Part shown: piece by piece, positions 1 through 64,000 of the stretch
Numbering within the stretch: the first letter of the stretch is position 1
How the letters are laid out: the number at the start of each line of letters is the position of its first letter
Assembly (NCBI GenBank): GCA_003574685.1
Contig: QOCQ01000007.1
Coordinates: forward strand, 124,001-188,000
DNA: 64,000 nt
Direction of reading: 5' to 3'
Source: Rhodospirillaceae bacterium SYSU D60007
GTDB taxonomy: Bacteria > Pseudomonadota > Alphaproteobacteria > Reyranellales > Reyranellaceae
Translations under genes and position numbers: made by a program
Notes under the pieces: generated by a model
Database searches by the model: none
What the model saw: the letters and a program-made list of their open reading frames with translations, nothing else
What the model was told of the DNA's origin: nothing

Positions 1-661
1 GCGTGCCGCGGCTGCGGCGGGCGACCTCGGCGGCGCCATCATCCGTCAGCTCCACTTTCAGGACGCGGGCCGCGCGCCGTACGATCGTCTCCAGCTCGTC
101 CGGCGCGTAGAACTCCAGGCGCAAGGGGATGCCGAAGCGCTCGCGCAGCGGCGTTGTCATGAGGCCCGACCGGGTTGTGGCGCCGACTAGCGTAAACGGC
201 GGCAGGTCGATCCGGACCGACCGCGCAGCCGGACCTTCGCCGATCATGATGTCGAGCTGGAAGTCCTCCATCGCCGGATAGAGGATCTCCTCGATGGCGG
301 GGTTCAGCCGGTGAATCTCGTCGATGAAGAGCACGTCGCCGCGTTCAAGATTGGTCAGCAGCGAGGCAAGGTCACCGGCCTTGGCGATCACCGGCCCCGA
401 AGTGGCGCGGAACCCTGCTCCCATCTCGCGGGCCACGATCTGCGACAGCGTGGTTTTGCCAAGTCCAGGGGGGCCATGGAACAGCGTGTGGTCGAGCGGC
501 TCGCCGCGCGCGCGGGCAGCCGCGATGAAGACCTTGAGATTTTCGCGCACCTGGCGCTGGCCGACAAAATCGTCCAGCGTCTGCGGCCGCAACCGGATTT
601 CCGCGGCATCTTCCTCCTGCCGCCCCCGCGCTACCAGCCGATCGGCGTCGCCGGCGTTCAT
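1..661 (-). CDS. ruvB: Holliday junction branch migration ATPase RuvB (partial, 3' end outside window)
   Basis: AAA+ motor that drives branch migration of Holliday junctions together with RuvA. Translating the minus strand from the ATG at 661 gives [13 protein letters not shown], then the typical start of the ATPase domain ([12 protein letters not shown]), a Walker A motif GPPGLGKTT and a Walker B region with [10 protein letters not shown], followed by the sensor segment LVGATTRSG. About 220 of roughly 340 residues are present; the frame runs off the left edge with no stop. The ATG overlaps the ruvA stop in an ATGA junction, so ruvC-ruvA-ruvB are translationally coupled. Confidence 0.97.
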
Positions 662-1266
662 CGGCCGAGTTCCCGCAGGCCTTCGCGGATCAGCGCATCA
701 AGCCGCGCGTCGCTGCCCAGGCGCGTCGCGACGCGGGCAATGGCGCCAAGCGCTTCGGGGCGCCTGTACCCAAGGTTCACCAGGGCAGATACGGCATCCT
801 CGTTCACCGGAGCAGCCTCGTCATGAGCGGCCGCCGACGGCGCGCGCACCGCGGGCGTGGCCCCCCAGGCGGCCGCCTTGTCCTTGAGCTCGGTCAGCAG
901 GCGGGCCGCGAGCCGGGGTCCCACACCCGGGGCGCGGCTGAGCGAAGTCCTGTCCTGCGCCACGATCGCGTTCGCCAACTGGTCGGGTGCCAGCGTGGAG
1001 AGCAGCGACAATGCCACCTTCGCACCGACGCCCTGCACGGTGGTCAGGATCCGGAACCAGTCGCGTTCAGCGGTGGCGAGGAAGCCGTAGAGCGCGATCG
1101 CGTCTTCGCGCACGATGGTTTCGATGAGCAGTGTCGCCTCGCGGTCCGCCGCGAGGTCCTTCAGTGTGCGGGACGACGCGAACACCACATATCCGACTCC
1201 GCCCACGTCCACGACGCAGGAATCCTCGGCAACGGAACCGACAGTGCCACGCAACCTGCCGATCAT
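658..1266 (-). CDS. ruvA: Holliday junction DNA-binding protein RuvA
   Basis: Tetrameric protein that holds the four-way junction flat and loads RuvB. The start is placed at the ATG of MIGRLRGTV, the invariant family N-terminus; an open frame extends 15 codons upstream but only into ruvC. The protein is 202 residues, the usual length, with helix-hairpin-helix segments ([13 protein letters not shown] near residue 75 and [13 protein letters not shown] near 115) and a C-terminal domain III ([14 protein letters not shown]) that contacts RuvB. It overlaps ruvC upstream and ruvB downstream by 4 bases each. Confidence 0.97.
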
Positions 1267-1898
1267 GTGGCCGCTTTCCCGGCGGCGCGCATCAACAGCA
1301 TGCGTTCCCACGCCGCCGACGAACCGCGCACGCCGCTGCGGCCGCGGCCCGCGCCGACCCGGCCGCCGCGCACGGCACCCACTTCGCCGCCTTCCGCACC
1401 GGCCATCACCGCCCCGCCCGTCCAGCGGCGCGCGGTGCCCCGGTGGTGCGCATGACAGATCGCAACGGCGAGGGCGTCCGCGGCATCGGCGGCGGCATCG
1501 CTGCCCGGCAGCAGCCGGCGCACCATCGCTTCCACCTGGCGCTTTTCAGCGTGCCCTGCGCCGACAACCGATTTCTTGATGTGATTGGCACCGTACTCCA
1601 GCACCGGCAGGCCGCACTTGGCCGGGGCCATCAGCACGGCGCCGCGGGCCTGCCCGAGCTTCAGCGTCGAGGTCGGGTTCTTGTTGACGAACGTCTCTTC
1701 GACCGCCGCCTCGACGGGCTGCCATTGCGCGATCACGGCAGCGATGCCGTCAAAGAGCTGGCACAGTCTTTCGGCCAGCGGCCGGCCCTCGTCCGACTGC
1801 ACGACGCCGCTTGCCACGTGTGTCAGGCGATTGCCTTCGGCCTCGATCACGCCCCAGCCGGTGTTGCGAAGCCCGGGATCGAGGCCAATCAGGCGCAT
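1263..1898 (-). CDS. ruvC: Crossover junction endodeoxyribonuclease RuvC, with C-terminal extension
   Basis: Dimeric resolvase that nicks Holliday junctions. The N-terminus [16 protein letters not shown] carries the first catalytic Asp (D7). The central [20 protein letters not shown] and the C-terminal Asp pair in [15 protein letters not shown] are all present, so the nuclease should be active. RuvC is normally about 165-175 residues; here the core ends near residue 153 and is followed by a tail of nearly 60 residues rich in Gly, Arg and Ala. The tail ends by overlapping the ruvA start (ATGA). It is the first gene of the ruvCAB run, directly after yebC. Confidence 0.95.
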
Positions 1899-1911
1899 GG
1901 TGCCATCACCT

Positions 1912-2670
1912 CTATCCCGCCAGGCGCGTCAGCGTTTCGTCGGAGACTTCGAAATTGGCGAAGACTGCCTGGACGTCGTCATTGTCCTCCAGCGTCTCGA
2001 TCAGCTTGAACAGGGTTTGCGCGGTATCGGCATCGATCGGCGCGGTTGTCTTTGGCCGCCACACCAGCTTGCCGCTGCCCGGTGCGCCCAGCGCCTTTTC
2101 GAGGGCCTCGCGCACGGCACTGAAATCGTCCTGGCCACAGATGATCTCGTGATAGCCGTCCTCGCCGGGCACGGTCTGGACATCATCGGCGCCCGCCTCG
2201 ATCGCCTTCTCCATCATGTCGTCAGCGCTGCCGGCGCTCAGCGGATAGCGGAACTCGCCGACGCGGCCGAACATGAAGGAGACGCTGTTGGTCTCACCGA
2301 GATTGCCGCCGTATTTGGTGAAGGTCGACCGCACGTCCGATGCCGTGCGGTTCCGGTTGTCGGTGAGTGCCTCGACGATGATCGCGACACCGCCGGGCCC
2401 GTAGCCTTCGTAGCGGACCTCGACATAGCTTTCGCCGGCATCGGCGCCAGCACCGCGCTTGATTGCGCGATCGACGGTGTCCTTCGGCATATTGGCTTCG
2501 CGCGCTGCCAGCACCGCCGCACGCAGCCGCGGATTGGCCGCGGGGTCGGGCAGGCCGCTGCGCGCCGCGGTGGTGAGCTCGCGAATGATCTTGGTAAACA
2601 CCTTGGCGCGCCTGGCATCCTGCGCGCCCTTGCGGTGCATGATGTTCTTGAACTGGGAATGGCCGGCCAT
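1912..2670 (-). CDS. yebC: YebC/PmpR family DNA-binding transcriptional regulator
   Basis: Member of the TACO1/YebC family: DNA-binding regulators, some of which also act in translation of proline stretches. The start is at [18 protein letters not shown], the conserved family N-terminus; the 19 codons upstream in the same frame are not conserved-looking. The 252-residue length is normal. Further family motifs are [15 protein letters not shown] and [28 protein letters not shown]. It lies 13 bases before ruvC on the same strand, the common alphaproteobacterial yebC-ruvCAB arrangement. Confidence 0.96.
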
Positions 2671-2802
2671 GCACGGTCCCGAAATGCTGTATTCCTGGCG
2701 GTGGGCTATACCATATGCGGCGAGCATCGCCTATCAGCGCGCCTGCCGGGCCCGGTCAGGTAGCGCGGGATGCAAGGTTCCCGCAAGAGGCTGGAGGTGC
2801 CG

Positions 2803-3462
2803 GTGGATATCGTCTTCCTGTTCTACGACGGTATGACCGCACTCGACGCCATCGGTCCGTGGGAGGTGCTCTCGCGGGTGCCTGGCGCGAACGTGCAGGC
2901 TGCAAGCCCTCATGGCGGAGCGGTGACGACCGACACCGGCCTCGCCTTCGGCGGCTGCGTCCCGATCGCGGACATTGCGCGCGCCGATGTGTTGCTGGTG
3001 CCGGGCGGCAGCGACGTGCGGCCGCTGCTTGAAGATCCGCGCCTTCTCGACTGGGTACGCGGCATTGATGCGACGACAACATGGACGGCGTCGGTGTGCA
3101 CGGGCGCGCTGGTGCTGGGCGCCGCCGGATTGTTGAAGGCAAGGCGCGCAACCACGCACTGGGCGGTGCTGGAAAGCCTGCGCAAGTACGGCGCAACGCC
3201 GCTGACCAGGCGGTTCGTCGAGGATGGCAAGCTGCTCACGGCAAGTGGCGTGTCAGCCGGCATCGATATGGCGCTGGCGCTTGCCGCGAAGCTGGCTGAT
3301 CCGCTGACGGCCCAAGGGCTTCAGCTTGCGATCGAATATGACCCCGATCCGCCCTTCGACGCGGGCGCGCCAGCTAAAGCAACCGTGGAGATCCTGGTGC
3401 GCGCCCGCGCGCTTCTCGCGGAGCCCGCAAAAAAAGGGCGGGGGTACAGGACCCCCGCCTAA
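2803..3462 (+). CDS. DJ-1/PfpI family protein (isonitrile hydratase-like)
   Basis: Glutamine-amidotransferase-fold protein of the DJ-1/PfpI superfamily. It resembles the isonitrile hydratase/ThiJ branch: FLFYDGMTALDAIGPWEVL at the N-terminus holds the conserved Glu (about residue 21), and the nucleophile elbow is SVCTGALVLGAAGLL (Cys about 99), followed by TTHW and the late G.SAGIDMALAL motif. I chose the GTG at 2803 because GGAGG lies 5 bases upstream and the product then begins like family members; an ATG at 2770 would add 11 residues. The last codons run through a strong hairpin that is a terminator for the opposite strand, so the C-terminal tail (KKGRGYRTPA) is probably dispensable. Substrate unknown. 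Confidence 0.85.
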   Translation: MDIVFLFYDGMTALDAIGPWEVLSRVPGANVQAASPHGGAVTTDTGLAFGGCVPIADIARADVLLVPGGSDVRPLLEDPRLLDWVRGIDATTTWTASVCTGALVLGAAGLLKARRATTHWAVLESLRKYGATPLTRRFVEDGKLLTASGVSAGIDMALALAAKLADPLTAQGLQLAIEYDPDPPFDAGAPAKATVEILVRARALLAEPAKKGRGYRTPA

Positions 3463-3488
3463 AAAACGTCGGAACCGTGGTTCCGACG
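3429..3488 (-). terminator. Tandem Rho-independent terminators, minus strand
   Basis: Read on the minus strand, a perfect 9-bp stem (CGTCGGAAC, loop CACG) at 3488-3467 is followed by six T (3466-3461). Immediately after it comes an 8-bp GC stem (GGCGGGGG / CCCCCGCC) at 3459-3437, then C and seven T (3435-3429). Both are textbook intrinsic terminators in this orientation only; on the plus strand they are followed by A. They end whatever is transcribed leftwards from 3.85 kb and lie partly inside the end of the DJ-1 gene. Confidence 0.85.
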
Positions 3489-3489
3489 C

Positions 3490-3850
3490 CCCCTCTAACC
3501 AGGAATTCCGGCGAACGGCTTGGGCTAAAAACCGTTCTATAACAAAGACTTTTGATTCTTTTTGCGATGCCGTCAACAGCGAAGTGCGACCTACTGCCAG
3601 TGGCGTCACGGCCTCTGCCTTACATACCATATCCTGAATAGCAGGGCATCTGCCGCCATGCTTCCCTATAATCAGACCCTATCTAAAGCATTCTATCATG
3701 AATGCTTCCCAGCATTCTGACTTAGAAGGGAAAAATTCGAACTCTCTATGCGATCTGCCCGAGGAAGGTCTCAGAATGCCGCTCATTGGCCAGACGATGA
3801 GACCGAGAGCTTTTTCACAAGGTTAAAAACATAACATATCACATTATTAT
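3490..3850 (-). ncRNA. Candidate structured non-coding transcript or long 3' UTR of ymdB
   Basis: About 360 bases without a credible gene and clearly richer in A+T than either neighbour. It contains a TAA/TTA run near 3845, a 7-bp stem GGTCTCA/TGAGACC (minus strand, about 3805-3766), and three alternating copies of GAATGCT/AGCATTC between about 3687 and 3717 that can form either of two exclusive hairpins. The transcript would end at the tandem terminators at 3488-3429. It could be an independent RNA or the 3' UTR of the ymdB-like gene just upstream. I see no match to RNase P, SRP RNA or tmRNA core motifs. No promoter could be fixed. Confidence 0.35.
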
Positions 3851-3852
3851 TA

Positions 3853-4662
3853 TTAGATAATTGCCTGCTCCAATCCTGGCCCGGTTCGCAACGCCTTCAT
3901 GCTGATCGCAAGGCCTGTGCGGTCGTCCGTCTCGACGTAGACGCCGCTCAGCGCGCCTGTGCCTTCCGCGGGCGCGAGGCGCTCGCCCGGCAGCTTGCGG
4001 ATCATCCGCGGCATGGCGATTTCCTTCTTCATGCCGATGATCGAGTCGTAGTCGCCGCACATGCCGGCGTCCGTCTGATAGGCGGTGCCGCCCGGCAGGA
4101 TGCGCGCATCGGCCGTCGGCACATGCGTGTGCGTGCCTACCACCAGCGACGCGCGGCCGTCGCACATATAGCCGACGGCCTGCTTTTCGCTGGTTGCCTC
4201 GCCATGCACGTCCACCATGATGAAGTCAGCCGTGGCGCCGAGGCGGTGCAGGCGAAACTGCGCTTCAAGGGCCTGGAACGGATCGTCCAGCGGATCCATG
4301 AACAGCCGGGTCATCACGTTGATGACGACCACGCGTTTGCCGGCTGCCGTCTCGTACATGCCGCTGCCGAAGCCCGGCGTGCCGGGCGGATAGTTGATCG
4401 GGCGCAGCAGGCGCCGGTCCTGGGCGATGTAGCCCATGATGTCCTTCTGGTCCCAGGAATGATTGCCGCCGGTGATCACGTCCACCCCGGCGGCGTACAG
4501 GTCCTCGCAGATCCTGGCCGTGATGCCGAATCCGGCGGCCGCGTTCTCACCATTGACCACGACAAAATCCAGCCCCAGCCGCGCACGCAGCAGCGGCACC
4601 TCGCGGATCACGACGTCGCGACCGGACCGTCCGACAATGTCACCGCAGAACAGAACCTTCAT
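3853..4662 (-). CDS. YmdB-type metallophosphoesterase (TIGR00282 family)
   Basis: Dinuclear-metal phosphoesterase; characterised YmdB relatives hydrolyse 2',3'-cyclic nucleotides. The start at MKVLFCGDIVGRSGRD is chosen because a GAGGGG ribosome site sits 6-7 bases upstream and family members begin this way; the longest frame would add 12 residues. Metal ligands are visible in order: GDIVG (D8), NGENAAAGFGI, GGNHSWDQKDI, DVHGEATSEK and GTHTHVPTAD. The 269-residue length fits. In alphaproteobacteria this gene normally sits between 5-FCL and yebC; here a Rieske oxygenase and a DJ-1 gene on the other strand flank it. Confidence 0.9.
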   Translation of the reverse strand: MKVLFCGDIVGRSGRDVVIREVPLLRARLGLDFVVVNGENAAAGFGITARICEDLYAAGVDVITGGNHSWDQKDIMGYIAQDRRLLRPINYPPGTPGFGSGMYETAAGKRVVVINVMTRLFMDPLDDPFQALEAQFRLHRLGATADFIMVDVHGEATSEKQAVGYMCDGRASLVVGTHTHVPTADARILPGGTAYQTDAGMCGDYDSIIGMKKEIAMPRMIRKLPGERLAPAEGTGALSGVYVETDDRTGLAISMKALRTGPGLEQAII

Positions 4663-4721
4663 GGCATACCCCTCGCGCAACGGCCGCTTCCTCGCCATAG
4701 TAGATATCAGGAGGAAGCACC

Positions 4722-5873
4722 ATGGATGCCGCTACTCAGCGCCGCTGGGGCGATCAGATGCTGGCCCTGCTCGCCGCCAATACCACCCAGATGGCCGATC
4801 GCGAATACGTGCAGCCGGTGGCGGATTATATCGATCCCGGCCATGCGCAGCGTGAACGGGAGCTCTTCTTCCGCCGGACGCCGCTGGTCGTGGCCGCTTC
4901 GGCCGAGCTTGCCCGGCCGGGCGATTTCCGCACCGTGGACATTGACGGCGTCTCGGCCCTGATCGTGCGCCAGGATGATGGTTCGCTGCGTGCCTTCCAC
5001 AATGTCTGCCGTCATCGCGGCTGCCGCGTGGTGGACGCCGAATGCGGCACTGCCCGCACGTTCACCTGCAAGTTCCATAGCTGGGTGTACGGCGCCGATG
5101 GCGGCCTGCGGCACGTGCCCATGCCTGATGGCTTCACCGGCATCGAGCGGCAGCAGCGTGGACTGGTGCCGCTGCCGGTGGCGGAGCGGCACGGGCTCGT
5201 ATGGCTGATCCCGACTGCCGGCGAGCCGCTCGATATCGATGCCTTCCTCGGGCCGATGGGCCCTGCCCTGGCCGGGCTCGACATGCGGGATGCGGGCGTC
5301 TTCCGTTTCGAGCGCTTTCCCGAGCGCCTGAACTGGAAACTGGTGGTCGATACCTTCCTCGAGGTCTATCACCTGCCGCATCTGCACAACAAAACCGTCG
5401 GCCTGCACATCGAAGGCCGCGGCGCCATCCACGAGGAGATGGGACGCCACAGCCGCTTCATTGCACCGCGCAAGAGTTTCCTGCCGGCACTGGCCGATCT
5501 TCCCGCCGACCAGCGCGACCTCACCGACCATACGGTCATCATCAACCGCCTGTTCCCGAACGCGGTCGTGATCTGGCTGTGCGATCATGTCGAGTTCTGG
5601 ACGGCTACGCCCGATGGCGATGATCCCAATCGCTGCATCGTGCGGCTGTGGCTACTGAGCCCGGAGAAAGTCGTGAGCGCCGAGGACCGCGCCCGATGGG
5701 AGAAGAACTGGGAGATCGTGCGCGGCACGGTGCACGCCGAGGACTTTCCCATGGCCCGCACCATACAGCAGGGCTTTTCCAGCGGCGCACAGGATCACGT
5801 GATCTTCGGCCGCAATGAGCCCGCGCTGCACGAATTCCATCGCGCCCTGAAGCAGGCGCTGGACGCGGCGTAG
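4722..5873 (+). CDS. Rieske aromatic ring-hydroxylating oxygenase, alpha subunit
   Basis: Large subunit of a two- or three-component Rieske non-haem iron oxygenase. The [2Fe-2S] site is complete: C96-x-H98 in NVCRHRGC and C116-x2-H119 in TCKFHSW. The catalytic domain carries the mononuclear iron motif in FLEVYHLPHLHNKT (about 215-230), with a late Asp in HAEDFPM as likely third ligand. At 383 residues it has normal length. A strong AGGAGG lies 7 bases before the ATG. No beta subunit, ferredoxin or reductase gene is adjacent, so electron partners must be elsewhere. It interrupts the conserved 5-FCL/ymdB block on the opposite strand. Substrate cannot be named. Confidence 0.88.
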   Translation: MDAATQRRWGDQMLALLAANTTQMADREYVQPVADYIDPGHAQRERELFFRRTPLVVAASAELARPGDFRTVDIDGVSALIVRQDDGSLRAFHNVCRHRGCRVVDAECGTARTFTCKFHSWVYGADGGLRHVPMPDGFTGIERQQRGLVPLPVAERHGLVWLIPTAGEPLDIDAFLGPMGPALAGLDMRDAGVFRFERFPERLNWKLVVDTFLEVYHLPHLHNKTVGLHIEGRGAIHEEMGRHSRFIAPRKSFLPALADLPADQRDLTDHTVIINRLFPNAVVIWLCDHVEFWTATPDGDDPNRCIVRLWLLSPEKVVSAEDRARWEKNWEIVRGTVHAEDFPMARTIQQGFSSGAQDHVIFGRNEPALHEFHRALKQALDAA

Positions 5874-5880
5874 CCTCGCC

Positions 5881-5948
5881 GGGGGCGCGCCACTCCAGTG
5901 GCGCGTCATGTGTTGCCCGAAGACGCGCCACTGGAGTGGCGCGCCCCC
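5881..5948. repeat. REP-type palindrome pair, GCGCCACTCCAGTGGCGC flavour
   Basis: Two perfect 27-bp arms (5881-5907 and 5922-5948) in inverted orientation, separated by 14 bases. Each arm contains the inner near-palindrome CGCCACTCCAGTGGCG. The pair fills the gap between the convergent Rieske gene and 5-FCL gene and would form a very stable hairpin in either transcript. The same unit recurs at 56280-56411, and the GGGAGCGC lead of that copy is shared with the REP flavour at 45.35 and 57.70 kb. Confidence 0.85.
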
Positions 5949-5952
5949 AGCC

Positions 5953-6549
5953 TCAGGCGAAGGCCAGCAGTCGCCGCTCGGTGAGCAGCCAGTCCAGCCG
6001 GTGATCGTGCGACCCGCGCGGCAGACGCTCGACCTGTTGCACCTCGTAGGCCACGCCAATGGCAATGGCCCGCCGGCGTGCACGCAGGGCATCCAGCGTG
6101 CGGTCGTAGTAGCCGCCGCCGTAGCCGAGCCGATAGCCATCGAGATCGACCGCCAGCAGCGGGATCAGCAGCGCATCCGGCTCGGCCGGTGCCGCATCCG
6201 GCGCCGGCTCCGAAACCCCGAACGCGCCTGGGGCCAGTCGGCTCGCGGGGGTCCACACCCTGAAAGCCAGCGGCCCCGGCGTGACAGGAGTCGCGGGCAA
6301 GGCCACAGCGTAGCCGTCGCCGTGCAATGCCGTGAGCAGCGGGCAGACATCGATTTCGTCGCTCTTGGGCCAGAAACCGGCGATTGTGGCCGGGCGGCCA
6401 TCGGGATGCGGCGTCAGTACCGGCCGCTCGCGGCGCCAGTTTTCAACCAGCGCAGCCGCAGCGGTAGCCCGTTCCGGTAACGAAATCGCAGCGCGCCGCT
6501 GGCGCATGACGGCGCGCCAGTTCCGCTTTTCGTCTTCAAGACTCAGCAT
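5953..6549 (-). CDS. ygfA: 5-formyltetrahydrofolate cyclo-ligase
   Basis: Converts 5-formyl-THF to 5,10-methenyl-THF with ATP. The 198-residue product has the family signature LGYGGGYYDRTLDALRA near residues 140-157 and the earlier segments PKSDEIDV and PLLAVDLDGYRLG. The N-terminus EKRNWRAVMRQRRAAI matches the Lys/Arg-rich start helix. In many proteobacteria this gene follows zapA and the 6S RNA gene; here an amidohydrolase gene has come between them. Confidence 0.93.
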   Translation of the reverse strand: MLSLEDEKRNWRAVMRQRRAAISLPERATAAAALVENWRRERPVLTPHPDGRPATIAGFWPKSDEIDVCPLLTALHGDGYAVALPATPVTPGPLAFRVWTPASRLAPGAFGVSEPAPDAAPAEPDALLIPLLAVDLDGYRLGYGGGYYDRTLDALRARRRAIAIGVAYEVQQVERLPRGSHDHRLDWLLTERRLLAFA

Positions 6550-6716
6550 CCCTGCCCCGACACACTGGCGCTTTCACGGCATGGAACCCGGCACGCCAGA
6601 GCGCGTTCAGCCCACGACCGGAGCAATCCGGCCATCGGTCTTGCTTCCGCGTGGCGCCGGACAACCGTTCTCCCCCGAGTTCGGCTGTTGCGCGGGAGCA
6701 AGGCCACCTCACCTCA

Positions 6717-7757
6717 TCAGAGGCGATAAACGCGGCGGGCTGTGCCGCTGAAGAGAGCTGTCTTCTCCGCCGCCGATGCGCCGCTGGCGAGCCGCTTGAA
6801 GGCATTCCACAGCACCGCGTAGCTGCAGGTGACCTTGTCGACCGGGAAGTTGCTTTCGTACATGCAGCGCTCGGGACTGAACGCCTCAATGCAGGTATCG
6901 ATCCACGGCTTCCATGCCGCTGCCAGCACTTCGGACGACACCGGCGCCTCGCGCTTGTGAAAATCAAATACGCCCAGCCGCATGCCCAGGCCGCCCAGCT
7001 TGACCACGACGTTAGGGCAGCCCGACAGCGCGCGGATCGATTGCGACCAGCCCGCAAAGGTTTCGTCGGCCTTGCCGGCATAGGGGCCGTAGCCCAGCGG
7101 TCCGCCGACATGGTCGAGGATGATGGTCGTCCCGGGAAACGCCCGCGCCAGATCGACGAGGTCGCCAAGCTGCGGATGGTAGAGCCAGGCATCGAAGCTC
7201 AGGCCCAGCGGCGCGAGCTGGGCAAAGCCGGCGCGGAAGGCAGCGTCGCGCAGCAGACCTTGTGGCGGATTGGTGTGGCTGTTGCGGATCTGCTCGCTGG
7301 CATCCCATCCCGCGGCGTGTCGAATGCCGCGGAAGCGTCCGCCACCCGCGCGGATATGGGCTTCCAGAACCGGCCGCACCCGTTCGCCCAAGGTGAGGTC
7401 AGCGAAGCCGACAATGCCGGCGCACAGGCGGGTTGGGCCGTAGGCGCTGCTGGCGCTCATGGCGGCGGTGCCATTGACGAACTCCGTTTCGCCGACAGGC
7501 CTCAGCTCCGGCGGACCATCGGCACGATACATCGCCATGCATTCGACGAAGACGGTCGCCACCACCTGGTGGCCGCTGTTGGTGTCGTCGAGCAGGTCAC
7601 TCATCAGGTAGCGATGATCGGAGCGCTCCCAGAGGTGATGATGGGGATCGATGATCGGCAGATCGGGCTCGATCGCATCCTCGCGCCATTTCGCCAGCCA
7701 CTCGGCGTTGGGCGGAAAGACGTTGCCGAGCGGGGCCGAAGATTTCTGCGCCGTCAT
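6717..7757 (-). CDS. Amidohydrolase family protein (COG3618, predicted TIM-barrel hydrolase)
   Basis: Metal-dependent hydrolase of the amidohydrolase 2 type. The early DPHHHLWERSDHRY motif supplies metal-binding histidines, and DHVGGP (mid-protein) and YESNFPVDK (late) are further family motifs. I place the start at MTAQKSSAPLG because GGAGG lies 8 bases upstream; the longer frame runs through a palindromic repeat and is not protein-like. The product is 346 residues. Relatives include lactonases and dicarboxylate hydrolases, so the substrate stays open. It interrupts the usual zapA-6S RNA-5-FCL order, which suggests later insertion. Confidence 0.85.
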   Translation of the reverse strand: MTAQKSSAPLGNVFPPNAEWLAKWREDAIEPDLPIIDPHHHLWERSDHRYLMSDLLDDTNSGHQVVATVFVECMAMYRADGPPELRPVGETEFVNGTAAMSASSAYGPTRLCAGIVGFADLTLGERVRPVLEAHIRAGGGRFRGIRHAAGWDASEQIRNSHTNPPQGLLRDAAFRAGFAQLAPLGLSFDAWLYHPQLGDLVDLARAFPGTTIILDHVGGPLGYGPYAGKADETFAGWSQSIRALSGCPNVVVKLGGLGMRLGVFDFHKREAPVSSEVLAAAWKPWIDTCIEAFSPERCMYESNFPVDKVTCSYAVLWNAFKRLASGASAAEKTALFSGTARRVYRL

Positions 7758-7795
7758 CAAGCAGCCTCCAGTGGACATGCTTTCGGAGCGTCTTC

Positions 7796-7823
7796 CCTTC
7801 TCCCCGCCTTCGCGGGGAGAAGG
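7796..7823. repeat. Palindromic repeat CCTTCTCCCCGC/GCGGGGAGAAGG
   Basis: A perfect 12-bp inverted repeat with a CTTC loop, just upstream of the amidohydrolase gene. A half-copy (CCTTCTCCCCGC) is seen near 59784-59796. This type of palindrome is frequent between genes in GC-rich alphaproteobacteria. Confidence 0.7.
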
Positions 7824-7864
7824 CAGAATGCGAGCGAGCCGCACAGGCAGGTGGGGCGGCACCG

Positions 7865-8019
7865 CGTCGGCCGTTCGCCGTGGCTAACCTCTGTGGCCTG
7901 CAAACGCAGGTGGGCGCCGTGTGGCCAAGACCAGGATCAAGGCCAGGAACAGCTCCCGAGAGGAGAGCATTGGCCCCAGGGTTCAGTGCAGCTCACGCAC
8001 CACGCAGACATCCGCCCCG
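7865..8019 (-). ncRNA. ssrS: Probable 6S RNA
   Basis: 6S RNA binds the housekeeping RNA polymerase and dampens transcription in stationary phase. The call rests on position and promoter: the segment directly follows zapA and, allowing for the inserted amidohydrolase, precedes the 5-FCL gene, the conserved ssrS location. A good promoter lies upstream (8025-8053), predicting a start near 8019. The transcript region has complementary blocks (for example GGGGCCAA near 7931 and TTGGCC near 7925-7918) and a GC-rich 3' segment GGCGCCCACC. The ends are approximate; a covariance-model search was not possible. Confidence 0.55.
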
Positions 8020-8024
8020 CTGAC

Positions 8025-8053
8025 AATGTAGGGGTAGCGTCCGCGATCGGCAA
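8025..8053 (-). promoter_or_regulatory. Promoter for the probable 6S RNA
   Basis: On the minus strand TTGCCG (8053-8048) and TACATT (8030-8025) are separated by exactly 17 bases, a good sigma-70-type promoter. It lies just after the zapA stop and points into the 6S candidate. Confidence 0.6.
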
Positions 8054-8081
8054 CCGCCCGCGCGCAGGACAGCGGCTGCCA

Positions 8082-8438
8082 CTATGCTGCAGCGACCTTG
8101 CGGGCGATGGTGTCGATGCGATTTTCGAGGCGCGAGAACAGCTCCTCGACGGGAATGGTGTCGCCGGACGGCGTCACCTCCGCCTCCAGCGCCGCGCGCA
8201 CGTCGGCAAGCTCGGCTTGCGCCGCCTCCACGGTGCGCTCGGCTTCCCGGGCCCGGTCGGCCATCATGAGGGCGGCGAACACGAGCAGCTTCGCCTCGGG
8301 CGCGTTGGGCATCTGGATGCGCAGGTCGGTCAGGCAGGCGTCGACATCGGCCGCCAGTGCGTGCGTGCGCTCTTCCTGGCCATCGCCGCAGGCAAGATCG
8401 TAGCTGCGGCAGCCAATACGAATCGAGATTTGTGGCAT
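8082..8438 (-). CDS. zapA: Cell division protein ZapA
   Basis: Small FtsZ-bundling protein recruited to the Z-ring. The 118-residue product has the family N-terminal beta domain (MPQISIRIGCRSYDLACGDGQE), a conserved ALAADVDACLTDLR segment and a C-terminal alpha-helical coiled coil rich in Ala, Glu and Arg. It lies downstream of a small coiled-coil gene on the same strand and immediately before the 6S RNA candidate. Confidence 0.9.
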   Translation of the reverse strand: MPQISIRIGCRSYDLACGDGQEERTHALAADVDACLTDLRIQMPNAPEAKLLVFAALMMADRAREAERTVEAAQAELADVRAALEAEVTPSGDTIPVEELFSRLENRIDTIARKVAAA

Positions 8439-8531
8439 CGTCGGATACTCTTAGAGGGGTGTCGTTCTTTAGTTCTTGACGCAATCACTCTCGCCGATGC
8501 TTCCGCTGCGGTCAATGAAGAGCAGACGGCT

Positions 8532-8765
8532 TCAGCGCTGATCCTCGGCCAGCAGCGAGCGAATGTGTTCCATGGCGCGTTCGAGGCGCGCCTCGACGTC
8601 GGTGGCCACACGCCTGAGATCCTCATGCTCGCGTTCGAGGCGCGCCAGCTTCGCCGCCAGTTCGTCGGCACGCTGCGTTTCCACGCGCAAGCGGTCCTCG
8701 ACCATGCGCTCCAGACGGCTGAGGGCGGTGTTGACCTTCCCCTTCGCTTCGTCGAGTTTCGACAT
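8532..8765 (-). CDS. Small coiled-coil protein upstream of zapA
   Basis: A 77-residue, almost entirely helical protein (MSKLDEAKGKVNTALSRLERMVEDRLRV..., later KLARLEREHEDLRRVATDVEARLERAM) with clear heptads and no membrane segment. The start at 8765 is chosen for MSKLDEAK; an in-frame ATG at 8774 and a TTG at 8780 are alternatives, and no strong ribosome site decides between them. Genes of this kind commonly precede zapA in alphaproteobacteria, so a role linked to cell division is plausible but inferred from position only. Confidence 0.75.
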   Translation of the reverse strand: MSKLDEAKGKVNTALSRLERMVEDRLRVETQRADELAAKLARLEREHEDLRRVATDVEARLERAMEHIRSLLAEDQR

Positions 8766-9028
8766 CGCCAGCATTCCCAACCCGTTCTGCCCGAGTCTTA
8801 AGTCCGGAGAATGATCGTCACACGATCAAACGTCAATATCTCGCGGTAATTTACAGGCCGCGTCCACCATATATCGTAGTTTCTCCACAGCGAACCACCA
8901 GTACGCAGGGCTCCGTCGCGGCAATGGCGGATTGACGCCGCGGAAGGCCGCCGGCATTTTGCGCCCGCCTTTCGAGGCCCGCGCGGCATGGCCGCGACGG
9001 TGCAACCATCTCGCCGACCAGGGATACG

Positions 9029-11056
9029 ATGCCCGAGAAGCCCGCCCCCGCCCCCGTGGCGGAAGCGCTGAGCGTTGCTCACAACGACATGGCCAATGCG
9101 ATCCGCGCGCTGGCCATGGATGCCGTCCAGCAGGCGGATTCCGGCCATCCCGGTATGCCCATGGGCATGGCCGACGTCGCCACCGTGCTGTTCACCCGAT
9201 TCCTGAAATTCGACGCGTCGGCGCCGCGCTGGCCTGATCGCGACCGCTTTGTGCTGTCGGCGGGTCACGGCTCGATGCTGCTTTATGCGTTGCTGCATCT
9301 CACCGGCTACGCCGACATGACGATGGAGGAGATCAAGCGCTTCCGGCAGCTCGGCTCGAAAACGGCCGGCCATCCCGAGTTCGGCCACGCCGCCGGGATC
9401 GAGACGACGACGGGCCCGCTGGGCCAGGGACTTGGCAATGCCGTGGGCATGGCATTGGCGGAGCGCATCCTTGCGGCGCGCTTCGGTGAAAGCATCGTCG
9501 ATCACTTCACCTATGCCATCGTCGGCGATGGCTGCCTGATGGAAGGCGTCGGCCAGGAAGCCGTCACCCTCGCCGGCCATCTCGGGCTGGGCCGGCTGAT
9601 CGTGCTGTTCGACGATAACGGCATTTCCATCGATGGCCCGACATCGCTTAGCACGTCCGAAGATCACCTGATGCGGTTCGCGGCGGCCGGCTGGCATGTC
9701 TCGCGTGTCGATGGCCACGACCCGCAGGAGATCGAGGCGGCGATCCGACACGCGCGCACCGTCGCCGACCGGCCATCGCTGATCGCCTGCCGCACGACCA
9801 TTGGTTATGGCGCGCCGACCAAGGCCGGGACTGCCGCGACACACGGCTCGCCCCTCGGCAAGGACGAGATTGCGGGCGCACGCGCAAAGCTCGGCTGGGC
9901 CCATCCGCCCTTCGAGATTCCGGCACCGATCCTGAATGCCTGGCGCACCACCGGAAAGCGCGGCTCGGCGCTGCGCACGGCCTGGGAGGGGCGCGTCGCC
10001 GCGCTGCCCGAAGCCGACCGGCTCGAGTGGCAGCGGCGCCAAGGGGGCGATCTGCCGGCGACCCTTGCGCCCGCACTCGCTGCTTTCAAGGCGAAGGTGG
10101 CCAAGGACAAGCCGGCCTGGGCCACGCGCAAGTCCAGCCAGGAAGTGCTGGAGGTCATCAACCCGCTGGTGCCGGAGACGATCGGGGGCTCGGCCGACCT
10201 CACCGGATCAAACAACACGAAGACCGCCACGACGGCGCCGATTACGCGGGGGAACTATGGCGGGCGCTACGTCTACTACGGCATTCGCGAGCACGCGATG
10301 GCCGCGGCCATGAACGGCCTCGCCCTGCATGGCGGCATCATTCCCTACGGCGGCACGTTCCTGGTGTTCACCGACTATTGCCGCCCCGCGATCCGGCTGT
10401 CGGCCCTGATGCATCAGCGCGTGATCTACGTGATGACTCATGACTCGATCGGGCTCGGCGAGGACGGACCCACGCACCAGCCCGTGGAGCATCTGGCGGC
10501 CTTGCGCGCGATGCCGAACCTGCAGGTTTTCAGGCCGGCTGACGCGATCGAAACGGCGGAATGCTGGGAATTGGCGCTGCGTTCGCGGAACAACCCCAGC
10601 ATCATTGCGCTGACCCGGCAGAACGTGCCGACCATACGCGATGCAGGCGAAGATAATCGCTGTGCGCGGGGTGCCTACATCCTGGCAGGCGGAACGGGCG
10701 ATCGGGTGCGCCTGATCGCCAGCGGTTCGGAAGTCCAGCTCGCGCTCGCGGCGCGCGACGCGCTTGCCGGCGAAGGCATTGGCGCAGCGGTCGTGTCGAT
10801 GCCCTGCTGGGAGTTGTTCGCCAGGCAGAGCGAAAATTATCGGGCGGAGGTGCTGGGTGGCGCTGGCACTGCGCGTGTGGGCTGCGAAGCCGCTGGCGGA
10901 TTTGGCTGGGAGCGCTGGCTCGGACAGGACAGCATCTTTGTCGGCATGGCGGGTTTCGGCGGTTCGGCGAAGTACCAGAACCTCTACAAGCATTTCGGCA
11001 TCACTGCCGATGCCATCGCCGCGGCGGCAAGGACATTGGTCACAAGAATGGCGTAG
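9029..11056 (+). CDS. tkt: Transketolase
   Basis: Thiamine-diphosphate enzyme of the pentose-phosphate pathway. The 675-residue product has the N-terminal substrate-site motif [15 protein letters not shown], the ThDP/Mg2+ motif [13 protein letters not shown] with a later DDNGISIDG, the catalytic segment [11 protein letters not shown] and the transketolase signature [13 protein letters not shown] region with GEDGPTHQP. Full length and intact. It starts a plus-strand run of carbon-metabolism genes, with gap 57 bases downstream. Confidence 0.96.
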
Positions 11057-11113
11057 GCACCCGTCAAGGTCGCGCGATACCATCCGCATCACAAGTTCGG
11101 AGGGCAAGTCATC

Positions 11114-12121
<1,008 letters not shown>

Positions 12122-12153
12122 TCGCCCACACATCTCTGAAAGGTCTGACCTTG

Positions 12154-12293
12154 CCTTCCCCCGGAGGGGGAAGGTGGCGCACAGCGCCGGAAGGGGGATG
12201 CCTCCGCGAGCACGGCCCTCAAAAGCGAGAGAGCCGTAGGTGTTGAACCATCCCCCTTCCGCCCTTCGGGCACCTTCCCCCTCCGGGGGAAGG
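12154..12293. repeat. Bipartite palindromic intergenic repeat
   Basis: A 140-bp element with nested inverted repeats: CCTTCCCCCGGAGGGGGAAGG at the left (12154-12174) is mirrored at the right (12273-12293), and CGGAAGGGGGATG (12188-12200) is mirrored by CATCCCCCTTCCG (12249-12261). The middle has no coding look. It follows gap and could act as a transcript end or processing site. Confidence 0.7.
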
Positions 12294-12382
12294 AAGTTTC
12301 GGGCTCTATCGTGAACGAGCCGCGCGGTCCTGGTGATCCGGCTTTTCCGCGCCGTGGCTTTGCGCCATGCTGGTGGCAGGCC

Positions 12383-12865
12383 ATGAGCGAGAACGTCATT
12401 GCCCTGCAGCGCCGCCGCGCCGCTACGCCTGCTGTAGCGGGCGCGGGTGTTGTCGTGCGCGTCCACGGCTGGAAGCATGTCGCTGCCGCCCTGACCGCTG
12501 CGCGAGAGAGCTCTCGCCCGGTTATTCTCGTGGCACCGCCGAACGGCACCTATACTGGCGGAGTCGGCTTCTGGGCGGCCATCGAGAAGCGTCGGCAGGA
12601 ACTGTTCGCTGACGTCGCTGCGGAACTGGTTGTCGATTGCGATGGCGCGCCGGGGCACGTCATGGCGGCCTTGCGGGTCGGCCTCAGATGCCTGGTCTTC
12701 GACGGCAATGCCGCCGCCCGTGCGCGCCTGCTCGACATCGTCCGCCAGCACGGCGCCCGTCTCGTGCCGCGCCCCCGCGCCACCCTCGATCTGATCCACG
12801 AGAAGGATCTGCTGCGCGCCTGCCGGACGCTGTTCGCGCAAGCTTCTCCAGTGTACCCGGACTGA
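12383..12865 (+). CDS. Hypothetical protein between gap and puuE
   Basis: A 160-residue soluble protein of unknown function. The start at MSENVIALQRRR is preferred; the open frame extends further upstream towards the repeat. The body reads like a compact alpha/beta domain: VVVRVHGWKHVAAALTAARESSRPVILVAPPN, then GFWAAIEKRR, ELVVDCDGAPGHVMAALRVGLRCLVFDG, and ARLLDIVRQHGARLVPRP. The pattern of strands ending in short Asp/Gly turns suggests a TIM-barrel-like or Rossmann-like fragment, but no family is recognised. It lies 21 bases before puuE, so they are probably co-transcribed. Confidence 0.65.
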   Translation: MSENVIALQRRRAATPAVAGAGVVVRVHGWKHVAAALTAARESSRPVILVAPPNGTYTGGVGFWAAIEKRRQELFADVAAELVVDCDGAPGHVMAALRVGLRCLVFDGNAAARARLLDIVRQHGARLVPRPRATLDLIHEKDLLRACRTLFAQASPVYPD

Positions 12866-12886
12866 CCGCTTTCGGAGATATTGGTG

Positions 12887-13816
12887 ATGGCCTGGCAGCC
12901 CAAGCGCGACTTCGTAGGGTATGGCGCCAACCCGCCGGATCCGAAATGGCCGGGCGGTGCCCGGCTGGCCATCAACTTCGTCATCAACTACGAGGAAGGG
13001 TCGGAGCCATCGGTCCAGGACGGCGAGGGCTACACGGAAACCGGCCTGACCGAGGCCGCCTGGGGCCGCGCTCCCGACGTGAAGAGCGGGCGCGACCTCG
13101 CCGCCGAGGGCATGTTCGAATATGGCAGCCGGGTCGGCTTCTGGCGCCTGATGCGGCTGTTCCAGGAACGCGGGCTGCCGCTCACCATCTTCGGCTGCGC
13201 GCTGGCCCTGGAGCGCAATCCGGCCGCTGCACAGGCAATCCGTGCGGCCGGGCTGGATGTGTGCTGCCACGGCTGGCGCTGGATCAGGCACTACGAGCTC
13301 ACCGAGGAGCAGGAGCGCGAGCACATCGCCAGGGCGATCGCATCGCTTCAGAAGACGGTGGGCGAGCGGCCGCTGGGCTGGTACTGCCGCTACGGTCCCA
13401 GCGTCAACACGCGCCGGCTTGTCGTCGAGGAAGGCGGCTTTCTCTACGACTCCGATTCATACGCCGACGAATTGCCGTTCTGGCAAACCGTGGACGGCAA
13501 GCCGCACCTCGTAGTGCCCTACTCCCTCACCAACAACGATGGCAAATATACGGGCTGGATGGGCACGTCCGACCAGTGGTTCTCGTTCATCCGCGATGCC
13601 TTCGACATGCTCTACGCCGAAGGCGCACGTCAGCCCAAAATGATGTCTGTCGGCTTGCACATGCGCATGATCGGCCACCCGGCACGCGCCGCCGGGCTAC
13701 AGCGACTGCTCGACCATGTCGTGCGACACAAGGATGTCTGGATCGCGCGCCGCCTCGACATCGCCCGCCACTGGATTGCAACGCAGCCGTATCCCGGCAA
13801 GGGACTGAACGAGTGA
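12887..13816 (+). CDS. puuE: Allantoinase PuuE-like polysaccharide-deacetylase-family protein
   Basis: Resembles PuuE, the cofactor-independent allantoinase of the NodB/polysaccharide deacetylase fold that opens allantoin to allantoate. Family landmarks: INFVINYEEGSE, MFEYGSRVGFWRLMRLF, CCHGWRWI, WYCRYGPSVNTRRLVVEEGGFLYDSDSYADELPFW and LHMRMIGHPAR. The 309-residue length fits. ATG at 12887 is used, with GGAG 9 bases upstream; GTG at 12884 and TTG at 12881 are in frame. No uricase or allantoicase gene is nearby, so the exact substrate (allantoin or another ureide) is inferred. Confidence 0.8.
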   Translation: MAWQPKRDFVGYGANPPDPKWPGGARLAINFVINYEEGSEPSVQDGEGYTETGLTEAAWGRAPDVKSGRDLAAEGMFEYGSRVGFWRLMRLFQERGLPLTIFGCALALERNPAAAQAIRAAGLDVCCHGWRWIRHYELTEEQEREHIARAIASLQKTVGERPLGWYCRYGPSVNTRRLVVEEGGFLYDSDSYADELPFWQTVDGKPHLVVPYSLTNNDGKYTGWMGTSDQWFSFIRDAFDMLYAEGARQPKMMSVGLHMRMIGHPARAAGLQRLLDHVVRHKDVWIARRLDIARHWIATQPYPGKGLNE

Positions 13817-13861
13817 GCCACTGAAGGATTCTCTTCCGTGTTCGAACCCCTGTCCTGCTTC

Positions 13862-13890
13862 TGACATCCCGAGCGAAGCGAGGGATGACA
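13862..13890. repeat. Short palindromic repeat, ATCCCGAGCGAAGCGAGGGAT type
   Basis: An imperfect palindrome TGACATCCCGAGCG-AAGCGAGGGATGACA lying between puuE and fba. The same unit occurs as two inverted copies at 28153-28222. It is a common interspersed repeat of this genome type and has no coding content. Confidence 0.65.
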
Positions 13891-14025
13891 GGACACCCGT
13901 CCGGAAATGGCCACACCCACCGGATAGACAAAGAGTCGCCGCGTCGCTAAGAAACCGCACCCTTTTCAGTACCTTGATGTTCGTTTCCGCCGCGGACGTC
14001 GTCCAGATCGACGAAGGAGTGCACC

Positions 14026-14946
14026 GTGAAAATCACCCGCAACGTCAAGAAGATCCTTGACTGCTACGAGAGCGACAATCCCGGCACCAAGACCAACCTC
14101 GCCCGCATCCTCATGCACGGCAAGCTGGGAGGCACGGGCAAGATGGTGATCCTGCCGGTCGACCAGGGCTTCGAGCATGGCCCCGCCCGCTCGTTCGCGC
14201 CCAATCCGGTAGCCTATGATCCGCACTATCATTACCAGCTTGCGGTCGATGCCGGGCTCAATGCCTATGCCGCGCCGCTGGGCCCGCTGGAGGCCGGTGC
14301 CGGCACATTTGCCGGCGCCATCCCGACCATCCTGAAGGTCAACAGCGCCAACAGCCTGTCGACCAACAAGGACCAGGCCGTCACGGCCTCGGTGAAGGAC
14401 GCGCTGCGCCTCGGTTGTGCGGCGATCGGCTTCACGATCTATCCCGGCTCGGAAGACCAGTACGAGATGTTCGAGGAGATTCGCGATCTGGCATCGGAAG
14501 CCAAGTCGTATGGACTCGCCGTCGTGATCTGGTCGTACCCGCGCGGCGGCAAGCTCGACAAGGCGGGGGAAACCGCGGTCGACGTCTGCGCCTACGCCGC
14601 CCACATGGCGGCACTGCTGGGAGCACACATCATCAAGGTGAAGCCGCCGACGGATGTGCTCTGGCAGCCCGAAGCCAAGGCCGTCTACGAAAAGCAGAGC
14701 GTCGATATCTCGACCCTGTCCAAGCGGGTTGCGCACGTGATGCTGTCGGCCTTCAACGGCCGACGTATCGTCGTGTTCTCCGGCGGCGAGGCCAAGGACC
14801 TCGACGGGCTGTACAACGAGATCCGCGGCCTGCGCGACGGCGGCGCCAACGGCTCGATCATTGGCCGCAATACCTTCCAGCGTCCGCGCGAGGATGCGCT
14901 CGACATGCTGGACAAGATCATCGCGATCTACCAGGGCAAGATGTAG
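14026..14946 (+). CDS. fbaB: Class I fructose-bisphosphate aldolase (FbaB/DhnA type)
   Basis: Schiff-base aldolase of the archaeal-type class I family that cleaves fructose-1,6-bisphosphate. GTG start with AAGGAG 6 bases upstream. Landmarks are [48 protein letters not shown], the lysine-bearing [11 protein letters not shown] and the phosphate-binding [10 protein letters not shown] and [12 protein letters not shown]. The 306-residue length is normal. It follows tkt and gap, consistent with a Calvin/pentose-phosphate/gluconeogenic cluster, although pgk is missing here. Confidence 0.93.
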
Positions 14947-14968
14947 GAAGCGCGGCGGGCGTGCTGCG

Positions 14969-15622
14969 ATGTCCGAGACTCCGGCACGCTGTCGCCTGTA
15001 CCTCATCACGCCGCCGGCCATCGAGCACCCCGCCCTCTTTGCCGAAGAGCTGCGCGCGGCGCTCGACGGCGGCGACGTGGCCGTCCTTCAGCTTCGTCTG
15101 AAGGACGTACCGGACGACAGCATCGCGCGCGTGGCCGATGTCCTGCGTCCGGTATGCCAGCAGCGCGGCGTTGCTTTCCTGATGAACGACCGGCCGGACC
15201 TGGCGCTGCGGCTCGACTGCGATGGCGTGCATGTCGGGCAGGAAGATGTCCCCTACGCCGATGCGCGCCGCCTGCTCGGGCCGGACCGGATCGTCGGCGT
15301 GACCTGCAAGGCATCGCGCCATCTCGCGATGGAGGCGGCAGAGGCCGGTGCCGACTACGTCGCCTTCGGTGCCTTCTTCCCTTCGAGCACGAAGGAAGTC
15401 ACCACGCCGGCGCCCGTCGAGATCCTCGCGTGGTGGAGCGCGATCATGATGGTGCCATCAGTCGCCATCGGCGGGATCACGGTCGAGAACTGCCGGCCGC
15501 TGGTGGAAGCCGGCACCGACTTCCTCGCTGTCGCGAACGGCGTCTGGGGCTACCCGGAAGGCCCACGCGAAGCCGTACGCCGGTTCAACGCCGTCTTCGA
15601 CGCCTGCGCGCGGCAGCGATAG
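14969..15622 (+). CDS. thiE: Thiamine-phosphate synthase
   Basis: Joins the pyrimidine and thiazole halves of thiamine. The 217-residue TIM barrel shows [64 protein letters not shown] and [12 protein letters not shown]. The start at [16 protein letters not shown] is used; the open frame upstream overlaps fba in another reading. It sits 22 bases after fba, so it is likely in the same transcript. No TPP riboswitch sequence is seen upstream. Confidence 0.92.
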
Positions 15623-15672
15623 TGCCTCAGCCCTGCCTGCTGGGACCGCCTGGCTCCTGCCACAGAGAACCG

Positions 15673-15725
15673 CTTCATGGTGAGCACAGGTGGATGCTTT
15701 GCATCCACCTGTGCTCACCATGAAG
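15673..15725. repeat. Perfect 25-bp palindrome between thiE and smpB
   Basis: Two perfect 25-bp arms (15673-15697 and 15701-15725) with a TTT loop, placed exactly between the convergent thiE and smpB genes. The outer CTTCATGGTGAGC is the same unit that opens the repeats at 32531 and 59878. It could act as a bidirectional terminator, though no T-run follows on either strand. Confidence 0.85.
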
Positions 15726-15744
15726 GTTGGTTTACATCGAGGAT

Positions 15745-16218
15745 CTATTCCCCACGCGCCAGCAGGCGCTGGCGCTGGCGCTGCCAGTCGCGGGCTTTCT
15801 CGCTCTCGCGCTTGTCGTGCTGCTTCTTGCCGCGCGCGAGACCAAGCTCGACCTTGGCGAGGCCGCGGTCGTTGAAGAAGATCGACAGCGGCACCAGCGT
15901 ATAGCCTTCACGCTGGATGGCGCCGGTCAGGCGGCTGATCTGCCGGCGGTGCAGCAGCAGCCGGCGCTTGCGCCGCGGCTCGTGATTGAACCGGTTGCCC
16001 TGCGTGTACTCAGGAATATAGGCGTTGACGAGCCACAGCTCGTTCGCATCCACGGCCGCATGGGCATCGACGATGTTGCTTTTGCCGCCGCGCAGCGACT
16101 TCACCTCGGTACCGGTCAGCGCGATGCCCGCCTCGATGCGTTCCTCGATGAAATAGTTGTGCAGCGCCTTGCGGTTGTGCGCCGCGATGCGCCCTTCGAT
16201 CAGCGTGGGCCGGGCCAT
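15745..16218 (-). CDS. smpB: SsrA-binding protein SmpB
   Basis: Partner of tmRNA in rescue of stalled ribosomes. The 157-residue product has the family core ([43 protein letters not shown]), followed by LVNAYIPEY and [14 protein letters not shown], and ends in a Lys/Arg-rich tail ([25 protein letters not shown]) that enters the mRNA channel. It lies downstream of dapA on the same strand, a typical alphaproteobacterial pairing. Confidence 0.96.
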
Positions 16219-16288
16219 GGTGGGTTCTCTGACGAAGCAGGCCGCGCCGACAGCGCCGGCGCGGCCCCATAGAACAAGTCTGCGGATT

Positions 16289-17170
16289 CTAGTTCAGCAG
16301 GCCGGCATGCACCATCGCGTCGCGCACCTGCTTTCTGGTGGACTCATTCGGCCCCACCAGCGGCAGGCGCACCTTGCTGTCGCATTTGCCCAGCAGCTCT
16401 GCACCGTATTTCACCGGCGAGGGGCTGGTTTCCACGAACAGCGCCTTGTGCAGCGGCATCAGCCGGTCCTGGATTTCGAAAACCTTGTCGAGATCGCGCG
16501 CCTTCCATGCATCGTGCATGTCGGCACACAGCCGCGGGGCGATATTGGCAGTGACCGAGATGCAGCCATGCCCGCCCTGGCCCAGGAAGCCCACCGCCGA
16601 GGCGTCCTCCCCGGAAAGCTGGCAGAATGCTGTGCCGATCTTCAGGCGTGTCAGCGTGACGCGCGCCATGTCATAGGTCGCGTCCTTCACGCCCACGATG
16701 TTTTTACAATCCTTCGCCAGCCTCGCCATGGTGTCGATCGACATGTCGATCACCGACCGCGGCGGAATGTTGTAGATCAGGATCGGCAGGTCCACGGCGT
16801 CGTTGATCGCCTTGAAATGCTGGTAGAGCCCTTCTTGCGTGGGCTTGTTGTAGTACGGCGTCACCACAAGGCAGGCGTCAGCCCCGGCTTTCTTCGCATG
16901 CTGCGTGAAGTCGATGGCCTCGGCGGTCGAGTTGGAGCCGGTCCCGGCGATCACCGGCACGCCCGTTCCCTTTGCGGCCTCGATGCAGAGTTCCACGACA
17001 CGCTTGTGCTCGGCATGGCTGAGCGTCGGCGACTCGCCGGTCGTGCCGCACGGGATCAGCCCGTCGGTGCCTTCCTTGATCTGCCAGGATACGAAATCCT
17101 GGAATCCCTTCTCGTCGAGCCCGCCATTCCTGAACGGTGTGATGAGCGCAACGAGCGATCCGCTGAACAT
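16289..17170 (-). CDS. dapA: 4-hydroxy-tetrahydrodipicolinate synthase
   Basis: Condenses pyruvate and aspartate semialdehyde in lysine/diaminopimelate synthesis. Start at [16 protein letters not shown], with GGGAG upstream; the longest frame adds 28 unlikely residues. Motifs: [36 protein letters not shown] (Tyr133) and VGVKDATYD with the Schiff-base Lys162. The 293-residue length is standard. It is divergent from the lytic transglycosylase gene and 70 bases before smpB. Confidence 0.95.
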
Positions 17171-17356
17171 GGCGATCTCCCTCGACGGGCGCTGTGCCCC
17201 GAATGCCGCACCCGATATGATCCGGAACCTATCCCCTCCCCTGCGCAGGGGCAAGGCGAAGTGCCGGGAAAACGGGCGCAGGCCGTTGGACAGGTCCGCA
17301 TCCTGTCTTTACCTTGCGGTGCCGTGAAGGATCGCGTGCCTCCCCCGCGCTGGCGT

Positions 17357-19549
17357 ATGCCCACGCGCCACATGCTGCTGGCCGCGGCGCTGTTTGCTGC
17401 CGCGGGCGCATCGCACCTGCAGGCACAGGTCACGATCCTAAAAGGCAGCGGCGATGGGCCGCCTTCCGACTCCAGGACGCCCGCAGGAGACTCCTCGTCC
17501 CCGGGTCCGGCGGTCAGAACGCCCGGCGGCGGCTCGGTGCAGGGTCCCGGTCCCTCGTCGATCCCCGGCGGTCCGATCCGGCCGCGCGGCGTCGGCGGCT
17601 ATGTTCCACCGGCGGAAGGCGGCAGCACGCTTGCCCCGCAGCAGGCCGACACCGTGGCGAGCGCCCTCGCCGGTGTTGCCCTGCTTCCGCCTGAAACGGC
17701 CAAGGCTTTTGCCGAGGCCCTGAAAGCTGTCGATGAGTCGCGCTGGGACGATGCGCGGCGCGCCATCGGCCCCACGCGCAACGGCACCCTGATGAAATAC
17801 ATCGAGTGGTGCATCGCGCGGCAACACGGCAGCGATTCAACTTTTGCCGCGATCGTCGCTTTCCTGCGTGCAAGCCCCGACTGGCCCGACGAGGCTGCCC
17901 TGCGACGCCAGGCGGAGGACCGCATTACGTCGGATACGTCCGCCGCCGAACAGATCGCTTTCTTCAATGATTTTCCGCCGCTCACGAGCGCCGGGCTGAT
18001 GCGGCGCATGGAAGCGGCCGAGCGGGTTGCACCCGAACGCATTGTCGCACTGGCGCGCGAGAGCTGGCGGAGCGGCACGTTCCGCGACAGCGACGAGATT
18101 GCGTTTCTGACCCAGTACAGCCAGCACTTGCAGCCGGCCGATCACATCGCGCGTTTCGACCGCATCATGCGGGAGAACCGTGCCACGGTAGCGCGCGACC
18201 TGCTGCCCAAACTGCCTGACGACTACCGGCCCATCGCCGAAGCACGGGTCGCCATGGCCTTGAAGGCGCCGGAAGCCGTCGCCGTGCTGCGCGCCGTGCC
18301 AGCGGCGCAGCAGCAGGATGCGCGGCTGCTCCTCGACCGGGTCCGGTTCCTGCGGCGCGACGGCCAGAGCGACAGCGCCGTCAGGATCCTGAAGGGCTTG
18401 CCGGACTCGGTGGAACAGAATGACCGATGGTGGGCCGAACGGCAGATCCTGGCGCGCGATGCCCTGCTGGCCAGACGCTACGAACAGGCCTACAGCCTCG
18501 TGGCGGCACACGGCCTGAAACGCGGCATTGGTTTTGCCGAAGCCGAATTTATGGCCGGCTGGGTCGCCTTGCGCTGGTTGAAGAAGCCCGATCTGGCGCT
18601 GCGCCATTTCCAGACGCTTGAAGATAGCGTCTCGACACCTGTCTCGAAGAGCCGGGCGGCCTACTGGATGGGCCGGGCGCACGAAGCGGCACGGCGCAAG
18701 CGCGACGCGACGCTCTGGTACGACCGCGCGGCGCAATACGGCCACACCTACTATGGCCAGCTTGCCGCAAAGAAGCTGCCGGGCCGCGCGCCGCATCTGC
18801 CGGCCGATCCGCTGGTGACCGACCTCGAGCGCAAGGCCGTGGAGCAGCGCGATCTGGTGTCGGTGGCGCGCTGGCTGAGCCAGATCGGCGAAGAGGAGCG
18901 CGCACGCCCGTTCCTGATCCAGCTCGGCCGACTGGCAGACAGCGCCGGCGAGCTGGGGCTGAGCGCCGCCCTGGCGCTCGATTTCGGACGGCCCGATGTC
19001 GCCGTGACGCTGGCGCGACGGGGCGTCGAGTCGGGCGTGGTGCTGTTCGAAGCGGCTTGGCCCGTGGTCGATCTTGGCGCCACAGGCAGCATCGAACGCG
19101 CGCTGGCGCTGGCGCTCACGCGGCAGGAAAGCAGCTTCCATACGGCTGCCGTTTCGCCGGCTGGCGCGCTTGGCCTCATGCAGTTGATGCCCGACACCGC
19201 GCGGGCCATGGCGACACGGGTGGGCCAGCCCTACGATCTCGACCGGCTCACGCGCGATCCGGCCTACAATGTCGCGCTGGGCACACAATACCTCGCGGAA
19301 ATGCTGGAGAAGTTCGGCGGCTCCTACGAGCTGGCGCTGGCCGCCTACAATGCCGGCCCCGGACGGGTGACGCGCTGGCTCGAAACCATCGGCGATCCGC
19401 GCAACGGCAGCATCGACATGGTTGACTGGATCGAGCTTATTCCCTTCCGCGAGACGCGCAATTACGTGCAGCGCGTGATGGAGAGCGTGGCGATCTACCG
19501 CGACCGGCTCAACGGTTCGTTCCGCACTGTGCCCGCGCCGCGGCGTTAG
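17357..19549 (+). CDS. Soluble lytic murein transglycosylase (Slt70-like)
   Basis: Periplasmic enzyme that cleaves glycan strands of peptidoglycan to 1,6-anhydro ends. The ATG at 17357 begins a signal peptide (MPTRHMLLAAALFAAAGASHLQAQ); a GTG at 17324 is an alternative, while the longer frame upstream only shadows dapA. A Gly/Pro-rich linker (about residues 30-95) is followed by a long helical superhelix of the SLT U/L type, and the C-terminal GH23 domain has the catalytic Glu in ALTRQESSFH with GALGLMQLMPDTARAMA and AAYNAGPGRV. About 730 residues, intact. The HAD gene follows after 14 bases. Confidence 0.9.
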   Translation: MPTRHMLLAAALFAAAGASHLQAQVTILKGSGDGPPSDSRTPAGDSSSPGPAVRTPGGGSVQGPGPSSIPGGPIRPRGVGGYVPPAEGGSTLAPQQADTVASALAGVALLPPETAKAFAEALKAVDESRWDDARRAIGPTRNGTLMKYIEWCIARQHGSDSTFAAIVAFLRASPDWPDEAALRRQAEDRITSDTSAAEQIAFFNDFPPLTSAGLMRRMEAAERVAPERIVALARESWRSGTFRDSDEIAFLTQYSQHLQPADHIARFDRIMRENRATVARDLLPKLPDDYRPIAEARVAMALKAPEAVAVLRAVPAAQQQDARLLLDRVRFLRRDGQSDSAVRILKGLPDSVEQNDRWWAERQILARDALLARRYEQAYSLVAAHGLKRGIGFAEAEFMAGWVALRWLKKPDLALRHFQTLEDSVSTPVSKSRAAYWMGRAHEAARRKRDATLWYDRAAQYGHTYYGQLAAKKLPGRAPHLPADPLVTDLERKAVEQRDLVSVARWLSQIGEEERARPFLIQLGRLADSAGELGLSAALALDFGRPDVAVTLARRGVESGVVLFEAAWPVVDLGATGSIERALALALTRQESSFHTAAVSPAGALGLMQLMPDTARAMATRVGQPYDLDRLTRDPAYNVALGTQYLAEMLEKFGGSYELALAAYNAGPGRVTRWLETIGDPRNGSIDMVDWIELIPFRETRNYVQRVMESVAIYRDRLNGSFRTVPAPRR

Positions 19550-19563
19550 GGAAGGACCACGAC

Positions 19564-20268
19564 ATGGCCGACCCGATGAACGGCATCAAGGCCTGCGTCT
19601 TCGATGCGTACGGGACGCTTTTCGACTTCAACTCGGCCGTCGCCCGCCACCGCGATGCCATTGGTGCACAGGCCGACCGGCTGGCCGAGATGTGGCGCGC
19701 CAAGCAGATCAGCTACACCTGGCTACGCAGCCTGATGGGTGCCTATGCGCCCTTCTGGCAGGTCACGGGCGAGGCGCTGGACCATTGCCTGGAGGCGTGC
19801 GGAGTCACCACACCGGACATCCGGGACGAGCTGATGAACGCGTACCTGCGGCTCGATCCGTTCCCCGAAGTGCCGGCGATGCTGCAGGCGCTGCGCGACG
19901 GCGGCATGCACACCGCCATTCTTTCCAATGGCGATCCCGGCATGCTGGGTGAGGTCGTGAAGAACACCGGTTTGCGTGACCACTTCGACGCGCTCTATAG
20001 CGTCGATGCCGTCAAGGTCTTCAAGCCCGATCGCAGGGTCTATGCGCTGGCTACTGACGGTCTGGGCCTGGCGGCACGCGAGATCTGCTTCCTCTCGTCC
20101 AACGGCTGGGACGCGCAGGGTGCCGCGCATTTCGGCTTCCAGGTCTGCTGGATCAACCGGTCAGGTGCACCGCGCGAACGGTTGCCCGGTTTGCTGGCGC
20201 GCGAGCTGCGATCGCTCGAACCCCTGCCGGCTCTGGTGCTGGCTACTTCGGCGACCACGCGTAGTTGA
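19564..20268 (+). CDS. Haloacid dehalogenase type II (HAD superfamily)
   Basis: Resembles L-2-haloacid dehalogenases, which hydrolyse C-halogen bonds. The nucleophile motif is VFDAYGTLFDFNSAV (first Asp about residue 14). ILSNGDPGML gives HAD motif II, VFKPDRRVYALA motif III, and FLSSNGWDAQGAAHFGFQVCWINR the late type-II signature. The 234-residue length is normal. It overlaps the convergent 2OG-oxygenase gene by 26 bases at its 3' end. Many such genes act on unknown phosphate or halo substrates, so the function is by similarity only. Confidence 0.85.
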   Translation: MADPMNGIKACVFDAYGTLFDFNSAVARHRDAIGAQADRLAEMWRAKQISYTWLRSLMGAYAPFWQVTGEALDHCLEACGVTTPDIRDELMNAYLRLDPFPEVPAMLQALRDGGMHTAILSNGDPGMLGEVVKNTGLRDHFDALYSVDAVKVFKPDRRVYALATDGLGLAAREICFLSSNGWDAQGAAHFGFQVCWINRSGAPRERLPGLLARELRSLEPLPALVLATSATTRS

Positions 20269-20866
20269 AACTGACCGATACGCGCTCGCCGCGCACGCGG
20301 CTGGCAGGCACTTCGTGGCGCAGCCAGCTCTCGAACAGTATCACCATGCCCGCCCGCACAGGCATCGTCACGAACGGACCGAACGGCGCGGGTGCATCGC
20401 TGCGCCGGGGCGGTGCCGCCATCAGGCTGGAAAGGCGCGGATCCTCGAATTTCAGCCCGGCCGAACCGCGCGGCGTCTGCGCGTAGTAGGTGCCGCTGAG
20501 GAACGACAGCGGGTGCAGATGCATGCCATGCGCCACCTGCGCCGGCATGAAGTTCACCCAGCAATCGGTCATTTCCACGGTACGGCCGCGCAGATCATAG
20601 TGCAGGCGGGCCGCGAACCGCCGCACGTGCGGTGCCAGGCGGCGCTCCAGCTCGCGGAATGTCGCCGAGGTGCGGTGCAGTTTCGAGTGTGTCGCGTAGG
20701 AGGTGTAGCCGCCGACATAGTGCCTGTCGGACCAGCCCTGTCCTTTCGTGTCGTGCAGGCGCAAGGCCTCGACCTCGTCCAGCAGGCGCTGGTTGAAGCG
20801 CGCGGCACCCAGCCCGCCCAGCGGGGCGCGGTAGATGAGCGTCGGGAACAACGAGCGCAGGGCCAT
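20243..20866 (-). CDS. Putative 2OG-Fe(II) oxygenase (TIGR02466-like)
   Basis: A 207-residue protein starting MALRSLFPTLIYRAPLG that looks like the putative 2-oxoglutarate/Fe(II) oxygenases related to phage and SM-20-type proteins. The core has HGMHLHPLSFLSGTYYAQTPRGSAGLKFEDPR (the HLH and later residues as metal site), VRAGMVILFESWLRHEV (second His) and RVSVSFNYAW with the Arg that binds 2OG. The ATG shares one base with the stop of the TauE/SafE gene upstream (TGATG), so the two are coupled. Confidence 0.75.
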   Translation of the reverse strand: MALRSLFPTLIYRAPLGGLGAARFNQRLLDEVEALRLHDTKGQGWSDRHYVGGYTSYATHSKLHRTSATFRELERRLAPHVRRFAARLHYDLRGRTVEMTDCWVNFMPAQVAHGMHLHPLSFLSGTYYAQTPRGSAGLKFEDPRLSSLMAAPPRRSDAPAPFGPFVTMPVRAGMVILFESWLRHEVPASRVRGERVSVSFNYAWSPK

Positions 20867-21654
20867 CAGGGCGCAGAAGACAACAGAGACAGGATGGCGG
20901 CAACCAGGGTCGTCGCCGCTACTGCCGCGACAAGTGTGAAGGCAATGATCCGGAACGTCGTTTCGGAGATGATCCGGAAAGCCCGCGCGCCGACATACAG
21001 GCCCGTGCCATAGGCTGGTATCAGCAGCGCCGCCGAGACGAAGACTGTTGGTGTCAGCAGGCCGTTGATCCAATACATGAGCTGGGTGCCGATCGAGGCT
21101 ACGCCGAAGAAGGCGATGGTGTTGGCCCGCGCCTGCGCGGCATTGCTTTGGCCGGCCAGCCAGAAGACCACAACCGGCGGTCCGCCCATGCCGATGGCAC
21201 CGCTCATGATGCCGGATGCACCGCCTGTCAGCAGCGTTGCCGGCAGACCCGGCGTGCGGGTATAGCGCCACCCCGTCGCCAGGACGGCAACAGCCAGCAA
21301 CACGAACAACGACATTGCGATACGCAGCGCGACCGGAGGCATCGTTAGCAGCACCCAGGCGCCTATCGGCAATGCCACCATCGCGGCAATCGCCAGCGGC
21401 AGCACCTCGCGCCAGCGGCATCGCCGCCAAGCCTGAATGGTGAGCGGCATACCGATCAGCAGATCGGCGACACCCAGCGTGGGCACGGCCAGCAGCGGAC
21501 TGTAGAGGGCGGAGAACACGGGCGTCAGGATCAGCGCGGCGCCGAAGCCCGCCATGCCGCGCACGAAGCCGGCGACCACGGCAGTCGCCCCGACAAGCGC
21601 GAATTCAGGCCGCCATATGCTGCCGAATGCCGTCTCCCACATCGGCAGAGGCAT
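20866..21654 (-). CDS. TauE/SafE (TSUP) family membrane transporter
   Basis: Polytopic membrane protein of the sulfite exporter/TSUP family, which moves organic sulfonates, sulfite or other anions. About eight hydrophobic segments are visible, with the two family repeats: GFVRGMAGFGAALILTPV and, in the second half, TLLTGGASGIMSGAIGMGGPPVVVFWL. ATG at 21654 is preferred; 21642 is possible, and the GTG at 21684 lies in a strong hairpin and is unlikely. It is coupled to the 2OG-oxygenase gene. Confidence 0.85.
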   Translation of the reverse strand: MPLPMWETAFGSIWRPEFALVGATAVVAGFVRGMAGFGAALILTPVFSALYSPLLAVPTLGVADLLIGMPLTIQAWRRCRWREVLPLAIAAMVALPIGAWVLLTMPPVALRIAMSLFVLLAVAVLATGWRYTRTPGLPATLLTGGASGIMSGAIGMGGPPVVVFWLAGQSNAAQARANTIAFFGVASIGTQLMYWINGLLTPTVFVSAALLIPAYGTGLYVGARAFRIISETTFRIIAFTLVAAVAATTLVAAILSLLSSAP

Positions 21655-21670
21655 ACCCGAAAACAGCGAC

Positions 21671-21698
21671 GCCCGCCCGGGCACTCTCCCGGGCGGGC
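21671..21698 (-). terminator. GC-rich hairpin after the lipoprotein gene
   Basis: Perfect 11-bp stem GCCCGCCCGGG/CCCGGGCGGGC with a six-base loop, between the end of the lipoprotein gene and the start of the TauE/SafE gene. On the minus strand it is followed by GTCGCTGTTTT, a weak T-rich tail, so it may reduce read-through into the transporter gene. Confidence 0.55.
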
Positions 21699-21726
21699 GT
21701 CTGCTGATAGCTGTGAGCGGATGTGA

Positions 21727-21966
21727 CTAGTAGCGTGTACCCGGTGTGGTCGCCGCACCCACGCCGGCGCCGACCGCGCCGCCGATCAGGGCGCCACCCA
21801 GCACCGAGAGGCCGCCTGTGGCCGCACCCACGGCCGCGCCGGCACCCGCGCCGATCGCGCCGCCGGTCACCGCCCGCTGGCCCCACGTGTCGCCGCACGC
21901 AGAGACGATCAGCGCGAGTGGAATCAGCACTGCCCCGACTCGTGCGGGCATCGAGACATTCGACAC
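21727..21966 (-). CDS. Small glycine-zipper lipoprotein A
   Basis: A 79-residue predicted outer-membrane or periplasmic lipoprotein. The signal sequence ends in the lipobox LIVSAC, giving a lipid-modified Cys followed by GDTWGQRAVTGG and a run of Gly-x3-Gly zipper repeats (GAIGAGAGAAVGAATGGLSVLGGALIGGAVGAGVGAA). GTG at 21966 is chosen because GAGGA lies 6-7 bases upstream; the ATG at 21951 is the alternative. It is a close paralogue of the next gene upstream on the same strand. Confidence 0.8.
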   Translation of the reverse strand: MSNVSMPARVGAVLIPLALIVSACGDTWGQRAVTGGAIGAGAGAAVGAATGGLSVLGGALIGGAVGAGVGAATTPGTRY

Positions 21967-22119
21967 GTGTTCCTCCGTTATAGCGGCCTGAGGCCGAAAT
22001 TCCCCGAGCAGGATGGCATCAATGTGGCAAGCCCGCCACGTCCGTTGCTCTTGCAACGCGACAACATGCTGGGGGTTCCGGGCGCGGGAACTACTCTACG
22101 CCACCCAAGGACTGCCGTC

Positions 22120-22344
22120 CTATTTCGCCATGTCGGGCGAGGTAACCACACCGATGGCCGCTCCCGCCGCGGCGCCGACGAGGGCACCAGCCCAGATGGG
22201 CAGTCCACCAATCACCGCGCCCGCCGCTGCACCGGCGGCAAGGCCCATCCCGCCGCCGGTCGCAGCACGTTCCGCCCATGTGTCGCCGCACGCGGCGAGC
22301 ACCAGCGCGGCCGGCAGCAGCACGGCCAGCACCCGTTTCGTCAT
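22120..22344 (-). CDS. Small glycine-zipper lipoprotein B
   Basis: A 74-residue paralogue of the neighbouring lipoprotein: MTKRVLAVLLPAALVLAACGDTWAERAATGGG, with lipobox LVLAAC, the same CGDTW-x2-RA-x-TGG stretch after the lipid Cys, and Gly/Ala zipper repeats (GLAAGAAAGAVIGGLPIWAGALVGAAAGAAIG). ATG at 22344 with GAGGG just upstream. The function is unknown; such proteins are often envelope-stress or osmotically induced components. Confidence 0.8.
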   Translation of the reverse strand: MTKRVLAVLLPAALVLAACGDTWAERAATGGGMGLAAGAAAGAVIGGLPIWAGALVGAAAGAAIGVVTSPDMAK

Positions 22345-22647
22345 GCCCTCATCCCGACAAGAAATGATCAAAAGGGCGGCTGGATTACGCGCCGCCGAAT
22401 CACTGAGGGGGACGCGGGCCACAAACTGGGGCAGGCCCACCAATGCGCTTTGTTCTGAACGCGTCCGGGGGGTTTGAGGGGGAAACCGAGCGCGCTCTCT
22501 TATGACTTCAAGATAGGACGAGAATTTCTTGGATTCAATATCTTTTTTTATCCGGCCAAGGCTCCGCCAGGCCTCGGGCAGCGAAGCCCGTTGACCTTGA
22601 TCCACTTCCGGGCAAGCCTGATGCGCCAAAGCCGCTCCGGAGAACCC
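22345..22647. other. Intergenic region without a recognisable gene
   Basis: About 300 bases between the divergent lipoprotein B and PA14 genes. It should hold both promoters. A G-rich stretch near 22465-22485 and an A/T-richer segment near 22500-22555 are the only visible features; no clear -10/-35 pair, hairpin or RNA gene can be supported. Confidence 0.4.
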
Positions 22648-23223
22648 ATGTTCCGCCGCCTCGCCATCCTGATCCTGGCTGCACTGTGTGTCGTGCCTTT
22701 GTCGGCTTCTGCCGAAACACCGATTACCGGTCTGCAGCCTGCCAATCCACCGCCGGCGGCAGACAAGCTCGCGCCCGGGCTGGCGGTCAACTACCAGTAC
22801 GGCATCATCAACCGCATCGGCGAGCTCAATGAAAAGGGCAAGGTCATCGGGGCGCCGCTCACGCATCTGACGTGGAACGCAGGCGCCGGCAACGTGCTCA
22901 CAAGCGACAGGGCCGATGGCGTGCAGGCTCACATCTTCGGGTTCATTCGGTTTGCTGCAGCCGGCACCTATGTGTTCGAAGTGAACTCCAATGATGGTGT
23001 CCGACTCGAGATTGGCGGCAAGCGTATCTGGGAGGACGGCGATGTGCATCCCGACCGCCTGTCGCCGCCAATTCCGGTCCAGGTGCCGGCGCCTGGCCTG
23101 TATCCGATCAAGATCCTCTACTTCGAGAAGAGAAACACATCGACCCTTGAGGTGTTCTGGGCTCCCCCCGGCGGCCAGCGCACGAACATCCAGGGCGATG
23201 CCCTCGTGCATCTGAAGCGCTAG
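22648..23223 (+). CDS. Secreted PA14-domain protein
   Basis: A 191-residue exported protein: signal peptide MFRRLAILILAALCVVPLSASA, then a single PA14 beta-barrel domain of the carbohydrate-binding type (VNYQYGIINRIGEL, FGFIRFAAAGTYVFEVNSNDGVRLEIGGKRIWEDGD, PIPVQVPAPGLYPIKILYFEKRNTSTLEVFW). CCGGAG precedes the ATG at 22648; the upstream part of the frame is not protein-like. PA14 domains bind glycans; no enzyme domain is attached, so it is probably a cell-surface or periplasmic binding protein. Confidence 0.85.
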   Translation: MFRRLAILILAALCVVPLSASAETPITGLQPANPPPAADKLAPGLAVNYQYGIINRIGELNEKGKVIGAPLTHLTWNAGAGNVLTSDRADGVQAHIFGFIRFAAAGTYVFEVNSNDGVRLEIGGKRIWEDGDVHPDRLSPPIPVQVPAPGLYPIKILYFEKRNTSTLEVFWAPPGGQRTNIQGDALVHLKR

Positions 23224-23233
23224 CCCGCTCCTG

Positions 23234-23962
23234 CTATTCCGCGGCGATAGTATCCCCGGCACGCAACCGTGTTGGCGGCGCGCCGACGGTGCGCAGCGCC
23301 AGGTCGGCGTGCAGGTCGGCCACGTCCTCCGCCCGCCAGCCGTCATGCGCGGCGTTGTACCAGTAGGCGACATCCGTGCATTGATTGAGGATCGCCATGG
23401 CGACGATCTTCACATCGTCGCGGCCGTTACGACGCAAGGCGCGAAACGCGCCTGCGGCGTGACCGCTCTCCAGAATGCGCACCAGCATTTCGCGTACCCG
23501 CCGGCGGCTGGCACGGATCTCCTGGCGCCGCGGCGCGTCGAGCCACTCCCACTCGCGGTTGGCAACCACCGCCTCGACCCGCTTGCGGGTGTGGCGCAGA
23601 GTATAGGCGCGAACGAAGGCCCGGAGCTGTGCGATCGGATCATCGCCAATGCCCGTCAACGCCGCCCCCAGCTCGCGCTCCAGCGCCGCCTGGGTTGAGC
23701 GGATGATCGTCGCCAGCAGCTCTTCCTTGGACGAAAAGTGATTGTAGAGGGCGCCCTGCGTCAGTCCGCAGGCACGCATCACGTCGCGTACCGTCGTCAC
23801 CTGAAAGCCCTGACGGGCGAACAGATCGAAGGCGGCTGCCTCGATGGCCTCCGCCGGCGGCGTATCGCGGCCCTCCGCGGTGCGCGCCGCCGGGCGGCGC
23901 GAATTCCGGCGTGCCACGTGAGTCTTCCTTGTGATCCCGCTCCTTCGCGGCGGCTGGTTCAT
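23234..23962 (-). CDS. TetR/AcrR family transcriptional regulator
   Basis: A 242-residue repressor. After a basic N-terminal tail the helix-turn-helix is clear: AIEAAAFDLFARQGFQVTTVRDVMRACGLTQGALYNHFSSKEELLATII. The C-terminal ligand-binding domain (about 110-225) is helical and not assignable to a ligand. It follows the phosphotransferase gene on the same strand after 62 bases, and may control it, perhaps with acyl-CoA metabolism as in many such pairs. Confidence 0.9.
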   Translation of the reverse strand: MNQPPRRSGITRKTHVARRNSRRPAARTAEGRDTPPAEAIEAAAFDLFARQGFQVTTVRDVMRACGLTQGALYNHFSSKEELLATIIRSTQAALERELGAALTGIGDDPIAQLRAFVRAYTLRHTRKRVEAVVANREWEWLDAPRRQEIRASRRRVREMLVRILESGHAAGAFRALRRNGRDDVKIVAMAILNQCTDVAYWYNAAHDGWRAEDVADLHADLALRTVGAPPTRLRAGDTIAAE

Positions 23963-24024
23963 CCCGCGCGCCTGCTTGCCTACAGCCTATCCGCTGCGCG
24001 CTCCATGTGCAAACCGCTGCAACC

Positions 24025-25092
24025 TCAGCGCGCACCGAGCCGGCGTGCGATGGACCAGGCCAGCTCTGCGTTGGGCCGCACGAGCTTGCCCGATTCGCCG
24101 GCCAGCCTGTTCGCGGCGGTGCCGTCAAGCGAGCGGGCATAGACGCCCTGGCGGATGCAGGCGACCCGGAACAGGTTGTAGGCCATGTAGTAGTCCCAGT
24201 TGGGCGGAATGGACCGGCCCGTGCGCTCGCAGTACCAGCGCAGCATCTGCTGCTCGCCCGCAATGCCTTGACTGGCAAGGTCAAGCCCCTCGATCCCGCC
24301 CTGGGATTCCGGCACGCGGTACATCATGCAGAGATAGGACAATTCCGCCAGCGGATCGCCCAGCGTCGAGATCTCCCAGTCGATCACCGCCAGCACGCGT
24401 GGCTCGCTGCGATGGAAGATCATGTTGTCCAGCCGATAGTCGCCATGGACGATCGTGGTCTCGTCACCCGGCGGCGCGTTGGCGGGCAGCCACTCGAGCA
24501 GCCGGTCCATGGCCTCGATCGGCTCGGTTTCGGACGCCTTGTACTGCTTGCCCCAGCGCGAGATCTGCCGCGCCACATAGCTGCCCGGACGGCCGAAATC
24601 GGCCAGCCCCAGCCCCTGCCAGTCCGCCTTGTGCAGGCGCGCCAGGGTATCGATCTTGGCCTCATAGATGGCTGGGCGCAGTTCGACGGGAATTTCTGGC
24701 AGCAGCGGGTCCCACAAGACCCGGCCGTCGCAAAACTCCATGATGTAGAATGGCGTGCCGACTACCGAGTCGTCCTCGCACAGCGCGTAAGCGCGCGGCG
24801 TCGGCACATCGGTCCGGTTCAACGCCGAAATCACGCGAAACTCGCGATCTACGGCATGCGCCGACGGCAGCAGCTTGCCCGGCGGCTTGCGCCGCAGAAC
24901 GTATTGCCGGCCAGCGCCGTCCGTCAGCCGGTAGGTGGGATTGGATTGGCCGCCGCGGAACTGCTCGACTTTCAGGGGACCGACAAAGCCGGTGACGTGG
25001 CCGGACATGTATCGCTCGAGCGGCGCCACGTCGAAACGGTGTCGCTCCTGCACTTCCATCGTGCCGACAAAATCGGCGCCGCGTCTGGCCAT
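24025..25092 (-). CDS. Phosphotransferase family protein (APH/ACAD10-like)
   Basis: Kinase-like fold of the aminoglycoside phosphotransferase/ACAD10-11 type, often found with acyl-CoA dehydrogenases. The N-lobe has VEQFRGGQSNPTYRL and YVLRRKPPGKLLPSAHAVDREFRVI; the C-lobe has the catalytic VHGDYRLDNMIF and metal-binding VIDWEISTLGDPLAEL. Start at 25092 (MARRGADFVGT) fits family members; longer in-frame starts (ATG 25149, TTG 25158) exist. It is 355 residues. It is not an antibiotic-resistance gene by context; a role in hydroxyacyl-CoA or choline-type phosphorylation is more likely. Confidence 0.85.
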   Translation of the reverse strand: MARRGADFVGTMEVQERHRFDVAPLERYMSGHVTGFVGPLKVEQFRGGQSNPTYRLTDGAGRQYVLRRKPPGKLLPSAHAVDREFRVISALNRTDVPTPRAYALCEDDSVVGTPFYIMEFCDGRVLWDPLLPEIPVELRPAIYEAKIDTLARLHKADWQGLGLADFGRPGSYVARQISRWGKQYKASETEPIEAMDRLLEWLPANAPPGDETTIVHGDYRLDNMIFHRSEPRVLAVIDWEISTLGDPLAELSYLCMMYRVPESQGGIEGLDLASQGIAGEQQMLRWYCERTGRSIPPNWDYYMAYNLFRVACIRQGVYARSLDGTAANRLAGESGKLVRPNAELAWSIARRLGAR

Positions 25093-25272
25093 CTTCCCTT
25101 CGGTCCCGGCTTGCAGTGGAAACGGGCGCAGTTTGCGTCGCCCCGACATCGCATGCAATCATCCCTCGCGCACAGCCGGCACCGGCCACGTGCATCGGAC
25201 CGCTGGGCGGAAGTTGGCAGCCGAGTTGCTCTGAGCACGATCATCGCACCCACTGGCCAGGAGGAGGAAGCC

Positions 25273-25650
25273 GTGCCCGACACCACGCTCATGCCAGCAC
25301 CGACGACGGGCGGAGCTCTCGGCTCGCGCTATGTCGATGTCGCCACTTTGCCGTGGACGCAAACCCGGTTCCCGGGCATCGAGATGAAGACACTGATGGA
25401 AGACAAACAAACGGGCATGCTCACCGTGCTGATGCGGTGGGCGCCGGGCGCACGTCTTCCGCTCCACGAACATGTCCGGCTCGAGCAGACCTATGTGCTG
25501 GAAGGTTCCTTCGCGGACCACGAAGGCGTCTGCACTGCCGGCAACTACGTCTGGCGGCCGCAGGGCAGCCGGCACGAAGCCTGGTCGGACGAAGGTGCCC
25601 TGATGCTGGCCTTCTTCCTCAGCCCGAACCGTTTCTTCGATCAGCCCTGA
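25273..25650 (+). CDS. Cupin-domain protein (ChrR-cupin-like)
   Basis: A 125-residue single cupin barrel. The metal motif is LPLHEHVRLEQTYVLEGSF (His, His, Glu), followed by GNYVWRPQGSRHEAWSDEGALMLAFFL with the late His, as in ChrR-type cupins and small dioxygenases. GTG start at 25273 with GAGGAGGAAG directly upstream; this strong site decides the start. It is divergent from the phosphotransferase. Without a partner it could be a dioxygenase, isomerase or sensor. Confidence 0.82.
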   Translation: MPDTTLMPAPTTGGALGSRYVDVATLPWTQTRFPGIEMKTLMEDKQTGMLTVLMRWAPGARLPLHEHVRLEQTYVLEGSFADHEGVCTAGNYVWRPQGSRHEAWSDEGALMLAFFLSPNRFFDQP

Positions 25651-25759
25651 TGCGACGCCGCCGCTGATGCCGGCGAACAGGGTGGACACGATTGCATCAC
25701 ACTGTAACATGAACACCGGTTTAGCTTCGCTGTAACGGTGATTCATGGAGGTGTGTTGG

Positions 25760-26914
25760 ATGACCGCCCGGTTTTCGGCGGCCGTAGCCGCGTTTGTCTG
25801 TGTCGCAGGATTGTCCGCGCCTGGCTACGGCCAGGGCAAGCTGCCATCGGAGATGGCCTGGACCGCGTATGATACCGGGTCTTCAGGCTTCAATATTGCC
25901 GTGGCTGTCGGCCAGCAACTCAAGCAGAAGTACGGAAGCGATCTTCGCCTGCTGCCGTCAGGCAATGACACCGGGCGTCTTGCACCGGTGCGCGCCAAGC
26001 GCGCCATCGCCTCGCAGATGGGCATCGGCACCTATTTCGCCCAGGAAGGCATGTTTGAGTTCGGGCAGAAGGCCTGGGGCCCACAGCCCACGCGACTGAT
26101 CATGACGGCTACGTCCTGCAACGGACTCGGGCTGGCCGTGGCCAAGGACCTCGGCGTGAAAACGCCGGCTGACCTCAAAGGCAAGCGCCTTGGCATCGTG
26201 GTGGGCTCGCCGGCGCTGACGCAGGGTGCGATCGCGCTGCTGGCCTTCGCCGGACTGGGACCGGATGACGTCAAGACGGTCGAGTTCTCCTCGAACAATG
26301 CCATGTGGAAAGGCATGGTGAACAACGAGGCGGATATCGTGCTGAGCTCGACGATCTCGGGCCAGTCCAAGGAGATGGACACCTCCCCGCGCGGTGTCAT
26401 GTGGCCGCCGATGCCGGCCTCCGACAAGGAAGGCTGGGCGCGGGTGCATAAGAAGGCGCCCTACTTCGTGCCGGTGAAGGCGACCTGCGGTTCGGGCGGC
26501 ATTTCGCCCAACACGCCGGTCGAAATGGCGGGCTATGCCTATCCCATCTTCATGACCTACGCCGACCGCAGCGAGGAGGAGATTTATCTGATCACCAAGG
26601 CGATGATCGATGCCTATCCGGATTACAAGGCAGGCGCTCCCGGCGCTGACGGGCTTGCGCTGGATCGGCAGAATTTCACCTGGGTCGTTCCCTATCACCC
26701 CGGCGCGATCAAGGCCTTCAAGGAAAAGGGCGTCTGGACCGATGCGGCGCAGAAGCACAACGATGCGCTGATCGCACGCCAGCAGGTGATCGGCGCCGCC
26801 TGGAAGGCGTTCACCGCGAAGGCACCGTCGGACGAGAAGGAATTTTCTGCCGGCTGGCTCAAGGCCCGCGCGGAAGCACTAAAGAAGGCTGGCATGGACG
26901 TGGTCTTCGAATAG
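25760..26914 (+). CDS. TAXI family TRAP transporter solute receptor 1
   Basis: Periplasmic substrate-binding protein of the TAXI (TRAP-associated extracytoplasmic immunogenic) family. Signal peptide MTARFSAAVAAFVCVAGLSAPGYG; then TAYDTGSSGFNIAVAVGQQLKQKYG, the NDTGRLAPVRAKRA loop, KTPADLKGKRLGIVVGSPALTQGAIALLAFAGL and WVVPYHPGAIKAFKEKG. GGAGG lies 8 bases before the ATG at 25760. It is closely similar along its length to the next gene, and both precede one fused TRAP permease. Confidence 0.9.
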   Translation: MTARFSAAVAAFVCVAGLSAPGYGQGKLPSEMAWTAYDTGSSGFNIAVAVGQQLKQKYGSDLRLLPSGNDTGRLAPVRAKRAIASQMGIGTYFAQEGMFEFGQKAWGPQPTRLIMTATSCNGLGLAVAKDLGVKTPADLKGKRLGIVVGSPALTQGAIALLAFAGLGPDDVKTVEFSSNNAMWKGMVNNEADIVLSSTISGQSKEMDTSPRGVMWPPMPASDKEGWARVHKKAPYFVPVKATCGSGGISPNTPVEMAGYAYPIFMTYADRSEEEIYLITKAMIDAYPDYKAGAPGADGLALDRQNFTWVVPYHPGAIKAFKEKGVWTDAAQKHNDALIARQQVIGAAWKAFTAKAPSDEKEFSAGWLKARAEALKKAGMDVVFE

Positions 26915-26961
26915 GCCGAACGCAGCGCCAGTCTGGCGTCGGCCAAACATGGGAGGTGACT

Positions 26962-28122
26962 ATGCATGTGATGAACAGGCGTGCGGCCGGGGCGGCAGTC
27001 CTGGCCGTCGCCGCCTTTTTGGCCGCACCGGTTATGGCCGAGGACATCAAGCTGCCCTCGGACCTGACCTGGACCGCCTATGATACCGGTTCGTCGGGCT
27101 TCAACATCGCGGTCGCAGTCGGCAAGGTGCTCAAGGACCGGCATGGCGCCGACGTGCGCGTCCTGCCTGCGGGCAACGACGTGGCCCGGCTGGCGCCCTT
27201 GCGGGCCAAGCGCGCGCAGCTTTCCGCCATGGGCATTGGCGGCTACTTCGCGCAGGAGGGAGTCTTCGAGTTCGGCGTGAAGGACTGGGGCCCGCAGCGG
27301 CTTCGGCTGATGCTGGCATCGACCTACTGCAACGCCATCGGCCTGGGTGTCGCCAAGGATACGGGTGTCAAGGAGATCAAGGACCTCAAGGGCAAGCGCA
27401 TCGGCACCGTCGTTGGCTCGCCGGCGCTGAACCAGAACGCCTTTGCGATCCTCGCCTTCGGCAACCTGACCAGGGACGACGTCAAGCTGGTCGAATTCTC
27501 CAGCTATGGCGCGATGTGGAAGGGCATGATCAACAACGAGGTTGATGCGGCCATCGCGTCCAACATCTCGGGTCAGACCAAGGAACTCGAGACTTCACCA
27601 CGCGGTCTGATCTATCCGCCCCTGCCGCATTCCGACGAAGCCGGCTGGGCCCGACTGCACAAGATTGGTCCGTACTTCCTGAAACACAAGGTGACCTGCG
27701 GCGGCGGTCTGACGTCCAACCCGTCGGAACTGAGCTCCTACCCCTATCCCATCTTCATGGCCTACGAGTCGCAGCCCGCCGACCTGATCTACGGGATCAC
27801 AACGGCGATGATCAAAGGCTACGACGCCTATAAGGATGCTGCACCTGGCGCTGCCGGGCTGGAACTCAAGCGGCAGAACCGGCAATGGGTGCTGCCGTAT
27901 CACGCGGGCGCGGTGAAGGCGATGAAGGAAGCCGGTGCCTGGACTGCGGCCGATGAAGCATACAACAACAATCTGCTGAAACGGCAGGATACGCTGATGG
28001 CCGCGTGGCAGGCGTTCCTGAAGACCGATCCGCCGGAAGACAAGGCAGCCTTCTCCAAAGCCTGGATGAAGGCCCGCAACGCTGCCCTCACCAAGGCCGG
28101 CATGGATCCGATCTTCGAATAG
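26962..28122 (+). CDS. TAXI family TRAP transporter solute receptor 2
   Basis: Paralogue of the preceding gene, 386 residues, with signal peptide (MHVMNRRAAGAAVLAVAAFLAAPVMA) and the same landmarks: TWTAYDTGSSGFNIAVAVGKVLKD, GNDVARLAPLRAKRA, LKGKRIGTVVGSPALNQNAFAILAF and VLPYHAGAVKAMKEAG. GGGAGG 5 bases before the ATG at 26962. It is separated from receptor 1 by 47 bases, so the two are co-transcribed. The ligand is unknown; relatives bind glutamate or small carboxylates. Confidence 0.9.
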   Translation: MHVMNRRAAGAAVLAVAAFLAAPVMAEDIKLPSDLTWTAYDTGSSGFNIAVAVGKVLKDRHGADVRVLPAGNDVARLAPLRAKRAQLSAMGIGGYFAQEGVFEFGVKDWGPQRLRLMLASTYCNAIGLGVAKDTGVKEIKDLKGKRIGTVVGSPALNQNAFAILAFGNLTRDDVKLVEFSSYGAMWKGMINNEVDAAIASNISGQTKELETSPRGLIYPPLPHSDEAGWARLHKIGPYFLKHKVTCGGGLTSNPSELSSYPYPIFMAYESQPADLIYGITTAMIKGYDAYKDAAPGAAGLELKRQNRQWVLPYHAGAVKAMKEAGAWTAADEAYNNNLLKRQDTLMAAWQAFLKTDPPEDKAAFSKAWMKARNAALTKAGMDPIFE

Positions 28123-28152
28123 CGGCGTCTGGTCCAGACGCATAAGGAGCAT

Positions 28153-28222
28153 CTGTCATCCCGAGCGCAGCGAGGGATCTTGAGGCCGGCGGAAAGATCC
28201 CTCGCTACGCTCGGGATGACAG
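28153..28222. repeat. Inverted pair of GTCATCCCGAGCG repeat units
   Basis: Two 29-base arms (28153-28181 and 28194-28222) in inverted orientation with one mismatch, separated by 12 bases. The unit matches the single copy at 13862-13890. It lies between TAXI receptor 2 and the TRAP permease and would fold into a strong mRNA hairpin, which could protect the receptor message and lower permease expression. Confidence 0.8.
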
Positions 28223-28318
28223 CAGCCTGTAGTGCGAGCCTGCGCGGTTGCAAGACGATATGCCAAGCCAGATAACCGGCCCCAACAGCGCCGGAGAGAA
28301 GACACAGGGAGCAGATGA

Positions 28319-30553
28319 ATGGCTGAGGCTGCGAGGAAGGTTGAGTTTGACGATCCGCATGCCGTGGTCGGCCCGGCTGAAGCCGAGACAACGCGCATGC
28401 GGACGCTGCAAGGCGCGTGGCGCTGGGGACTGATCGCGCTTACCGCCCTCACGATCTTTCTTTGCATCAACCAGCAGTTCGCGCTGCGCTTCTTCGTCGG
28501 TTTCACGCCGCTCAACACGGAGTATTTCTATCTCCTGATCCTGTGCATGCTGCCGTTCACGTTCCTGATCTTTCCGGCAAGCAAACGGGCGCCGCTGAAC
28601 CGGCTTCCCTGGTATGACATCCTGCTCTTCGCGGCGACCGCCGCAGCCTCCGTGTACCTCATGCTCCACATCCGCAAGTCGGCGGAGCTGGGTTGGGAGT
28701 TCGGCGGCGCGCCGGATGACGTGATCTGGACCGGCTACGTCATGTGGGTGGTCCTGATGGAGGCGCTGCGCCGGACCGGCGGCTGGAGCCTGATGCTGTC
28801 GATCCTGCCCTTTACGGTCTACCCCCTGTTCGCAGATTCGTCGTGGCTTGGTCCGCTGAAGGGCAACGAGTCGACCTGGGCGCAGGCATCCGCGTATCAC
28901 ATGCTCTCGACCGAGAGCCTGCTGGGCATCCCCGTGCAGGCATTCGCTGACGTCGTCATCGGCTTCCTGGTGTTCGGTTCCGCTCTGATGATGACCGGGG
29001 CGGGCCGGTTCTTCATCAATCTCTCTTTCGCCCTTTGCGGAACCTTTCGCGGTGGCGCCGCGAAGGTCTGCATCTTTGCCAGCGGCCTTTTGGGCATGAT
29101 GTCCGGCAGCATCGTGTCCAACGTGCTGACGGCCGGAACGATGACCATTCCGGTGATGAAGCGTACCGGCTTTCGCGCGTCGTACGCCGGTGCCATCGAG
29201 GCCTGCGCCTCCACGGGCGCCGTGCTTGCGCCGCCGGTGATGGGCGCGACGGCTTTCGTCATGGCGCAGTTCATGGACACGACCTACGCCGAGGTGGCGC
29301 TGGCGGCCGCGATCCCGGCGCTGCTCTACTACGCCGGGCTCTTCATGCAGGTCGACGCCTATGCCGCGCGGCATAATCTGCAGGGTTTGCCCCGGTCGGA
29401 GCTGCCCAGCCTCTGGGAATCGCTGAAGAGCGGCTGGTACTACGCCTTTGTCATCGTCCTGCTGATCGTCATGCTGCTCTATTTCAAGCGTGAGAGCCAT
29501 GCGCCGTTCTATGCTACGGCCCTGCTGCTGGTCCTGAACCAGTGGGCGCAGCCGGGCAAATGGGGGCTGGCGAACACGATCAACTGCGTGCTCGCGCTTG
29601 CCATCACGATCGTGCTTACGCTCAACGGCGAGGGCTATGCCAAGGCGATTGCGCTGCCTGCTGGTGCCAGCGGCGCCTTCGATGCCTGGATGAATGCGCT
29701 GCTCTTGCCGGCGCTGGGCGGGATGCTAAGCCTGGTCGCGCTGAACGAGATCTCCGGCGAGAAGCGTTGGGGACTTGCCAAGTACCTCGCGTTTCTGGAA
29801 GTCAACGGCAAGACGTTCGTCGAGCTGGTCGGCATTCTCGCCGGATGCGGCCTGCTGATCGGCGCCTTCTCGATGACAGGCGTGATCTCCAGCCTTGCCA
29901 ACGACCTGCTGGCGCTGGCCGGCGCCAGCGCACTGCTGCTGCTGGCGATGTGCGCCATCACCAGCCTGATCCTCGGCCTGGGGCTGACCACGACCGCCTG
30001 CTACATCTTCCTCGCCATCCTGGTCGGTCCGGCGCTGGAGAAGGTCGGCCTCAACAAGATGGCCGTGCACATGTTCATCTTCTACTGGGGCATGCTGTCG
30101 TCCATCACGCCACCAGTGGCGATCGCGTCCTTTGCCGCCGCCGGTATCGCGGGCGCACCGGCCATGAAGACCGGATGGGAGTCGATGTGGGTGGGCAGCA
30201 TCATCTACTTCATTCCCTTCTTCTTCGTCCTCAATCCGGCATTCGTGCTGCAGGGCTCGTTGACCGAGGCGCTGTATCTGACGCTGACCACCGGCGCCGG
30301 CGCGCTGTTCATCTGCGGCGGCATCCAGGGCTACCAGGCAGGGGTCGGCGATCTGCGCGGGGCGGGCATGCTGGAATGGCCGTTGCGGGTAACACTGGTG
30401 ATCGGTGGACTGGTTCTTGCGTGCCCCGGCGGTGGCATCATGCCGCTGAGCAACACCACCATGGAGCTGCTCGGGCTGGCGATCCTGGCGCCGGTGGTGC
30501 TGCTCGCCTTCTGGCTGGTGCGCCGGGCGGCGCCGCGGCCGGCCATCTCGTAA
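28319..30553 (+). CDS. TRAP transporter fused 4TM/12TM permease
   Basis: Inner-membrane permease of TAXI-type TRAP systems with the small (Q) and large (M) domains in one chain, powered by an ion gradient. The 744-residue protein has many hydrophobic helices. The M-domain core is recognisable: FGSALMMTGAGRFFINLSFALCGTFRGGAAKVCIFASGLLGMMSGSIVSNVLTAGTMTIPVMKRTGF and GAIEACASTGAVLAPPVMGATAFVMA, and a second half with LGLGLTTTACYIFLAILVGPALEKVG and MLSSITPPVAIASFAAAGIAGAP. ATG at 28319 with CAGGGAG upstream. It serves the two receptors upstream. Confidence 0.92.
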   Translation: MAEAARKVEFDDPHAVVGPAEAETTRMRTLQGAWRWGLIALTALTIFLCINQQFALRFFVGFTPLNTEYFYLLILCMLPFTFLIFPASKRAPLNRLPWYDILLFAATAAASVYLMLHIRKSAELGWEFGGAPDDVIWTGYVMWVVLMEALRRTGGWSLMLSILPFTVYPLFADSSWLGPLKGNESTWAQASAYHMLSTESLLGIPVQAFADVVIGFLVFGSALMMTGAGRFFINLSFALCGTFRGGAAKVCIFASGLLGMMSGSIVSNVLTAGTMTIPVMKRTGFRASYAGAIEACASTGAVLAPPVMGATAFVMAQFMDTTYAEVALAAAIPALLYYAGLFMQVDAYAARHNLQGLPRSELPSLWESLKSGWYYAFVIVLLIVMLLYFKRESHAPFYATALLLVLNQWAQPGKWGLANTINCVLALAITIVLTLNGEGYAKAIALPAGASGAFDAWMNALLLPALGGMLSLVALNEISGEKRWGLAKYLAFLEVNGKTFVELVGILAGCGLLIGAFSMTGVISSLANDLLALAGASALLLLAMCAITSLILGLGLTTTACYIFLAILVGPALEKVGLNKMAVHMFIFYWGMLSSITPPVAIASFAAAGIAGAPAMKTGWESMWVGSIIYFIPFFFVLNPAFVLQGSLTEALYLTLTTGAGALFICGGIQGYQAGVGDLRGAGMLEWPLRVTLVIGGLVLACPGGGIMPLSNTTMELLGLAILAPVVLLAFWLVRRAAPRPAIS

Positions 30554-30587
30554 GCGTACATGCGACGTATCGGAGGAATCTGCAGCC

Positions 30588-31772
30588 ATGCCCGGCGTAC
30601 TTGAGGGAATCCGCGTACTCGATTTCGGCCGCTATATCGCGGGCCCCTACTGCGGCGCCCTGCTCGGCGATCTCGGAGCCGAGGTGATCCGCGTTGAAAA
30701 GCTCGACGGCAGCGAGGACCGCTGGGTGACGCCAGTCGTGCCGGACAAGGAAGGTGTCACCTTCCTCCAGATGAACCGCAACAAGCTGGGCATCACGCTG
30801 AATCCGACAAAGCCGGCCGGGCGGGAGGTGGTGGCGCGGCTGGTGAAGACGGCCGATGTCGTGGTCGCGAACCTGCCGGCCGATACGCTGAAGGAGATGG
30901 GCCTCGATTACGAGACGCTGTCGGCCATCAACCCGCGTATCATTCTGGCAACCACCTCGATGTTCGGTTCGGAAGGGCCCTATTCCAAGAGGGTGGGCTT
31001 CGACACGATCGGCCAGGCCATGTCCGGAGCCATGTACCTGTCGGGCTGGGGCAACCGGCCGATGCGCGTGGCCGTGCCCTACGTCGATTTCTCCACGGCC
31101 TATCTCAACACGATCGGCGTGCTGGCCGCGCTGATGGAACGCCAGAAATCCGGGAAGGGCCAGAAGGTCGAAACGGCGCTGATCCGAAGCGCGCTGAACG
31201 CCTCCAACACGCATCTCATCGAGCAACAGATGATCGAGGCCAACCGCACTGCGATCGGCAATCGCGCGTGGACGGCAGCGCCTTCGGACTGTTTCAAGTG
31301 CAAGGACGGCTGGATCTTCGCCATGGCGCTGGGCCAGCCGCTCTTCGTGCGCTGGGCGCGGCTGATGGGCGAAGAGAGCTGGCTGTCAGATCCGCGTTTC
31401 AAGGATGACCTGCAGCGCGGCAATCACGGCGAGCTCATCAGCGAGCGCATGCAGCACTGGTGTGGCGAGAGGACGGTGGACGAGGCGCTGGCGGCGCTGG
31501 CCGAGGCGCGCATCCCCGCCGGGCCGGTTTACAGCCCGCAGCAGGCCCTCGACGATCCGCACGTCAAGGACCAGAAGCTCTTCAAGCAGGTGACCTTCCC
31601 CGGCGCCAACAAGCCCGTTCCTTACCTCGACGAGGCCGTGAAGCTCTCCCGCACGCCGCTGGAGATCCGCACGCGCCCGCCCACGCTGGGCGAACACACG
31701 GATCAGGTGCTCGAGGAGATCGGATACTCACGGGCCGAGATCGCGAAGCTGCGCCAGGAACGGGTGGTCTGA
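30588..31772 (+). CDS. CaiB/BaiF family (class III) CoA-transferase
   Basis: Moves CoA between acyl-CoA and a free acid. The 394-residue product has the family N-terminus GIRVLDFGRYIAGPYCGALLGDLGAEVIRVEK, FLQMNRNKLGITLN and a catalytic-Asp region VAVPYVDFSTAYLNTIGVLAALMERQKSGKGQKVETALI. It follows the TRAP permease after 34 bases on the same strand, with GGAGGAAT before the ATG. That suggests it activates the acid brought in by the transporter. Confidence 0.9.
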   Translation: MPGVLEGIRVLDFGRYIAGPYCGALLGDLGAEVIRVEKLDGSEDRWVTPVVPDKEGVTFLQMNRNKLGITLNPTKPAGREVVARLVKTADVVVANLPADTLKEMGLDYETLSAINPRIILATTSMFGSEGPYSKRVGFDTIGQAMSGAMYLSGWGNRPMRVAVPYVDFSTAYLNTIGVLAALMERQKSGKGQKVETALIRSALNASNTHLIEQQMIEANRTAIGNRAWTAAPSDCFKCKDGWIFAMALGQPLFVRWARLMGEESWLSDPRFKDDLQRGNHGELISERMQHWCGERTVDEALAALAEARIPAGPVYSPQQALDDPHVKDQKLFKQVTFPGANKPVPYLDEAVKLSRTPLEIRTRPPTLGEHTDQVLEEIGYSRAEIAKLRQERVV

Positions 31773-31788
31773 GGCCGGGAACGCCGGC

Positions 31789-31980
31789 TCAAGTCGACAG
31801 AAGCGCTATGGCACAGAGCGCCAGGCCGGCTGCCAGCAGGCTGGTCAGCACCATCGCGCCCACCATCGCTGCCGCATCCGAATCCATGAAACCGGGCGGA
31901 ACCCCTCTTTTCGGCCGCAGCACGACCAACAAGATGCCGCTCGCGATCAGGAAGGACAGTCCCAGGATGACCTTCAGCAT
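31789..31980 (-). CDS. Small two-helix membrane protein
   Basis: A 63-residue protein beginning MLKVILGLSFLIASGILLVVLRP, with a second hydrophobic helix AAAMVGAMVLTSLLAAGLALCAIALL separated by a short polar loop (KRGVPPGFMDSD). A GGGGGAAACGGGG stretch upstream may be the ribosome site. No family recognised; it follows a DUF3237 gene on the same strand. Confidence 0.55.
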   Translation of the reverse strand: MLKVILGLSFLIASGILLVVLRPKRGVPPGFMDSDAAAMVGAMVLTSLLAAGLALCAIALLST

Positions 31981-32038
31981 TCCCCGTTTCCCCCGTTTTG
32001 GCAGACGGTGGCGCGGAATGCTGACGGCAGGTTGACTT

Positions 32039-32506
32039 TCAGAGCACCTGGAAGACGTCGTAGATGGGGCCGGTCGCCTCGCGCCGGCCGGTCGCCACGC
32101 AGACAATCCGGTTCAGGAACGAATACTTTTCCGAGGACGTCTCGAACAGCGGCGTCGTGCGGAAGTAGTATTCCGAGGGATCGACCTTCTCGCCCTTGTT
32201 GAGCCGGTCGAGCACCCATTGCGGACCGTGCCGCATGCCGCGGTAGCTCATATAGACGAGGGCATCGTCGTCGGTGCGCAGTGTGATGCGCACGTCAAGC
32301 ATCAGCACGCCGTCCTTGCGCAGCAGCAGCCAGTCGCCGCCCGGCGAGGGCAGCACCGTGCCGCGCAATTCCTTGCCGTCGAAGCGCCCGCCGGTGACGG
32401 TGGCGATACGGCGGTTGCCGTAGGGCGTGGCGCCGAGGTCATTCATTTCGCCGACATTGAGCCAAATCGTGAAGAGGTGTGCCGTCCTGAGTTCCGCATC
32501 GGCCAT
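32039..32506 (-). CDS. DUF3237 domain protein
   Basis: A 155-residue beta-barrel protein of the DUF3237 family: HLFTIWLNVGEMNDLGATPYGNRRIATVTGGRFDGKELRGTVLPSPGGDWLLLRKDGVLMLDVRITLRTDDDALVYMSYRG, later SEYYFRTTPLFETSSEKYSFLNRIVCVATGRR. The start at MADAELRTAH is preferred over the upstream ATG (32536), which lies in a repeat. Members often sit with aromatic or acyl-CoA catabolic genes, as here, but no activity is established. Confidence 0.8.
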   Translation of the reverse strand: MADAELRTAHLFTIWLNVGEMNDLGATPYGNRRIATVTGGRFDGKELRGTVLPSPGGDWLLLRKDGVLMLDVRITLRTDDDALVYMSYRGMRHGPQWVLDRLNKGEKVDPSEYYFRTTPLFETSSEKYSFLNRIVCVATGRREATGPIYDVFQVL

Positions 32507-32530
32507 GGCGATCTTCCTCTGTCTCCTCGC

Positions 32531-32612
32531 CTTCATGGTGAGCCTGTCGAACCATGAACGTCTCGCACGACGGCTGTGTCGGCCGCTTCATGGTTCGACA
32601 AGCTCATCATGA
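32531..32612. repeat. Bipartite inverted repeat, TTCATGGTGAGC/TGTCGAACCATGAA family
   Basis: Left arm reads CTTCATGGTGAGCCTGTCG then AACCATGAA, and the right arm is its near-perfect inverse ending GACAAGCTCATCATGAAG. The middle is about 26 bases. A second copy with the same layout lies at 59878-59961, and the outer CTTCATGGTGAGC is shared with the palindrome at 15673. It precedes the DUF3237 gene and follows the acyl-CoA synthetase gene. Confidence 0.8.
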
Positions 32613-32641
32613 AGCGGTTGCTGTTTGGCCCACGCAGCGGC

Positions 32642-34258
32642 TCATATCCTGCTGCCGCGGCCTTCCCAGTACGGGGCACGCAGCTCGCGTTTCATGATCT
32701 TGCCGATGGTGCTGCGCGGCAGCGAGTCGCGGAACTCGACGGCGGCCAGCCGCTGCGTCTTGCCGAGCTGCTGGTTGGCCCAGCCAAGGATGTCGGCAGC
32801 CGTTGCCGTGGCGCCCTCCCGCCGCACCACGAGCGCCAGCGGCGATTCGCCCCACTGGTCGCTGGGGATGCCGATCACCGCCACGTCGATCACGTCGGGA
32901 TGCTTCAGCAGCAGCACCTCGATATCGGCAGGATAGACGTTGAAGCCGCCGGAGATGATCATGTCCTTGCGCCGGTCGAGCAGCTCCAGAAAGCCGTCGG
33001 CATCGAAGCGCCCCATGTCGCCCGAGCGGAAATACATCTGCCCGTCCCTGTCGTACCAGAAGAGCTCGCGCGTCTTGCCCGGCTGCTTGTAGTAGCCCTT
33101 CATCATCATGGCGGCGCGGCCGACGACCTCGCCGATCTCGCCCTGCGGCAGCTCGTTGCCGTTCTCGTCGATGATCTTCATCACGCAGCCCAGGCCCGGC
33201 GTGCCCACGGTGTGCAGCTTGTCGGGATGCAGATTGGCCTCGAGCGTGCAGGCACCGCCGCCCTCGGTCAGCCCATAGATCTCGACCAGCCGGCCGGGCC
33301 AGCGCTTCAGGCACTCCGCCTTGATATGAGCGCGCAGCGGGGCACTGGTCGACAGCTTCATCCGGAAGGACGAGAGGTCGTAGCGGCCAAAATCGGGGTG
33401 CGCGAGGATGCGCTGGTACTGCACCGGAACCAGCATGGCGTGCGTAGCGCGCTCCGCCTGCGCCAACTCGAGAAACTGCACCACATCAAACTTCTTCATC
33501 AGCACCACGGTGCCGCCGTGCTGGATCGTGGGCAGCATGCCGGCGATGGTGGTGTTCGAGTAGAGCGGCGTCGATACCAGCGAAATCGTTTGCGGCCCGA
33601 AATCGAAGACGGCGAGCCTGTCGCGCATCAGCGAGCGCAGCCGGTGCGAATGCAGAATGCCCTTGGGCAGCCCTGTCGTGCCGGAGCTGTAGATGATGTT
33701 GAAGTCGTCTTCGGGATCGATATCGACATGGAAGGGCGCATCGGATTGCGCGCCGATCCAGCCTTCGTAGGCTGCCCAACCCTCGCGCGCGAAATCGAAG
33801 GCGATACGGCCGCCCGGCACCAGCTTGGCCAGCCTGCCTTCCGCCGGCGCCACCAGATCGAGATACTGCTGGCCCAGAAAGAACATGCGGCTGTCGCTGT
33901 CGTCGAGCATGCCTTCCAGCGCATCCGTTGCGCCCATGGTGGACAGCGGCACCACGCACATGCCGGCGCGCAGGGCGCCCATGAACACTTCCAGATACTC
34001 GATCGAGTTGCTGGCCAGCACGGCGATCTTGTCGCCCTTCCGCAACCCGCTGGCTATGAGCGCGCGGGCCACCTGGTTCAGGCGCCGGTCAAATTCTCTC
34101 CAGGTGACGCTGCGTCCCTCGCATTTGACGGCGATACGTCCGGGTGCCGTCGCCGCCGTCTCGCGGATCATGTCGGGCGTCGCCACGAATGGCGGCAATC
34201 CCTCGATATCGGCAGGCTTGATGTATTCGAAGTCGCGGGTGGCGGTGTCGGGCGGCAT
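32642..34258 (-). CDS. AMP-dependent acyl-CoA synthetase/ligase
   Basis: Adenylate-forming enzyme that activates a carboxylic acid as AMP ester and then CoA thioester. The 538-residue product has the P-loop motif IIYSSGTTGLPKGILHSH, a STSAPL and YGLTEGGGA block, the Asp in FRSGDMGRFDADGFL and a hinge DRRKDMIISGGFNVYPADIE, and the C-terminal catalytic lysine in PRSTIGKIMKREL. Length is normal. Substrate not assignable. It is followed on the same strand by the DUF3237 gene and preceded by a rhodanese gene 11 bases away, so all three may share a transcript. Confidence 0.92.
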   Translation of the reverse strand: MPPDTATRDFEYIKPADIEGLPPFVATPDMIRETAATAPGRIAVKCEGRSVTWREFDRRLNQVARALIASGLRKGDKIAVLASNSIEYLEVFMGALRAGMCVVPLSTMGATDALEGMLDDSDSRMFFLGQQYLDLVAPAEGRLAKLVPGGRIAFDFAREGWAAYEGWIGAQSDAPFHVDIDPEDDFNIIYSSGTTGLPKGILHSHRLRSLMRDRLAVFDFGPQTISLVSTPLYSNTTIAGMLPTIQHGGTVVLMKKFDVVQFLELAQAERATHAMLVPVQYQRILAHPDFGRYDLSSFRMKLSTSAPLRAHIKAECLKRWPGRLVEIYGLTEGGGACTLEANLHPDKLHTVGTPGLGCVMKIIDENGNELPQGEIGEVVGRAAMMMKGYYKQPGKTRELFWYDRDGQMYFRSGDMGRFDADGFLELLDRRKDMIISGGFNVYPADIEVLLLKHPDVIDVAVIGIPSDQWGESPLALVVRREGATATAADILGWANQQLGKTQRLAAVEFRDSLPRSTIGKIMKRELRAPYWEGRGSRI

Positions 34259-34269
34259 TGCAGTCCCGG

Positions 34270-34677
34270 CTACTTCTTCGGCTCGACTTTCTCGACGGGA
34301 TAGCCCGCCTTCTTCCAGGCACCGAAGCCGCCCTCGATGTGGCAGACCGGCGTCAGCCCCATGTCCTGCGCCGTCTTGGCGGCGAGCGCCGAGCGCATGC
34401 CGCCGGCACAGAAGAACACGAAACGGTTGCCGTTCTGGAAGTAGTCCTTGGCATAGGGGCTGGCGGGGTCGATCCAGAACTCCAGCATGCCGCGCGTGAC
34501 GTTGACGGCGCCGGGCACGGCACCCTCGCGCCAGATCTCGCGCGGGTCGCGCAGGTCGACGAAGGTGACATCAGGCTTGCCATGAGCCGCTTTCGCCTGG
34601 TCGATACTCCAGGTCTCGACCTGGGCCATAGCTTCGTCGAGCATCTGCTTGATGCCCTTTTTGATTTCGAGTGGCAC
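34270..34677 (-). CDS. Rhodanese-like domain protein
   Basis: Single-domain sulfurtransferase, 135 residues. GTG start at 34677 (MPLEIKKGIKQML), with AGGAG 6-7 bases upstream; the longer frame to 34785 is unlikely. The core reads VTFVDLRDPREIWREGAVPGAVNVTRGMLEFWID and the active-site loop is FFCAGGMRSALAA with Cys90; HIEGGFGAWKKAGYPV closes the fold. It lies beside an acyl-CoA synthetase gene and head-to-head with a persulfide dioxygenase-rhodanese fusion, suggesting a shared sulfur-handling role. Confidence 0.88.
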   Translation of the reverse strand: MPLEIKKGIKQMLDEAMAQVETWSIDQAKAAHGKPDVTFVDLRDPREIWREGAVPGAVNVTRGMLEFWIDPASPYAKDYFQNGNRFVFFCAGGMRSALAAKTAQDMGLTPVCHIEGGFGAWKKAGYPVEKVEPKK

Positions 34678-34815
34678 GGCATTCTCTCCTGGCGATTTTG
34701 GCGTTCTCAGCGGCAGTGTGGTGCGGTTCGGCAGCCCCCGCAAGCGCCACACCGTCGTTGGCGGGACGAGCATAGCGTCGTACAATATCGTTCAGCAAAA
34801 CTGCGGCAGAGCGCC

Positions 34816-35925
34816 ATGCTCATTTTCCGCCAGCTCTTCGATCCCGCGTCCTCGACCTACAGCTACCTGCTGGGCGACCGGCGCAGCGGCGAGGCCCTTC
34901 TGATCGATCCCGTCTTCGAGCAGGTGCGGCGCGACGCGGCGCTCGTGGCGGAACTCGACCTGCGCCTGGTCTGGACGCTGGAAACCCATGTCCACGCCGA
35001 TCACGTCACGGGCGCGTGGCTGCTGAAGCGAAGGGCAGGCAGCCGGATTGCGCTCGCCTGCGACAGCGGCGCCGAGGGTGCCGACCGCTATCTCGTGCAC
35101 GGCGACAAGGTCGGCTTCGGCCGGCGCTATGTCGGCGTACGCACCACGCCGGGCCACACCAGCGGCTGCCTGACCTACGTGCTCGACGACGAGAGCATGG
35201 CCTTCACGGGCGATTGCGTGCTGATCCGCGGCTGCGGCCGTACCGACTTCCAGCAGGGCGATCCGCACGCGCTCTACCGTTCGGTGCACAGCCAGATCCT
35301 GACCCTGCCCGAAACGTGCCTGCTCTATCCCGCGCACGATTATCGCGGCCTCACCGTCACCAGCGTTGCCGAGGAGCGGCGCTTCAGCCCGCGGCTGGGC
35401 GGCGAGATCGGCGAAGGCGACTTCACCGGCTACATGAACAACCTGCGCCTGCCCCATCCCAAACAGATCGATGTCGCGGTGCCCGCCAATTTGCGCTGCG
35501 GCCGGCCGGACGACGAAAAGGCGGCGCTGGCTGAGCCGGCATGGGCGCCCCTGCGCTACAGCTTTGCCGGCATCTGGGAAATCCACCCGCACTGGCTGGA
35601 AGAGCACACAGACGAGGTCCAGATCGTGGACGTGCGCGAGCCCGACGAGTTCGTGGGGCCGTTGGGCCACATCGGCGGCGCCATCCTGATACCGCTCGGA
35701 GAACTGGCGGGACGCGCCGGCGAGCTCTCACGCGAACGGCCGGTCGTTGCCGTCTGCCGCGCCGGCGGGCGGTCGGCACAAGCTACCGTGATCCTCCAGC
35801 AGGCCGGCTTCAGGGACGTCGCCAATCTCGCCGGCGGCATGCTGCGCTGGCGCGCCGAGGGCTGCGCCGTGGAGGGCGGCGTCGTGCTGCCATCCGGCGT
35901 GGAAGCCGACAGCTACGTGATCTGA
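34816..35925 (+). CDS. Persulfide dioxygenase-rhodanese fusion protein
   Basis: Fuses an ETHE1-like metallo-beta-lactamase domain (about 1-235), which oxidises glutathione persulfide to sulfite, to a C-terminal rhodanese (about 255-365). The start at MLIFRQLFDPASSTYSYLL is family-like. Metal ligands are in THVHADHVTGA (H58, H60, D62), GHTSG (H114), AFTGDCVLIRGCGRTDFQQGD (D133) and YPAHDY (H174). The rhodanese loop is VAVCRAGGRSAQA with Cys314. The 369 residues match known PDO-rhodanese fusions. It probably works in sulfide or thiol detoxification and ends in a 13-base overlap with the convergent aminotransferase gene. Confidence 0.88.
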   Translation: MLIFRQLFDPASSTYSYLLGDRRSGEALLIDPVFEQVRRDAALVAELDLRLVWTLETHVHADHVTGAWLLKRRAGSRIALACDSGAEGADRYLVHGDKVGFGRRYVGVRTTPGHTSGCLTYVLDDESMAFTGDCVLIRGCGRTDFQQGDPHALYRSVHSQILTLPETCLLYPAHDYRGLTVTSVAEERRFSPRLGGEIGEGDFTGYMNNLRLPHPKQIDVAVPANLRCGRPDDEKAALAEPAWAPLRYSFAGIWEIHPHWLEEHTDEVQIVDVREPDEFVGPLGHIGGAILIPLGELAGRAGELSRERPVVAVCRAGGRSAQATVILQQAGFRDVANLAGGMLRWRAEGCAVEGGVVLPSGVEADSYVI

Positions 35926-37244
35926 CCGTCGGTCCTCACCGCCGTGTCGATGGCCCGCTCCAGCACGGCGCACATCGTTTCGATCTCGGCATCGCTGACG
36001 ATGAAGGGTGGAGCCAGCACGATGACGTCGCGGTGGGCACCGGTACCGCCGGGATAAAAATACACGTTCTCGGCGAAGCCGGCCTGGAGCACCTTCATGG
36101 TGACATTGGCCTCGGGCGCAAAACGCTCCAGCGTCTCGCGGTCGCGTACGATCTCGATGGCGCGCAAGAGGCCGCGCCCGCGGACCTCGGCCACGTTGGG
36201 ATGCTGCTTCAGCTTCTGAAGACGGGTGCCCAGCCTGTCGCCCATCTCGCGGGCGCGCGCCATCAGGTTCTCACGGTCCAGAATATCCAGCACCGTGTCA
36301 GCCGCGGCGCAGGCAGCGGGATGGGCGCTGAAGGTGTAGAACATCGGTGCATCGCCGATGCGCTCCAGCGGCTCGGCGATGCGGTCGGGGGCGAACGTGC
36401 CGCCAATCGGTGCGTAGCCACCGCTCATGCCCTTGGCCGTGGCGATGATGTCGGGCAGCGCACCCTCGGCCTCGCTGGCGAAGCGCACGCCGGTGCGGCC
36501 GAAGCCCGTCACCACCTCGTCGGCGATCAGCAGCACGCCGTGCCGGTCGCAGATCGCCCGCAGCTTGCGCCAGTAGCCGGGCGGCGGTTCGATCGCCCCG
36601 CCGCTGGAGCCGACCACGGGCTCGGCGATGACCGCAGCCACCGTTTCGGGACCTTCGTGCAGGATAATCGCCTCGACCTCGTCGGCGCAGGCCACATCGC
36701 AGGTGGGCCACGACTTGCCCAGCGGGCAGCGCAGGCAGTAGTGCGGCGGCGCCTTGGGCGTGGCGCGCGCCATGGCCAGCAGCGGCGCGCGCCGGGCGGC
36801 GTGGCCGCCGATCTCCAGCGTCGCTACCGTGGCGCCATGGTACGAGAGGTCGCGGCCGATCACCTTCCAGCGGCCTTCCTCGCCACGTGCGACGTGGTAC
36901 TGGCGCGCCAGCTTGATCGCTGTCTCCACGGCCTCGGAGCCGCCGCTGGAGAGGTGCATGCGGGTAAAGCCCGGCGGCAGCCAGTCGCGCTGCAGCCGCT
37001 CGGCAAGCTGCATGCGCTGCGGCGTCACGAAGGGCGGGATCACGTACGACAGTGCCGTGGATGCCCGGGCCATCGCCTCGGCCGGTTCGCGGCGGCCGTG
37101 GCCGATGTTCACCACCATGGCTCCGCCCGCGGCGTCGAGTACACGCCGCCCGTCGCGCGTATGGAGATGGCAGCCTTCCGCGCCCACGAACTCGATCGCC
37201 AGCGACGAGCGGGTGAACGGCCAGATGACGGGCGTGTCGGGCAT
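35913..37244 (-). CDS. Class III aminotransferase (PLP-dependent)
   Basis: Omega-aminotransferase of the GABA/ornithine/beta-alanine group, 443 residues. The PLP site has SSGGSEAVETAIKLARQYH, IADEVVTGFGRTG and the lysine in DIIATAKGMSGGYAPIGG. Start at MPDTPVIWPFTRSS because GGGAGG lies about 7 bases upstream. A Cys-rich segment (YCLRCPLGKSWPTCDVAC) follows the first PLP motifs, a feature I recall in one subfamily. Downstream of a succinate-semialdehyde dehydrogenase gene on the same strand, it likely transaminates GABA or a similar omega-amino acid. Confidence 0.88.
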   Translation of the reverse strand: MPDTPVIWPFTRSSLAIEFVGAEGCHLHTRDGRRVLDAAGGAMVVNIGHGRREPAEAMARASTALSYVIPPFVTPQRMQLAERLQRDWLPPGFTRMHLSSGGSEAVETAIKLARQYHVARGEEGRWKVIGRDLSYHGATVATLEIGGHAARRAPLLAMARATPKAPPHYCLRCPLGKSWPTCDVACADEVEAIILHEGPETVAAVIAEPVVGSSGGAIEPPPGYWRKLRAICDRHGVLLIADEVVTGFGRTGVRFASEAEGALPDIIATAKGMSGGYAPIGGTFAPDRIAEPLERIGDAPMFYTFSAHPAACAAADTVLDILDRENLMARAREMGDRLGTRLQKLKQHPNVAEVRGRGLLRAIEIVRDRETLERFAPEANVTMKVLQAGFAENVYFYPGGTGAHRDVIVLAPPFIVSDAEIETMCAVLERAIDTAVRTDGQIT

Positions 37245-37280
37245 GAGGAGCCTCCCGGGTACTGGCAAAGAGCTCAGCCG

Positions 37281-37727
37281 TCAGAAATCATCGTCATCGG
37301 GATCGGGATACTGCTCCGGCGCCGTGCCTTTGGACTTCGTCAGTCTCGGATAGCGCAGCTTTGGATCCTTCTTGCCCATGCCGGTCATCTCGACGTCGAA
37401 CAGCCACTGATCGCCGTAGTCGAACAGAAAGATCATCGAGCGCCGTGTCCCCTTGAAGACATCGGCGATCCGGGTCTTCTTCACGCTTTTGGCGTCAGTC
37501 TCCTGGCCCATGTCCGCGAACAGCTCGTATTTCGGCTGTTGCTTGTACATCGTATCGGGCTTGGTGCCGCTGTAGAACCCGAAAGCATGATCGAGCTCGA
37601 AGTCGAACGCACCTGTGATGGCTTCGGCCAGATCGTGCAGGGAGCTGGCGCTCTCGATCTCGATGTCGCGCGACACCGACCGCCGCCCGTGCAGCGCGAC
37701 ATGAAAGGTTTGCGTTTCCGCTGACAA
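37281..37727 (-). CDS. PRiA4b ORF-3-like protein
   Basis: A 148-residue protein of the plasmid pRiA4b ORF-3 family. Typical pieces: TFHVALHGRRSVSRDIEIESASSLHDLAEAITGAFDF, HAFGFYS, RIADVF and the signature MIFLFDYGDQWLFDVEMTG, then an acidic tail (YPDPDDDDF). TTG is the start, with GGAGG 5-6 bases upstream. The family is common on plasmids and next to mobile genes, but here it sits between two amino-acid catabolic genes and is probably co-transcribed with them. Function unknown. Confidence 0.82.
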   Translation of the reverse strand: MSAETQTFHVALHGRRSVSRDIEIESASSLHDLAEAITGAFDFELDHAFGFYSGTKPDTMYKQQPKYELFADMGQETDAKSVKKTRIADVFKGTRRSMIFLFDYGDQWLFDVEMTGMGKKDPKLRYPRLTKSKGTAPEQYPDPDDDDF

Positions 37728-37746
37728 TCAGTCCTCCGTCCTCTCC

Positions 37747-39198
37747 CTACATCCCCGCGATGCAGAGATACTTGGTTTCGAGATACTCCTCGATGCCATA
37801 CTTGGAGCCTTCGCGGCCCAGGCCCGACTCCTTCACGCCGCCGAACGGCCCGATCTCGTTGGATAGGATGCCGGTATTGATGCCTACCATGCCGGTTTCC
37901 AGTGCCTCGGCCACCCGCCATACGCGGCCGATGTCGCGGCTGTAGAAATAGCCCGCCAGCCCGAACTCGGTGTTGTTCGCAAGACGGATGGCATCGGCCT
38001 CGGTGCTGAACCGCACCAGCGGCGCGACCGGGCCGAACGTCTCCTCGCGCATCACCGCCATGGTTTCGGTCACGCCGGTCAGGATCGTCGGCTCGTAGAA
38101 GGTGCCACCCATGGCATGCCGCCGCCCGCCCACCGCGACCTTCGCGCCCTGGGCCAGGGCGTCCGCGACGTGCTGCTCGACCTTTTCCAGCGCCGCGCGA
38201 TCGATCAGCGGACCCTGGGTGACGCCCGACTCCAGCCCGTTACCGACCTTCAGCTTCGCAACCGCCGCCGCGAGCTTTTCGGCGAAGGAATCGTAGACAC
38301 CGTCCTGCACGAAGATGCGGTTAGCGCAGACGCAGGTCTGGCCGGTGTTGCGGTATTTCGAGGCGATGGCGCCCTCGACGGCGGCATCGAGATCGGCATC
38401 GTCGAACACGATGAAGGGCGCGTTGCCGCCCAGCTCCAGCGACAGCTTCTTCACCGTACCGGCGCAGGCGGCCATCAGCTTCTTGCCGGTCTCGGTCGAG
38501 CCGGTGAAGGTGAGCTTGCGCACCATCGGGTTCGACGTCATCTCGCCGCCGATCTTCCCCGACTCGCCAGTGATGACGGAGAGCAGCCCCTTGGGCAGGC
38601 CGGCGCGCTCGGCCAGCACCGCCATGGCCAGCGCCGTGTAGGGAGTCTTGCTGGCCGGCTTCACGACGATAGCGCAGCCCGCGGCCAGCGCCGGCCCCAC
38701 CTTGCGCGTGATCATTGCCGCCGGAAAATTCCACGGGGTGATCGCGGCGCAGACGCCGACCGGCTGCTTCAGCACCACCAAGCGGCGGTCGCGCCAGGGA
38801 CTTTGCAGCACGTCGCCGTCGATCCGCTTGCCCTGCTCGGCAAACCATTCGATGAACGAGGCGGCATAGGCGACTTCGCCCCTGGCCTCGGCCAGGGGCT
38901 TCCCCTGCTCGCTCACCATGATCACGCCGACGTCGTCGGCACTGGCCGTCATCAGGTCAGCCCAGCGCCGCAGGATCGCGGCACGATCCTTCGCCGGCGT
39001 GGCCGCCCAGCCCTTCATGGCGAAGTTCGCGGCCTCGATCGCGCGCCGGGTTTCCGTCGCACCCATGCGCGGCACCGTACCGATCTTCTCACCCGTAGCA
39101 GGGTTCACCACCGCATCGGCGGCACCGCTCTCTGCATCCATCCAGTTGCCCGCGACATAGGCCTGCTGGCGGAACAGTTCCGAATCCTTGAGCTGCAT
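37747..39198 (-). CDS. gabD: NAD(P)-dependent succinate-semialdehyde dehydrogenase
   Basis: Aldehyde dehydrogenase of the SSADH type. The 483-residue product has the cofactor loop [35 protein letters not shown], the general base Glu255 in [11 protein letters not shown] and the nucleophile Cys289 in [11 protein letters not shown], with [23 protein letters not shown]-like ending ([16 protein letters not shown]). Start at [17 protein letters not shown], with GGAGGAA 6 bases upstream. With the downstream aminotransferase it forms a GABA-type degradation pair. Confidence 0.9.
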   Translation of the reverse strand: [483 protein letters not shown]

Positions 39199-39364
39199 GG
39201 CTTCCTCCACGCCCGATTTGCCGCCACGCCGAAGCCGCCGCGGCTGGTCGCACAACGTGGCGTCAGTCTACTCCGGATTCTTTCCGTGGCGAGCGGGCAC
39301 AGAGCGCGCTGCGCATGGTTGCGGCGGCCCACGATCGAGCCCTATCCTTGAACGAGAGCAGCCG

Positions 39365-39892
39365 ATGACCGATCCGCACAATTCCATGCGCAGCATGCAG
39401 CGCGACAGGCTCATCCTTGTCGCGACGATTGCTGCGCTGGTACTGATCATCGCGTTATTGCCAAGCAGTGCGACGCGGTGGATGCCAGAGGTCGAGCGTG
39501 CAGCGCAGGCAGCAGGCGTCCCGGTGCCGCTGTTCCGGGCCCTGGTGCGGCAGGAAAGCGCCTTCAACGCGTGGGCTGTCAGCCCCAGAGGCGCCATCGG
39601 GCTGGCGCAACTCATGCCGGACACGGCGCGCAGCCTTGGCGTGAACCCGCACGATCCGCGGGCCAACCTGCGCGGCGGCGCCACCTACTTGCGGCGGATG
39701 CTGGACAGGTTCGGCGACGTGCGCACGGCGCTGATGGCCTACAATTGGGGGCCGACTAACGTCGCCAGATGGATCAAGGGCGGGCGCGACCCCACCCGGG
39801 TGCCGAGAGAGACACGCGCCTATCTCGCCGGGATCGAAGCCTATGGCGGATTCAGGTCGCGGCCGGCCGCAGGCGGGACGGCGTCCCGATAA
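39365..39892 (+). CDS. Small membrane-anchored lytic transglycosylase
   Basis: GH23 muramidase-like enzyme, 175 residues. The N-terminus has one transmembrane helix (RLILVATIAALVLIIALLP, about residues 14-33) and the SLT domain follows: FRALVRQESAFNAWAVSPRGAIGLAQLMPDTARSLGV with catalytic Glu, then NLRGGATYLRRMLDRFGDVRTALMAYNWGPTNVARW. ATG at 39365 after GAGAGC; the longer frame overlaps the SSADH gene on the other strand. Shorter than most family members, but complete. Confidence 0.88.
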   Translation: MTDPHNSMRSMQRDRLILVATIAALVLIIALLPSSATRWMPEVERAAQAAGVPVPLFRALVRQESAFNAWAVSPRGAIGLAQLMPDTARSLGVNPHDPRANLRGGATYLRRMLDRFGDVRTALMAYNWGPTNVARWIKGGRDPTRVPRETRAYLAGIEAYGGFRSRPAAGGTASR

Positions 39893-39919
39893 AACAACCC
39901 AATAAAACCGGGCAAAAAA

Positions 39920-39994
39920 TGGTGGGCGCGACAGGGATTGAACCTGTGACCCCTACCATGTCAAGGTAGTGCTCTCCCGCTGAGCTACGCGCCC
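39920..39994 (-). tRNA. tRNA-Val (anticodon GAC)
   Basis: On the minus strand a complete 75-base cloverleaf: acceptor GGGCGCG/CGCGCCC, D-arm GCTC-AGCGGGA-GAGC, anticodon arm CTACC-TTGACAT-GGTAG (anticodon GAC), variable GGGTC, T-arm ACAGG-TTCAATC-CCTGT, discriminator A and encoded CCA. A T-rich tract (TTTTTTGCCCGG) follows directly. Confidence 0.97.
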
Positions 39995-40044
39995 GCACCG
40001 CGATGACCCTGCAATGGGCAGGGCTGTTCGCCGAGGTCGCGCGG

Positions 40045-40073
40045 TGATTAGCCGATCCCCCGAGTCTTGGCAA
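40045..40073 (-). promoter_or_regulatory. Promoter of tRNA-Val
   Basis: Minus strand TTGCCA (40073-40068) and TAATCA (40050-40045), separated by 17 bases, about 50 bases ahead of the tRNA 5' end. Confidence 0.65.
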
Positions 40074-40157
40074 GCACCCCGCCTATACCTGCCGCGCAAC
40101 AACGGATGAATGCCGACAGATGACGGCGCGCGCGATTCCGTCTAATCAGGGAGAGTC

Positions 40158-41069
40158 ATGGAGCCATTGTCCACCTTCCCGCCCATACCGCCGGTCGAGA
40201 TCATGCGCCCCCTGGCGCAGACACTGCCGGTCGTCCTGGCATCACCGCACAGCGGCGCCACTTACGGGGCCGATTTTCTTGGCCTGACACATCTCGACAT
40301 CGCCATTCTGCGGCGCTCCGAAGATGCCTTTGTAGACGAGCTCTTCGCCGCTGCGGCGCGGCAGGGCGCGCCGATGGTGCGCGCGCTGTTTCCCCGCTCT
40401 TTCGTCGATGTCAATCGCGAGGCCTACGAGGTCGATACGGCCATGTTCGAGGGCCCATTACCGGGCTACGCCAACAGCCGCTCGCCGCGGGTTGCGGCGG
40501 GTCTGGGGACGGTGCCGCGAGTCGCCTTCGACGGCCAGGCGATCTACCGGCGCAGGCTGCCGGTCAGCGAGCTGGAGCGGCGCATCGCCTGGTACTACCG
40601 GCCCTATCACACCGCGCTGGAGCGGCTGATCGCCGAAACCCGCGACCGCTTCGGACATTGCGTGCTGATCGACTGTCATTCGATGCCGTCGTCCTCGCCC
40701 GGCGGGGTGCAGCCGACATCAGGGCGGGTCGATTTCGTGCTGGGCGACAATCACGGTGCGGCCTGCGCCCCGGCGCTGACCTATCTGGTCGAGCGCTGGC
40801 TCCTCCACAACGGCTACCGCGTGGTGCGCAACCAGCCCTATGCGGGCGGCTTCACCACCCAGCACTACGGTGCACCGACCCAGGGCGTGCACGCCCTGCA
40901 GATCGAGATCAACCGGGCCCTCTACATGGACGAGAGCAGCCTGCAGCCGCACACAGGCTTTGCCCCCCTGCGCCAGCGGCTGGCCGAGCTGGTGGAAGAT
41001 GTCGGCAGGACGACACTGGGCCATTCGGCCTTCCCTGGCTGGGTTGCACCACGCAACGCAGCCGAGTAG
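40158..41069 (+). CDS. N-formylglutamate amidohydrolase
   Basis: Hydrolyses N-formylglutamate or related N-acyl amino acids. The 303-residue product has the FGase-family landmarks VVLASPHSGATYGADFL, RRSEDAFVDELF, FPRSFVDVNREAYEVD, CVLIDCHSMPSSSPGG and the late YAGGFTTQHYGAPTQGVHALQIEINRALYMDE. GGGAGAG precedes the ATG. Histidine-utilisation genes are not nearby, so a broader N-acyl amino-acid role is possible, in keeping with the D-aminoacylase and MlrC genes downstream. Confidence 0.88.
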   Translation: MEPLSTFPPIPPVEIMRPLAQTLPVVLASPHSGATYGADFLGLTHLDIAILRRSEDAFVDELFAAAARQGAPMVRALFPRSFVDVNREAYEVDTAMFEGPLPGYANSRSPRVAAGLGTVPRVAFDGQAIYRRRLPVSELERRIAWYYRPYHTALERLIAETRDRFGHCVLIDCHSMPSSSPGGVQPTSGRVDFVLGDNHGAACAPALTYLVERWLLHNGYRVVRNQPYAGGFTTQHYGAPTQGVHALQIEINRALYMDESSLQPHTGFAPLRQRLAELVEDVGRTTLGHSAFPGWVAPRNAAE

Positions 41070-41100
41070 TACCGTCCGCACTGAACGCAAACGGCTCAAG

Positions 41101-41199
41101 AAAAAAGGCGGTGTCCGAAGACACCGCCCGAGTTTTAGGGAGGAAACGCCCAAGACGGGCATATGACAAACACAGAGGCCGCAAAGCGGCGTTTGTCAC
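41101..41199 (-). ncRNA. Candidate trans-acting small RNA with anti-Shine-Dalgarno loop
   Basis: A complete small transcription unit of about 99 bases. It starts near 41199 from the promoter at 41206-41234. Stem 1 is GACAAAC/GTTTGTC enclosing GCCGC-TTT-GCGGC; stem 2 is GCCC-GTCTT-GGGC; then comes a single-stranded GTTTCCTCCCTAAAAC (CCTCCC complements ribosome sites) and a terminator with a TTCG loop. This layout matches alphaproteobacterial CUUCCUCCC/anti-SD sRNAs (for example the cuckoo/CcsR type), but identity with a named family is not claimed. A leaderless GTG reading frame starts at the predicted 5' end and is treated as accidental. Confidence 0.7.
41107..41128 (-). terminator. Intrinsic terminator of the small RNA
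   Basis: Minus strand 9-bp stem GGCGGTGTC/GACACCGCC with a TTCG tetraloop, followed by six T (41106-41101). Very strong in this direction only. Confidence 0.9.
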
Positions 41200-41205
41200 G
41201 AGTTC

Positions 41206-41234
41206 AATATGGTGCACGTGCGAACAGAAATCAA
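41206..41234 (-). promoter_or_regulatory. Promoter of the small RNA
   Basis: Minus strand TTGATT (41234-41229) and CATATT (41211-41206), spaced by 17 bases, predict a start near 41199. The segment upstream (41235-41330) is A/T-richer than its surroundings. Confidence 0.65.
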
Positions 41235-41424
41235 GCCCGTTTTTCCCTTTCGGTTTCAATCATCTAAACGGCGATTCACCAACAGAGAGGTGTTGCAGTT
41301 TTGCAACGCAATACAAAAATTTGCGAGTGTCGCGGTTGGCTCACGCGGTTGAGCAAACCTCCGGCATCTGCACTCGCTGACAGATCAACGTCTTGCATTT
41401 CCTTGGCGGACCAGGAGAACCACA

Positions 41425-42927
41425 ATGCCACGCCGTAAAATCGTCATCGCCATGATGATGCATGAGACCAACACCTTTTCGCCGGTGCCGACGCCCATCG
41501 GATCCTTCGGCCGGATGGGCGCAATGAGCGGTCAGGCGGCCATCGATGAGTTCACCGGCACCAATACCCAGATCGGCGGCTTCATCGGCGTGGCCCGCGA
41601 CATCGGTGCCGAGTTCACCGTCCCGATGGCGGCCAGCGCCCATCCCTCGGGTCTGGTTCAGAAAGCCGCCTTCGAAGAAATGTGTGATGCCATTGTCGGC
41701 GACATCCGCAAGGGCTGCGATGCCGCTTTTCTGGCGCTGCATGGCGCGATGGTGGCAGAGCATTTCGACGACGGCGAGGGTGAGCTGCTGCGCCGCATCC
41801 GCGCGGTGGCGCCCCGTCTGCCGATTGCCGTGGGTCTCGATTTCCATGCACAGATGACGGCGGCCATGATCGACAACGCCACCGTCGTGACAGGCTACCG
41901 GACCTATCCGCATATCGACATGGCACACACGGCGCAGCGGGCCGGCCGCACCCTCGTACGGGCGCTGAACGGCGAGGTCGAGCCGAAGATGGTCTGGGGT
42001 TTCCGGCCCATGCTGACCAGCACCCTGTCGCATACACCATCGCGCCAGCCCATGAAGGACATCATGGATCGCGCCAACGCCGCCGAGGATTCGGGCCAGG
42101 TGCTGAACGCCTCCGTGTTCGGCGGCTTTCCACAAGCGGATATTCCACACCTCTCCTGCTCGGCTGTCATCGTGTGCGACAAGCGCAGGGCGGAAGGCGA
42201 GGTGCTGCTGAACAGCCTGCTCGACACGGCATGGGAGCGGCGCGAGGCGTTCCTCTACAAGGGCGAGGCGCTGCCCGCACAGATCGCCCGCGCCCGCACG
42301 CTGGACGGCGGCCCGATCATCCTGGCCGATCACGGCGATAACACGGCTTCGGGCGGCACGCAGGACGTGATGAGCGTAGTGGAAGAGGCCATGAAGCAGG
42401 GTCTCGAGGACGTCGCTGCCGGGCCGATCTGGGATCCGCAGAGCGTGGAACAGATGATCCAGGCCGGCATCGGCGCCACGGTGACCCTGGATCTCGGGGG
42501 CAAGGTCGACATGCCGCAGCTCAACCTCAAGGGCCGGCCCCTGCGCGTGACCGGCACCGTCAAGTGCATCACGGATGGCGAGTTCACCGTCACCGGGCCG
42601 ATGGCCACCGGCACGAAGGTTCGCATGGGCCGCACCGCCGTGCTCGATACCGGCAAGATGCAGATCGTGGTGTCGGAAAAGCGCAGCGAACCGTTCGACC
42701 TCGGCGTCTTCACCCATTGCGGCATCGATCCGCGGCGCAAGAAATACGTGCTGATCAAGTCGCGCCAGCACTTCCGTGCCGGCTTCGAGCCGATCGCGAA
42801 GCACATCGTGATGTGCGACGGCGACGGCGTCACCAGTTCCGACCTGAAGCTGTTCGACTACAAGAACCGGCGCCAGCCGCTCTACCCGTTCGAGCCCGAC
42901 CTTCAGCTTCGCCGCAACGAAACCTGA
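41425..42927 (+). CDS. M81 family metallopeptidase (MlrC-like) 1
   Basis: Related to MlrC, the zinc enzyme that degrades linear microcystin and other peptides. The 500-residue product has ETNTFSPVPTPIGSFGR, CDAAFLALHGAMVAEHFDDGEGELLRRIR, the metal region VGLDFHAQMTAAMIDNATVVTGYRTYPHID, ADHGDNTASGGTQDVM and LIKSRQHFRAGFEPIAKHI. CCAGGAGAA precedes the ATG. The natural substrate is not known; a second family member lies at 46.0-47.5 kb. Confidence 0.88.
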   Translation: MPRRKIVIAMMMHETNTFSPVPTPIGSFGRMGAMSGQAAIDEFTGTNTQIGGFIGVARDIGAEFTVPMAASAHPSGLVQKAAFEEMCDAIVGDIRKGCDAAFLALHGAMVAEHFDDGEGELLRRIRAVAPRLPIAVGLDFHAQMTAAMIDNATVVTGYRTYPHIDMAHTAQRAGRTLVRALNGEVEPKMVWGFRPMLTSTLSHTPSRQPMKDIMDRANAAEDSGQVLNASVFGGFPQADIPHLSCSAVIVCDKRRAEGEVLLNSLLDTAWERREAFLYKGEALPAQIARARTLDGGPIILADHGDNTASGGTQDVMSVVEEAMKQGLEDVAAGPIWDPQSVEQMIQAGIGATVTLDLGGKVDMPQLNLKGRPLRVTGTVKCITDGEFTVTGPMATGTKVRMGRTAVLDTGKMQIVVSEKRSEPFDLGVFTHCGIDPRRKKYVLIKSRQHFRAGFEPIAKHIVMCDGDGVTSSDLKLFDYKNRRQPLYPFEPDLQLRRNET

Positions 42928-42962
42928 ACGCGCCGACTCGTTCGGCGGCGCGATGGTCGGGG

Positions 42963-43385
42963 TCAACCCTGCCAAGGATCCAGCACGACGACGCCGGTGC
43001 CTTCAAAATCCCGGACGTTACGCGTAGCGACAGTCATGCCGTGAACGAGTGCCGTAGCGGCGATGAAGGCGTCGACCTCGTTGCGCCGATGGGGGACATG
43101 CAAATGTGCGCAACGCGTGGCTACGGCATCGTCGATAGGCAGGATGCGGCCTGCGAACTCCGGGCGGACGTGATTATCGAGCCAGGCGCGAAGACGTGCG
43201 CCCTGCGCTGGATCGCGGCGCTGAATACCCAGAGCACCGCGCTCCAGCTCGAGGATCGTGATCGCGGAGATGAAGAAGCTTTCCGCATCCTCTGCTTCGA
43301 TCCATGCCGTGACCTTGGGGTCCGCTTTGCCATCGCCGATCTTGCGCAATTCGGACACGACATTGGTGTCGAGCAGACAACTCAA
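42963..43385 (-). CDS. vapC: PIN-domain toxin VapC/FitB-like
   Basis: Ribonuclease toxin of a type II toxin-antitoxin pair, 140 residues. Acidic PIN residues are all present: D6 (LLDTNVVSEL), E46 (ILELERG), D105 (NEVDAFIAATAL) and D126 (NVRDF). It overlaps the antitoxin gene by 4 bases (ATGA), typical of coupled expression. Confidence 0.9.
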   Translation of the reverse strand: MSCLLDTNVVSELRKIGDGKADPKVTAWIEAEDAESFFISAITILELERGALGIQRRDPAQGARLRAWLDNHVRPEFAGRILPIDDAVATRCAHLHVPHRRNEVDAFIAATALVHGMTVATRNVRDFEGTGVVVLDPWQG

Positions 43386-43636
43386 GACAGGTCGACTCCC
43401 CGCGGGGCGATCTTGACCCGTGGCGGGTCGAAGTCGATGTCCGACAAGCCAGGCATGGCCAACGCCTTGGCAAGACTGCGGCGCTTGCCAGTGAGGCGGC
43501 GAAAGTCGTCATAGGTCATCAACACGTGAGAGGGCTTGCCGCGATCGGTAATAATGACCGGGCCGTCCTTGGCGGCCTTCTTGGCGCTGCTGACGTCATG
43601 GTTCAGTTCGCGGCTCGTGAGTGTCGTAGTGCTCAT
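43382..43636 (-). CDS. Phd/YefM family antitoxin
   Basis: An 84-residue antitoxin: SRELNHDVSSAKKAAKDGPVIITDRGKPSHVLMTYDDFRRL is the Phd/YefM DNA-binding and dimer domain. The C-terminal tail (SDIDFDPPRVKIAPRGVDLS) should wrap around the PIN toxin. First gene of the pair, with an inverted repeat operator just upstream. Confidence 0.9.
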   Translation of the reverse strand: MSTTTLTSRELNHDVSSAKKAAKDGPVIITDRGKPSHVLMTYDDFRRLTGKRRSLAKALAMPGLSDIDFDPPRVKIAPRGVDLS

Positions 43637-43645
43637 CGCTGACCC

Positions 43646-43663
43646 TGTAGGTAGTTACCTACA
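43646..43663. promoter_or_regulatory. Operator of the Phd/VapC pair
   Basis: Perfect 8-bp inverted repeat TGTAGGTA-GT-TACCTACA, 9 bases upstream of the antitoxin ATG. The position fits autoregulation by the antitoxin-toxin complex; the protein that binds it is inferred. Confidence 0.7.
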
Positions 43664-43881
43664 TATGGGACGACTGTATAAAGCGCAAGCTGTGATCGCA
43701 CCATGGCGCCCGGAGATGCTCTGGCCAAAGTCCTTCCGAATTGGGGTGGCGCGTCCGTCGATGATCATGGCTACTGCACATGACGAACTTACTGAGATTT
43801 GCTCGTCTTTCACGGCTGCAGTCGCGTGACGCTGCCAACACTGTATGATCCGGTGCACATCCACTTCGCCGGAACCACGCC

Positions 43882-45339
43882 ATGCCTGCCTATGACCTCA
43901 TCCTCCGCAACGGCACGCTGATCGACGGCAGCGGCAAGCCGCGCCGCGCTGCCGACATTGCGGTCCGTGACGATCGTATCGCCGCGATCGGCGCGCCGGG
44001 CAGCCTGCGCGGCGATAACGAGTTCGATGTTGCGGGGAAGGTCGTCGCGCCGGGATTCATCGACGTGCACACGCACGACGACACGGCACTGATCGAAAAC
44101 CCCGGCATGGCGATGAAGGCAAGCCAGGGCGTGACCACGGTGGTCTGCGGTAATTGCGGCGCCAGCCCCGCGCCCTACATCCGCCTGCAGGATACGCCGC
44201 ATTTCCTGTCGCTGATCGTCAAGAAGGACGCCTTTCTGTCGCGCACCTTTGCCGAGTTCGCCGGCAAGGTCGAGGCAGCGCGCCCCGCCATCAACGGCGC
44301 CTTTCTCGTGGGTCACTCGACGCTGCGGCTGAGCGTCATGGGCAACGACCTCGACCGCGCCGCCCGTTCGGACGAGGTGTCCGCCATGCGCGACATGCTC
44401 GATGGCGCGCTCGGCGACGGCGCGATCGGCATGTCGAGCGGTCTCTTCTATCCGCCGGCGATGCACGCCACGACCGACGAAGTGGCGGAGATTGCCGCAC
44501 CTTTGGGCAAGCACAAGGCCGTGTACACCGCGCACATGCGCGATGAGGGTAACGAGATCCTCCAGGCCATGGACGAGACCTTCGAGATCGGCCGCCGTGC
44601 CGGCGCTTCCATCGTGGTGTCGCATCACAAATGCTCCAGCCGGCAAAATTTCGGCCGGATGCGCGAGACGCTGCCGAAATTCGAGGCCGCCGCAAAGGAC
44701 TGGCCGATCGCCTTCGACGTCTATCCCTATGTCGCGGGCTCCACGATTCTGCGCAAGGAGATGATAGACCGCGCCGACAAGGTGCTGGTCACCTGGTCGG
44801 ATGCCTTGCCCGCCGCCAGCGGCCGCGACCTGCGCGACGTGGCGAAGGAGCTGGGCTGCACCGTGCACGAGGCGGCGGATCGCCTGCAGCCGGCCGGCGC
44901 CATCTATTTCCAGATGAGCGAGGCGGACGTGCAGAAGGCGCTGTCACATCCCATGGCGATGATCGGCAGCGACGGCCTGCCGCTCGACAAGCATCCTCAC
45001 CCCCGGCTCTGGGGCACCTTCCCGCGCGTGCTGGGCCACTACAGCCGCGATCTGAAGCTGTTTCCGCTGGAGGATGCCGTGCGGCGCATGACATCGCTGT
45101 CGGCAAGGAATTTCGGCCTGTCGAAGCGCGGCCTGGTGCGCGAAGGCTACTATGCCGATCTGTGCGTCTTCGATCCGGATACCGTGGCCGACACCGCCAC
45201 GTTCGAAGCCCCGGTCATGCCCGCGCGCGGCATCGAACTGACCATCTGCAACGGCATCCCCGTATGGCAAGCCGGCAAGGCCACCGACCGCTATCCCGGC
45301 CGCGTGCTGAGACTGCAGGAGTTGAAGGCCGAAGCCTGA
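43882..45339 (+). CDS. N-acyl-D-amino-acid deacylase (D-aminoacylase)
   Basis: Zinc amidohydrolase that removes the acyl group from N-acyl-D-amino acids. The 485-residue product has the N-terminal small beta domain (DLILRNGTLIDGSGKPRRAADIAVRDDRIAAIGAPG), metal motif GFIDVHTHDD, TTVVCGNCGASPAP with the conserved Cys, GMSSGLFYPPAMHATTDEV, AHMRDEGNEI, VVSHHKCSS and the catalytic Asp region MIGSDGLPLDKHPHPRLWGTFPRVLGHYSRD. Intact. It fits a neighbourhood of N-acyl and peptide amidohydrolases. Confidence 0.92.
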   Translation: MPAYDLILRNGTLIDGSGKPRRAADIAVRDDRIAAIGAPGSLRGDNEFDVAGKVVAPGFIDVHTHDDTALIENPGMAMKASQGVTTVVCGNCGASPAPYIRLQDTPHFLSLIVKKDAFLSRTFAEFAGKVEAARPAINGAFLVGHSTLRLSVMGNDLDRAARSDEVSAMRDMLDGALGDGAIGMSSGLFYPPAMHATTDEVAEIAAPLGKHKAVYTAHMRDEGNEILQAMDETFEIGRRAGASIVVSHHKCSSRQNFGRMRETLPKFEAAAKDWPIAFDVYPYVAGSTILRKEMIDRADKVLVTWSDALPAASGRDLRDVAKELGCTVHEAADRLQPAGAIYFQMSEADVQKALSHPMAMIGSDGLPLDKHPHPRLWGTFPRVLGHYSRDLKLFPLEDAVRRMTSLSARNFGLSKRGLVREGYYADLCVFDPDTVADTATFEAPVMPARGIELTICNGIPVWQAGKATDRYPGRVLRLQELKAEA

Positions 45340-45348
45340 TGACGGGCG

Positions 45349-45590
45349 TGGGAGCGCCGGCTTCCAGCCGGCCCCACGGCGAACGCTGCCAACCGTTTGT
45401 TGGAGAGGTCAGGCGCGTTCTGGGCATTCTTCGATCGCTACGTGCGCGATGATAACCACTTCGTTGCAGCGCGGAGCTACATCGAGGACAACCCCGTGAA
45501 AGCCGGCCTGGTGAAACTGCCGGGCGATTGGCAATGGAGCAGTGCCCGTCGGCGTGTCGGATGAAAGCCGGCTGGAAGCCGGCGCTCCCA
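45349..45590. mobile_element. REP-bounded relic of a REP-associated tyrosine transposase (RAYT)
   Basis: A 242-bp unit bounded by inverted copies of one 24-base palindrome-containing sequence (TGGGAGCGCCGGCTTCCAGC... at 45349-45372 and its inverse at 45567-45590). It encloses the C-terminal coding fragment of a RAYT. The same REP sequence recurs at 57699-57769, so REP sites exist outside the relic. No complete transposase is in the window. Confidence 0.8.
45403..45564 (+). pseudogene. C-terminal fragment of a REP-associated transposase (Y1_Tnp/RAYT)
   Basis: A 53-codon reading frame ending in TGA: FWAFFDRYVRDDNHFVAARSYIEDNPVKAGLV, then LPGDWQWSSARR. This is the conserved C-terminal block of TnpA_REP/RAYT proteins (the NPVKAGL and W-WSSA motifs). 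The catalytic HUH and Tyr region upstream is gone, so it is a dead remnant. It lies between inverted REP palindromes. Confidence 0.85.
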
Positions 45591-45672
45591 CAATTTGCGC
45601 TCGCAAGCGGGTGCTCACTCTGTTATATGCGGTATTGGCGTGCAGTCTGCCGCCACCCGTGGGGAGTCTCCA

Positions 45673-46047
45673 ATGAACAATCTGCTTTTCAGCTTCGACG
45701 GCCGCATCAACCGCGCCCGGTTCTGGACGGGCGTCGCGGTACTGGTCGCTATCTACATCGTGCTTCTGGTCATCAACCTCGTCGCCGGGCTGATGTTCGG
45801 CGAGAGCATCGTCACCCTGCTGGTCGGTATCGTGTCGATCGCGGCCTACCTGGCGATGATCTGGCCGTCGATCGCGCTGGGCGTGAAGCGCTTCCACGAT
45901 CGCAACAAGTCGGGCTGGTGGGTGCTGATCTCGCTGGTGCCGATCATCGGCGGCATCTGGTACCTCGTCGAGTGCGGCTTCCTCGAGGGCACCAGGGGCC
46001 CGAACCAGTTCGGCCCCGATCCGCTGCCGTCTCCGGCCCTTGCCTAG
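45673..46047 (+). CDS. DUF805 membrane protein
   Basis: A 124-residue protein with about four hydrophobic helices and the DUF805 signature LFSFDGRINRARFWTGV at the N-terminus, then LGVKRFHDRNKSGWWVLISLVPIIGGIWYLVECGFLEGTRGPNQFGPDPL. GGGGAG lies upstream of the ATG at 45673. It overlaps the convergent MlrC gene by 4 bases at the stop codons. Role unknown. Confidence 0.88.
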   Translation: MNNLLFSFDGRINRARFWTGVAVLVAIYIVLLVINLVAGLMFGESIVTLLVGIVSIAAYLAMIWPSIALGVKRFHDRNKSGWWVLISLVPIIGGIWYLVECGFLEGTRGPNQFGPDPLPSPALA

Positions 46048-47510
46048 CCGGCGAAGGGATCGGCCACGAACGGCCACTGCGCGCGGGACGCCTTCTTGTA
46101 GGGCATCTTCAGGAAGTCGGGCGCCACGGCGCCCGGCACGGCAACGTAGAGAATCTCTGACGCGACCGGGGCATATTCGGCGTGGAAGTGCTGCATCGAC
46201 TTCACGACCACAACCTTCCTTGCCGCCGGATCGACACCGACGTTCGTGAACGCATCGACGCTTTTGCATTGCGCGCGCAGCGTGTTGCAGACCACGGCAA
46301 TGCCATTGACGTCGAAAGCGGCCATATCGCCGACCGCGACATGGCCGTTGCCGAAGCCTTTGGTCTGAGCATCGCGCTTAAGGCCGATCACGCGGGCCCG
46401 CACGTCCAGCGCCGGACCTGACATCGGCCCCAGCTTGCCGCCCAGCCGCAGATCGAGCTCGGCGCCCTCACCCACCTCGAAGCCCAGCCGCACGGCCATC
46501 GGATCCCAGAACATGGCGATGGCGGCATCCCGGATGCCGCGTTCCAGCATGGCCTGGAGAATGAACGTGGAATCGCTGGCCGCACCGCCGCCGGCGTTGT
46601 CGGACACGTCGGCCAACACCAGCGGCTTCGGCTGGTTGTGCGTCATGGCCCGTGCCAGCGCCTGGTCGAGGCTGGCATAGGCGGGCTGCGTCTGCTCGCG
46701 CAGGCGGAAGAACTCCATGCCCAGCTCGCGCGCCATCCGCTCGGCCTTGGGGCGATCGTTGTCCGTGACCACGAGGATCTTGCTGCCCATGTCGGGCACG
46801 TCGGCCCAGGGAAAGCCGTGGATCACCGACACCGACAGGACGCCGTCCTTGCCCTGCAGGGCCGTGCATTTGTCGACGAAACCACGCATGGGCTGGCGCG
46901 TGGTGTGGAACACGCCCACCGTACGGCAGTCGAACCAGCCCATCACCGGCTTGGTGCGCCCCTCCACCGCGTCGGCAATCAGCTCGAAGACGTCGACCGC
47001 GCGGTCGACGACGTCGACGTGCGGATACTCCTTGAACAGCACGATGGCGGTAGCGTTGTCGAGTTTCTGGCGGCCGACATTGGCATGAAGGTCGAGCTCG
47101 ACACCGACCGGCACATCCGGACCTACGGTCTTGCGCACATGCGCCAGCAGATCCCCTTCGGCATCGTCATAACCCTCGGCCACCATCGCGCCGTGGAGGC
47201 AGAGCAGCACGGCATCGACCGGCAATGCGGCTTTCAGGTCGGCGATGATCTCATCGCGGAAATCCTCGTAGACCTTGCGCACCGTCTTGCCAGCGGGCTG
47301 CGCGAAGGCGCAGAGGCTTTCCACCACTTGCCAGCCGCGCTTACCGGCCATGCGCCGCCACATGGCCAGCGGCCCGGCAAACATCGGCGGGTTGTCGCCG
47401 TAGCTGGCGCGGCGGTACAGGCAAGTGTCCTGAAAGAGCTGCAGGCCGGTGGGCAGGGAGGAAAAGGTATTGGTTTCGGTGCCGAGCGTGGCAGTGAAGA
47501 TCTTTGTCAT
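46044..47510 (-). CDS. M81 family metallopeptidase (MlrC-like) 2
   Basis: A 488-residue second M81 enzyme, more diverged from the one at 41.4 kb. Landmarks are ETNTFSSLPTGLQLF, DAVLLCLHGAMVAEGYDDAEGDLLAHVR, VGVELDLHANVGRQKLDNATAIVLFKEYPHVDVVDR, ADVSDNAGGGAASDSTF and VVVVKSMQHFHAEYAPVA. The metal region and Asp/His residues are kept, so it should be active. It is likely to act on a different small amide or peptide. Confidence 0.87.
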   Translation of the reverse strand: MTKIFTATLGTETNTFSSLPTGLQLFQDTCLYRRASYGDNPPMFAGPLAMWRRMAGKRGWQVVESLCAFAQPAGKTVRKVYEDFRDEIIADLKAALPVDAVLLCLHGAMVAEGYDDAEGDLLAHVRKTVGPDVPVGVELDLHANVGRQKLDNATAIVLFKEYPHVDVVDRAVDVFELIADAVEGRTKPVMGWFDCRTVGVFHTTRQPMRGFVDKCTALQGKDGVLSVSVIHGFPWADVPDMGSKILVVTDNDRPKAERMARELGMEFFRLREQTQPAYASLDQALARAMTHNQPKPLVLADVSDNAGGGAASDSTFILQAMLERGIRDAAIAMFWDPMAVRLGFEVGEGAELDLRLGGKLGPMSGPALDVRARVIGLKRDAQTKGFGNGHVAVGDMAAFDVNGIAVVCNTLRAQCKSVDAFTNVGVDPAARKVVVVKSMQHFHAEYAPVASEILYVAVPGAVAPDFLKMPYKKASRAQWPFVADPFAG

Positions 47511-47585
47511 GGCCGGGCGACGCTACCCGGTCCGGGCCTGCCGATGAAAGCACCAACGCACGCCCGCAACCCGGGCATGCGCGTA

Positions 47586-47849
47586 CTAGCGGCGATCGAC
47601 GATCGTGTAGTCGGCGTCGCTGACGCGGCGGCGGACCGGCACCCGAACGGGTACGGTGCGGCGCTGGCGGAAGAAGCCCGAGAACCAGTCGCGCGCCTTG
47701 AAGACCAGCGCGCCAATCACGACAGCCACGACCCCGGCCGCCACGATGGCCAGCCCGAAAGCCAGCATCGCGATCACCGCGACGGCGACCACGAGGCCAC
47801 GCAGCCAGAGGCCCAGCGGCAGGCGGGACAGTGCATGCAGGATATTCAT
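47586..47849 (-). CDS. Small membrane protein with basic C-terminal tail
   Basis: An 87-residue protein with one or two strongly hydrophobic helices (LWLRGLVVAVAVIAMLAFGLAIVAAGVVAVVIGALVF) and a polar basic tail (KARDWFSGFFRQRRTVPVRVPVRRRVSDADYTIVDRR). A GGGAG sequence precedes the ATG. It lies between the signalling cassette and the second MlrC gene on the same strand. No family recognised. Confidence 0.65.
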   Translation of the reverse strand: MNILHALSRLPLGLWLRGLVVAVAVIAMLAFGLAIVAAGVVAVVIGALVFKARDWFSGFFRQRRTVPVRVPVRRRVSDADYTIVDRR

Positions 47850-47970
47850 CGGCCGGACTCCCTGAACCTCCCGGCGGTGGTCAATTGAGACACCTTGAGA
47901 CAGATAAGAGGCATGTTTCCTTTTCGTCCCCCTATGTAGGGGCTACCGACGGGCTTGTCACCCCGGCTTC

Positions 47971-49218
47971 CTAACTTCTTGATATAATTACCTTAATCTC
48001 ACCGAGACTCACCCGGCTGCCGTCTTGCAGCGGTGCGGGCTGAAACGGCGCCAGGCGCCTGCCGTCCACGGCGGTGCCGTTGGTCGAGTTCAGGTCCTCT
48101 ACGGTCAGCGTGCCGCCCGTCAGCCGGAACCGGGCATGGCGGCGGGAGATGCTGTCGTTCTCCACCGTGAGCTGGCAGTAGCGCGACATGCGGCCGAAGA
48201 TGATGCCCTCCTCCTGCGACAGCAGCGCCCCTTCCAGCCGCATGTCCACCGGCGCGCCAGCACGATCGGCCCCGATCATGCGCCACGCCCCCGCCGGCAG
48301 CGGTGCAAACAGCGGCTGGTCCATTCGCCCGGTCGGCACCGAGCTCTGGCTGGGATATGGGCCGGCCGAGGGCGGGGGCTCGAACAGCGGCGGCACGGGT
48401 GCCGAGGGTCCTGGCGGGAAAGGTGGTGGAGGCGCAGGCGCTGGCCCGAAGCCTGGTGCGGTCTGATAGCCCTGCTGGGGCGGCGGCGGTGCGAAGGACG
48501 GCCCCGGCGCCGGATATCCCGACGGGGGCGGCTGAAAGGGGATGGGCTGCGCGACAGGCGGACCCACGGGCGTGAAGCCCGGCCGCGACACGGGCGCGGA
48601 AACGGTCGGAACACGCGACGGAGGCGCTGCGGCGGCCGCCGGCTGCGCGGAAGGCAGCGGGCCGGCCGCCCCGGGCAGCACCGTGAAGGCGTCGGAGCCG
48701 GCCTCGGCTGGCAGCACGAGGTGCACCCGTACCGGGCGTGAGATGTTCTTCACCTGCCGGTCGCCCAAGTCCTGGAAGCGGAAGCCCACCTTGCCCTCGA
48801 CCGCCTCGCGCACCCGGGAGGACACGATCACCGTGCCCGGCTCGGCCAGCGCCTGGATGCGCGCCGCGAGATTGACCTCGTCGCCGAAGATATTGTCGCC
48901 ATCGACGATCACCTCGCCGAGGTTCAGCCCGATGCGCAGTGTGACGTGCCGGTCCGGCGGCCGGCCGGCGTTGCGCTCGGCCATCGCCACCTGCAGCTCC
49001 ATGGCGCAGCGCACGGCGGCGACGCTGCTGCCGAACTCGACCAGCATGGCGTCACCGGCGGTGTTCACCAGCCGCCCGGAGTTCCGGCCCAGCGCCGGCA
49101 GCCAGACATTGTCGAACAGCGTCTTCAGCTCGCGGAAGGTGCGCGTCTCCGCCCCCTCCATGAGCCGGCTGTAGCCGACCACGTCAGCATGCAGGATGGC
49201 GGCCAGCCGCCGGTCCAT
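47971..49218 (-). CDS. Class III adenylate/guanylate cyclase with C-terminal FHA domain
   Basis: A 415-residue three-part protein. Residues 1-175 are a class III cyclase domain: ILHADVVGYSRLM (metal D12), NTAGDAMLVEF (metal D56) and FGDEVNLAARIQAL (N116, R120). Residues about 175-305 form a Pro/Gly/Ala-rich linker. Residues about 320-415 are an FHA domain with FGRMSRYCQL, DSISRRHARF and DLNSTNGT, which bind phosphothreonine. It ends the kinase cassette, 7 bases after the transglutaminase-like gene. The FHA domain probably ties cyclase output to the neighbouring kinase. Whether it makes cAMP or cGMP is not decided. Confidence 0.9.
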   Translation of the reverse strand: MDRRLAAILHADVVGYSRLMEGAETRTFRELKTLFDNVWLPALGRNSGRLVNTAGDAMLVEFGSSVAAVRCAMELQVAMAERNAGRPPDRHVTLRIGLNLGEVIVDGDNIFGDEVNLAARIQALAEPGTVIVSSRVREAVEGKVGFRFQDLGDRQVKNISRPVRVHLVLPAEAGSDAFTVLPGAAGPLPSAQPAAAAAPPSRVPTVSAPVSRPGFTPVGPPVAQPIPFQPPPSGYPAPGPSFAPPPPQQGYQTAPGFGPAPAPPPPFPPGPSAPVPPLFEPPPSAGPYPSQSSVPTGRMDQPLFAPLPAGAWRMIGADRAGAPVDMRLEGALLSQEEGIIFGRMSRYCQLTVENDSISRRHARFRLTGGTLTVEDLNSTNGTAVDGRRLAPFQPAPLQDGSRVSLGEIKVIISRS

Positions 49219-49225
49219 GACGTCC

Positions 49226-50212
49226 CTACTCCTTCAGCTCGAAGAAGGTGATCTCCTCCGGCCTTCCCATATACCATGCCGTGGTCGGCGCGACCTGTCC
49301 CGGCGGCACGACCGCGGGTCCGGTCGGCTCGAGCAGCAGCCAGGTGCGGCCATCATACGTCACCGCCGCCTCCCCTTCGCGCGGCACAAGGTCGACGGCC
49401 AAGGCCACGTGCTGCGGCAGCACGACGAACAGCAGCCTTTGCCGGGGCAGCAGGCTGCGCAGGATCGCCGCCAGGGCCACTGTCTTGCTGTCGCAATCGC
49501 CGCGGTTGAGACGGAACATGGCCGGTGGCGGGGCGAACTCAATGCCACCTGTCGTGCGCGGATCGGTCAGGTCATCATAGGGGATCGCCTGGACGAAGCC
49601 CAGCGCCCGCGCAATGTGCTGCCGCGCACTTTCTCCCGCCAACTGTGCCGCCAGCGCCGCGGCGACGGGCCGCAGCGGCGCCACGTAACGCTGCGTGGCT
49701 GTCACGTAGTTCATGTGGATGGCGGGCCCGACCGCTCGGCGCGCATGCTTGTGCAGCCATTCCTGGCGCGCGTTCTCGATGATCCTGTCCATGCGGCCAT
49801 AGAAGGCCTCGCCCCGTGCCGGGTTGGCGGCCAGGACCGTGAAAGAGGTGCCCTCGGCCGTCCGCCGCACCTGCAGGCGCACGCCCGCCCGCTCGGCGTC
49901 ACGCCCCAGTGCCTGCTCGACATGGGCGTAGAGCTGCGGCATCGAGTAGTCGCGGAACAGATCCATCGCCGCCTCGATGTCGGCCGTCGGCAGCGAAAAC
50001 GCCAACTGCCGCGCCTCGCCCCCGGCATCCTTCCAGCCATAGGCAAAGCGCGTATCGCTCCCGCTCGCCTGCTGCCGGAAGGCCGTCTGCTGCGCCGAGG
50101 CCGACGCGACAACAGCGAGCGACGCAATGCAGACTGCGAGCAGCGCGCCAATGAGGCGCACGCTCTCGCACAGGCAGATCGATATGAGGTGGCGGCGGAC
50201 TCGCATAAACAT
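49226..50212 (-). CDS. Exported transglutaminase-like protein 1
   Basis: A 328-residue exported protein with a signal peptide (VRLIGALLAVCIASLAVVASASA) and a C-terminal transglutaminase/cysteine-protease-like core: FVQAIPYDDLTDPRTTGGIEFAPPPAMFRLNRGDCDSKTVALAAILR (Cys240), LPQHVALAVDL (His268) and WLLLEPTGPA (Glu295), then PPGQVAP. Start at 50212 is the best ATG; 50206 and a GTG at 50299 are possible and no ribosome site decides. It is clearly a paralogue of the gene at 52503-53462. It may be a peptidase or a catalytically quiet adaptor of the periplasm. Confidence 0.78.
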   Translation of the reverse strand: MFMRVRRHLISICLCESVRLIGALLAVCIASLAVVASASAQQTAFRQQASGSDTRFAYGWKDAGGEARQLAFSLPTADIEAAMDLFRDYSMPQLYAHVEQALGRDAERAGVRLQVRRTAEGTSFTVLAANPARGEAFYGRMDRIIENARQEWLHKHARRAVGPAIHMNYVTATQRYVAPLRPVAAALAAQLAGESARQHIARALGFVQAIPYDDLTDPRTTGGIEFAPPPAMFRLNRGDCDSKTVALAAILRSLLPRQRLLFVVLPQHVALAVDLVPREGEAAVTYDGRTWLLLEPTGPAVVPPGQVAPTTAWYMGRPEEITFFELKE

Positions 50213-50339
50213 CAGGGCCCGGCCCCTACCATCATTACACGTCAGGGTGAAGGCCAGCCACAGGATGGACGATAGCGAACTCTGCCGGTAACGGGGCACG
50301 CATCGCCGGCATCGAGAATGCGGACCAAACTGCCGGCTG

Positions 50340-52370
50340 CTATTGTTTCTTGAGATTGAGGCGGCAGTGCGGAGCGAAGATGTCGCGGCGTCCGCCGATC
50401 GTGCGGGCGCTGCCTTCGATCGCCAGTGTATCGCCCGCAGGCCGGCCCCGCAGCGAGGCCATCCACTCGCGTCCGATCTCGCCGATCCACGCCAGATCGG
50501 CCACTGCAGACGTCTCGCTCAGCCGCATCTTGACCTGCATGCCCTGCACGGTGGTGCTGCCCTGACCACCGGCGATGCGCAGGTTCACATTGCCCTTGGG
50601 ACCGCCCGGATGGCAGTCGACGGTACCGACCCACAGGCCTTCGACTCCGGGAGGTCGGCGCGCGGCCTCCTCCTGCTGACGCCGGGCCGCTTCCTCCTGC
50701 TGGCGGCGGCGCGCTTCTTCGGCGGCCTGGCGGCGGGCTGTCTCATCCTGCTGGCGGCGGGCCGCCTCTTCCTGCTGGCGGCGGGCCGCTTCCTCCTGGC
50801 GGCGCCGTGCTTCCTCACTGCCTGAGCGCCGGCCCTCCTCTTCCTGACGGCGCCGGGCTTCCAGCTCGGCCTGGCGGCGCGCTTCTTCTTCCTGCTGGCG
50901 ACGCCGCGCCTCCTCGGCGGCCTGACGGCGAGCCTCCTCCTGACGGCGGGCCTCTTCCTGCCGCCGGCTCTGGGCCTCGGCTTCAAGCTGCGCCTGGCGT
51001 CGCCCTTCCTCTTCGGCGGCGCGGCGGCGCGCTTCCTCCTCGGCCTGCAGGCGGGCCTGCTCGGCGCGCTGACGTTCCTCCTCGGCCCGGCGCTGCTCTT
51101 CCAGCTCGCGCTGGCGGGCGGCTTCCGCTTCGGCCTGGCGGCGCGCTTCCTCGGCTTGCCGCCGCTCCTCCTCCAGCCTTGCCTGGCGGAGCGCCTCCTC
51201 CTCGGCGCGCTTGCGTGCTTCCTCCGCCTTGCGCCGTTCCTCTTCCAGCCGCGCCTGGCGCAGATCCTCGATGTAGACGTAGCTGCCCACCGCGCCGCCG
51301 CCCAGCAGCAGCACCAGCGCGGCTGCCATCAGCCACGGACGTGCGCGGGCACGCTGCGGCGCGCCGGGTGCCGCGCCGCGGCGCGACACGCGCGTCGCCT
51401 TCGCCTCGTCGGGCGGCACGGCCGCGGGCTGCGGTCCGGGCGTGAATGTAGGCCGGCTGCCGGCGAAGTACTGGCGCCAGCCGGCGATGGTCTGGGGGCG
51501 GTCCTGCGCCTTCAGCGCCAGCCCGGCGTCGATGCCCGCCAGCAGCTTCGGCGAATAACTGCCGGCTGCTGCCTTTGCGGCAGGTACCAGCTTGTCCTCC
51601 AGCAGCCGCTCCAGCGCCGTCGGTGGCTGGCTGCCGGTCACGCACTGGTAGAGCGTCGCCGCCAGCGCGTAGATGTCGGTGTATGGTCCCTGCGTTGCCG
51701 AGGTGAATTGCTCGGCGGCGGCGTAGCCTGGCGTATAGACGGCCGTCAGCGCCGTCGTGCGGCCGGCAATGGCGGCGCGCGCGGCGCCGAAATCCAGCAG
51801 CGTGGGGTGGCCGTCGGCATCAAGCATGATGTTCGAGGGCTTGATATCCCGATGCAGCACGCTGGTGGCGTGCACGCGCTCCAGCCCGTCGAGCAGCGGA
51901 TGCAGCAGCGTTTCGACCGCGGCCTGGTTTAGCCGGCCTTCGCGGCGCAGGCGGGTTTCCAGTGTCTCGCCGCGCAACAGCTCCATTACCATATAGGCGG
52001 TGCCGTTGGCCTCGAGGAAATCGTAGACGCGTACAACCGCCGGCACGTTCTCGAAGCGCGCCAGTGTCTGCGCCTCGGCAAGGAAGCGGTCGCGCCCCCA
52101 GCGGAAATCGTCGGCCAGCCGCGTGGAGCGCGGCAGCACCTGCGTGCCGCCATGGCGCACCGCCAGCGCCGCCGGCAGATACTCCTTGATCGCCACTGTC
52201 CGGTCGAGCTGCTGGTCGTGCGCGCGGTAAGTGATGCCGAACGCACCCTGCCCCAGCGTTTCCAGCAACTGGTAGCGCGCCAGGCCATAGCCTGACGGCA
52301 GCGATACGAGGTCCTCGCCGTCAGCGATCTCGCCGGAGCGCGGCGGCATCCGGGTATTGGTCTCTTCCAA
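50340..52370 (-). CDS. Transmembrane serine/threonine protein kinase with long coiled-coil arm
   Basis: A 676-residue Hanks-type kinase. Residues 33-300 form the kinase: glycine loop G-QGAFG (40-45), Lys62 in VAIKEYLP, HRDIKPSN (173-180), DFG (193-195) and PGYAAAEQF. Residues 346-367 form one transmembrane helix. Residues 370-572 are an unbroken coiled coil of EEARRQ-type repeats. Residues 577-676 form a small beta-rich domain (GLWVGTVDCHPGG... with Cys586 and Cys669). The arm and C-terminal domain should lie in the periplasm. TTG start at 52370 has GGAGG 5 bases upstream; ATG at 52349 is an alternative. Likely partner of the FHA-cyclase. Confidence 0.9.
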   Translation of the reverse strand: MEETNTRMPPRSGEIADGEDLVSLPSGYGLARYQLLETLGQGAFGITYRAHDQQLDRTVAIKEYLPAALAVRHGGTQVLPRSTRLADDFRWGRDRFLAEAQTLARFENVPAVVRVYDFLEANGTAYMVMELLRGETLETRLRREGRLNQAAVETLLHPLLDGLERVHATSVLHRDIKPSNIMLDADGHPTLLDFGAARAAIAGRTTALTAVYTPGYAAAEQFTSATQGPYTDIYALAATLYQCVTGSQPPTALERLLEDKLVPAAKAAAGSYSPKLLAGIDAGLALKAQDRPQTIAGWRQYFAGSRPTFTPGPQPAAVPPDEAKATRVSRRGAAPGAPQRARARPWLMAAALVLLLGGGAVGSYVYIEDLRQARLEEERRKAEEARKRAEEEALRQARLEEERRQAEEARRQAEAEAARQRELEEQRRAEEERQRAEQARLQAEEEARRRAAEEEGRRQAQLEAEAQSRRQEEARRQEEARRQAAEEARRRQQEEEARRQAELEARRRQEEEGRRSGSEEARRRQEEAARRQQEEAARRQQDETARRQAAEEARRRQQEEAARRQQEEAARRPPGVEGLWVGTVDCHPGGPKGNVNLRIAGGQGSTTVQGMQVKMRLSETSAVADLAWIGEIGREWMASLRGRPAGDTLAIEGSARTIGGRRDIFAPHCRLNLKKQ

Positions 52371-52502
52371 GAGCTCCTCCGCCGGCAGCGCCGGTCGAGA
52401 GCGACTGGCCCACTATGTCAAAATGAGCGTAGACTCACAAGTACGATTTGCAGTCACCTTGATAAACAGCGTTACCGGACAAATCATCCCTGCCGGCGGG
52501 CG

Positions 52503-53462
52503 TCAGGCGGCGAGGGGCCAGACGGAAAAGGTCTGGGCGTCGAGGAAGCGGGCCGTTTCGGGAGCGACCTGGCCTACGGGCGCCATGGCGGGACCGGCTG
52601 GCTCCAGGGCGATGAAGACGCGGCCTTGCTCGCGTACCCAGGCGTCGCCTTCACGCCAAGGCACGTCGACCGCGAGGATTGCATGGCCCGGCATGGTGGC
52701 CATGGCGCTCAGCCGGCCCGGTGTGATGGCGCGCAGCACGCAGGCCAGCGCCACCGCCTTGCTGTCGCAGTCGCCGCGGTTCAAATCCAGCAGCGTGGGC
52801 GGCGGCGCAAAGTCATAGCCGCCGCTGCGTACCCGGTCCGTCAACTCGTCGTAAGGAATGGCCTGGAAGAACGACAGCGCCAGGCCGATGCGGGCGCGTT
52901 CGTCGGCACCCCCGGCGATGCCCAGCAGTGCCTGGGACAGCGGCCACATGGCGCGCATGTAGCGGCGGGCGGCACCGACATAGTCCACCCAGATGGTGCT
53001 GCGATCGATGCGGCGCAGATAGTGCTGCGCATATCGCGCCTGGGCCTGCTGCAGGGCGCGGTCGATCTGCGGGGCCGCTTCCTTGAGCAACGGTGGCGGC
53101 CCCAACAGGCGATAGCCGATGCCGAAGCTGCTGACGCCCGCCGCCTTGCGCTCGATCTCGATCTTCACCTCGCTCCATTTCGACGCGGCCTGGCGGAGGG
53201 CGGTCTCAATATAGTCGCGCATGGATTCCAGCGAGAACTCGCGGAACAGTTTCGTCGCCGCCTCGATCTCGCCCGTGTCCAGTGCAAAGCTGATGTCGCG
53301 CTCGCGCCGCTCGTGATCAAACCAGCGCACCCGGAACTGCGTGTGCCCCGGCCCCCGTCGGCGCTCAAAGGACAATTGCCGCGCCGCCACCGCGCGCGGC
53401 GCCAGTGCCAGCGCCAGGCTGGCGGTGGCGCCCATCAGCAAGCCGCGGCGGGGAATGTCCAT
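52503..53462 (-). CDS. Exported transglutaminase-like protein 2 (twin-arginine signal)
   Basis: A 319-residue paralogue of the gene at 49226-50212. It begins MDIPRRGLLMGATASLALALAPRAVAA, a Tat-like signal with the Arg pair. The core repeats the same block: FFQAIPYDELTDRVRSGGYDFAPPPTLLDLNRGDCDSKAVALACVLR (Cys232), MPGHAILAVDV (His260), IALEPAGPAMAPVGQVAP (Glu287). It is the first gene of the cassette, only 4 bases after the enoyl-CoA hydratase stop, so read-through from that gene is possible. Reaction unknown. Confidence 0.8.
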   Translation of the reverse strand: MDIPRRGLLMGATASLALALAPRAVAARQLSFERRRGPGHTQFRVRWFDHERRERDISFALDTGEIEAATKLFREFSLESMRDYIETALRQAASKWSEVKIEIERKAAGVSSFGIGYRLLGPPPLLKEAAPQIDRALQQAQARYAQHYLRRIDRSTIWVDYVGAARRYMRAMWPLSQALLGIAGGADERARIGLALSFFQAIPYDELTDRVRSGGYDFAPPPTLLDLNRGDCDSKAVALACVLRAITPGRLSAMATMPGHAILAVDVPWREGDAWVREQGRVFIALEPAGPAMAPVGQVAPETARFLDAQTFSVWPLAA

Positions 53463-53466
53463 CGCC

Positions 53467-54237
53467 TCAGCGCCCCCTGAAGACCGGCTTGCGCTTCTCG
53501 GTGACGGCGGCGATTCCTTCGACGAGGTCCTCGGAGAGGGCGCAGGTGCGAATGCGCTGGCGCATCGCCGCCTCGTCGAAGGCGCTGCGGCTGATGTCGT
53601 TGATCGAGGCTTTCATGCCAGTGACGGATAGCGGCGCCAGCCCACCCAGCGTCGTGGCAAGACCATCGATCCTTGCGGCCAAGGCCGTGCGCTCGACCAG
53701 CCAGTCGATGTAGCCGATGCGCAGCAGCTCGGCATCGTCGAACTCCTCGGCCAGCAGCAGAAAGCGCTTGGCCACGCCCGGCCCCAGGCGCTCGGTGAAG
53801 CGCCGCAGGCCGCCGGGATAGTAGTGCAGGCCCAGCCGTCCGGCCGGCAGGAACGCCCGCATGCCGCGCACGCCGACCCTGAAATCGCAGGCCAGCGCGA
53901 GGTCGGTGCCGCCGCCATAAACGCTGCCGTTCAGCGCGCCGATGGTCGGTATGCGGCACGCCTCGACACGATCGCACAGGGCCTCGAAGCTGTAGCGCCG
54001 CCCCTCCGCGGACGCTGCGCCCGGCTTCAGCGATCCGAGATCGAAGCCGGCGCAGAAGGTCTTCTCGCCGGCTCCGGTCAGGACCAGCACGCGCACGTCC
54101 GTTGCGGCTTCGATGGTGTCCAGATGCGCCACCAGCGCACGGATATCGGCCGGCGCCAGGCGGTTGTGGACGGCCGGATTGTTCAGCGTGATCGTGGCCC
54201 GGGGGCCGTCAATGGTCAGCAGAATATGCTCGCTCAT
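53467..54237 (-). CDS. Enoyl-CoA hydratase/isomerase family protein
   Basis: Crotonase-fold protein, 256 residues. LVLTGAGEKTFCAGFDLGSL and IGALNGSVYGGGTDLALACDFRVGVRG form the two oxyanion-hole segments, and LPAGRLGLHYYPGGLRRFTERLG the next. Catalytic acids of classical hydratases are not all obvious, so it may be a hydratase, isomerase or related crotonase. It is divergent from the acyl-CoA dehydrogenase gene 173 bases away. Confidence 0.85.
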   Translation of the reverse strand: MSEHILLTIDGPRATITLNNPAVHNRLAPADIRALVAHLDTIEAATDVRVLVLTGAGEKTFCAGFDLGSLKPGAASAEGRRYSFEALCDRVEACRIPTIGALNGSVYGGGTDLALACDFRVGVRGMRAFLPAGRLGLHYYPGGLRRFTERLGPGVAKRFLLLAEEFDDAELLRIGYIDWLVERTALAARIDGLATTLGGLAPLSVTGMKASINDISRSAFDEAAMRQRIRTCALSEDLVEGIAAVTEKRKPVFRGR

Positions 54238-54410
54238 GGCGGCATGTTATCGCGCGATGGATGCGGCGTCATGTTTACGCCACGGACGGGCCTTCCCTCA
54301 GCGCCATTTGGTCCACGTCGGCGCAATCGTCCGGCAGCCGCGGCTCTGGAGAAGCGCGCGCCCGGCGTCTATGGTCAGGCCAGAATCGCCATCCAGCGCC
54401 GGGACATGCC

Positions 54411-56201
54411 ATGACCTACATCGCTCCGCTCGCCGATATCCGCTTTGCGCTGCGCGAGGTCGCGGGCCAGTCGGACGTTGCCGCGCTGCCGGGCTACGAG
54501 AACGCCACCGAGGACATGATCGATGCCGTGCTGGACGAAGCCGGCAAGCTGTCGGCCAACGTGCTGGCGCCGCTCAACCGGGTGGGTGACCAGCAGGGCG
54601 CAAAGCTGGAAAACGGCGTCGTGCGCTCGCCGGAAGGCTTTGTGGATGCCTACCGGCAATTCATCGACGGTGGCTGGAACTCGCTGCCCTTCGATCCTGA
54701 CTATGGCGGGCAAGGCATGCCCTGGCTGCTGGCCACGGCGGTGCAGGAGATGTGGCAGTCGGCCAACATGGGCTTCGGGCTGGTGCTGCTGCTGAACCAG
54801 GGTGCCATCGATGCCATCCAGCACCACGGCACAGCCGACCAGAAGGCAACCTACCTGCCGAAGATGATCTCCGGCGCATGGACCGGAACGATGAACCTGA
54901 CGGAGCCGCAGGCCGGCTCCGACCTGGCGCAGCTGCGGTGCCGTGCGGTGCCCAACGGCGATCACTACCTCGTCACCGGCCAGAAGATCTTCATCACCTA
55001 CGGCGAGCACGACATGGCCGAGAACATCGTGCACCTGGTGCTGGCGCGCACGCCCGACGCGCCGCCCGGCGTGCGCGGCATTTCGCTGTTCATCGTGCCG
55101 AAGTTCCTGCCCAACCCGGATGGCAGCCCGGGAAAACGCAACGACGTGCGCTGCGTGTCGATCGAGCACAAGCTCGGCATCCATGCCAGCCCGACCTGCG
55201 TGATGTCCTTCGGCGATGACGGCGGCGCCGTGGGCTGGCGCATCGGCGAGGAAGGCCGCGGGCTTTCCTACATGTTCACCATGATGAACAACGCCCGCCT
55301 TGCCGTGGGCGTGCAGGGCCTGGCGATCGCCGAGCGCGCCTATCAGCAGGCGGCCGCCTATGCACGCGGCCGGGTGCAGTCCAAGGACGACACCAAGCCC
55401 GATCCAAAGCCGGTGACGATCATCCATCATGCCGACATCAGGCGCATGCTGATGACCATGCGCAGCCAGATCGAGGCCATGCGCGGGCTGGGCTACTACA
55501 CGGCCGCCGCCATCGACTGCGCGCTGCGGCATCCCGACGACGCGGCACGCCGGCAGGCGCAGGACCGCGCCGACCTGCTGATCCCGGTCGTGAAGGCCTG
55601 GTTTACCGATCTCGGCAACGAGATCGCGTCGCTGGGCGTGCAGGTGCATGGCGGCATGGGCTTCGTCGAGGAGACCGGCGCCGCCCAGCATCTGCGCGAT
55701 GCGCGTATCCTGCCGATCTACGAAGGCACCAACGGCATCCAGGCCCGCGACCTGGTCGGCCGCAAGATCGGCAAGGACGGCGGCGAGACCATGCGCGGCC
55801 TGATCGCTGAAATGCACGCGCTGGCAACCGAGCTGGAGGTGGTGCCGGGCGACGACATGGCGGTTCTGGCCGGTTCCGTCGAAACGGCAGCGCGCACGCT
55901 CGAAGAGGCCACGGCCTGGGTCGCCGAAGCCGGCCGGGCCGATATCGGCGCGGCGCTGGCCGGCTCGGCGCCCTTCCTGCGGCTGGCTGGCACCGCGCTG
56001 GCCGGCTGGCTGCTCGCCAAGGGTGCGCTGGTGGCGCATCGCCGGCTCGTCAGCCGCGAGGGCGATCCCGCCTTCAACGAGGCCAAGATCGTGACGGCGC
56101 GCTTCTACGGCGAGGTGATCCTGCCGCCAGCGCTGGCATTGCTGGGGCCGCTGAAGAGCGCCGGCCGCACCGTGTTCGCACTGGCGGAGGAGCAGTTCTG
56201 A
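54411..56201 (+). CDS. Long-chain acyl-CoA dehydrogenase family protein (DmdC/AcdB-like)
   Basis: FAD-dependent acyl-CoA dehydrogenase of the 600-residue type, as in 3-methylmercaptopropionyl-CoA dehydrogenases. Start at MTYIAPLADIRFALREV. Landmarks are FDPDYGGQGMPWLLA, MNLTEPQAGSDLAQLR, GQKIFITYGEHDMAENIVHLVLART, SIEHKLGIHASPTCVM, GLSYMFTMMNNARLAVGVQGLAIAERAYQQA and VQVHGGMGFVEETGAAQHLRDARILPIYEGTNGIQARDLVGRK. The substrate cannot be decided. It is divergent from the enoyl-CoA hydratase. Confidence 0.9.
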   Translation: MTYIAPLADIRFALREVAGQSDVAALPGYENATEDMIDAVLDEAGKLSANVLAPLNRVGDQQGAKLENGVVRSPEGFVDAYRQFIDGGWNSLPFDPDYGGQGMPWLLATAVQEMWQSANMGFGLVLLLNQGAIDAIQHHGTADQKATYLPKMISGAWTGTMNLTEPQAGSDLAQLRCRAVPNGDHYLVTGQKIFITYGEHDMAENIVHLVLARTPDAPPGVRGISLFIVPKFLPNPDGSPGKRNDVRCVSIEHKLGIHASPTCVMSFGDDGGAVGWRIGEEGRGLSYMFTMMNNARLAVGVQGLAIAERAYQQAAAYARGRVQSKDDTKPDPKPVTIIHHADIRRMLMTMRSQIEAMRGLGYYTAAAIDCALRHPDDAARRQAQDRADLLIPVVKAWFTDLGNEIASLGVQVHGGMGFVEETGAAQHLRDARILPIYEGTNGIQARDLVGRKIGKDGGETMRGLIAEMHALATELEVVPGDDMAVLAGSVETAARTLEEATAWVAEAGRADIGAALAGSAPFLRLAGTALAGWLLAKGALVAHRRLVSREGDPAFNEAKIVTARFYGEVILPPALALLGPLKSAGRTVFALAEEQF

Positions 56202-56279
56202 CTGCCACCAAGACAAGCCATCCACGCCGTTGTGGTGAGTGAACGACCTTGCAAGCCCGGATTTCTGAAACTTGTTCTC

Positions 56280-56411
56280 TGCCGGGAGCGCGCCACTCCA
56301 GTGGCGCCGGCGGCGTGCCAACGCCGCCATCATCCAGTCTTGCGTACACGCCGCTGGTCGCCCTCCGCTTCGCTGCGGGCGATGCGCCATCGGAGTGGCG
56401 CGCTCCCGGCA
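56280..56411. repeat. REP-type inverted repeat, CGCCACTCC flavour, with inserted spacer
   Basis: Outer arms of 20 bases (TGCCGGGAGCGCGCCACTCC at 56280-56299 and its inverse at 56392-56411) enclose about 90 bases. It shares the GCGCCACTCCAGTGGCGC unit with 5881-5948 and the GGGAGCGC lead with 45349 and 57699. It lies between the acyl-CoA dehydrogenase and P450 genes. Confidence 0.8.
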
Positions 56412-56448
56412 GGGTAGCTGTCCCCATACGGAAACCGGTGAGGTGACC

Positions 56449-57696
56449 ATGACGGATCGGCTGCCCGCCACGATCGAGCTGCCTGAGGATGAGGCGCGGG
56501 CGTTTGCCGCGGCGTTCGACCTTGCCAAGCTGTCGCCCGAATTCCTCGATGATCCGTTTCCGCGCTACCACGCGCTGCGCCGGTTTGCGCCGGTGAAACG
56601 CCTTCCCGACGGCAGCGTGTTTCTGAGCCGCTATGCCGACGTGCAGCTCTGCTATCGCGATCTGCGCATGAGCTCGGACAAGAAGGCAGAGTTCGCGCCA
56701 AAGTTCGGCATCGGCACGCCGCTCTACCGGCATCATACCACCAGCCTGGTGTTCAACGATCCGCCGCTGCACACGCGGGTGCGCAAGCTGCTGGCGGCCG
56801 CCTTCACGCCGCGCGCGCTCAAGGCGTTGGAGCCGCGCATCGTCGCGATCGTCGATCACCTGCTTGACCAGGCGGCAGCGGCCGGGCGCATGGACGTGAT
56901 CGAGGATTTCGGCTTCGCCCTGCCGGTCGAGGTGATCTGCGACATGCTGGGCGTGCCGCGGGCCGAGCGCGGCCCGTTCCGGCGCTATTCGCTGGCCATC
57001 CTCGGCGCGCTGGAGCCCGTGGTGCCGCCGAAGAAGCAGCAGGCCGGCAACGATGCGGTGGCCGAATTCTCGGCCTATCTCGACGAGCTGATCGCCGAGC
57101 GCCGCAAGCGGCCGGCCGACGACAATGACGTGCTGGGCACGCTGATCCATGGCGAGATCGATGGCGAACGCCTGACGCACGAGGAGCTGGTGCAGAACTG
57201 CATCTTCCTGCTCAACGCCGGCCACGAGACCACCACCAACCTGATCGGCAACACGCTGGATGCGCTCCTGCGCTTCCCCGACCAGCTCGCACGGCTGAAG
57301 GCGGATCCGTCGCTGATCCGCGGCTGCGTCGAGGAAGGGCTGCGCTTCGAGAGCTCCAACCAGCTTGGCAACCGGCGCCTTACCGCGGATATGGAGATCG
57401 GCGGCGAACAGCTCGCGGCAGGCACCTACATCCATATCGGCATCGGCGCAGCCAACCGCGATCCCGCCGAATTTGCGGAACCGGACCGCTTCGACATCAG
57501 CCGCACGCCCAACCGGCATCTGGCGTTCGGCACCGGCGTGCATGCCTGCCTCGGCGCGACGCTGGCGCGCATGGAGGGAACCATCGCGCTTGACCGCTTC
57601 ATCCGGCGCTTTCCGGCCTACCGGCGCGATGGCGATTTCGTGCGCGGCGGCCGCGCCCGCTTCCGCGGCTTCGCGAAGTACCCCGTGGCGTGGTAG
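56449..57696 (+). CDS. Cytochrome P450
   Basis: Soluble bacterial haem monooxygenase, 415 residues. The I-helix has NAGHETTTNL (257-266), the K-helix ExxR is E296-R299, and the haem loop LAFGTGVHACLGATLAR holds the cysteine ligand Cys367. Start at MTDRLPATIELP. No ferredoxin or ferredoxin reductase gene is adjacent. Substrate unknown; the gene is embedded among fatty-acid genes and bracketed by REP pairs. Confidence 0.92.
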   Translation: MTDRLPATIELPEDEARAFAAAFDLAKLSPEFLDDPFPRYHALRRFAPVKRLPDGSVFLSRYADVQLCYRDLRMSSDKKAEFAPKFGIGTPLYRHHTTSLVFNDPPLHTRVRKLLAAAFTPRALKALEPRIVAIVDHLLDQAAAAGRMDVIEDFGFALPVEVICDMLGVPRAERGPFRRYSLAILGALEPVVPPKKQQAGNDAVAEFSAYLDELIAERRKRPADDNDVLGTLIHGEIDGERLTHEELVQNCIFLLNAGHETTTNLIGNTLDALLRFPDQLARLKADPSLIRGCVEEGLRFESSNQLGNRRLTADMEIGGEQLAAGTYIHIGIGAANRDPAEFAEPDRFDISRTPNRHLAFGTGVHACLGATLARMEGTIALDRFIRRFPAYRRDGDFVRGGRARFRGFAKYPVAW

Positions 57697-57698
57697 CC

Positions 57699-57769
57699 GG
57701 GAGCGCCGGCTTCCAGCCGGCTCTGTACGCAACGCCGCGGCAAAGAGCCGGCTGGAAGCCGGCGCTCCC
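57699..57769. repeat. REP pair, GGGAGCGCCGGCTTCCAGC flavour
   Basis: Two perfect 26-base inverted arms (57699-57724 and 57744-57769) separated by 19 bases. Same sequence as the ends of the RAYT relic at 45349-45590. It fills the gap between the convergent P450 and glutathione reductase genes. Confidence 0.85.
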
Positions 57770-57772
57770 AAA

Positions 57773-59155
57773 TTATTCCGCGGCCTCCGCTGTAGGCGCG
57801 GGGTCGGGACGGCGCGTGCGCATGGTGACGAACTCCTCGCCGGCCGTGGGATGGATGCCTACGGTCGCGTCGAACATCGCCTTGGTGGCGCCCGCCTTCA
57901 CGGCGATGGCAATGCCCTGGATCAGCTCGGCGGCATCGTCACCCACCATGTGCACGCCGACCACGCGGTCGGACGCGGCATCGACCACCAGCTTCATGAA
58001 GGTCCGCTGCTCGCGCCCGGAGAGCGTGTACTTCATCGGCCGGAACGACGCCGTGTAGCAGTGCAGCTTGCCATAGATCTGGCGGGCCTGCGCCTCGGAC
58101 AGTCCCACCGTCGCGAGCTGCGGCTGAGAGAACACGGCCGACGGCACGTCGCGGTGGTCGGGCTTGCGCGGGCGCTCGCCGAACACGGTATCGGCGAAGC
58201 AGTGACCCTCCATGATGGCCACGGGAGTCAGGTTCATCCGGTTGGTGACGTCGCCGACCGCGTAGATGTTGTCCACCGTGCTGCGCGACCATTCATCGAC
58301 CGCCACGGCACCGGCCTTGTCCAGATTCACGCCCGCCTTCTCGAGTCCCAGGCCGGCGGTGTTCGGGTTGCGGCCGGTGGCATACATAACCGTGTCGGCC
58401 TCCAGCGAGCTGCCATCGGCCAGCATAGCGACGATTGTTTTGCCGTGTCGCTCCAGGCGCGTGATCTGCGCGCCCGTGCGGAAGGTCACACCCTTGCTGC
58501 GCATGCCGTCCTGTACGGCCTCGCGGCACTCCTCGTCGAAGCCGCGCAGCACGCGATCGCGGCGCACAACCATAGTGACCTCTGCACCGAGCCCGTTGAA
58601 GATGCCGGCGAACTCCACCGCGATGTAGCCGCCACCGACGATCACCACACGCGGTGGTAGAGAAGGCAGATGGAAGGCGTCATCCGAGACGATGGCGAGC
58701 TCCGCACCGGGGATGTCGGGCCGCCAGGGCCGCGCACCGGTGGCGATCAGAATCTTGTCGGCGGTGACCGTTCGGTCGCCCACGGCGATGGTATGGGCGT
58801 CCATCAGCCGGCCGCGGCCCACGACGAGATCGACGCCGGCGCCTTTCAGCAGGTTCTTGTAGACGCCGTTCAGCCGCATGACCTCCCTCTGCACGTTGTC
58901 GCGCAGTGTCGCCCACTCGAAGCGGGGATGCGGGATGGTCCAGCCATAGGCAGCGGCGTCCTCAGCCTCCTCCGACACGTGCGAGCCGTAAACCAGCAGC
59001 TTCTTGGGCACGCAGCCGCGGATCACGCAGGTGCCGCCCACCAGATCATCCTCGCAGATGCCCACGCGGGCGCCGTGGCCGGCGGCAATGCGGCTGGCCC
59101 GCACCCCGCCCGATCCGGCGCCAATCACGAAGAGGTCATACTCATAGCCCGCCAT
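57773..59155 (-). CDS. gor: Glutathione-disulfide reductase
   Basis: NADPH:glutathione reductase (pyridine nucleotide-disulfide oxidoreductase class I), 460 residues. Start at MAGYEYDLFVIGAGSGG, with GGAG 9 bases upstream. FAD site VIGAGSGGVRASR, redox pair GGTCVIRGCVPKK (C43, C48), NAD(P) site VIVGGGYIAVEFAGIFNGLG followed by RRDRVLRGFD (Arg typical of NADPH), and C-terminal GIHPTAGEEFVTMR with the catalytic His-Glu pair. Intact. Confidence 0.93.
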   Translation of the reverse strand: MAGYEYDLFVIGAGSGGVRASRIAAGHGARVGICEDDLVGGTCVIRGCVPKKLLVYGSHVSEEAEDAAAYGWTIPHPRFEWATLRDNVQREVMRLNGVYKNLLKGAGVDLVVGRGRLMDAHTIAVGDRTVTADKILIATGARPWRPDIPGAELAIVSDDAFHLPSLPPRVVIVGGGYIAVEFAGIFNGLGAEVTMVVRRDRVLRGFDEECREAVQDGMRSKGVTFRTGAQITRLERHGKTIVAMLADGSSLEADTVMYATGRNPNTAGLGLEKAGVNLDKAGAVAVDEWSRSTVDNIYAVGDVTNRMNLTPVAIMEGHCFADTVFGERPRKPDHRDVPSAVFSQPQLATVGLSEAQARQIYGKLHCYTASFRPMKYTLSGREQRTFMKLVVDAASDRVVGVHMVGDDAAELIQGIAIAVKAGATKAMFDATVGIHPTAGEEFVTMRTRRPDPAPTAEAAE

Positions 59156-59266
59156 GGGCTCGCTCCTATAGGTTGCAAAAGTACGCCGCAATATCGCCTT
59201 AATTGCGGTGCCATTTTGTTCTCGTGCCGGCGGCCATCATAACCGGCTATCGAGGAGACATCCGAC

Positions 59267-59779
59267 ATGAATCGCACACGCCCGCTGTCCGTCCTGCTTG
59301 CCGCAGCCTTGTGCCTGGCCATGGCGCCCGCGCTGGCCCAGGAGGCGCCACGCAGTAGCGGCAAGCCTGACCGCCAGACACAACGCCGCGCTGCGTTCGA
59401 CCAGTCGGACATGAACAAGGACGGCTATCTCGACCGCGGCGAATCGCGCGCCGCGCGGGAGGCGCTGTTCGGGCGGCTCGACCTCAACAAGGATGGCAAG
59501 CTGACGCCCGATGAGGCGGCGGCCGCCAGGCGCACGCGGGCGTCCCGGCGTACCGATGGCGGGCTGAACGCGGCGCCTGCCGCCTCGCGTCCCACGCGGG
59601 CCCAGCGCGCCTTCGAGCGTCTCGATGCGGACAAGAACGGCACCGTCAGCCTCGCCGAGTGGACCGCCGCGGACAGCGCCTTCTTCGACCGGTGTGACAC
59701 GAACAAGGATGGCAAGCTGGCCTTCGACGAATGCCGCCGCATGGCCAGCCGCCGCCGTCCACCATCAGTGGTCCAATGA
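59267..59779 (+). CDS. Exported EF-hand calcium-binding protein
   Basis: A 170-residue periplasmic protein. Signal peptide MNRTRPLSVLLAAALCLAMAPALAQ, then four 12-residue EF-hand loops at about 48-59 (DMNKDGYLDRGE), 72-83 (DLNKDGKLTPDE), 120-131 (DADKNGTVSLAE) and 144-155 (DTNKDGKLAFDE), in two pairs with a disordered link. All calcium ligand positions look usable. It probably buffers or senses calcium in the envelope. Divergent from gor. Confidence 0.88.
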   Translation: MNRTRPLSVLLAAALCLAMAPALAQEAPRSSGKPDRQTQRRAAFDQSDMNKDGYLDRGESRAAREALFGRLDLNKDGKLTPDEAAAARRTRASRRTDGGLNAAPAASRPTRAQRAFERLDADKNGTVSLAEWTAADSAFFDRCDTNKDGKLAFDECRRMASRRRPPSVVQ

Positions 59780-59877
59780 TTCTTCCCTTCTCCCCGCGAA
59801 GGCCAGGGCATTCGCATACCCGATTATCCGGCTGGCTCCGCCGATGCATACGGGGCGAGATTCCACGTCGAGCTAGC

Positions 59878-59961
59878 CTTCATGGTGAGCTTTGTCGAAC
59901 CATGAAGGCGTGCAGCGCGGCAGTGCGGACCGCTTCATGGTTCGACAAGCTCACCATGAAG
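59878..59961. repeat. Bipartite inverted repeat, second copy of the TTCATGGTGAGC family
   Basis: Left arm CTTCATGGTGAGCTTTGTCG then AACCATGAAGG, right arm inverse ending GACAAGCTCACCATGAAG. Same structure and length class as 32531-32612; the middle part also resembles that copy (GGAC/GGCC followed by CGCTTCATGG). It lies just before the first of the three ABC receptor genes' 3' ends. Confidence 0.8.
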
Positions 59962-60021
59962 CGGTTCTCCGACACCAACGTTCGCGCGGAGCAAGCCGGG
60001 TAATGTTTCAGAACGAGCGGC

Positions 60022-61242
60022 TTACTCGCTCTCGTTGGAGAGGACGTCGCCGAAGAGCTCCCAGGTTTCGCCCTTGAAGCGCTGCAGGCGGACGGCCTGA
60101 ATCGGGTAGAAGTCCGTGGGGCTGGTGTTGATCTTGATGCCTGGCAGCAGCAGCGGGATCTCGAGGTCCCGCAGGCTTGCCGCCTGCTTCATGATGTTGG
60201 CGCGCGTCAGGTTGTCGCCGCAGCGCTTAAGCACTTCGAGCATGGTGCTCGACACGGCATAGCCATAGACGTTGAAGGCGTCGGCCAGGTTGGCGCCGGG
60301 GTTGTACTTCTCCATCCACTTCTTCCATTCGAGGAAATCCGGGGCATTGGCCCATTGCTTGTCGGTCGGATCCTTCAGATAGGCCGCCGTAATCACGCCC
60401 TGGCTATTCTCGAAACCCGCGGGCTTCAGCACGGATGTGACCGAGGCCGATACATTGGCGAGGTAGATCTCCGGCTTCCAGCCCAGCTCGGCGACCTTGC
60501 GGATCGCCTGCGCCGCCTGTTTCGGCGCGGCTTCGTTGAAGAAGACGTTGGCGCCTGAGTTCTTGAGCTGGATGATCTGCGAGTCGACTGTCGGGTCTGT
60601 CACCTCGTAGCTGACCGAGGCGATCACCAGCTTCTCGTTCTCCTTGCCAAGTCCCTTCAGGAAGCCGGCGAAGTAGTCTTTTCCTGAATCGTCGTTCTGC
60701 CACAGGACGGCGATCTTTGGATCCTTGACCTCGGCAAGGATGTGCTTGGCGTAGATGCCGGCCTCGGTGGCGTAGTCGGGCTGCCATCCCATGGTCCACG
60801 GAAAGTGCTTCGGATCGCCCCATTTGGACGCGCCGGTGGCGACGAAAAGCTGCGGCACCTTCTTGGCGTTCATGTACTTGTGCACCGCCGTGTTGGTCGG
60901 CGTGCCGAGAAGCTGGAAGATGGCCAGCACCTCGTCCTGCTCCACCAGCTTGCGCACCATCTCCACGGTCTTCGGCGTCGAGTAGCCGTCGTCATAGGAG
61001 ATGAAATTGATCTTGCGCCCGTTGACGCCGCCCTCGGCATTGACCTTGTTCCAGAACGCCTTGATCGCCTGCCCGATGGCGCCGTAGGCCGACAGCGGCC
61101 CGCTGTAGGGATTGGTATGGCCGAGCTTGATCTCCGTGTCCGACGCGCCCGGATCGTACTTCTTCTGCGCCCGCGCCAATGCCGGCGCCATGGCCGCTGC
61201 CGACGCACTGCCGATCAGGGTTCTGCGCGTGATCCTCGCCAT
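60022..61242 (-). CDS. ABC transporter substrate-binding protein, branched-chain amino acid (Leu/Ile/Val) type 1
   Basis: Periplasmic binding protein of the HAAT family, 406 residues. Start at MARITRRTLIGSASAAAMAPALARAQ (Tat-like twin-Arg), with GGAGGAA upstream; the longer frame is unlikely. Core landmarks: KLGHTNPYSGPLSAYGAIGQAIKAFWNKVNAEGGVNGRKINFISYDDGY, PQLFVATGASKWG, VLWQNDDSGKDYFAGFLKGLG and VTDPTVDSQIIQLKNSGANVFF. It is the third of three tandem paralogues. No ABC permease or ATPase gene is in the window. Confidence 0.9.
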   Translation of the reverse strand: MARITRRTLIGSASAAAMAPALARAQKKYDPGASDTEIKLGHTNPYSGPLSAYGAIGQAIKAFWNKVNAEGGVNGRKINFISYDDGYSTPKTVEMVRKLVEQDEVLAIFQLLGTPTNTAVHKYMNAKKVPQLFVATGASKWGDPKHFPWTMGWQPDYATEAGIYAKHILAEVKDPKIAVLWQNDDSGKDYFAGFLKGLGKENEKLVIASVSYEVTDPTVDSQIIQLKNSGANVFFNEAAPKQAAQAIRKVAELGWKPEIYLANVSASVTSVLKPAGFENSQGVITAAYLKDPTDKQWANAPDFLEWKKWMEKYNPGANLADAFNVYGYAVSSTMLEVLKRCGDNLTRANIMKQAASLRDLEIPLLLPGIKINTSPTDFYPIQAVRLQRFKGETWELFGDVLSNESE

Positions 61243-61319
61243 ACTGTTCCTCCGCTGCCGATGTTTGCATTGCCATACAACAATGCACTGCCAGCCGCGA
61301 TCCGCCAATACCCCGAACG

Positions 61320-61353
61320 ACGACGGCCGCCGGGTCATGCCGGCGGCCGTCGT
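61320..61353 (-). terminator. GC-rich hairpin after receptor 2
   Basis: Perfect 14-bp stem (ACGACGGCCGCCGG and its inverse) with loop GTCATG or its complement, between receptor 2 and receptor 1. No T-run follows, so it may slow polymerase or stabilise the upstream 3' end rather than stop transcription fully. Confidence 0.6.
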
Positions 61354-61374
61354 GTGCGAGGAGGTTTGTGCAGG

Positions 61375-62595
61375 CTACGAGCTCTCGGCAGCCAGCACGT
61401 CGCCGAACAGCTCCCAGGTTTCACCCTTGAAGCGCTGCAGGCGCACCGCCTGGACCGGATAGAAGTCGGTCGAGCTCGTGCTGAGCGTGATCGCCGGTAA
61501 CAACAGCGGAACCCGCAATTTCTGATGACTCGCGGCCTGCTTCATCAGGTTGACCCGGGTGAGATCATTGCCGCACTTCTTCAGTGTCTCGTGCATGGTG
61601 AACGATACGGCGTAGGCGTACACGTAGTTCACGTCCTGCACGTTGCCGGCGGGATTGTACTTGGCCATCCACTCCCGCCAGGTCTTCATCTCGGAATCAT
61701 TGTCCCACTGCTTGTCGGTGGGATCCTTCAGCCACGCCGCCGTGATGACGCCCTGCACGTTCTCGAAACCCGCCGGCTTCATGGTGGTGGAAACCTGGCC
61801 CGACACGTTGTTGAGGTATTGCACCGGTTTCCAGCCGATCTCGGCCGCCTTGCGCATCGACTGTGCCGCAAACTTCGGAATCGAAATGTTGAAGAAAACG
61901 TTGGCGCCCGAGTCCTTCATCTGGATGACCTGCGAATCGACCGTCGGATCAGTCACTTCGTAGGTGACATGCTTGACGATGCGGCCAACTTCCTTGCCCA
62001 GCCCCTCGCGGAACCCTTCGAAATAGTCCTTGCCGTAGTCATCGTTCTGCATCAGCACCGCGACCTTGGCATCCTTGACGTTGGCCAGGATGTGCTTGGC
62101 GTAGATCACCGCCTCGGTGTGGTAATCGGGCTGGAAGCCCATGGTCCACGGGAACTCCTTCGGGTTGCCCCATTTCGAGGCGCCGGTGGCCACGAACAGA
62201 TGCGGGATCTTCTTGGCATTCACGTATTTGTGGATGGCCGTGTTGGTGGGCGTGCCCAGCGTGTTGAACAGGCACAGCACCTTCTCCTGCTCGACGAGCT
62301 GGCGCACCACCTCCACTGTCTTGGGCGGGCTGTAGCCGTCGTCCAGCGTGATGAACCGGATCTTGCGGCCGTTGATGCCGCCCTGGTCATTGACCATCTT
62401 CCAGTAGGACTCGATCGCCCTGCCGATCACGCCATAGGAAGAAGCCGGCCCGCTATAGGGGTTGGTGTGGCCGATCTTGATTTCGGTATCGCTGGCGCCC
62501 TCGTCGTACTTGCCCTTCTGGGCCTGCGCTATCCGGCTGGCCAGCAGCACGCCGGCGGCCGATGCGCCGGCGACGAATCCGCGTCTCGTCGTCAT
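61375..62595 (-). CDS. ABC transporter substrate-binding protein, branched-chain amino acid type 2
   Basis: Second paralogue, 406 residues. Start at MTTRRGFVAGASAAGVLLASRIAQAQ with GGGAGG upstream; the long N-terminal extension in the frame is not signal-like. Landmarks are KIGHTNPYSGPASSYGVIGRAIESYWKMVNDQGGINGRKIRFITLDDGYSPPKTVEVVRQLVEQEKVLCLFNTLGTPTN and QNDDYGKDYFEGFREGLG. Very close to the type 3 protein. Confidence 0.9.
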   Translation of the reverse strand: MTTRRGFVAGASAAGVLLASRIAQAQKGKYDEGASDTEIKIGHTNPYSGPASSYGVIGRAIESYWKMVNDQGGINGRKIRFITLDDGYSPPKTVEVVRQLVEQEKVLCLFNTLGTPTNTAIHKYVNAKKIPHLFVATGASKWGNPKEFPWTMGFQPDYHTEAVIYAKHILANVKDAKVAVLMQNDDYGKDYFEGFREGLGKEVGRIVKHVTYEVTDPTVDSQVIQMKDSGANVFFNISIPKFAAQSMRKAAEIGWKPVQYLNNVSGQVSTTMKPAGFENVQGVITAAWLKDPTDKQWDNDSEMKTWREWMAKYNPAGNVQDVNYVYAYAVSFTMHETLKKCGNDLTRVNLMKQAASHQKLRVPLLLPAITLSTSSTDFYPVQAVRLQRFKGETWELFGDVLAAESS

Positions 62596-62719
62596 TGACT
62601 GATCCTCCCTGTCGTTCGGGACTTCCGCCCGATACGCCACAGAGGATGCGTCATTCGCGCCAGACCGGAAAGCCGAATTTTGCCCTGCGGACCCGCCGGT
62701 CGCCGGATCACGTGCAGAA

Positions 62720-62751
62720 AACGGCCGTCGGGGGGACGCCCGACGGCCGTT
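62720..62751 (-). terminator. GC-rich hairpin after receptor 3
   Basis: Arms of 13 bases (AACGGCCGTCGGG and inverse), six-base loop, just downstream of the receptor 3 stop. The stem shares ACGGCCG with the hairpin at 61320. On the minus strand it is followed by TTCTGCACG, a short T pair only. Confidence 0.6.
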
Positions 62752-62772
62752 GCGACACATCTGGCGAAGGGA

Positions 62773-63996
62773 CTAGGCGCCTTCGTTGGACATCACCTCA
62801 CCGAACAGCTTCCAGGTTTCGCCCTCGAAACGGGCGAGGCGCACCGACTGGATAGGGTAGAAGTCGGTGGCGCTGGTGTTGACGGTGATGTTCGGCAGCA
62901 GCATCGGCACCACCAGCTTCTTGAGGCTGGCCGCCTGCTTCATCAGGTTGCCGCGGGTCAAATCGTTGCCGCACTGCTCCAGCGTCTTGTGCATGGTGTA
63001 GGCGACAGCGTAGGCGTAGATATTGCCGCCGTCATCAGGATTGGCGCCGGGGTTGTACTTGGCCATCCACGCGCGCCATGCCTTCATGTCCTCCGATGAA
63101 TCCCACTGCTTGTCGGTGGAGTCCTTCAGATAGAAGGCGCTGATGATGCCCTGGCTGTTCTCGAAACCGGCCGGCTTCATCACGGCAGCCACCGAAATCG
63201 AGACGTTGTTCAGATAGTGCGCCGGCTTCCAGCCGATCTCGGCCGTCTTGCGGATCGCCTGTGCGGCGAATTTCGGGGTGGTGATGTTGAAGAAGATGTT
63301 GGCGTTGGAGTCCTTGAGCTGGATGACCTGCGAGTCGACCGTGGGATCGGTCACCTCGTAGGTGACGTGCTTGACGATCTTGTCGACGTTCTTGCCCAGC
63401 CCGTCGCGCAGGCCCTCGTAATAGTCCTTGCCGTAGTCGTCGTTCTGCATCAGCACGGCGATCTTCGGATCCTTGACATGCTCCAGCATGTGCTTGGCGT
63501 AGATCACCGCCTCGGTGTGGTAGTCGGGCTGCCAGCCCATCGTCCACGGATACTCCTTGGGATTGCCCCACTTGGAAGCGCCGGTGGCGAGGAACAGGTG
63601 CGGCACCTTGCGGGCGTTCATGTATTTGTGAATCGCGGTGTTGGTGGGTGTGCCCAGCGTGTTGAACAGCGCCAGCACCTTCTCCTGCTCGACGAGCTGG
63701 CGCACCACTTCCACCGTCTTGGGCGGGCTGTAGCCGTCATCGCGCGAGATGAAGGTCACCTTGCGGCCGTTGATGCCGCCCTTGTCGTTGACCATCTTCC
63801 AGTAGGCCTCGATGGCCTTGCCAATCACACCGTAGGCCGACGCCGGACCGCTATAGGGATTGGTGTGGCCGAGCTTGATCTCGGTATCGCTGGCGCCGAC
63901 GTCGTACTTGCCCTTCTGCGCAATGGCCGTCCCGGACGCCAGGGTAGCCGCCGCTACCGACGCACTACCTACAAAACCACGCCGCGTGATGCTCAT
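62773..63996 (-). CDS. ABC transporter substrate-binding protein, branched-chain amino acid type 3
   Basis: First of the three tandem receptors in transcription order, 407 residues. MSITRRGFVGSASVAAATLASGTAIAQ is a Tat-type signal (ITRRGFVG). Landmarks match the type 2 protein almost word for word (KLGHTNPYSGPASAYGVIGKAIEAYWKMVNDKGGINGRKVTFISRDDGY, NDDYGKDYYEGLRDGLG, VTDPTVDSQVIQLKDSNANIFFNITTPKFAAQAIRK). The start lies 5 bases from the window edge, so the promoter is outside. The ligand may be an amino acid, amide or aromatic acid. Confidence 0.9.
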   Translation of the reverse strand: MSITRRGFVGSASVAAATLASGTAIAQKGKYDVGASDTEIKLGHTNPYSGPASAYGVIGKAIEAYWKMVNDKGGINGRKVTFISRDDGYSPPKTVEVVRQLVEQEKVLALFNTLGTPTNTAIHKYMNARKVPHLFLATGASKWGNPKEYPWTMGWQPDYHTEAVIYAKHMLEHVKDPKIAVLMQNDDYGKDYYEGLRDGLGKNVDKIVKHVTYEVTDPTVDSQVIQLKDSNANIFFNITTPKFAAQAIRKTAEIGWKPAHYLNNVSISVAAVMKPAGFENSQGIISAFYLKDSTDKQWDSSEDMKAWRAWMAKYNPGANPDDGGNIYAYAVAYTMHKTLEQCGNDLTRGNLMKQAASLKKLVVPMLLPNITVNTSATDFYPIQSVRLARFEGETWKLFGEVMSNEGA

Positions 63997-64000
63997 GGTC

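Follow-up and report, generated by a model that had tools for sequence, protein, structure and literature searches.

We describe here a locus in a 64,000-nucleotide stretch of DNA (the window) from the Vineibacter-like genome of a soil bacterium, where a class III nucleotidyl cyclase carrying an FHA domain is encoded beside a membrane Ser/Thr kinase and two exported transglutaminase-like proteins. A threonine at a fixed place within the otherwise variable linker that joins cyclase and FHA domain is a new observation. This gene content hints at a cyclic nucleotide signal that is switched by phosphorylation. Our preferred reading, to which we give about even credence, is an FHA-gated class III cyclase whose linker threonine would be phosphorylated by the kinase, with the exported protein as an optional partner. 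Alphaproteobacteria encode many Ser/Thr kinases and class III cyclases, few of which, to our knowledge, have a known partner; the cassette provides a candidate kinase, site, and reader for one possible pathway.

Genes and proteins of the cassette

The four open reading frames of the original prediction were confirmed, all on the minus strand (Table 1). An enoyl-CoA hydratase-like gene (ECH) precedes them on the same strand; it probably lies outside the signalling and served as the locus marker in relatives. The intergenic gaps are 4 bases (ECH to TGB), 132 (TGB to KIN), 127 (KIN to TGA), and 7 (TGA to the cyclase gene), and the two around the kinase gene count against our preferred reading. 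A scan for promoters and terminators returned one promoter-like and three terminator-like sites, compared with 0.6 and 1.9 in shuffled sequences, too little to base a claim on. We infer co-transcription, the direction of the signal, and its product.

Table 1. Features of the signalling cassette and its marker gene, in window positions
Feature	Position	Strand	Details
Enoyl-CoA hydratase-like gene (ECH)	53467..54237	(-)	Pfam
Exported transglutaminase-like protein B gene (TGB)	52503..53462	(-)	319 aa; C232, H260, E287
Membrane Ser/Thr kinase gene (KIN)	50340..52370	(-)	676 aa; TTG start; Pfam Pkinase E 5.2e-37
Kinase catalytic domain	51624..52274	(-)	K62, HRD 173-175, DFG 193-195
Likely single membrane segment of kinase	51270..51338	(-)	residues 345-367, hydrophobic, by eye
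Kinase C-terminal domain	50343..50648	(-)	predicted eight-stranded beta barrel, two conserved Cys
Exported transglutaminase-like protein A gene (TGA)	49226..50212	(-)	328 aa; C240, H268, E295
FHA-cyclase gene	47971..49218	(-)	415 aa; class III nucleotidyl cyclase domain 7-158, Pro-rich linker, FHA 340-406
Class III cyclase domain	48745..49200	(-)	N52, N109 at the two specificity positions
Cyclase-FHA linker	48214..48723	(-)	contains T179, codon 48682-48684
FHA domain	48001..48201	(-)	phosphothreonine-binding residues intact; Pfam E 6.1e-18

The KIN product is a membrane Ser/Thr kinase, as predicted. Besides its Pfam match and single hydrophobic stretch, it has the Gly loop, catalytic Lys, HRD, and DFG of Hanks-type kinases, and one hydrophobic stretch each was computed for two homologous kinases (L042 and L045). 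The start codon stands behind GGAGGAG. The membrane segment is followed by some 200 residues in which E, R, A, and Q abound, and the C-terminus, overlooked in the original prediction, is modelled as a separate beta-barrel domain (about residues 575-676, pLDDT 90.4), for which no PDB match reached E 0.001. This domain is related to that of the Reyranella peptidoglycan-binding kinases. Pfam found no PASTA repeats in the window kinase, and NF033483 covers its kinase domain only (147 bits against a cut-off of 450). Locus kinases of relatives have PG_binding_1 or weakly nuclease-like periplasmic parts. The likeness of the Reyranella kinase C-terminus to a nuclease is weak, with SNase matching only 4 of 12 members (best E, 0.053); the same region gave no useful match to the PDB.

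The FHA-cyclase matches Pfam Guanylate_cyc (E 2.7e-14) as well as FHA. Across 17 homologues, D12, D56, N116, and R120 are invariant; we take the first two to be the metal aspartates and the latter two the class III catalytic Asn/Arg pair, so that domain match and catalytic residues both identify a class III nucleotidyl cyclase. The two specificity positions, which presumably set substrate choice and are usually Lys and Asp, are both Asn in the window protein, which thus lacks the pair of an ATP-specific adenylyl cyclase, and are mostly Gly and Asn in Reyranella. The FHA domain has the binding-residue pattern G-R, S-R-x-H, N-S-T-N-G, and R343, S358, R359, R360, H361, S378, T379, and N380 are invariant across 17 homologues; by these residues it appears fit to read phosphothreonine, as had been proposed. 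Among the matches listed, a sample with five candidates scored per genome, none from outside the order reached the FHA domain.

Exported proteins A and B are paralogues, 37% identical, with N-termini that look like signal peptides by eye (twin-arginine-like in B); GTG 50299 is a possible alternative start of A. The Cys, His, and Glu of the apparent site named in the original prediction do not vary across 27 homologues. At E 1, Pfam had no match for A or B, and Peptidase_C93 matched none of the 27 family members, 7 of which matched Transglut_core weakly (best E, 0.032). NCBIfam gave a single match, to one of the pair, at E 0.33, far under the cut-off, and a profile of the exported protein against the sequences of solved structures found nothing useful. 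Structure prediction, suggested as a check in the original prediction, gave a model of protein B (pLDDT 89.4) whose nearest solved folds over residues 156-319 are LapG structures (4u65_E, Z 10.0; 4fgq, Z 9.7; 4fgo, Z 9.1). Judged by this model, the exported proteins have a transglutaminase-like, papain-like fold nearest LapG.

The likeness to LapG raises an alternative in which the flow of information is outward, like that of LapD/LapG, and an intracellular signal sets the activity of exported periplasmic proteases. The position of the exported gene would suit it, since this gene stands immediately before the window cyclase gene and within about 150 bases before it in the relatives having it, except G041, where it has shifted to the kinase's far side and is still within the cassette. 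The available text on HvyA (PMC4241560) also offers an alphaproteobacterial precedent for envelope control. However, transglutaminases also match this model (Z about 8), no Foldseek match reached E 0.001, the seven window proteins scanned include no LapD-like receptor or adhesin, and many loci have lost the exported gene and kept the remainder of the cassette. We consider this output reading quite improbable.

Conservation across the order

Of 76 genomes of the order, 71 have the FHA-cyclase at this locus and 57 have the kinase there. The 71 cyclase loci comprise 15 with kinase and exported gene, 42 with the kinase alone, 10 with the exported gene alone, 3 with neither, and 1 unjudged; G065 (in-frame stop in the exported gene) and G020 were scored as having the exported gene, and G062, whose contig has no upstream flank, as lacking it because the genome search found none. 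Remnants of the exported gene remain in at least 5 of the 42 kinase/cyclase loci lacking an intact copy. In 13 genomes the locus showed no kinase, with flanks as short as 1.7 kb in G001 and 2.3 kb in G003. On one tree the exported gene changes 11 times and the kinase 6 times. Mutual dependence of the two was rejected, their changes being separate and without consistent direction in three paired contrasts. An obligate four-gene system is contradicted by the presence/absence counts and the remnants.

These counts bear on the chain of the original prediction, in which sensing or alteration of the envelope by the exported proteins is relayed inward by the kinase and the FHA-cyclase makes a second messenger. 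Vineibacter has all four parts, and within the order the exported protein stays with this locus, but the 42 kinase/cyclase loci without an intact exported gene, remnants among them, and the 10 exported-gene loci without a visible kinase make the chain very unlikely. The original prediction took separation of the genes in related genomes as a refutation; the exported proteins do occur apart from the others, and kinase and FHA-cyclase are apart in 13 of 70 judgeable genomes and together in the rest. The idea of a conserved signalling neighbourhood survives in part: synteny, the intact catalytic and phosphothreonine-binding residues, the linker threonine, and the co-occurrence of its motif with the kinase in Reyranella support it, and the single chain is not supported. 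The cassette is not a chance grouping, yet it is not one obligate chain.

Within the order, each of the 32 matches of the exported protein (28 genomes, one match a remnant) is either part of the cassette or next to ECH where a contig ends. Alignment A1 omits G020 (masked bases), G065 (broken frame), G021 and G032 (contig ends), and G056 (remnant). The exported protein was rejected as a general kinase partner: outside the order, 20 loci were compared in 16 of the 19 matched genomes other than the window's own (G107, G133, and G247 left out), several of them truncated by contig ends, and no open reading frame for a kinase, FHA protein, or cyclase stood beside it. Among the loci listed, L152 and L159, outside the order, have by eye a peptidase-like neighbour of the exported gene, and L166 to L168 have prolyl-tRNA-synthetase-like and polymerase-like neighbours in common.

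The neighbouring metabolic genes (acyl-CoA dehydrogenase, enoyl-CoA hydratase, and PEP-mutase-type lyase) show roughly the same degree of conservation as the signalling genes, and synteny by itself is therefore little proof. The signalling genes could then be loosely related passengers of a conserved metabolic block, with no common pathway and with other partners for the kinase and cyclase, of which the own genome has 12 and 20 match rows, the window's included; the separate changes of exported gene and kinase would also fit. Four observations argue against such inherited synteny. Membership has been kept while gene order was reshuffled, the kinase preceding the cyclase in Vineibacter and following it in Reyranella, with G041 as a further case; the exported gene turned up nowhere else in the order; the linker motif and the locus kinase co-occur (below); and six other kinase loci examined in the own genome have no match to a cyclase, FHA, or exported protein. 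Inherited synteny is thus, in our judgement, unlikely.

The linker threonine and a proposed mechanism

Threonine T179 of the window cyclase lies 18 residues past the K-N-I-S-R end of the cyclase domain. Ten FHA-cyclases from outside Reyranella, the window's included and close relatives among them, have a threonine 17 or 18 residues past the domain in 8 cases, a regularity spotted post hoc; between places 8 and 44, every other pair of adjacent places, except the overlapping 18-19, has one in at most 3 of 10. In Reyranella, TTT[RK] occupies the corresponding place in 53 of 60 FHA-cyclases. Conservation is 91% in the threonine columns there; of the eight preceding columns, seven stand at 26-58% and one at 86%. 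The form T-R-x-V/L/I/M places a hydrophobic residue at +3.

Assigning kinase orthologues by best hit was abandoned, as in many genomes the locus kinase domain and other kinase domains are both about 60-66% identical to the window's among the matches listed; the C-terminal domain was used instead to recognise the usual locus kinase. The usual Reyranella domain was found in 51 of 76 genomes, with one match each. The strict TTT[RK] motif is present in 49 of 49 scorable genomes with this kinase and missing in 7 of 10 without it (Fisher p 3.5e-7, uncorrected for ancestry); 5 of those 10 have a threonine at the aligned column. The motif count used 60 Reyranella rows and the kinase comparison 59 (G034 dropped, contig end); G020 has kinases at the locus with no match to the usual domain and no usable cyclase row. 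The contrast trees also had 60 rows, with G034 and G020 left out and G072 added.

In three independent tree contrasts the motif follows the kinase in 2.5 on average and opposes it in none, which falls to 1.8 of 3 under a looser motif definition (G008, G009, G010, G065, and G070, chosen by eye; by aligned column 182, G051 would replace G070), and a sign test on three contrasts is unable to reach significance. The kinase changes only four times on the tree, so that shared descent can account for some of the association. Cyclase columns Q166, M184, I188, and E37 associate with the kinase more strongly than the threonine columns do (p 5e-5). The motif is retained in G008, G009, and G010, where the usual locus kinase was not detected, and G065 lacks the strict motif and retains ATTKVLPQ. 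In genus g3 the linker has a threonine in L056, L065, and L121 and a serine in L063, and no kinase was seen beside the FHA-cyclase at these loci; L066 has no threonine at that place. The locus kinase therefore need not be the one that would phosphorylate the linker.

We propose that the constant core of the locus would be the FHA-gated class III cyclase, standing beside a membrane Ser/Thr kinase in most relatives. The kinase may sense the envelope through a genus-specific periplasmic part (a beta barrel in Vineibacter; a nuclease-like or peptidoglycan-binding part in Reyranella) and would phosphorylate a threonine in the cyclase-FHA linker. The FHA domain, of the same chain or of the dimer partner, would bind that phosphothreonine, and binding could rearrange the cyclase dimer and so switch nucleotide cyclisation. 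An optional partner and not a necessary link would be the LapG-like exported protein, whose gene in most cases immediately precedes that of the cyclase, most likely cutting or cross-linking an envelope protein in step with the signal. We advance only tentatively, and would sooner doubt than assume, the complete phosphothreonine-to-cyclic-nucleotide relay, with exchangeable envelope sensors, a linker threonine, a cyclase without the usual ATP-specificity residues, and a coupled LapG-like enzyme.

Comparison with known systems

Among the papers listed in literature searches, mainly freely readable ones, we recognised none on an FHA-class III cyclase with an adjacent kinase. The comparisons below follow the available portions of the cited papers. 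The PpkA-Fha threonine phosphorylation pathway of type VI secretion (PMC3953482) likewise combines a Ser/Thr kinase with an FHA protein; no cyclase is named in that portion, and no secretion gene is among the seven window proteins scanned. PknB-type kinases (PMC1262709) share the cytosolic kinase, single membrane segment, and periplasmic part, but the window kinase has a beta barrel in place of PASTA repeats, and its relatives have PG_binding_1 or weakly nuclease-like parts. LapG and the BTLCP proteins, including Caulobacter HvyA (PMC4359373, PMC4241560), are also exported, with a transglutaminase-like fold and a Cys-His-acid site. The window proteins differ in having Glu for Asp/Asn, no Peptidase_C93 match, an extra N-terminal region, and a place beside a kinase and a cyclase. 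Adenylate cyclases number 37 in Bradyrhizobium and 28 in Sinorhizobium (PMC1183210); the window enzyme has the catalytic domain type of such multi-copy alphaproteobacterial class III cyclases and differs by its FHA fusion and altered specificity residues.

The closest likeness to the proposed gating is DgcB of Bdellovibrio (PMC6733907), an FHA-GGDEF diguanylate cyclase making c-di-GMP, whose FHA domain binds a phosphothreonine of the same protein. That threonine, T14, lies in an N-terminal tail with V17 as the hydrophobic residue at +3, and in the text available its kinase is not identified. Both systems join a second-messenger cyclase to an FHA domain and have a hydrophobic +3 residue, gating being here a proposal from sequence that the fixed-place linker threonine supports indirectly. 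DgcB has a GGDEF domain and an N-terminal threonine, whereas the window protein has a class III cyclase, a linker threonine, and a candidate kinase encoded next door. If the proposal is right, the window cyclase would be the class III equivalent of DgcB, and a candidate for its kinase is already available.

Gene content of the locus across Reyranellales

All ORF coordinates of the original prediction were confirmed in the sequence.

Genes at the cassette locus of the window, in cassette order
Gene	Coordinates	Strand	Remark
Enoyl-CoA hydratase (ECH)	53467-54237	minus	First in cassette order
Exported protein B	52503-53462	minus	4-base gap after ECH
Kinase	50340-52370	minus	132-base gap after protein B; Pfam supports kinase
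Exported protein A	49226-50212	minus	127-base gap after kinase
FHA-cyclase	47971-49218	minus	7-base gap after protein A; Pfam: class III cyclase and FHA
M81 family metallopeptidase	46044-47510		460 bases past FHA-cyclase

In the window, ECH and an acyl-CoA dehydrogenase gene (ACD) point away from each other. In the relative G074, ~4.3 kb separates the two (L043:423-4701), unlike in other Vineibacter relatives, and the interval carries a cyclase-like match (31% identity). Among the fetched loci, G073 and G075 have the M81 metallopeptidase gene at the same place. The source genome (5.34 Mb, 58 contigs) gave 20 class III cyclase and 12 kinase match rows.

The 76 genomes of the order were searched and matching loci were mapped for gene content. 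The FHA-cyclase is present at the locus in 71 of 76, window counted; for the other five, no locus was retrieved (G002, G033, and G036) or contigs end short of it (G021 and G032). The original prediction of a four-gene cassette thus holds as a conserved neighborhood, but not as a fixed set, since 42 of the 71 loci have the kinase only and 10 the exported gene only; 15 have both, 3 have neither, and G071 is unclassed, its contig ending at the locus. These counts are lenient, with G065 and G020 scored as having the exported gene and G062 as lacking it. On one tree, presence of the exported gene changes at least 11 times and that of the kinase 6 times.

The group labels Vineibacter (the window's group) and Reyranella (its large sister, g4) are inferred, and one Vineibacter-group member is titled Reyranella. 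Reyranella loci usually run ECH, [exported protein], FHA-cyclase, kinase 1, a glycine-zipper, lipoprotein-like protein, [kinase 2], and a PEP-mutase-type lyase, with brackets marking optional genes. The kinase precedes the cyclase in Vineibacter and follows it in Reyranella, and the exported gene of genome G041, though shifted to the far side of the lipoprotein-like gene, is still part of the cassette; it can therefore be argued that membership reflects more than inherited order, although the metabolic neighbors are conserved too. The glycine-zipper protein (L086:10108-10668; Gly-zipper_Omp, E 1.3e-8) follows the Reyranella kinase with a weakly nuclease-like C terminus wherever the contig continues, and had no match at mapped loci without that kinase.

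Exported proteins

Protein B shares 74% identity with a Vineibacter terrae protein and 71% with one from Reyranella sp. CPCC 100927. Neither exported protein matched a Pfam or NCBIfam family at curated cutoffs; Transglut_core gave weak matches in 7 of 27 members (best E, 0.032). An AlphaFold2 model from 27 homologues (pLDDT 89.4, pTM 0.86) returned nothing at E 0.001 or better with Foldseek, the first hit being 4u65_E (E 0.004). A second aligner placed LapG on top (4u65_E, Z 10.0 over 133 residues at 3.4 Å; 4fgq, Z 9.7), followed by transglutaminase-fold proteins at Z about 8, below which the tool warns that scores are common by chance. All 27 homologues share the same Cys, His, and Glu, fitting a putative Cys-His-acid site with Glu as the acid. 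The acid residue is Asp in HvyA and LapG and Asn in some BTLCP proteins (PMC4241560, PMC4359373), in contrast to Glu here.

All 32 matches of the exported protein in the order (28 genomes), including a remnant in G056, lie in the cassette or beside ECH at a contig end. The exported gene is dispensable. Broken C-terminal fragments of it persist between ECH and the cyclase in at least five genomes: G056, G024, and G018 by matches, and G013 and G070 as judged by eye. A homologue occurs in 20 of 385 class-sample genomes, own genome counted; none of the 20 loci mapped outside the order (from 16 of the 19 other genomes) has a kinase, FHA, or cyclase ORF adjoining it. At two or more of these outside loci (L152 and L159), it adjoins an M23-type-peptidase-like gene, judged by eye. 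Two small class genomes have three copies each (G348, L159-L161; G342, L167 and L168), with two in tandem at L167.

Kinase, cyclase, and linker threonine

The window kinase has intact catalytic motifs and ends in a predicted eight-stranded barrel (pLDDT 90.4) with two conserved Cys residues. The barrel is 24-30% identical to the C termini of seven kinase-2-type kinases (Reyranella and G072), and PG_binding_1 precedes this region in all three scanned (L047, L054, and L117). The Reyranella kinase beside the cyclase mostly carries a different, weakly staphylococcal-nuclease-like domain (4 of 12 members; best E, 0.053). The cytosolic kinase part is thus constant and the putative sensor part swapped.

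The metal-binding and transition-state residues of the cyclase are invariant in 17 homologues. The two substrate-specificity positions of class III cyclases, Lys and Asp as a rule, both hold Asn in the window; Reyranella mostly has Gly and Asn there; g3 (another genus group) and G001 keep the Asp, and the close own-genome paralogues L174 and L178 keep Asp with the Lys replaced. No FHA-reaching cyclase was among the matches listed outside the order (class sample, n = 385; five candidates scored per genome). G053 has a second full-length FHA-cyclase match apart from the cassette (C1:1145175-1146044; 398-codon open frame).

In 8 of 10 non-Reyranella FHA-cyclases (window, three Vineibacter relatives, G072, four of g3, and G001), Thr (T179 of the window) lies 17 or 18 residues past the point where the cyclase domain ends in K-N-x-x-R; Ser takes its place in L063, and L066 has neither. 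Other neighboring-place pairs from 8 to 44 have Thr in at most 3 of 10, overlapping pair 18-19 excepted; the place was spotted post hoc and the rows contain close relatives. At the same place, 53 of 60 Reyranella rows carry TTT[RK], mostly TTTRMVPQ; no triple Thr was found in the preceding 165 residues or past residue 260. Conservation reaches 91% in the Thr columns, and in the eight columns ahead of them it is 26-58% for seven and 86% for the remaining one.

This motif occurs with the usual locus kinase in 49 of 59 scorable rows; none has the kinase without the motif, three have the motif alone (G008, G009, and G010, one clade), and seven have neither (Fisher p 3.5e-7, uncorrected for ancestry). 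None of the seven Reyranella genomes that lack the strict motif (G025, G035, G040, G051, G065, G067, and G070) has a match to the C-terminal domain of that kinase at any place in the genome. Against the tie, G065 retains the near form ATTKVLPQ, and the aligned Thr is kept in 5 of 10 genomes lacking the usual kinase. Column by column, the Thr columns (p 5e-5) rank 7-9 behind Q166 (1.7e-7), M184, I188, E37, R183, and H202; the association is thus partly a matter of clade structure. Just five of the top 25 columns stay unchanged in all 49 kinase-bearing genomes, namely G22, L255, and the three of the Thr run. The tree has at least four kinase and five motif changes, and in three independent contrasts the motif moves with the kinase in 2.5 on average and against it in 0 (a looser motif definition gives 1.8 with and 0 against), which is suggestive but not significant. 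The aligned-position count and looser-motif contrasts strengthen the linker threonine and weaken its tie to the locus kinase, on balance leaving the odds of the proposed route as they were. In g3, Thr is present and the locus shows no kinase; a different kinase may thus be responsible.

Proposed route and known systems

We favor a route in which the kinase would phosphorylate the linker threonine and the FHA domain would take up the phosphothreonine and act on the cyclase; the exported enzyme would be an optional partner at the envelope. We infer the sensing, phosphorylation, and activation steps. Every single domain is already known. The original prediction knew of no described system with this combination, and our literature search, with most subscription journals outside it, likewise turned up no paper recognizable as an account of it. 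In M. tuberculosis, FHA genes are reported to cluster with Ser/Thr kinases (PMC1262709). A close comparison is DgcB, whose FHA domain binds a phosphothreonine in its own chain and gates the cyclase, with the +3 residue V17 in a pocket; its kinase had yet to be identified (PMC6733907). Window T179, with Pro at +3, matches this pattern less well, whereas the Reyranella motif, like DgcB, puts a hydrophobic residue at +3 from Thr.
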